20,937 nucleotides of DNA from a virus. The position numbers and the translations under genes are program-made. The stretch spans positions 1 through 20,937 of IMG/VR virus record IMGVR_UViG_3300028786_000021. One strand, written 5' to 3'. The notes under the pieces are model-generated. The model saw only the letters and a list, made by a program, of their open reading frames with translations. It was not told the DNA's origin and did not search any database. The stretch's first letter is position 1. Each line of letters begins with the position of its first letter. This document shows positions 1 through 20,937 of this stretch, one piece after another.

Positions 1-1
1 G

Positions 2-20
2 GTTTCCGCGTGATGGAAAC
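2..20. repeat. Small perfect inverted repeat upstream of the first gene
   Basis: GTTTCC at 2-7 is the exact reverse complement of GGAAAC at 15-20, with a 7-base spacer. It could be a small hairpin or an operator-like site. No T-run follows on the + strand. On the - strand the run would lie outside the window, so a terminator for an unseen gene is not excluded. Function unknown. Confidence 0.4.
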
Positions 21-69
21 GCGAAAAATCCTCGATTTCTGCAGCGAAACGCCCGGCCAGTAGGCGAAA
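21..69. repeat. Three GCGAAA direct repeats in the leader
   Basis: GCGAAA occurs at 21-26, 44-49 and 64-69, starts 23 and 20 bases apart, in the gene-free 121-base leader. A short GCGC-N6-GCGC symmetry lies just after, at 72-85. The spacing of about two helical turns would suit binding of a regulator to one face of the DNA, but the motif is short and this is inference. I see no convincing sigma-70 -10/-35 pair in 1-121, though a phage-specific promoter could be present unseen. Confidence 0.25.
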
Positions 70-121
70 CAGCGCAAATTCGCGCGGTTTACGACCTTCC
101 GCGGGCTGAAAAGAGGTCCGC

Positions 122-877
122 ATGGGCAACACCTACGACAACCGCGTCCTCCTGAACGTCCGCGAGCAGAATCCGGTCCGCACCACGGACGGCGGAGGCG
201 ACGCCACCGGCCGCGGCACGATGTTCGGCGAGCAGGCCGTCGCGCCGCTCTCGCCCGACTTCCATGCGGTCGAAGGCAAGTACTTCAGCGCGACCACCGT
301 GCCCACGACCGCCGCGACCGGCGTTGCCGGTCACCCGGCGCCGGTGGCGTTCATCGACACCAAGCCACTCGTCGTGTTCCAGAACAACAACCCGATCGGC
401 TCGGGCATCAAGATCATCCTGAAGCGCCTGCAGCTGCGCTGGACGGCAGTCGGCGCCGGCGGCACGCTGCCGCGCTTCTTCACGGCGCTGGACCCGGTGA
501 CGAACCGCTACACGTCGGGTGGCGTCGAGATCACGGCGAAGCCGAACGCGCGTGGCGGTTCGGCCGTCGCGTCGAACGCGAAGATCTACCACGGCGTGGT
601 GGTGGCGCCGGCGGCGTCGGCGAACCAGCGCATCCTCAAGGCCGGGCAGATCCGGCCGGTCATCCCTGTCATCTACGACGAGCTGACCTTCCGCTTCGGC
701 GACGACACCTCGCCGGGCGTGCCCGCGGTGCTGTCGGGAACGCTCGTGGCGCAGCAGGTCATCCAGCACGACCCCGTCGTCCTCGACCCGCAGGACAGCT
801 TCCTCCTGCACCTCTGGCGCGCGTCGCAGTCGGGCGCCGACTCGTACGAGGTCGACATCGGCTGGATCGAGCGCTAG
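122..877 (+). CDS. Probable virion-associated protein of unknown function (251 aa)
   Basis: No enzyme motif, signal peptide or membrane helix is visible. The protein is rich in beta-prone residues. It has a stretch rich in Asn and Gly (FQNNNPIGSG), a central NRYTSGG motif near residues 128-134, an alanine-rich AASANQRI segment, and a C-terminus with SFLLHLWR followed by YEVDIGWIER. From memory this set of motifs recurs in unnamed structural-type proteins of environmental tailed phages, but I cannot name the family. The ATG at 122 has a good ribosome site (AGAGG, five bases upstream). The gene opens the + strand run and precedes the GroES-like gene by 57 bases, in which I see no clear terminator or promoter. 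It may be a decoration, head-fibre or tail-surface protein; this is inference from composition and context. Confidence 0.6.
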   Translation: MGNTYDNRVLLNVREQNPVRTTDGGGDATGRGTMFGEQAVAPLSPDFHAVEGKYFSATTVPTTAATGVAGHPAPVAFIDTKPLVVFQNNNPIGSGIKIILKRLQLRWTAVGAGGTLPRFFTALDPVTNRYTSGGVEITAKPNARGGSAVASNAKIYHGVVVAPAASANQRILKAGQIRPVIPVIYDELTFRFGDDTSPGVPAVLSGTLVAQQVIQHDPVVLDPQDSFLLHLWRASQSGADSYEVDIGWIER

Positions 878-934
878 TCGGCAGCAACACGAATCGGGCT
901 TCGAATAACCCCCCAGTCGGAAGGGCACAGAGAA

Positions 935-1327
935 ATGAGAAAGCTTCATCCCGTCCAGGTGGCTCGGGCCGCGCTCGTGGAGAAGGCCATCTCCACGGAG
1001 AACATGGAAATCGACCCGGCCGACGACATGCTGCTCATCAAGCACGCTAATCGCAGCGACCAAACGGCCGGAGGCATCGTCATCCCGGACGCGGCGCGCG
1101 AGCAGATGATGCCGCGATGGGTCATCGTGGCCAAGGGCCCCGGTCGAGTGACGACCAGCGGGAACGTGGTGGCGATCCGCTTCGAGGTGGGCCAGGAGGT
1201 CATCATTTCGGGCGAGCGCGGGCAGGTCTACCCTGTGCCGGGACGCCCGGAACGGCACGCGCTGATCTCCGAGAGCGCCGTGCTGGCCGTCGTGCGCGAC
1301 AAGCCCCAGCCGCTCGACCTGCAGTAG
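935..1327 (+). CDS. GroES-like co-chaperonin (Cpn10 fold)
   Basis: Co-chaperonins cap the GroEL ring and set the folding chamber; some phages encode their own (T4 gp31 is the classic case). Residues 30-56 match the GroES mobile-loop region: a DDMLLIK strand, then TAGGIVIPDAARE with the GG-I-V-I tripeptide region at 46-50 that contacts GroEL. It continues with a VIVAKGPGR turn, FEVGQEVIIS, and a closing LISESAVLAVV strand, in the usual GroES order. At 130 aa it exceeds the usual 95-100 aa because of about 25 extra N-terminal residues. An internal ATG at 1004 would remove most of these, but its GGAG is only three bases away, so the start stays open. The 1331 gene follows after three bases. No GroEL gene is visible, so host GroEL is the likely partner (inference), perhaps for capsid folding. 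Confidence 0.85.
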   Translation: MRKLHPVQVARAALVEKAISTENMEIDPADDMLLIKHANRSDQTAGGIVIPDAAREQMMPRWVIVAKGPGRVTTSGNVVAIRFEVGQEVIISGERGQVYPVPGRPERHALISESAVLAVVRDKPQPLDLQ

Positions 1328-1330
1328 CAA

Positions 1331-1723
1331 GTGAGTCAGTGGCGCACCGAGCGCGACCCGTGGTTCGGGTGCGAGCTCTGGCGCGGCGCGGTGAACTCGA
1401 ACGGCTACCCGACCTACTGGGACAAGGGGCGGCCGCGGCAGGCGTACTACGTGGCGCTCGAGCGCGCCGGCGTGGTCATCCCGCCCGACCGCGAGCCGGA
1501 CCACCTCTGCCGCCGGCGCGCGTGCGTAGCGGTGGCGCACTTCGAGCTGGTGACGCGCGCGGAGAACCAGCTCCGCAAGGCGTGGAGCTACCGCTCCCAG
1601 CTCACCACGTGCCCGAAGGGGCACGACCTCTTCATCCACGGCCGGCGCACCCCGGAGGCCGGCGTGGTCTGCAGGATCTGCTCGGGCGTCTGGTCACCGA
1701 CCAGGGCGCCCGAGCTCGCGTGA
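1331..1723 (+). CDS. HNH endonuclease-like protein with zinc-ribbon tail and altered motif
   Basis: The 130-aa protein has the small phage HNH layout. An N-terminal region (WFGCELWRG, NGYP) resembles the start of many free-standing phage HNH proteins. The core follows with D57-H58, C60, C65 and H70 (DHLCRRRACVAVAH), then the helix LVTRAENQLR, and a zinc-ribbon-like C-terminus with C94, H98, C114 and C117. In the family the core usually reads C-V-N-P-x-H; here Asn is A67 and Pro is V68, so the middle residue of H-N-H is lost. It may cut weakly or differently, or serve as a DNA-binding relic. It starts with GTG three bases after the GroES-like stop. Such genes are often mobile passengers in phage genomes, and some assist terminase cutting. 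Family confident, activity uncertain. Confidence 0.75.
   Translation: MSQWRTERDPWFGCELWRGAVNSNGYPTYWDKGRPRQAYYVALERAGVVIPPDREPDHLCRRRACVAVAHFELVTRAENQLRKAWSYRSQLTTCPKGHDLFIHGRRTPEAGVVCRICSGVWSPTRAPELA
1681..1714 (+). other. Strong nested hairpin at the 3' end of the HNH gene
   Basis: CTCGGGCG (1681-1688) pairs perfectly with CGCCCGAG (1707-1714). Inside it CTGGTC (1690-1695) pairs with GACCAG (1699-1704) around a 3-base loop, for 14 base pairs with only a small 1x2 internal loop. It lies within the last codons of the HNH gene and ends 15 bases before the tRNA-like element. No T-run follows, so it is not a standard intrinsic terminator. It could be an RNase processing signal, an mRNA end stabiliser or a recombination site. 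Confidence 0.6.
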
Positions 1724-1729
1724 AGTTCC

Positions 1730-1834
1730 GCCCATGTGGTGCAAAGCGGTCCTCGACAAAGGACACCGGCAAACACAGCGCCTGGCCAGCGCCGCTCCTA
1801 CGGGAGCTTCCAGGTTCGAATCCTGGCTTGGGCA
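1730..1834 (+). tRNA. tRNA-like element, divergent or degenerate
   Basis: The 3' half is convincing: a perfect T-arm, CCAGG (1810-1814), loop TTCGAAT, CCTGG (1822-1826). Before it is a long variable arm, GCTCC (1794-1798) with GGAGC (1803-1807). GCCCATG (1730-1736) pairs 6 of 7 with CTTGGGC (1827-1833), with A1834 as discriminator; CCA is not encoded. GTG (1739-1741) can pair with CAC (1764-1766) as a D-stem, but the loop is 22 bases and holds an extra GTCCT/AGGAC hairpin. The best anticodon arm is AGCGC-CTGGCCA-GCGCC (1777-1793, one mismatch, loop reading GGC), which does not fit a long variable arm. At 105 bases it is too long for a normal tRNA. It may be degenerate, intron- or insertion-bearing, or an att-type copy of a host tRNA 3' end. 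Confidence 0.4.
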
Positions 1835-1867
1835 CGACGAACCCCAACTTCAGACGGAGAAAACCCC

Positions 1868-2089
1868 ATGGATCAGAGCAACGCCGGTCACGTCGCAGCC
1901 TCACCCGCGCCCGAGCACATCATGCAGTTCTTCGCGCACGCCCACCTGAAGCCCGAGCTGGCCGCGGTGTCGAAGCCGTTCGCCGACCTCGCCGACCAGG
2001 TCCTGCCGCGCAACCCGGAGCGTACGGTCGCGCTCCGCAAGCTGCTCGAGGCGAAGGACGCCGCGGTCCGCGCCCTCGTCGCGAAGTAG
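1868..2089 (+). CDS. Small Acb2/Tad1-like protein, candidate anti-CBASS/Thoeris nucleotide sponge
   Basis: The 73-aa product is mostly helical after a disordered 15-residue start. Its pattern runs FFAHAHLKPEL (21-31), VSKPFADLADQVLPRNPE (34-51), then TVALRKLLEAKDAAVRA (53-69). This order of an aromatic/His-x-x-Lys stretch, an LA-x-x-(V/I)-x-x-x-x-P segment and an AL-x-KL-x-EA helix matches what I recall of the Acb2/Tad1 family. Those phage proteins assemble into oligomers and sequester the signalling nucleotides of CBASS and Thoeris. The assignment rests on pattern memory, not a search. ATG 1868 is preferred because GGAG lies eight bases upstream; a longer in-frame reading back to 1736 would run through the tRNA-like element. 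The candidate small terminase gene starts two bases after the stop. It is probably made with the late genes, or from an unseen upstream promoter. Confidence 0.6.
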   Translation: MDQSNAGHVAASPAPEHIMQFFAHAHLKPELAAVSKPFADLADQVLPRNPERTVALRKLLEAKDAAVRALVAK

Positions 2090-2091
2090 CT

Positions 2092-2433
2092 GTGGACGGC
2101 CTCGACGTAAACCGTGCCATCAAGCTCATCAACCGCCAGATGGAGGCGATCGAGCTCGAGCAGACGGCGCTCCTCAAGCCGCGGGCGAAGCGCACGGCGA
2201 TGAGCACGTCGAAGCTCACGTCGCAGGTCATGACGCTGGCGCGCGGTCTCTCCGCGCTGCTCGCCGAGCTGCGGAAGACGGGCGAGGACATCGAGGAGCA
2301 GCTCGCGGCGCTCACGCCTGAGCGAACCGCGCAGCTGGCCCTCCTCCTGGTCGGCAAGCTCGCGCCCGAGTACCGCGCCGCAGTCGGTCTCCACATCCAG
2401 GAGCTCGACGGGAAGCTGATCGACCATGGGTAG
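2092..2433 (+). CDS. Candidate terminase small subunit (113 aa)
   Basis: A small, almost wholly helical protein. VDGLDVNRAIKLINRQMEAI opens it, a basic patch follows (LKPRAKRTAMSTSKL), and a long amphipathic stretch rich in Leu, Glu and Ala (LARGLSALLAELRKTGEDIE) could form a coiled coil. I see no clear helix-turn-helix. The call rests on size, helical make-up and position one gene cluster upstream of the large terminase, where small terminases normally sit. They recognise packaging sites and form rings that load the motor. GTG at 2092 is chosen because it follows the previous stop by two bases; the frame stays open far upstream, but that part overlaps other genes. The 3' end overlaps the next gene by eight bases, implying translational coupling. 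It could instead be an unrelated small coiled-coil protein. Confidence 0.45.
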   Translation: MDGLDVNRAIKLINRQMEAIELEQTALLKPRAKRTAMSTSKLTSQVMTLARGLSALLAELRKTGEDIEEQLAALTPERTAQLALLLVGKLAPEYRAAVGLHIQELDGKLIDHG

Positions 2434-3022
2434 CCAGGACATCATCAAGTACCGGCCGGCGCGCGCCGACGACGTGCAGTTCATCATCCGGACCTGGATC
2501 GACAGCTACAAGGGCGCGCATGGCGCCGGGATCCTGAGCATCCCCGAGCTCGCGGTGCCCTGCGCGTGCGGCCGCCCGATCCGCTACGACTTCGGCGCCG
2601 TCATGGAGGTCACGCTCGCCACGATCCTTCAGCGGCCCGGCGTGACGACTTGGACGGCGCATAACCCGCGCGAACGCGCGCCGCACGATCTCTACGGCTA
2701 CCTGGTCAGCGAGACGGACCCGAACGTGCCGACCTGGGTGCCGAACGGCACCGACGAGCTCGGCAAGCCGGTCTACAAGCTCGAGATCGCGACCTCTGAC
2801 CAGCCGCTCGTGCACTTCGTCTTCGTGAAGAACGCCTACCGGATGCTCGGCATCGCCCGCGCGCTGTTCGTGGCCGCGGGGATCGATCCGGCGGCGCCGT
2901 ACCTCTACACCTGCAAAACCAGCAACGTCTCGAAGCTCGAGCGCGCTGGCGTGATGCCGCGAGCGCGCTGGTTCCCGCTCTCGGCCCGGTTCCCGAAGGA
3001 CAAGAGAGAAAAATCCACATGA
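2426..3022 (+). CDS. GNAT-like acetyltransferase-fold protein
   Basis: The N-terminus (KYRPARADDVQFIIRTWIDSY) is typical of the first strand and helix of Gcn5-related N-acetyltransferases. The middle has an LYGYLVSE strand and KLEIATSD. The acetyl-CoA-binding region would be VHFVFVKNAYRMLGIARALF, where NAYRMLGIARAL takes the place of the usual (R/Q)-x-x-G-x-G/A loop and helix. A later YLYTCKTSNVSKLERAG segment resembles the final GNAT motif with its neighbour-like N and helix. An internal CACGRPIRYDFG stretch could be a small insertion. Substrate unknown. GNAT-like genes beside terminases are known in several podoviruses, with no settled role; some may modify host or virion proteins. It overlaps the genes on both sides (eight bases and four bases), so it is firmly inside the packaging operon. 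Confidence 0.65.
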   Translation: MGSQDIIKYRPARADDVQFIIRTWIDSYKGAHGAGILSIPELAVPCACGRPIRYDFGAVMEVTLATILQRPGVTTWTAHNPRERAPHDLYGYLVSETDPNVPTWVPNGTDELGKPVYKLEIATSDQPLVHFVFVKNAYRMLGIARALFVAAGIDPAAPYLYTCKTSNVSKLERAGVMPRARWFPLSARFPKDKREKST

Positions 3023-3303
3023 CCATGAGACCTGTGAAGAAGATCGTGTTCCGCGAGGCCGGCAACATGCTGTTCGGCCGCCGGATCTCGAGCACGCGTG
3101 CCGTCGACGGCTACGTGATGTCCGTCTGGCCCGAGTCGGGCGTCGTGACGATCTTGGACCCGAAGGAGGGCGAGGAGGTCCTCGTCCACCTGTCGCGCTG
3201 CGACGTCTACATCGACCTGGATCGCGAGAAGCCCAGCGACGCGCCTGCAACCAAGCCGGTGGCGCGGCCCCAGCCCGGAGCCGGTGCCCCGCAGGTGAAG
3301 TAG
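3019..3303 (+). CDS. Small protein of unknown function next to the large terminase (94 aa)
   Basis: Not recognised. The middle third looks like a compact beta domain: VDGYVMSVWPESGVVTILDP followed by EEVLVHLSRCDVYIDLD, alternating strands like those of small OB- or SH3-type barrels. The last 25 residues are rich in Pro and Ala and probably disordered. No membrane segment or catalytic motif is seen. ATG at 3019 overlaps the previous stop as ATGA, a classic coupling junction; a second ATG lies two codons on. The large terminase starts two bases after the stop. Position suggests a packaging or nucleic-acid accessory role, but that is only inference. Confidence 0.6.
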   Translation: MTMRPVKKIVFREAGNMLFGRRISSTRAVDGYVMSVWPESGVVTILDPKEGEEVLVHLSRCDVYIDLDREKPSDAPATKPVARPQPGAGAPQVK

Positions 3304-3304
3304 T

Positions 3305-4975
3305 GTGGCGCGGAACGACGCGCTCCTGCTCGACGGTCTGCTGAAGAAGCTCGACCGCGAGGCGAGGTCGTTCGACACCGAGCACTACAAGCGCAAGGCG
3401 CAGACGATCCTCGACCAGCTGCTGCCGATGCAGCGGACGATGGCGGAGGACTGGCACAAGCGCCTGTGCCTCCTCACGCCGGGCAAGAACGGAAAGACCT
3501 TCACCGTGCGCGCGCGCCTCCTGCGCGGCGCGCTGCTGAAGAAGAACTTCTACGGGCTCTACATCGGCCTCAGCCGCCTCAAGGGCAAGGAGGACATGTG
3601 GGACGGGCCCAGCGGCCTGCGGTCGCTGGTGCAGCTCCTGGGGTTGAAGGTCGGCCAGCTCGGCGAGGCGGGCGTCGACGTCGTCTTCAACAACCAGGAC
3701 CTGATCGCCTACTTCCCGAAGATGGAGTCGCTCATCCGGGTCGGCGGCGCCGACAACATGGAGGCGATCGAGAAGTACCGCGGCGGCCCGGGTTACGACG
3801 AGGTCTGGATCGACGAGGCCAAGTCGCACAGCCCGCACCTGCTCAAGGAACTCATCGACGAGATCCTCGAGCCGCGCATCCTCTGGAAGAACGGCGTCCT
3901 CGGCATCTGCGGGACGCCCGGCTCGATCCTGAAGGGCTACTTCTACGACCTGACCCGCAACGCGTCCGAACTCTCGATCTCGTGCACCGACGAGAACCCC
4001 GAGCCCCTCCGGTGGAACTGTCACCGGTGGTCGCTCGAGCAGAACACGATCCGGCTCGAGGGGCAGACGAGCAGCGCCTGGGAGCGCGCGCTCGAGCTGA
4101 AGCGCGCGAAGGGCTGGACCGACCGGAACACGACGTGGCGGCGGGAGTACCTCGGGCAGTGGTGCGCCGAGCTCACGGCGAACGTCTACAAGTTCCAGCA
4201 GCACGACGAGACCGGGGCGCCCTGGAACATCTGGACGCCGCTCGAGAAGACGCCGGCGAACCCGTTCGGCCTCTTCAGCCAGGTGAAGGTCGGCGAGCAG
4301 TGGCAGTCGATCGCGTGGCACTTCGGCATCGGCATGGACATGGGCGAGAACGACATGTTCGCGCTCGTCGTCTTCGCCTTCTCTGACCAGCTGCCGAGCC
4401 GCCTCTACCAGGTGCACGAGGTGGTGAAGCGCTTCCGGCTGATGGACGTGCCGGGCGAGAAGCCGTTCTCGCGCGTCGACTTCATCGGCGCCGCGCTCAC
4501 GCACGCGATCGCGCTCATCAAGTGCTACGCGGACTACCCGCTCGCGCTGGTCTCGGACATGGCCCACATGGGCGAGACCATCCTGACCGAGGTGCTCATC
4601 AAGTACGGGCACAAGGTCGAGAAGGCGGCGAAGCAGGACAAGGAAGGCTTCATCACGCTGGTCAACGACGACCTGGTCGACGGCCGGATGCTCCTCCTCG
4701 TCGACAGCAAGCTCGCCGAGCAGATGTCGGAGCTGCAGTACGACGAGACCGGCAAGCGCGAGATGCCCGGCCAGGCCAACGACGCTTGTGACTGCACCGT
4801 CTACGTCCGCGGCGCGGTGATCCGGTTCCTCAGCCACAGGCCCGTGGACCCCGTCGACGAGAAGACGCCGAACGAACGGCACGTCGAGGAGCTGCTCCGA
4901 CAGCACGAACGCAAGCCCATCGACACCTTCACCAACTACGGCGACCTGTCGCCGCCCTACGACCCGAGGCAATGA
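3305..4975 (+). CDS. terL: Terminase large subunit (ATPase and nuclease)
   Basis: The motor that pumps DNA through the portal and cuts it at the start and end of packaging. ATPase: a Walker A-like loop TPGKNGKT (58-65), Walker B YDEVWIDEA (164-172) with D170-E171, and a coupling motif GICGTPG (200-206). Nuclease (RNase H fold): acidic candidates D345 in GMDMGEND, D418 in LVSDMAH, and D493/D496 in ANDACDC. The order, spacing and 556-aa length fit a two-domain large terminase. The start is GTG at 3305, two bases after the previous stop. The 3' end overlaps the next gene (ATGA at 4972). The Walker A loop has Thr where Gly or Ala is commonest, which is tolerated in terminases. The C-terminus (HVEELLRQHERKPIDTF) is probably the portal-docking tail. 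Confidence 0.95.
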   Translation: MARNDALLLDGLLKKLDREARSFDTEHYKRKAQTILDQLLPMQRTMAEDWHKRLCLLTPGKNGKTFTVRARLLRGALLKKNFYGLYIGLSRLKGKEDMWDGPSGLRSLVQLLGLKVGQLGEAGVDVVFNNQDLIAYFPKMESLIRVGGADNMEAIEKYRGGPGYDEVWIDEAKSHSPHLLKELIDEILEPRILWKNGVLGICGTPGSILKGYFYDLTRNASELSISCTDENPEPLRWNCHRWSLEQNTIRLEGQTSSAWERALELKRAKGWTDRNTTWRREYLGQWCAELTANVYKFQQHDETGAPWNIWTPLEKTPANPFGLFSQVKVGEQWQSIAWHFGIGMDMGENDMFALVVFAFSDQLPSRLYQVHEVVKRFRLMDVPGEKPFSRVDFIGAALTHAIALIKCYADYPLALVSDMAHMGETILTEVLIKYGHKVEKAAKQDKEGFITLVNDDLVDGRMLLLVDSKLAEQMSELQYDETGKREMPGQANDACDCTVYVRGAVIRFLSHRPVDPVDEKTPNERHVEELLRQHERKPIDTFTNYGDLSPPYDPRQ

Positions 4976-5268
4976 TGACCAGCGAAGTCCTCGAGACCGG
5001 CCGGCTGCTCGACCAGCTGATCGAGCGCCTGCCCGTTCTGCGTGAGCAGGGCGTGACGCACGTCAGCGTCGATCCGGCGAGTGGTGCGGTGTCGCTGATC
5101 CTCGGCCCGAAGCCGCCGCCGCCGGACGACGCGCAGGCCGGCGAGCAGAAGCCGGCACGGCCCTACGACGACGGCAGTACGTACAGCCTGCCGCCGGGCA
5201 CTCCGATGCCGCCGACCTTTCGAGAGCGCCTGCAGACCGCCCAGGCGGCCGGGCAAGAGGTGAAGTGA
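4972..5268 (+). CDS. Small protein of unknown function between terminase and portal (98 aa)
   Basis: Not recognised. The first 30 residues predict a helix (LETGRLLDQLIERLPVLREQG) followed by a short beta hairpin (VTHVSVDPASGAVSLILGP). The remainder is proline-rich and probably disordered (KPPPPDDAQAGEQKPARP, LPPGTPMPPTF), ending in a short charged helix. No membrane segment or catalytic motif. The start codon overlaps the terminase stop (ATGATGA; two possible ATGs at 4972 and 4975) and the portal gene begins one base after the stop, so the three genes should be translated together. A packaging or portal accessory role is possible on position alone. Confidence 0.6.
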   Translation: MMTSEVLETGRLLDQLIERLPVLREQGVTHVSVDPASGAVSLILGPKPPPPDDAQAGEQKPARPYDDGSTYSLPPGTPMPPTFRERLQTAQAAGQEVK

Positions 5269-5269
5269 G

Positions 5270-7078
5270 ATGGACGTCACCCAGTCGTGGTGGAAGGACA
5301 AGTCTGACGACCCGCTGACGCTCCTGACCAAGATCACGCAGGACATCGCCCAGCTGGAGAGTACCCAGCTCGACGGCTACGAGCGCTTCTACCGACTCGC
5401 GTTCCTCTACGACCCGTACGACTACCTCGGCAGGATCTACTTCCCCGCCGAGTACAACGTCGTCGTCACGGAGAACATCTGCGCCGCTGGCGTCGACACC
5501 GTGACGTCGATGGTCGCGAAGGCGAAGCACCGCGCCGTCTTCCTGACGGACGGTGCGGACTTCACCGCCAAGCGCCAGGCCGCGGACCGCGGCCGCTACG
5601 CGGAGGGACTCTGCAAGTCGGTGCGTCTCGACGAACGGCGCCCGCGCATCTTCAAGGACGCGGCCACCTTCGGTACTGGCCTCCTGCGTTTCGAGATCGA
5701 CAAGGACGGCTGCATCACGCACGAGCGCTTCCTGCCCGTCGAGGTGCGCGTGAACGAGCAGGAGTGCATCAGCCAGGCGCCGCGGAACCTGCATCTCCTC
5801 AAGTATCGCGACCGCGAGGAGCTCATGGCCCGCTACGCGGACAAGGCGGATGCGATCGAGGAGCACGCGAAGGACGTGGGCTCCTTCTGGTTCGGCATCG
5901 GGCCAACCGACGCGACCGACCAGATCCTCGTCCGCGAGTCCTACCGCCTGCCCATCGGCACCAAGGGCAAGCCGGGATTCCGCCCGGGTCGAAAGGTCGT
6001 CTCGACCGACCGCCTGGTGCTGCTCGACGAGCCCTACGAGCTGCCCCGCTTCCCGATCGCAGTGCTGCGCTGGAACGAGCGCACGACGGGCTTCATGGGC
6101 ATGGGCCTCATCGAGGGCCTGATGGGGCACCAGCGGACCATCAACAAGCAGAACGCGGCGATGGACACCCAGATCGACTTCCACGCCGCGCCCATCACGT
6201 ACACCCAGGTCAACGAGCTGCCCTACGCCACGAAGATGACCTTCGTTCCGGGCGTGGGCCGGTTCGTGCCGTACCTGTCGACGAAGCCCGAGACCAGCAT
6301 CCCCAAGATCATCGCGAACGAGGTCATGGCGCGGCAGGAGTACCTGAAGCGGTCCTACCTCGAGACGTCGGGCATCTCGACGATGCACTCGCACGGCGAG
6401 ATGCCGCTCAAGCGCGCGGAGACGGGCGCGGCGGTCGCCGAGATGAACGACGTCACCAGCGAGCGCTTCTCGATCCAGGAGCAGGCCAGCGAGCGCTGGT
6501 ACCTCGACTGCATCGAGGTGATGTTCATGCTGATCAAGGACAACTCCGACCGGAAGCTCCCCACGCCGGCGGTGGCCTTCTCCTTCGCGCACATCGCGAA
6601 GCGCATCAAGTGGAACGAGCTGGACCTCAAGGACGTCGTCTACCAGATCCAGGCGGCGCCGCAGTTCTCGCGCACGCTGAGCGGCCGCTACCAGCAGATC
6701 GCCGACTGGGTGAACCAGGGCGTGATCAGCCAGGACGAAGGGCGGCACCTCATCAATCACCCGGACCTCGACAGCGCGATGTCGCTGTTCGACGCGTACC
6801 GCGAGTTCATCGACAAGGTGAAGGAGCTGCTGCTCGACGGCGAGTACGTGGCGCCGGACCCGCGCGAGAACCTGGCGCTCGGTCTGAGCCTCCTCACGAT
6901 GGCCTACTTCGAGGCCTTCAACGACAACACCCCTGAGGACCGCGTCGAGAACATCCGCACGCGGTGCGACCAGATGGCGTTCCTGCTCGCGAAGCAGGCG
7001 CCGCCGCCGATGCCCATGACCGGCGGGCCTGCGCCCGCCGGCGCGCCGCCCGAGCTGGCGCCGCCGATGGCCGCCTAA
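5270..7078 (+). CDS. Portal protein (podovirus type)
   Basis: Portals form the 12-fold ring at one capsid vertex, are the nucleus for head assembly and the channel for DNA. The 602-aa length, the position right after the large terminase and before scaffold and capsid, and the sequence style fit. The N-terminal half carries FYRLAFLYDPYDYLGRIYF and NICAAGVDTVTSMVAKAK. The middle has FMGMGLIEGLMGHQRTINKQ, where a long helix preceded by a G-rich turn resembles the wing/stem region of portal proteins. Then comes ETSGISTMHSHGEMPLKRAE and a long helical stretch (EYLKRSYLE, SIQEQASERWYLDC). After residue about 580 the tail is Pro- and Ala-rich. ATG at 5270 has GGTGAAG and AGAGG just upstream, inside the previous gene. 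No known alternative. Confidence 0.9.
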   Translation: MDVTQSWWKDKSDDPLTLLTKITQDIAQLESTQLDGYERFYRLAFLYDPYDYLGRIYFPAEYNVVVTENICAAGVDTVTSMVAKAKHRAVFLTDGADFTAKRQAADRGRYAEGLCKSVRLDERRPRIFKDAATFGTGLLRFEIDKDGCITHERFLPVEVRVNEQECISQAPRNLHLLKYRDREELMARYADKADAIEEHAKDVGSFWFGIGPTDATDQILVRESYRLPIGTKGKPGFRPGRKVVSTDRLVLLDEPYELPRFPIAVLRWNERTTGFMGMGLIEGLMGHQRTINKQNAAMDTQIDFHAAPITYTQVNELPYATKMTFVPGVGRFVPYLSTKPETSIPKIIANEVMARQEYLKRSYLETSGISTMHSHGEMPLKRAETGAAVAEMNDVTSERFSIQEQASERWYLDCIEVMFMLIKDNSDRKLPTPAVAFSFAHIAKRIKWNELDLKDVVYQIQAAPQFSRTLSGRYQQIADWVNQGVISQDEGRHLINHPDLDSAMSLFDAYREFIDKVKELLLDGEYVAPDPRENLALGLSLLTMAYFEAFNDNTPEDRVENIRTRCDQMAFLLAKQAPPPMPMTGGPAPAGAPPELAPPMAA

Positions 7079-7117
7079 CCAACTGAGCAAAATCCCCGCG
7101 CCCGGAAGGAAGATCAA

Positions 7118-8176
7118 ATGCCGATCGAAGAGACCCCTGCGCCCGCGAACGAAGAGGCGACCTACCTCAAGGGGCTCGATGCCCTGTTGAAGGGCGACTC
7201 GCCTGAGCCCGAGCCCGAGCCCGAGCCCGAGCCGGCCGCCGACCCGAACGCCGAGCCGGCCGCCGCCGCGGTCGAGGAGCCCGCCGACGCCAAGGGAGAA
7301 GAGGACGCGGAGGACGGCGAGCCCGGGGACGAGAAGGACGAGGACGAGGACGAGGGCGAACCGAAGGTCGACAAGGAGGCGCTTCGCAAGCTCCAGAAGG
7401 AGAAGCGGGGCATCGAGCAGCACAAGACCGAAGTCCTGGAGCTCGAGCGCACGGTGAAGGAGCGCGAGGTGCGCGTCGAGAAGGGAGAGCGCGAGCTCAA
7501 GGACTTCTTCGGCGAGCTGAACGCCAGCCCGGTCGAAACGCTGCTGCGACACAGCCTCATCCCCGAGGCCGACCTGCAGTACTGGGCGAGGCAGTTCCAC
7601 CTGCTCTCGCCTGAGGCGCTCAAGGACCCGCGGAGCAAGCCGGAGGCCGAGCGCCTGCGTCGCGAGCGTGATCGCGACCAAGCCGCGCGGCGCAACGAGG
7701 CCGCGGTCAAGAAGCTGGAGCGCGAACGCGACGAGGACAAGGTGGCGCAGGCCGAGGAGCGCCAGCTGAACGACTACGTGACGCGCCTCGACGCGTCGGT
7801 GTCTGCATACAAAGCGAAAACCCCACTGCTGGTGAAGGCGATGGCGAAGGACCCCGCGGCCACCAAAGCGGAGCTCTACACCGTTGCCTACGAGCTCGCG
7901 AAGGCCGGCAACGGCCAGTTCGCGGAGCCCGGCAAGGTCCTGTTGGCCTGGGAGAAGCAGCAGCGCGCTCGTCTCGAGCGCTTCGGCATCTCCCTGCCGG
8001 TGGCGACCGCAGCGCCTGCGACTCAGACCAACAAAGCGAAATCCAAAACCGCCGCGAAGTCACAAGGGCAGAGCAAGAAAGGCGGCGCCGCCGGCGCCGC
8101 CGCCGAGGACGAAGCCGTTCTCGAAGGAGAGGCCTACCTCGCCGAGCTGGCGAGACGCCTCAAGAGCAGCGGGTAG
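7118..8176 (+). CDS. Capsid scaffolding protein
   Basis: A 352-aa, highly charged protein between portal and major capsid genes, where scaffolds lie. Residues 25-85 are acidic and disordered, including an EP repeat and a run rich in Glu, Asp and Gly. Residues about 85-130 form a strongly predicted coiled coil (EALRKLQKEKRG, LELERTVKEREVR, EKGERELK), and a second helical stretch is rich in Arg and Glu (RLRRERDRDQAARR). The extreme C-terminus, LAELARRLKSSG, is a short basic helix of the kind that binds the inside of the capsid in P22-like scaffolds. The scaffold would guide shell formation and then be removed. No protease gene is visible, so release by exit rather than cleavage is possible. A strong site (GGAAGGAAG) precedes ATG 7118. 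Confidence 0.8.
   Translation: MPIEETPAPANEEATYLKGLDALLKGDSPEPEPEPEPEPAADPNAEPAAAAVEEPADAKGEEDAEDGEPGDEKDEDEDEGEPKVDKEALRKLQKEKRGIEQHKTEVLELERTVKEREVRVEKGERELKDFFGELNASPVETLLRHSLIPEADLQYWARQFHLLSPEALKDPRSKPEAERLRRERDRDQAARRNEAAVKKLERERDEDKVAQAEERQLNDYVTRLDASVSAYKAKTPLLVKAMAKDPAATKAELYTVAYELAKAGNGQFAEPGKVLLAWEKQQRARLERFGISLPVATAAPATQTNKAKSKTAAKSQGQSKKGGAAGAAAEDEAVLEGEAYLAELARRLKSSG
7205..7234 (+). repeat. Hexanucleotide tandem repeat in the scaffold gene
   Basis: GAGCCC occurs four times in tandem (7205, 7211, 7217, 7223) followed by GAGCCG at 7229, encoding five Glu-Pro units. The run could expand or contract by slippage in multiples of two residues without breaking the frame. Confidence 0.8.
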
Positions 8177-8202
8177 GGACCCGCGCGCTGCAGGAGTGAC
8201 CA

Positions 8203-9432
8203 ATGGGTGCTTCCGACGCAAGCAACATGAACTACGTCTTCAAGTCCAAGTGGCTGAAGTTGGTGGAGATGGCCTCGCGCCGTCACCCGTCCCTGACCAA
8301 GGTGCGCAAGGTCAAGGGACTCACCAAGACGACGATCAACACCGTCGAGTACGGCAACGACCAGGGCGCCGCGTGGGGCGACAACATGTCGGTCGCGCAG
8401 ACGAACGGCGGCCAGCCCCAGGGCATGCAGTTCACCATCCCGGTGCGCAACGGCTACCGGGTCTGCAAGATCAAGCGCGTCGACCTCGAGCTGTCGAAGG
8501 ACAAGGAAGGCGCCTACGACTCGCTCGTCACGCGGCACATCAAGAGCGCGACGAACGGCATCTGGGACGACCTCGGCTTCATGCTGTTCCGCGACGGCAC
8601 GGGCGCGCGCGGCCGTCGCCTGGGCGCGCTGAGCAGCAACACCGTCACGCTCTACAACAAGGACGACGCCCGCAACTTCTTCAGGGGAATGACCGTCGTG
8701 GCGGGCGTGTCGACCTCGTCCCTCCAGGCTGGCTCGACCACCGTCACCAACGTCGATCCGGACGCCGGCCAGGTCACGCTCGCCAACGCGGCGGCGATCT
8801 CCGGCTTCGTGGCGGACATGTACCTCTTCCGCCAGGCCGAGACCGGCAACGTCTGCATGGACGGGTTCGAGACCATCAACCCGCTCACGGCGCCGTCGGC
8901 CGGCGAGTCGTTCCGCGGCTCCGGCAACGACCGCACGTTCTACACCTCGCTGCTCGCCGGCGCGCGTCTCTCGGCGACCGATGCGGCGGGCCTGTCCACT
9001 GAGGAGCGCGCGCTCACCGTCGCGACGCGCATCTTCAGCAACGGCGGCGACAGCGACCACCTCATCCTGAACCCGCTCAAGGCGCTCGAGGTCGTCGAGC
9101 GCCTGGGCGGCAAGACCGTCTACGACGGCACGGGAAAGAAGGCCGTCTTCGGCTTCACCGGCGTGGCCCTCAAGTCGCCCGCCGGCGAGCTCGAGGTCGT
9201 GGCCGACCCGGACTGCCCGGTCGACCGCGGTCGCGTCACGAAGCTGAGCGACTGGGTGATCGAGTACGCCGGCGCCGACCTGGTGCACGCGGCCTACGCC
9301 TCCGAGACCGGCGCGGGCAAGAACCAGTTCTTCGTCTGGAAGGACGCGGAGGACGCGGCGGAAGGTCGCTGGTCGGTCATCGCGAACCTCTACGCCGAGG
9401 AGCCCCGCAACCACGGCGTGTTCCCGCTCTAG
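8203..9432 (+). CDS. Major capsid protein (HK97-like fold expected)
   Basis: The 409-aa protein follows the scaffold after 26 bases, with a strong CAGGAG site before ATG 8203. It starts with a basic arm (KWLKLVEMASRRHPSLTKVR), then alternates strands and helices (PQGMQFTIPVRNGYRVCKIKR, GIWDDLGFMLFRDG). The later part has TFYTSLLAGARLS, the long helix LNPLKALEVVERLGG typical of the capsid A-domain region, then TGVALKSPAGELEVVADPD, and ends with NLYAEEPRNHGVFPL. No long cleavable N-terminal delta domain is apparent. Assignment rests on position, length and this secondary-structure order; I recognise the general style, not a specific family. It is followed by an intrinsic terminator, as expected for the most highly expressed gene of the head module. 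Confidence 0.88.
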   Translation: MGASDASNMNYVFKSKWLKLVEMASRRHPSLTKVRKVKGLTKTTINTVEYGNDQGAAWGDNMSVAQTNGGQPQGMQFTIPVRNGYRVCKIKRVDLELSKDKEGAYDSLVTRHIKSATNGIWDDLGFMLFRDGTGARGRRLGALSSNTVTLYNKDDARNFFRGMTVVAGVSTSSLQAGSTTVTNVDPDAGQVTLANAAAISGFVADMYLFRQAETGNVCMDGFETINPLTAPSAGESFRGSGNDRTFYTSLLAGARLSATDAAGLSTEERALTVATRIFSNGGDSDHLILNPLKALEVVERLGGKTVYDGTGKKAVFGFTGVALKSPAGELEVVADPDCPVDRGRVTKLSDWVIEYAGADLVHAAYASETGAGKNQFFVWKDAEDAAEGRWSVIANLYAEEPRNHGVFPL

Positions 9433-9450
9433 TCGACCGCGTAGCGCAGG

Positions 9451-9494
9451 CGGGGGAGAGCTGGCCGCGCGCCAGCTCTCCCCCGTTCCTTTTT
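9451..9494 (+). terminator. Intrinsic (Rho-independent) terminator after the major capsid gene
   Basis: CGGGGGAGAGCTGGC (9451-9465) pairs perfectly with GCCAGCTCTCCCCCG (9471-9485), 15 base pairs with a 5-base loop, followed at once by TTCCTTTTT (9486-9494). This is the clearest regulatory signal in the window. It begins 18 bases after the capsid stop and would end or thin transcripts between the head genes and the tail genes. Confidence 0.92.
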
Positions 9495-9529
9495 CGCTGC
9501 ACTTCATCCACACAGCAGAGGACACCACC

Positions 9530-9901
9530 ATGGCAAGTGCACACCCGGCGAAGGCCAATCGGCCTCACGTCGTCGACCACATCATGCGCCTGCAGGGCGG
9601 CAACGGCGCCGACCTCACGATCGAAGAGGGCTCGTTCATCAAGAGCGTGGCCCGCACCGGCGAGGGCGCGTACCGCATCACGTGGCAGCAGGACCCGGGG
9701 CAGTTCCTGGGCCCGAAAAGCGCCACCTTCTCTTCCGCGACCATGGCCGACACGAAGGGCCACACGGTCACGTTCGACACCTACGACGCCACGAACCTCC
9801 AGCTCGACTTCTCCGTCTGGGACTCCGCCTTCGCGGCGGACGACCTGCTGGTGAACGAGTACCTCACCCTCACGATCTCCTTCAGCGAGCACGGGTACTA
9901 G
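9530..9901 (+). CDS. Small structural-type protein after the capsid gene (123 aa)
   Basis: No family recognised. The sequence is beta-rich, with strands around AYRITWQQDPGQFLG, HTVTFDTYDATNLQLDFSVW and LLVNEYLTLTISFSEHGY, and no signal peptide, membrane helix or catalytic motif. ATG at 9530 has AGAGGA eight bases upstream. The gene is the first one behind the capsid terminator. No convincing sigma-70 promoter is visible in 9495-9529, so it is probably read by transcripts that pass the terminator or by a phage-specific promoter. By position and size it could be a capsid decoration protein or a small head-completion factor; this is inference. Confidence 0.65.
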   Translation: MASAHPAKANRPHVVDHIMRLQGGNGADLTIEEGSFIKSVARTGEGAYRITWQQDPGQFLGPKSATFSSATMADTKGHTVTFDTYDATNLQLDFSVWDSAFAADDLLVNEYLTLTISFSEHGY

Positions 9902-9902
9902 C

Positions 9903-10121
9903 GTGGCGCTCAAGGCGCTCGAGGGTCTCAAGGCGATGGCCATGAAGCCGTCCGCCATGGCTTCGCCGCCCGAGGACGAGCTCGGCGAGGAAGCGGCCGA
10001 CCCGGCGCGCGAGCGGAAGCTCGAGCTCGCCGACGAGCTCATCGCCGCGCTGAAGACGGGCGACCGAGAGGCCGTCGCTGACGTGCTCGAGGCGTGCGGC
10101 GGCGGCTACGACGAGGAGTAG
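9903..10121 (+). CDS. Small acidic helical protein of unknown function (72 aa)
   Basis: Not recognised. The N-terminal third is Met/Ala/Lys-rich (LKALEGLKAMAMKPSAMA), the middle is acidic and probably disordered, and residues about 40-66 predict a helix pair (ELADELIAALKTGDREAVADVLEACG). The last helices resemble a short helical hairpin. GTG at 9903 is used, one base after the previous stop, and the next gene starts three bases after its stop. The tight spacing on both sides, more than the sequence itself, supports that it is a real gene. Confidence 0.5.
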   Translation: MALKALEGLKAMAMKPSAMASPPEDELGEEAADPARERKLELADELIAALKTGDREAVADVLEACGGGYDEE

Positions 10122-10124
10122 ATC

Positions 10125-10814
10125 ATGGCCCGTAGCATCCCCGTCCAGGAGATCGTCGACGAGGTCCAGGTCCTCATCGAGGATCCGCTTCACGCGGTCG
10201 CGCCCGAGACGGAGTACCTCCGCCGGGTGAACCGGCACTACGCCCGGCTCCATGCCTTCTACGTGGGCATGGAGCCGGACCGCTACCGCACCGAGGCCAC
10301 GATCACGGTCTCGGTGGCGGACACGGCGAGCTACCCGCTGCCCGAGGACTGGCTGTCCACGATCGGCATCGACGCGGTCGTGGGCAACCAGCGCCCCGAG
10401 TTGGTGCGCCTGCACGAAGAGGAGCGCAACGACTACATCGGTCAGACCGGGCAGTCGAGGGCGTTCCGGCTCCTGGGCTCCAACGTGGTTCTCTACCCGA
10501 CGCCGATCGTCGGCCAGGTCTACAGGCACATCTACCTGCCGACCGCCCCGGTGCTTCTCATCGGCGCTTCGGTCGACTGTCGCGTCGGCCACGAGGCCTG
10601 GCTCGAGTGGTGCGTCGCGCGCGACCTGCTGAAGGCGAAGCAGGAGTACGACGGCCGCTGGGACGACGACATCGCGAAGCTCGAGGTCGAGCTGAAGATG
10701 GAGGCGAACCTCCGGTACTTCACCGACGTGGTGACGCTGCAAGCGAAGCGGAACCGACGGCCGTGGCCGTACGGCTCGGGGGCAGACGACTTCGGCTTCT
10801 GGCGGCTGCCGTGA
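10125..10814 (+). CDS. Head-to-tail adaptor (P22 gp4-like connector)
   Basis: Adaptors of this kind bind under the portal ring after packaging and start tail assembly. The N-terminal part is helical (VQEIVDEVQVLIED, EYLRRVNRHYARLHAFYV). It is followed by a strand pair and the hallmark SYPLPEDW near residues 69-76, which recurs in gp4-like podovirus adaptors. A beta region with VVLYPTPIVGQVYRHIYLPT follows, then C-terminal helices (WLEWCVARDLLKAKQEYD, IAKLEVELKMEANLRYF) that would plug onto the portal. The 229-aa length is normal for the group. ATG 10125 lies three bases after the previous stop, and the gene overlaps the next one by four bases (GTGA). Family recognised by pattern; ring stoichiometry not visible here. 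Confidence 0.75.
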   Translation: MARSIPVQEIVDEVQVLIEDPLHAVAPETEYLRRVNRHYARLHAFYVGMEPDRYRTEATITVSVADTASYPLPEDWLSTIGIDAVVGNQRPELVRLHEEERNDYIGQTGQSRAFRLLGSNVVLYPTPIVGQVYRHIYLPTAPVLLIGASVDCRVGHEAWLEWCVARDLLKAKQEYDGRWDDDIAKLEVELKMEANLRYFTDVVTLQAKRNRRPWPYGSGADDFGFWRLP

Positions 10815-11140
10815 GCAGCAAGCGGGAGCCGGGCCGGATCCCCGTCGCGGACAAGGACACCCAGCGTGCGCTCGACGACCTGCGCGACGCCGTGCGCGCG
10901 CTGGCCCGCGATCCCTTCGTGAACGCCACGACCATCGAGGTCGAGCTGCCGAACGCGACGGTCGTGCGCGTGAACCACCGGCTCGGCCGCAAGTTTCAGA
11001 GCTTCGTGCTCAGCCCGCCCCAGGGCCCGAGCTCGAGCGGGCGCATCGAGGAGCACCAGGCCGACAACCCCGCCGAGCAGGTCTGGCTCGAGGCCAACGG
11101 CTACGGCGCGACGGTCACCGTCCGCATGACGATCTGGTAG
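10811..11140 (+). CDS. Small beta-rich virion protein beside the adaptor (109 aa)
   Basis: The start is GTG at 10811, inside the previous stop (GTGA), which gives a coupled 109-aa product; the same frame is open back to 10607 but that part is a shadow of the adaptor. After a basic, helical N-terminus (DTQRALDDLRDAVRALARDP) the rest is beta-rich: TTIEVELPNATVVRVNHRLG, KFQSFVLSPPQG, and VWLEANGYGATVTVRMTIW. The pattern of N/H-x-LGR-x-x-x-x-x-(V/I) near the middle and a V-T-V-x-(M/L)-x-(I/V)-(W/F) end recurs in small unnamed phage proteins coded near connectors and fibres. Function unknown; likely a tail or fibre accessory part. Confidence 0.6.
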   Translation: MSSKREPGRIPVADKDTQRALDDLRDAVRALARDPFVNATTIEVELPNATVVRVNHRLGRKFQSFVLSPPQGPSSSGRIEEHQADNPAEQVWLEANGYGATVTVRMTIW

Positions 11141-11145
11141 AGGAC

Positions 11146-14100
11146 ATGGCGAAGAAACCCAGCTACAAGCCCGTGCAGTTCGAGCCGGCGAGGTACCCGC
11201 TCACCGGCGGCGTGGACACCAAGATCCACGGCTTCGTCCTGCCGGCGCCCAAGCTGCAGGCCTGCGAGAACGCCCACGTCGACCAGACCGGGTCCATCCA
11301 GCGCCGCTTCGGGCGTAGCGCGCTGGCCAACGACGTCCAGGGCGGCGGCACGGCGGCGAGCTGGGCCGCGCTCGCGACCTACAAGGGCAACCTGGTCGGC
11401 GTCACCGCAGGCGAGAACCAGAGCGGCGGCCACGCCTACGAGTACTCCGAGACCACGGACCGCTGGGTCGCCAAGGGCGGCGCCGAGTCGGTGCGGGTGC
11501 GCTCCACGAACGTGGCCAAGAGCGGCGCGGCCGCGGGCGCGTTCTGCGGCGACACCGCGAGCGCGAACGGCATCCGCGTGACCGCCTACGAGGAGTACGA
11601 GCCGGGCGTGGGCGCTGCCATCGACGGCGCGGTGCGCATCACGATCACGGATGCCGAGGGCGTCGTGCTGAAGCGCGCGCACACGCTTGCGTCGGTCCCC
11701 GGCGTGACCGCGTTCGGGCTCTTCGGCGTCAAGGTCGTCGCGCGCGGCAACCTGGTCTACGTCTTCTGGTACGACGAGGACCTGTTGAACGTCCGCGTCG
11801 CCATCGTCGACGCGACGAGCACGGCGACGCTCGGGACGATGGCGCCCACGCCGGTGACGGTGACCAGCGCCAACGTCGACACGACCTGGCCGTTCTTCGA
11901 CGTCGCGCCGAACAGCTCGAGCGGCATCTTGATCTGCTGGAACGACACCACGGCGAACCGCTTCTCGTTCGGCTTCGTGGATGCGACCGGCGTGCTCGGC
12001 GGCACGTCGACGCACGCGACCACGGCCGGGACGCTGCAGAGCCTCGCGTGCGCGGTGGCACCCGGCAACGCCATGCACGGCATGGTCTACACGCTCGGCA
12101 CGACGCCCACCGACCTCTACGCCATCCACCGGTCATGGAACGGCTCGGCGTGGACGTCGACCGCGACCAGCGCGGTGATCGACACGGCGCTCGCCGACCC
12201 GATCATCAACCTGGGCTGCCGCTACGAGTCGCTCACCTCGCTGCGCATCGTCTACACCGAGCCGACCGCGGGCGCGCCCAAGGTGCACCAGTCGAGCTAC
12301 ACGACGCTGAACGCCATCAGCGCGCGCATCGCCACGATCCGCCACAGCCGGCTTGCGTCGAAGCCGGTGCTGGGCGCGGACGGCCGGTTCTACTTCTGGG
12401 TGCTCGGGAACATCGACGCCGGCGCGGAAGCGCTGCCGCTCATCTTCCTCATCCGCGACGACAACGTCGTGATCGCCAAGGCCCTCGACACCGGCGCCGC
12501 GAACTTCATGACCGGGCAGACGGGCCTGCCGCAGATCGAGCGGGCGGGCAGCTCGCTCACGGTGGCGGTCGCCTACCTCGCGGGGCTCGTCAAGGCGACC
12601 GAGCAGACCTTCGCGGCTTCCATCGCGATCCGGCTGACCACCGTGGACTTCGCGCACAACGACAGCCACGCCAACATCGAGTGGGGCGAGGGCCTCTATA
12701 TGGGCGGCGGGATGCTGCTCCAGTACGACGGCGACTCCTTTGTCGAGTCGGGCTTCCTGGTGCCGTTCCCGGGGGCCGACGCTCCGACGCCGTCGACCGT
12801 CGTCGGGACGCACCTCACGCTCCTGGCCGAGTACTCCTACCTGTTCGTCTACGAGTGGACGAACATCCGCGGGGAACGCGAGCAGGGCACGACCTACGGC
12901 CCGGTCGTGGTCGCGGCCCTGACCGGCACGGACAACAAGCTGGCCTTCGCCCTGCGAACGCTCGCGCACACCCTGAAGCAGGGCAGCCGCGGCGATGTCG
13001 TGATCGCGGCCTACCGGACGCTCGCGAACCCGAACGAGGACTCGCCGCACTTCCGCGTCGGCCAGGTCGCCAATAACCCCTCGGCCGACACCGTCGTCTT
13101 CGAGGACACGCTCGCCGACGCGGACGCGGCGGAGCTCGAGCAGTTCTACCAGGACGCGGGCGAGCTCGAGAACACGGCGCCCCCGTCCGGCCACATCCTC
13201 GCGAGCGGCAACGGCCGCGTGCTCATCGGCGGTTTCGCCGACGCGCCGAACGACGCGATGGCGTCGAAGCAGCGCACGCCAGGCCGAGCTCTCGAGTTCT
13301 CCGACTTCATGCCGCGCATCGTCTTCCCGGGCGAAGGCGGCGACCTCACGGCGCTCGCGTTCCTGAACGAGACCGTGATCGGCTTCAAGGCCGGCCGGCT
13401 CTACCGGGTGCGCGGGGACGGTCCGAACAACGTCGGCAGCGGCGAGTTCTTCCCCGCCGAGCTCATCAGCTCGGACACCGGCACCTCGAGCGCGCGCAGC
13501 GTGGTGGTCACGCCGATGGGCATCATGTTCGAGGGCGCCAAGGGCAAGATGCTGCTCGACCAGGCGCTGCAGCTCCACTACATCGGCGCGCCGCTCGAGA
13601 AGCTCCCGGACCCTGGCGTGTGCACCGGCGCCACGCTCATCCCGGAGCTGCAGCAGGTGCGCTTCTCGTACGCGGCCACCACGCACGTCTTCGACTACTA
13701 CCACCGCCAGTGGTACGTCTTCACGCACCACTCGGACGGGCCCACCGTGCTGTGGAACGGCGTGCTCACCGCGCTCGAGGGCGACCTCGCGGTGTTCGAC
13801 GACGCGGCGTCGTGGACCGACGCCGGCGACGCCTACTCGGTCACGCTCACGCTTGGCTGGGTCGCGTCGTCGGCGACCCTCCACGGCGACATGCGCGTGA
13901 AGTCGATCGCTCTCCGCGGCGAGTCGCTGGCCGCGCACTACCTCTCCGTGATCGTCTCGTACGACGGCGCGGCGACGCCGAGCCAGACCATCGACTCGAC
14001 GATCGTGGCGCCCGGGATCCTCGAGTCGCAGTGGCGCCTGGTGACGAACATCTTCCAGATGGTCGAGGTCACCATCCGCGACGCGGTGCTCGACGTCTAC

Positions 14101-14196
14101 GGCGCCGACGTCGTGCAGAACACCGCCGGCGCCCGCCTGCAGGAGCTCGTCTTCGAGCTCGGCCCGCGCAGCACCAGCCTGGGAAGGAAGGGGTAA
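11146..14196 (+). CDS. Large tail nozzle/stabilisation-type protein (1016 aa)
   Basis: The N-terminus has YPLTGGVDTKIHGFVLPAPK and then ENAHVDQTGSIQRRFGR, the opening seen in many podovirus nozzle or packaged-DNA-stabilisation proteins (tail tubular protein B/P22 gp10-like): a Gly-Gly-Val-Asp-Thr-Lys start, and an E-N-x-x-V/D-x-x-G-S-x-x-x-R-x-G turn. The remainder is beta-rich with repeated blade-like segments (YKGNLVGVTAG, NLVYVFWYDED, GMVYTLGTTPTDLYAIH, YVFTHHSDGPTVLWNG), suggesting a beta-propeller ring with insertions. At 1016 aa it is longer than P22 gp10 (472 aa). No hydrolase or receptor-binding motif is visible. ATG at 11146 lies five bases after the previous stop. It would form the tail tip or close the channel. 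Confidence 0.75.
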   Translation: MAKKPSYKPVQFEPARYPLTGGVDTKIHGFVLPAPKLQACENAHVDQTGSIQRRFGRSALANDVQGGGTAASWAALATYKGNLVGVTAGENQSGGHAYEYSETTDRWVAKGGAESVRVRSTNVAKSGAAAGAFCGDTASANGIRVTAYEEYEPGVGAAIDGAVRITITDAEGVVLKRAHTLASVPGVTAFGLFGVKVVARGNLVYVFWYDEDLLNVRVAIVDATSTATLGTMAPTPVTVTSANVDTTWPFFDVAPNSSSGILICWNDTTANRFSFGFVDATGVLGGTSTHATTAGTLQSLACAVAPGNAMHGMVYTLGTTPTDLYAIHRSWNGSAWTSTATSAVIDTALADPIINLGCRYESLTSLRIVYTEPTAGAPKVHQSSYTTLNAISARIATIRHSRLASKPVLGADGRFYFWVLGNIDAGAEALPLIFLIRDDNVVIAKALDTGAANFMTGQTGLPQIERAGSSLTVAVAYLAGLVKATEQTFAASIAIRLTTVDFAHNDSHANIEWGEGLYMGGGMLLQYDGDSFVESGFLVPFPGADAPTPSTVVGTHLTLLAEYSYLFVYEWTNIRGEREQGTTYGPVVVAALTGTDNKLAFALRTLAHTLKQGSRGDVVIAAYRTLANPNEDSPHFRVGQVANNPSADTVVFEDTLADADAAELEQFYQDAGELENTAPPSGHILASGNGRVLIGGFADAPNDAMASKQRTPGRALEFSDFMPRIVFPGEGGDLTALAFLNETVIGFKAGRLYRVRGDGPNNVGSGEFFPAELISSDTGTSSARSVVVTPMGIMFEGAKGKMLLDQALQLHYIGAPLEKLPDPGVCTGATLIPELQQVRFSYAATTHVFDYYHRQWYVFTHHSDGPTVLWNGVLTALEGDLAVFDDAASWTDAGDAYSVTLTLGWVASSATLHGDMRVKSIALRGESLAAHYLSVIVSYDGAATPSQTIDSTIVAPGILESQWRLVTNIFQMVEVTIRDAVLDVYGADVVQNTAGARLQELVFELGPRSTSLGRKG

Positions 14197-14199
14197 CCG

Positions 14200-15351
14200 A
14201 TGGGCTTCTGGAGTGACGCGTGGGACGCCACCAAGCGCGGCGTGAAGACGGTCCTCGATCCGATGGACCTGACCGGCATCGGGCCGCAGCCGTACGGCGG
14301 CCTCGACGAGAACGGCGAGGCCGCGACCTCCAAGGTCCCGGATCCCGACAAGGCGAACTTCGAGTTGCCCGGCGCGAAGGACCGCGCGGATCGCCTGCTC
14401 GCCCTCGCCGACCAGTACGGCGGGCGCACGGCGCCGCAGGCCCAGGGCGCGCAGGCCAACGACTCATCGTTCCGCGGTGATCAGGAGTCGCTCATCAACC
14501 GCCTGCGGATGCAGATGGACGGCGGCGACTCGCTGGCCCAGATGCAGCTGCGGCGCGCGACGGACGGGAACATCGCGCAGCAGCGGTCGCTCGCGGCGAG
14601 CGCGAACCCGCAGAACGCCGCGATGATGGCGCGCCTCGCCTCACAGAACATCGGGCGCATGAACCAGGGCGCCGGCCAGCGCGCGGCCGAGCTCGGCATC
14701 CAGGAGCGGAACGCCGCGGCCAACGCGCTCGGCGCGGTCGCTGGCCAGGGCCGCGCCCAGGACCTCGGCCTGAACCAGTTCAACGCCGGCCAGCGCCAGC
14801 AGAACAGCCAGTTCAACGTCGGCGCGAACCTGCAGCAGACGGGCCTCAACGACCAGGCGGCGTCGAACGCGCGCCAGCAGGAGCTCGCGAACGCCCAGCT
14901 GCAGCAGACCGGCAGCATGGGCTACGAGCAGAACAACACCAGCCGGTACGGCATCGACAAGGGCGTCGCCCCCGAGCCGTCGAAGCTCGACCAGATCGGC
15001 AGCATGGTGGCGGCGGCGGCGCCGTTCATGGCGTCGGATGAGCGGGCGAAGACGAGCGCGGGCGCGCCGCCGGACGGCGACCTCGACAGCCTGATCGGCC
15101 GGCTGAAGACGGAGGCCTTCGCGTACAAGGAGCCCGAGCGCCACGGCGCCGGCCCGCGCCTGGGCGTCATGGCGCAGGACGTCGAGCGTGGCGGCCGGCT
15201 CGGCCGCGAGCTCGTGTCCGAGCAGCAGGGCACCAAGGTCATTGACGTGCCCAAGGCGGTCGGGACGTCGCTGGGGCTCATCGGGCGCCTGGGCGAGCGC
15301 CTGGCCGCGCTCGAGGCGGCCTCCGCGCCGCGCGCGCGGAAGGTCGCGTAG
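14200..15351 (+). CDS. Internal/ejection-type protein with C-terminal S74 intramolecular chaperone domain
   Basis: The 383-aa protein opens with GFWSDAWDATKRGVKTV, then a Gln/Asn/Ala-rich helical middle (NAGQRQQNSQFNVGANLQQ) like small podovirus internal virion proteins. The C-terminus matches the S74 self-cleaving chaperone domain: SDERAKT with S279 and K284 at the five-residue spacing of the Ser/Lys dyad, an AFAYKEPE strand (307-313), GVMAQDVE (322-329), and a closing coiled coil (SLGLIGRLGERLAALEAA). Such domains fold trimeric fibres and spikes, then cut themselves off. Both dyad residues are present, so cleavage near residue 279 is predicted. A fibre-type chaperone on a small helical protein just upstream of the ejection genes is unusual. 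GGAAGGAAGGGG precedes ATG 14200. Confidence 0.7.
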   Translation: MGFWSDAWDATKRGVKTVLDPMDLTGIGPQPYGGLDENGEAATSKVPDPDKANFELPGAKDRADRLLALADQYGGRTAPQAQGAQANDSSFRGDQESLINRLRMQMDGGDSLAQMQLRRATDGNIAQQRSLAASANPQNAAMMARLASQNIGRMNQGAGQRAAELGIQERNAAANALGAVAGQGRAQDLGLNQFNAGQRQQNSQFNVGANLQQTGLNDQAASNARQQELANAQLQQTGSMGYEQNNTSRYGIDKGVAPEPSKLDQIGSMVAAAAPFMASDERAKTSAGAPPDGDLDSLIGRLKTEAFAYKEPERHGAGPRLGVMAQDVERGGRLGRELVSEQQGTKVIDVPKAVGTSLGLIGRLGERLAALEAASAPRARKVA

Positions 15352-15354
15352 GCC

Positions 15355-17415
15355 GTGGCGGTCCCGCAGATCCCGAGCATCCCGGTCGCCGCCGGCGCGC
15401 CGCCCGAGCTGGCCGGGGCCGTGCCTCCGCCACCGGTGCCGCTCTACCCGGCGCAGTTCGACGCCATGGGCAACCCGATCTCGCCCGGCGAGCTCATGGG
15501 CGAGCCCGCGCTCGATCCGTACGCCGAGCCGCTGCCCTGGCCGCCGGACACCTTCTTCCCGGACGGCCAGGCGACCGCCGGCGGGCCGCCTGCCGTCGAC
15601 GCGTCGCTGGGCGGCGCCGAGCAGCCGCAGGCGCCCGTGCGCGAGCCGGACGCGCCGCCTGGCGTGGGCAAGATGGGCCCGCCCCAGACCGCGCTCGAGC
15701 CGGACGCGGTTAGCGGCGCCGGCGCGCCGGTCGCCACGAGCAAGTCGACCCTGCCGCCGGCTGCGCCGATCGATCCGTACGCGCCGGCGCAGCCGCGCGA
15801 GGGCGACCCCTACCTGAACTCGCTCGAGGACTCGGCCGAGATCCGCAGCCGTGCCGAGCTGCAGAAGGCGGAGGCGGAGAAGGCCAAGAACGAGTACCTC
15901 GAGCAGGAGGGCGCGCGCATCGCGCAGGAGCAGGCCGCGCGCCAGGCGAAGGCGGACGCGGCCTACCAGCAGGTCTACGACGAGGCGAAGAAGTCGCGCG
16001 CGGCGCTCGACAAGGAGGCCCAGGAGATCGCGAACACCAAGCTCGACGACCAGCGCGTCTGGAAGGACGCAGGCATGCCGGTGAAGATCGGCCTGGCCGT
16101 CGCCGCGATGATGGTGGGCCGCACGTCGCGCACGATCCAGACCGGGCGGAACCCCGTGACGGACGCGGTGACGGCCATCGTCGACCGCGACCTCAAGCTG
16201 CAGGCGGCCGACCTCGAGAACCGGCGCGCCGGCATCGCCACGCGCCGCGGGCTGCTCGCCGACGACATGGCCGCCGGGCGCGACATGCTCGACGTCCAGT
16301 ACAAGGCCATGAACGCGGCCTACGACATCGCCGGGAACGCGATGAAGGCGCGCGCGCTGAAGTTCAACAACCCGGTCATCGACGCGCAGACGGCCACGGC
16401 CCTGGCGGACATCCACGACGCCAAGGTCCAGATGGGCATGAAGTACGAGCAGGACAAGCAGCAGCAGATCTACGAGCGGTGGAAGGAGGAGCAGCAGCTC
16501 CGGCTGCAGCGGCAGGGCATGTCGCTCAACGAGCGCCAGTTCGCCTACAGCAAGGAGAAGGACCGTCTCGAGCGTGAGGCGGCGGGCCAGCCGAAGCCGC
16601 TCTCCGTGCGCGAGGCGGTCTCCCTCTCGAAGGAGGAGCGCGAGGCTGAGCAGGACCGCGCCGGCCGCAAGGTGCACCTGGCCAAGAAGAAGGACGGCAA
16701 GGAGGTCTACGGGCCGACCCCGACGGTCACGGCCGAGGTGAACTCGGCCATGGACACGGCAACCACGACGACCCAGAAGCTCGAGCGCCTCGAGCAGATC
16801 TACACGAAGAACGGGTGGAGCCCGCTCGGCGCGTGGGGCACGGACGGCGAGGACGCGAAGGAGGCTGCTCAGATCTTCGAGGAGCTGCTCACCGACTTCT
16901 CGCTGATGAAGGAGCAGGGCGTCATCCGGGACGGTGAGTACAAGCGCTACGAGAAGATGTTCGGGTCGCCGACTGGCTTCCTCGATCCGCGCCCGAACCT
17001 CAAGGCGGCGAAGCGGGGCGTCGTGCAGGGCATGAACAACAAGCTGCAGGCGCGCATCGGGCCCGACGTCGCCTACTGGTCGCCGGCCACCACGGCCGAG
17101 AATAAGGACTACTTCAACAACAACGCCGACCCGAAGTTCCAGCCGGCGCCGGCGGGGCTGCCCGCAGCGGACGGCAAGCCTGCAGGCGCGACGGAACCCG
17201 CGTCCCCGGCCGAGGAGCGGCTCATCCGCGAGGGCAAGTTCACGCCGAGCGCGCCGGCGAGCGCGGGCTCCGCCGACGACCTGGTGCGCGTGAAGTCGGC
17301 GCGCGGCGAGCGCCTGGTTCCACGCACCGACATCACGCCGGGCCGCTACCGCTACATGCCCGACGGCAGCCTGTACGACGACTTCGACGAAGGCGACGAC
17401 GAGAACGGACGCTAG
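15355..17415 (+). CDS. Long helical probable DNA-ejection/internal virion protein (686 aa)
   Basis: About 150 N-terminal residues are rich in Pro, Ala and Gly and probably disordered. A long helical zone follows, with RAELQKAEAEKAKNEYLE and ARQAKADAAYQQVYDEAKK, then a short hydrophobic patch (PVKIGLAVAAMMVG) that could insert in a membrane, and more helices (YEQDKQQQIYERWKEEQQ). The C-terminal third carries a folded-looking NGWSPLGAWGTDG section and an acidic end. I cannot name the family; the Ala/Gln/Glu-rich helical style and place between nozzle and fibre genes fit the ejected internal proteins of podoviruses (T7 gp14-16-like). GTG at 15355 follows the previous stop by three bases. No lytic transglycosylase motif is seen, although T7 gp16 has one. 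Confidence 0.55.
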   Translation: MAVPQIPSIPVAAGAPPELAGAVPPPPVPLYPAQFDAMGNPISPGELMGEPALDPYAEPLPWPPDTFFPDGQATAGGPPAVDASLGGAEQPQAPVREPDAPPGVGKMGPPQTALEPDAVSGAGAPVATSKSTLPPAAPIDPYAPAQPREGDPYLNSLEDSAEIRSRAELQKAEAEKAKNEYLEQEGARIAQEQAARQAKADAAYQQVYDEAKKSRAALDKEAQEIANTKLDDQRVWKDAGMPVKIGLAVAAMMVGRTSRTIQTGRNPVTDAVTAIVDRDLKLQAADLENRRAGIATRRGLLADDMAAGRDMLDVQYKAMNAAYDIAGNAMKARALKFNNPVIDAQTATALADIHDAKVQMGMKYEQDKQQQIYERWKEEQQLRLQRQGMSLNERQFAYSKEKDRLEREAAGQPKPLSVREAVSLSKEEREAEQDRAGRKVHLAKKKDGKEVYGPTPTVTAEVNSAMDTATTTTQKLERLEQIYTKNGWSPLGAWGTDGEDAKEAAQIFEELLTDFSLMKEQGVIRDGEYKRYEKMFGSPTGFLDPRPNLKAAKRGVVQGMNNKLQARIGPDVAYWSPATTAENKDYFNNNADPKFQPAPAGLPAADGKPAGATEPASPAEERLIREGKFTPSAPASAGSADDLVRVKSARGERLVPRTDITPGRYRYMPDGSLYDDFDEGDDENGR

Positions 17416-17418
17416 CCC

Positions 17419-19971
17419 ATGGACTACCTGGACGAGATCCCGAAGCCTGCACCGCCGGCCGAAGGGGATACGTGGGTCGACCAGGCGCTCGGCGGCGAGA
17501 ACCCCGACGACCTGATCGCGGTCCGCTCGCCGAGCGGCGTCGGCGGCACGGTCAAGCGCAAGGACCTGCAGGAGGCCATGGGCGATGGCTTCCGCCTCGA
17601 GCACCCCGAGGAGACCCACGAGCGCGGTCTCGAGAAGGCCTACGGCGACGCGCCCGTCGCGACGTTCATCGAGGCGGGCCTCTCGACCGTTTCCATGGGC
17701 GCCACCGACCTCATCGGAGGCGAGCGGCTCCGCGAGCACCGCAAGCGCAACCAGACGGCCGGCTTCCTGGGCTCGGTCGCTGGCGCCTTCGTTCCGGTCG
17801 GTGGCGGAGCGCTCGCTGCCGGCGCGGGCAAGCTGTTCGGCGCGACGCGCGCGGGCGCTGGGCTGGCCGGCCGCGTGGCCGGCGCGGGCTTGCGCGGCGG
17901 TGTCGAGGGCGGCGTCTTCGGTCTCCAGGCTGGGGTCAGCGAGATCGGCCTGTCCGAGAAGCCGGTGGACTGGGAGAGCGGCGCCGCGACGATCGGCTCG
18001 CACGTGCTTGGCGGCGCCGCGATCGGCGGCGGCATCGGCGTGGGCGGCAAGCTGCTCGAGGAGGGCGCGGCCGCGGCGAGCCGCTACGCCAACCGGAAGG
18101 TCGCCGAGTACACCACCGCGCCGGCGGCGGCCGAGGCGAAGGCGGCGGTGCGGGGCGACTTCCCCGAGATCGCGGGCATGGACCGGAAGGCCGCGCGCGA
18201 GGCGATCGTCGGCGAGCGCGAAGCGGTGCGCGCGGGGCGCGCCGCCGAGATCGAGGGCCAGACCGCGGCGCGCAAGCTCGAGCTCGGACGGATCGAGGCG
18301 GCGAAGGACGCCGCCGCGGCGACGCTCTACACGGAGGCCAAGGCCTACAAGGACCTCGTCCGCCAGCAGTTCGTCGCGACCTCGGACGGCGAGCTCGCGA
18401 TGCAGCTCAAGGGCGCGCGCAACCAGATCATGCGCTCGCTCGATAACCCCAAGTCGTTCGTCCGCTACCGCGGCCCGAACGCGCTCGTCGACGGCCTGGA
18501 GAAGCAGGAGGCCGCGCTCACCAAGTCGCTGGCGAACGCCGACGAGGCCATCGCCGGCGCGGGCGCCGAGCGGCAGGCGCTGCTCGAGGGCCTGCCGAAG
18601 TCGAGCTACGAGAAGCCGGTCTACTTGACCCCCGAGCAGTCGAAGCTCTACGCCGACCACGCCGGCGTGACGCTGCCCAAGGGCAAGCCGGCGATCACGG
18701 TCACCGGTGACGAGCTCGACGGCTTCCGCACCGCCATCGAGCGCGGCGACGTGAACCCGCCGGGGCTGCAGCGCGTGATGGACGCCGAGCACCTGCTCGA
18801 GCAGAACCAGGCGCTGCAGGGGAAGATCAAGGAGCTGCGCGCGCCGGCGATGAGCGACGAGCTGGCCGAGATCGACCGGCGGCTGGAGAGCGCGCGCTCG
18901 GGCCTGGGGAAGACGCCGAAGCTCGAGGCGCTCGAGGCGCACCTCTCCGACCTGGTCGACGAGACGGTCGCGAAGAAGATGGCGCGCGGCGCCGGCGCGC
19001 TCGCCGGCGGCAAGCTCGGCTTCATGGTCGGCGGCCCGATGGGCGCGGCCGCCGGCGGCATGGTCGGCCAGGAGGTCGGCGGCCGGATCTTCGACCGGCT
19101 GGTGCGCAAGATCCAAATCGGCAACGCCACGCGCGCCCAGTCGATCAAGGCGAGCGTGGGGCAGCTCTTCGCGAAGGGCAGTGACAAGGCGGCGCGCGCG
19201 GTCAAGCGGGTAGCGCCGCTGGCGACGAAGATCCTGCCCGGCATCTCCTACGCCCAGCAGGCCTACGTCGACGGCATGCTGGGCGCGGCGAACGAGCAGC
19301 GCTCGAAGCGAGCCGCGGTGAACGACTTCCGCGCGCGCGCCCGCGAGCTGAACGCGCTCACCGAGCGCACCGCGGAGGGCGGCTACTCGGTGCGCATGCC
19401 GGCGCGCGAGCTCCTGCACGGACGGCTGCAGGCGCTCTGGGCGGTGAACGAGAACTTCGCCAACGGCGTCGAGATGACCCACAACCGGCGGGTCGAGTTC
19501 CTCGCGTCGAAGCTCCCGCGGAACCCGGCGCCGCCGCACCTGCAGGCCGGGCCCGACACTTGGGAGCCGAGCCACGCCGAGCTCGCGAAGTTCGCCCGGT
19601 ACATGGACGCGGCCGAGCACCCCGAGAACGTGCTGCAGCGGCTCAGCACCGCGACCATGACGCCGGAGGACGCGGAGGCGCTGCGCACGGTCTACCCGTC
19701 CATCTACGAGGACGTGCGCGGCCAGGTGCTCGAGCACGTCGCCGAGCTGCGCGAGCGGCTGCCGTACGAGAAGCGGCTCTCGCTCAGCATCTACCTCGAC
19801 GTCCCGGTCGACCCGGCCGTCACGACCGAGGCCATCACGGTCTACCAGGGGCTCTACGCGCAGCAGCAGCCGGGCCCGGGGCAGGGCGGGCAGGGCGCGC
19901 CCGGGCCCGCACGCAAGGCATTCAAGTCGTCCGAGGAACCGACGCGCGCACAGCGCCAAGCAGAGGGATAG
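17419..19971 (+). CDS. Large probable DNA-ejection protein with glycine-zipper membrane segments (850 aa)
   Basis: Two glycine/alanine-rich hydrophobic blocks stand out. One is around residues 112-215 (GFLGSVAGAFVPVGGGALAAG, GGAAIGGGIGVGGKLL) and one around 524-556 (GALAGGKLGFMVGGPMGAAAG). Both have G-x-x-x-G spacing suited to packed membrane helices or a pore. Between and after them lie long charged helices (AREAIVGEREAVRAGRAAE, LEALEAHLSDLVDETVAKK). The C-terminal 30 residues are Gln/Gly/Pro-rich. No peptidoglycan-cleaving or polymerase motif is apparent. By place and composition it is the last and largest of three ejection-type proteins that would build a channel across the host envelope. 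ATG at 17419 is three bases after the previous stop. No named family assigned. Confidence 0.55.
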   Translation: MDYLDEIPKPAPPAEGDTWVDQALGGENPDDLIAVRSPSGVGGTVKRKDLQEAMGDGFRLEHPEETHERGLEKAYGDAPVATFIEAGLSTVSMGATDLIGGERLREHRKRNQTAGFLGSVAGAFVPVGGGALAAGAGKLFGATRAGAGLAGRVAGAGLRGGVEGGVFGLQAGVSEIGLSEKPVDWESGAATIGSHVLGGAAIGGGIGVGGKLLEEGAAAASRYANRKVAEYTTAPAAAEAKAAVRGDFPEIAGMDRKAAREAIVGEREAVRAGRAAEIEGQTAARKLELGRIEAAKDAAAATLYTEAKAYKDLVRQQFVATSDGELAMQLKGARNQIMRSLDNPKSFVRYRGPNALVDGLEKQEAALTKSLANADEAIAGAGAERQALLEGLPKSSYEKPVYLTPEQSKLYADHAGVTLPKGKPAITVTGDELDGFRTAIERGDVNPPGLQRVMDAEHLLEQNQALQGKIKELRAPAMSDELAEIDRRLESARSGLGKTPKLEALEAHLSDLVDETVAKKMARGAGALAGGKLGFMVGGPMGAAAGGMVGQEVGGRIFDRLVRKIQIGNATRAQSIKASVGQLFAKGSDKAARAVKRVAPLATKILPGISYAQQAYVDGMLGAANEQRSKRAAVNDFRARARELNALTERTAEGGYSVRMPARELLHGRLQALWAVNENFANGVEMTHNRRVEFLASKLPRNPAPPHLQAGPDTWEPSHAELAKFARYMDAAEHPENVLQRLSTATMTPEDAEALRTVYPSIYEDVRGQVLEHVAELRERLPYEKRLSLSIYLDVPVDPAVTTEAITVYQGLYAQQQPGPGQGGQGAPGPARKAFKSSEEPTRAQRQAEG

Positions 19972-19974
19972 ACC

Positions 19975-20760
19975 ATGCGACCTTGTCTGAAGCTCCTCGA
20001 CGGCGCGACGGCGACGAACGGCAAGCCGTCGAACACCGCCGCCACCGGTTCGATCACCGCGGCCGCCGGCGCCGGGATCGTGAACCTCACCTACTTCATC
20101 CTGGACGACGGCATCAACCCCGCCATCCAGTTCGTCTTCGACACCGGCGCCACCACGGTGGAGTCGGCGACGAAGAAGAAGATCGCCTACACCACGGGCG
20201 ACAGCGCGGCCACGGTCAAGACGGCGATCCGCAACGCCATCGACGGCGTGACCACCGGGCTGCGCATCACCACGACGGACCCAGGCGGCGTCGGCATCAC
20301 GCTGACGAACGACTTAGGCGGCGCGCACGGCAACACCACGCTCGTGAACACCACGAGCCTGACCATGACGGGCATGACCGGTGGCATCCAGGTCGGCTTC
20401 CCGCTGAACGGCTCGGTGCCGGGCACGGCCTACAAGTGGCACCTGCACGACGCCGGCGGCTTCATGCTGCAGTCCGTCGCGGGCAGCGGCACGATGGACG
20501 TGACGATCCGCATCTGGGTCTACAGCGAGCTCACGCACAAGTGGAGCCCGCTCGGCATCAACGTGACCATCACCCTTCGTGGCGTGCTGAACGACGGCAC
20601 GACCATCACGGAGGACGGCGCCGACAACCTGACGCACACCGAGCCGGTCCAGTTCCTCTCGCTGTGGGACTGGATCTACGGCGAGATCGTGGCCATCAAC
20701 GGCACGTCGACGGCCGTGGACCTGTTCCTGAACAGCTGCGCGCGCCAGGCGGCGGTGTAG
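19975..20760 (+). CDS. Beta-rich virion protein, probable tail or decoration protein (261 aa)
   Basis: A Thr/Gly/Ala-rich beta protein. It contains an IQFVFDTGATTVESAT strand pair, a helix with SAATVKTAIRNAID, and GLRITTTDPGGVGITLTND with GGAHGNTTL. This order (strand, helix with T-A-I-x-N/A-A-I, strand, T-N-D-x-x-G-x-x-G-N) is the small domain that recurs in phage tail and capsid surface proteins. The C-terminal half has YKWHLHDAGGFMLQSV, IRIWVYSELTHKWSPLG, and LSLWDWIYGEIVAING. ATG at 19975 is three bases after the previous stop, with AGAGG nearby. It sits between ejection and fibre genes, so a role in attaching or forming the tail periphery is inferred. The exact family is not recognised. 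Confidence 0.6.
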   Translation: MRPCLKLLDGATATNGKPSNTAATGSITAAAGAGIVNLTYFILDDGINPAIQFVFDTGATTVESATKKKIAYTTGDSAATVKTAIRNAIDGVTTGLRITTTDPGGVGITLTNDLGGAHGNTTLVNTTSLTMTGMTGGIQVGFPLNGSVPGTAYKWHLHDAGGFMLQSVAGSGTMDVTIRIWVYSELTHKWSPLGINVTITLRGVLNDGTTITEDGADNLTHTEPVQFLSLWDWIYGEIVAINGTSTAVDLFLNSCARQAAV

Positions 20761-20761
20761 C

Positions 20762-20937
20762 GTGGGTCTCTACGGGCAGACCGACTACCTGCCGCACCGG
20801 CCGTCCGCTGTAGGTGGCGGCGTCGCGCTCGCCGATTCGCCGACGTGGACGGGCACGCACACCTGGGAGCGGAGCGACGCGGCCCGGAACACGGTGCTGC
20901 GCCACACGCTGCGCCGGCTCACGACGGACGGCTCGCA
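20762..20937 (+). CDS. Tail fibre or spike protein, N-terminal part only (cut by window end)
   Basis: GTG at 20762, one base after the previous stop, opens a frame that reaches the window edge with no stop (58 complete codons). The reading MGLYGQTDYLPH is followed by a Gly/Ala-rich linker and SPTWTGTHTWERSDAARNT, then LRHTLRRLTTDGS. The TWTGTHTW stretch resembles the repeat-like W-T-G-x-x-T/N-(W/F) motifs near the N-termini of phage tail fibres and spikes. The N-terminal region of such proteins docks on the tail, and the receptor-binding part would be beyond the window. Function is inferred from this motif and from position after the ejection genes. Confidence 0.55.
   Translation, partial: MGLYGQTDYLPHRPSAVGGGVALADSPTWTGTHTWERSDAARNTVLRHTLRRLTTDGS

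Follow-up and report, generated by a model that had tools for sequence, protein, structure and literature searches.

A conserved and widespread phage gene whose product may be a remote relative of the Acb2/Tad1 hairpin proteins

The window analysed here, a stretch of 20,937 nucleotides (positions 1 to 20,937 of the IMG/VR virus record IMGVR_UViG_3300028786_000021), carries at 1868..2089 on the plus strand a reading frame for a protein of 73 amino acids, which a first-pass annotation had proposed as a candidate sponge of the Acb2/Tad1 type, that is, a phage protein that sequesters the nucleotide signals of bacterial immunity. The question raised by this locus is whether the protein belongs with these sponges in descent, in fold and in function. 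The frame itself is preceded by a Shine-Dalgarno-like GGAG (1856..1859, +), separated by an 8-nt spacer from the ATG start, and its G+C content at the three codon positions (0.76/0.42/0.93) is typical for genes of a window with 69% G+C. Its translation, MDQSNAGHVAASPAPEHIMQFFAHAHLKPELAAVSKPFADLADQVLPRNPERTVALRKLLEAKDAAVRALVAK, contains all the segments singled out by the annotation (FFAHAHLKPEL, LADQVLPRNPE and AL-RKLLEAKDAAV). The core peptide RNPERTVALRKLLEAKDAAVRA is unchanged in 66 relatives, and over the 22 codons which encode it the mean base differences at codon positions 1, 2 and 3 are 0.47, 0.0 and 10.1. Because the DNA of these relatives differs almost solely at third positions of RNPERTVALRKLLEAKDAAVRA, the protein is under strong purifying selection, well past chance, and the reading frame is a genuine conserved gene. 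The proposal of a 73-residue product with the named segments is thereby borne out.

The protein is placed in PHROG 1761/5120 by its profile matches to phrog_1761 (E 2.5e-22, residues 9-72) and phrog_5120 (E 9e-15, residues 12-72), both of which lack a name and are annotated as function unknown. Neither Pfam nor NCBIfam holds a model that recognises it, and a search of one literature library for PHROG 1761/1454 or PF24729 (the Acb2/Tad1 hairpin family of Pfam) found nothing. The window protein and the family have in common the pattern QFF-x3-HL ... PRNPERTVALRKLLEAKDAAVRA, and differ between helices 2 and 3, where the window protein lacks three residues that nearly all relatives possess. This deletion lies at the V45-L46 junction (2000..2005, +); in an alignment of 153 sequences all three residues are missing from the window protein alone, while at least one is missing in 7 of the 153. 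At exactly the same place a subgroup of relatives (L010, L019, L020, L025, L027, L043, L057, L066 and L147) carries an insertion of about 6 to 18 residues.

Relatives were detected by tblastn in 322 of 50,697 phage records, and a scan of viral contigs confirmed them in at least 577. The best 80 of 198 loci kept from a genome scan come from prophages spread over many phyla, and the groups represented include Alphaproteobacteria, Gammaproteobacteria, Actinobacteria, Myxococcota, Planctomycetes, Cyanobacteria and Chloroflexi, among others; copies also occur on plasmid records. The notion that this gene extends a known family to a GC-rich podovirus thus understates the case, as its family is already found across hundreds of phages of many kinds. 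One member, in Acinetobacter phage Acba_4 (OQ101249, 18719-18904), is labelled ‘occludin homology domain protein’, a label that apparently stems from a spurious sub-threshold Pfam likeness.

An AlphaFold2 model of the monomer (pLDDT 87) predicts a short N-terminal helix followed by two long antiparallel helices. The first covers residues 17-22 (HIMQFF; 1916..1933, +), helix 2 covers residues 29-43 (1952..1996, +) and helix 3, with the invariant E51, K58, E61, K63, D64 and R68, residues 50-72 (2015..2083, +). The Acb2 protomer has been described in the same terms, as one short helix and two long antiparallel helices (PMC10419184; PMC12043709), and the layout predicted for the window protein is that of the Acb2 protomer, in agreement with the small helical subunit that the annotation had anticipated. 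Searches of solved structures were less informative. Foldseek gave no significant match to the model among them, and the chains of Acb2, Vs.4 and Tad1 were absent from the PDB fold lists for the protein, as were Acb2 chains from those for a relative with a fused N-terminal domain, an absence not counted against relatedness; sequence searches of the PDB, with the protein and with a profile of its close relatives, returned nothing or designed helical repeats. In a library of predicted viral structures the top ranks were taken by apparent direct relatives, mostly 36-46% identical, and proteins named ‘Acb2/Tad1 hairpin domain-containing’ appeared at ranks 8, 13, 14, 32 and 44, the match at rank 8 with a probability of 0.97 and TM scores of 0.65/0.72.

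Helical hairpins are common, and the link was therefore tested by controlled sequence profiles. Genuine PF24729 proteins were gathered through genome and viral scans, with the curated Pfam cut-off of 27 bits as the yardstick. Proteins of the phrog_1454 type (L096, L100 and L102) score 61-73 bits to PF24729, and the one with 69.6 bits (L096) also matches the solved ‘Acb2 homolog 43’ (9ptq; 1.2e-4) and, at about 0.25, chains of Tad1. When the profile of the 153-sequence family was aligned by hhalign to 14 such PF24729-type proteins, P was 4.3e-5 with a score of 27.5 over 36 columns, and the same 14 proteins aligned to 68 Acb2 proteins with P 4.3e-5 and a score of 27.8. The family thus stands to the PF24729-type hairpins roughly as these stand to Acb2; aligned straight to the Acb2 proteins, the family profile gives no match (P 0.18). 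The score of 27.5 was not reached by the permuted and reversed controls: 200 column permutations reached at most 16.9, 200 reversed-block shuffles at most 15.8 and the reversed profile 13.4, whereas 2 of 200 heptad-block shuffles, in which the blocks can remain in order, did reach it. As a control from natural sequences, the divergent members L177, L158 and L183 match phrog_1454 at 3.5e-5 to 5.4e-5, and among 38,880 PHROG profiles it is the top match of all three outside their own PHROGs 1761/5120; in the reciprocal direction L096 matches phrog_1761 weakly (0.002), and the 73-residue protein itself matches phrog_1454 weakly (E 0.0055).

At the level of single sequences little of this is visible. 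The 73-residue protein has no PF24729 match, neither by itself nor in a search of the whole record, which gave none for the window; a BLASTP comparison with a PF24729 member produced no alignment; and family members scored directly against PF24729 reach at most 14.8 bits, far under the cut-off. Matches to PF24729 were obtained for 7 of 44 diverse family members (best E 0.0034). Five phages, T4, D3 and three more, gave no match to the family profile, though above-cut-off PF24729 domains are present in three of the five, and the link between the family and PF24729 is accordingly visible solely at the profile-profile level. Two unrelated models were considered and set aside, Occludin_ELL (0.0011 with single members), a eukaryotic coiled-coil model matched far under its 31-bit cut-off, and Dps among relatives (Arch_DPS of NCBIfam, 1.2e-4), judged a helical coincidence. 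Because these models score about as PF24729 does, single-sequence matches mean little.

Such equally strong matches to unrelated helical models are also what would be expected if the protein were a short amphipathic hairpin of a common type, without common descent with Acb2/Tad1, and the shortness of the aligned stretch and the uninformative searches of solved structures fit this possibility as well. It is nevertheless improbable, given that the profile match depends on the order of the columns and was never equalled by the permuted or reversed controls, that three divergent members single out the same outside family with a weak reciprocal match, and that the family and the PF24729-type proteins both carry the spaced pattern L-A ... 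P-x-x-x-E-[KR]-x-x-A-[LV]-x-K-L-x-E-A. The homology to accepted PF24729 members at the profile level, weak but order-dependent, supports a common descent of the hairpin scaffold, well short of formal membership. The search for a profile match suggested in the annotation thus succeeds for the family as a whole, but not for the protein itself, and the Acb2/Tad1-like identity is upheld in part, by the layout and by the profile match to PF24729, though not by a Pfam match, a direct Acb2 match or the signature residues.

These residues separate the family from each of the known systems. Effectively invariant in the 153 sequences are H26, L27, E51, K58, E61, K63, D64 and R68. Acb2 (p26 of PaMx33/PaP2, Vs.4 of T4), an anti-CBASS sponge, resembles the window protein as a small stand-alone phage protein with the same helix layout, encoded by an accessory gene, and differs from it in the missing direct profile match and in its signature residues, which the 73-residue protein lacks: the family conserves neither a GY[RK] close to the N terminus nor, within and after helix 3, T, Q, G, R and P (T54, Q57, G59, R65 and P70 being the most conserved positions of Acb2, as numbered on its profile). 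The PF24729-type proteins have an N-terminal R-F-x-x-H, an R in helix 2 and T, W and N in helix 3, all of which are replaced or not conserved in the family. Neither of these two conserved sets is present in the window protein. Tad1, a sponge acting against Thoeris and CBASS, has a C-terminal two-helix hairpin in common with the window protein, and differs in its beta domain, which the window protein does not have. The scaffold therefore looks related and the likely binding surface does not, and from these unshared residues the protein was not filed as either Acb2 or Tad1. Because the conserved residues differ, the ligand may also differ from that of Acb2.

In some relatives the hairpin follows another domain. 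In the rhizobial relatives L054 (4794-5183), L111 and L116 it is preceded by an N-terminal domain rich in beta-strands, and sequences similar to this domain and free of the hairpin occur in phages of Rhizobium, Sinorhizobium and Paracoccus. The domain is predicted to lie ahead of the hairpin, as in Tad1, in a low-confidence model; Tad1 (7uav) superposes on the hairpin of such a fused relative (Z 4.6, rmsd 2.8, 44 residues) at a level that is background for hairpins. With the N-terminal part modelled at low confidence and the Tad1 match confined to the hairpin, a Tad1-like architecture for this fusion was rejected. In the Erwinia jumbo phage pEa_SNUABM_35 (L301, 3773-4201) the hairpin follows a small N-terminal domain that contains a Walker A-like motif (GPVGVGKS), and relatives of this domain occur in some 50 records of Erwinia and Dickeya phages; no P-loop fusion partner common to the family and Acb2 turned up among the Acb2 loci retrieved.

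The distinct residues bear directly on function. The scaffold may be held in common with Acb2/Tad1 in a protein that is no sponge, its invariant charged face binding a host or phage protein, or RNA or DNA, and so adjusting host metabolism, transcription or another defence. In keeping with this are the family's own set of conserved residues, with acidic as well as basic residues on helix 3, the fusions to unrelated N-terminal domains (the P-loop domain of L301 and the beta domain of L054, L111 and L116), and a sequence conservation extremely high for a protein engaged in an arms race; set against it is the fact that the nearest described relatives at the profile level are sponges. We consider a non-sponge relative of the scaffold quite possible and nearly as likely as a nucleotide sponge, with convergence less so and a structural role unlikely.

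A structural role would rest on the genomic surroundings; the annotation had placed the gene at the edge of a packaging operon. The gene indeed lies just upstream of a putative large terminase gene (3305-4975) and a portal-like gene, and in some other phages its relatives are found between neck genes or adjoining a portal gene, so that a part in virion assembly or packaging, for instance as an accessory to the terminase or the neck, could be imagined. The portal-like gene weakly matches Head-tail_con and the connector profiles of PHROG. No family match was obtained for the putative large terminase, whose label is an assignment from its place ahead of the portal-like gene and from motif-like stretches. 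This putative terminase has no relative in the 50,697 phage records, and a pattern scan of viral contigs yielded one; this scarcity of relatives points to a phage from a barely sampled lineage. For the neighbouring 113-residue reading frame (2092-2433), which had been proposed as the small terminase, no support for that identity was obtained.

A single close relative came to light, L305, whose large terminase is 81% identical and whose DNA is 77% identical over 7.3 kb, and it allows the site to be compared directly. The two loci align at window positions 1331-1724 and again from 2102, and L305 has its own 4304-4782 in between. They have in common an HNH gene (86%), a GNAT-like gene and the downstream genes to the end of the locus, whereas the hairpin gene and a GroES gene are missing from the L305 locus. 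The segment 1725..2101 (+), with a tRNA-like element and the hairpin gene, is replaced in L305 by a second HNH gene, which lies between the first and the gene for the 113-residue product downstream. The HNH endonuclease gene of the window lies at 1331-1723, and the two related HNH genes of L305 stand in tandem at 3910-4776, which suggests that the site is a hotspot for mobile endonucleases. The co-chaperonin gene of the GroES/Cpn10 type (935-1327, Pfam E 2.5e-14) belongs to the same variable stretch of the window.

Elsewhere the neighbours of the family gene change from phage to phage, and include nucleotide-metabolism genes, a putative endolysin, tail and lysis genes between which it lies, and regions of jumbo phages, in addition to the neck and portal settings noted above. 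Its absence from L305 at a syntenic site, together with its varying position between phages, argues for an optional, independently moving cargo gene without a part in packaging or the virion, and makes the packaging explanation very improbable. The view that this is a small accessory insertion site, put forward in the annotation, is well supported by the nearest relative. As to the tRNA-like element said to lie upstream, a cloverleaf can be folded at 1727..1840 (+), with acceptor pairing, a 7-nt anticodon-type loop (CUGGCCA), a long variable arm and a canonical T arm with the T loop TTCGAAT, but ARAGORN and Rfam call no tRNA there, and the fold is no better than those of shuffled sequences (z -1.2). 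It may represent a class II tRNA in decay or what is left of an attachment site.

Taken together, the 73-residue protein is plausibly a remote relative of the Acb2/Tad1 hairpin, with a nucleotide-sponge role as a candidate function. Our preferred explanation, tentative and somewhat short of an even chance, is that of an optional phage gene for a hairpin protein, remotely akin to Acb2/Tad1, which as an oligomer binds an immune signal of nucleotide type. The gene and the Acb2/Tad1 hairpin domain would have a remote ancestor in common, and the protomers would associate via their hairpins into an oligomer, with pockets between protomers lined by the conserved polar residues H26, R52, R57, K58, K63, D64 and R68. 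These pockets would hold the signal and titrate it away, so that the defence effector stays off. The accessory status of the gene, the small size of the protein, the hairpin scaffold and the invariant polar surface together favour an oligomer that binds a small, charged molecule, of which a nucleotide immune signal is the most plausible. An accessory anti-defence gene fits the absence from L305 and the changing neighbours, while conservation this extreme is somewhat out of the ordinary for a protein in an arms race and counts against a classic sponge. The broader claim, that PHROG 1761/5120 as a whole are widespread unrecognised sponges which have kept the hairpin scaffold and acquired a different pocket, for a signal that Acb2/Tad1 do not neutralise, is doubtful.

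The family is a large and highly conserved group of phage genes so far without a name or an assigned function. Should it turn out not to be a sponge, it would serve as a warning that likeness of the hairpin alone does not make one. For comparison, one bioRxiv study (PMC11722364) describes Acb1 and Acb2 as relatively rare and Acb4, with over 1,300 members, as the largest anti-CBASS family known. If its members are sponges, the present family, with its 322 phage records and at least 577 viral contigs, would rank with the most common of all known counter-defence proteins, and the unusual set of invariant residues would suggest a different ligand.
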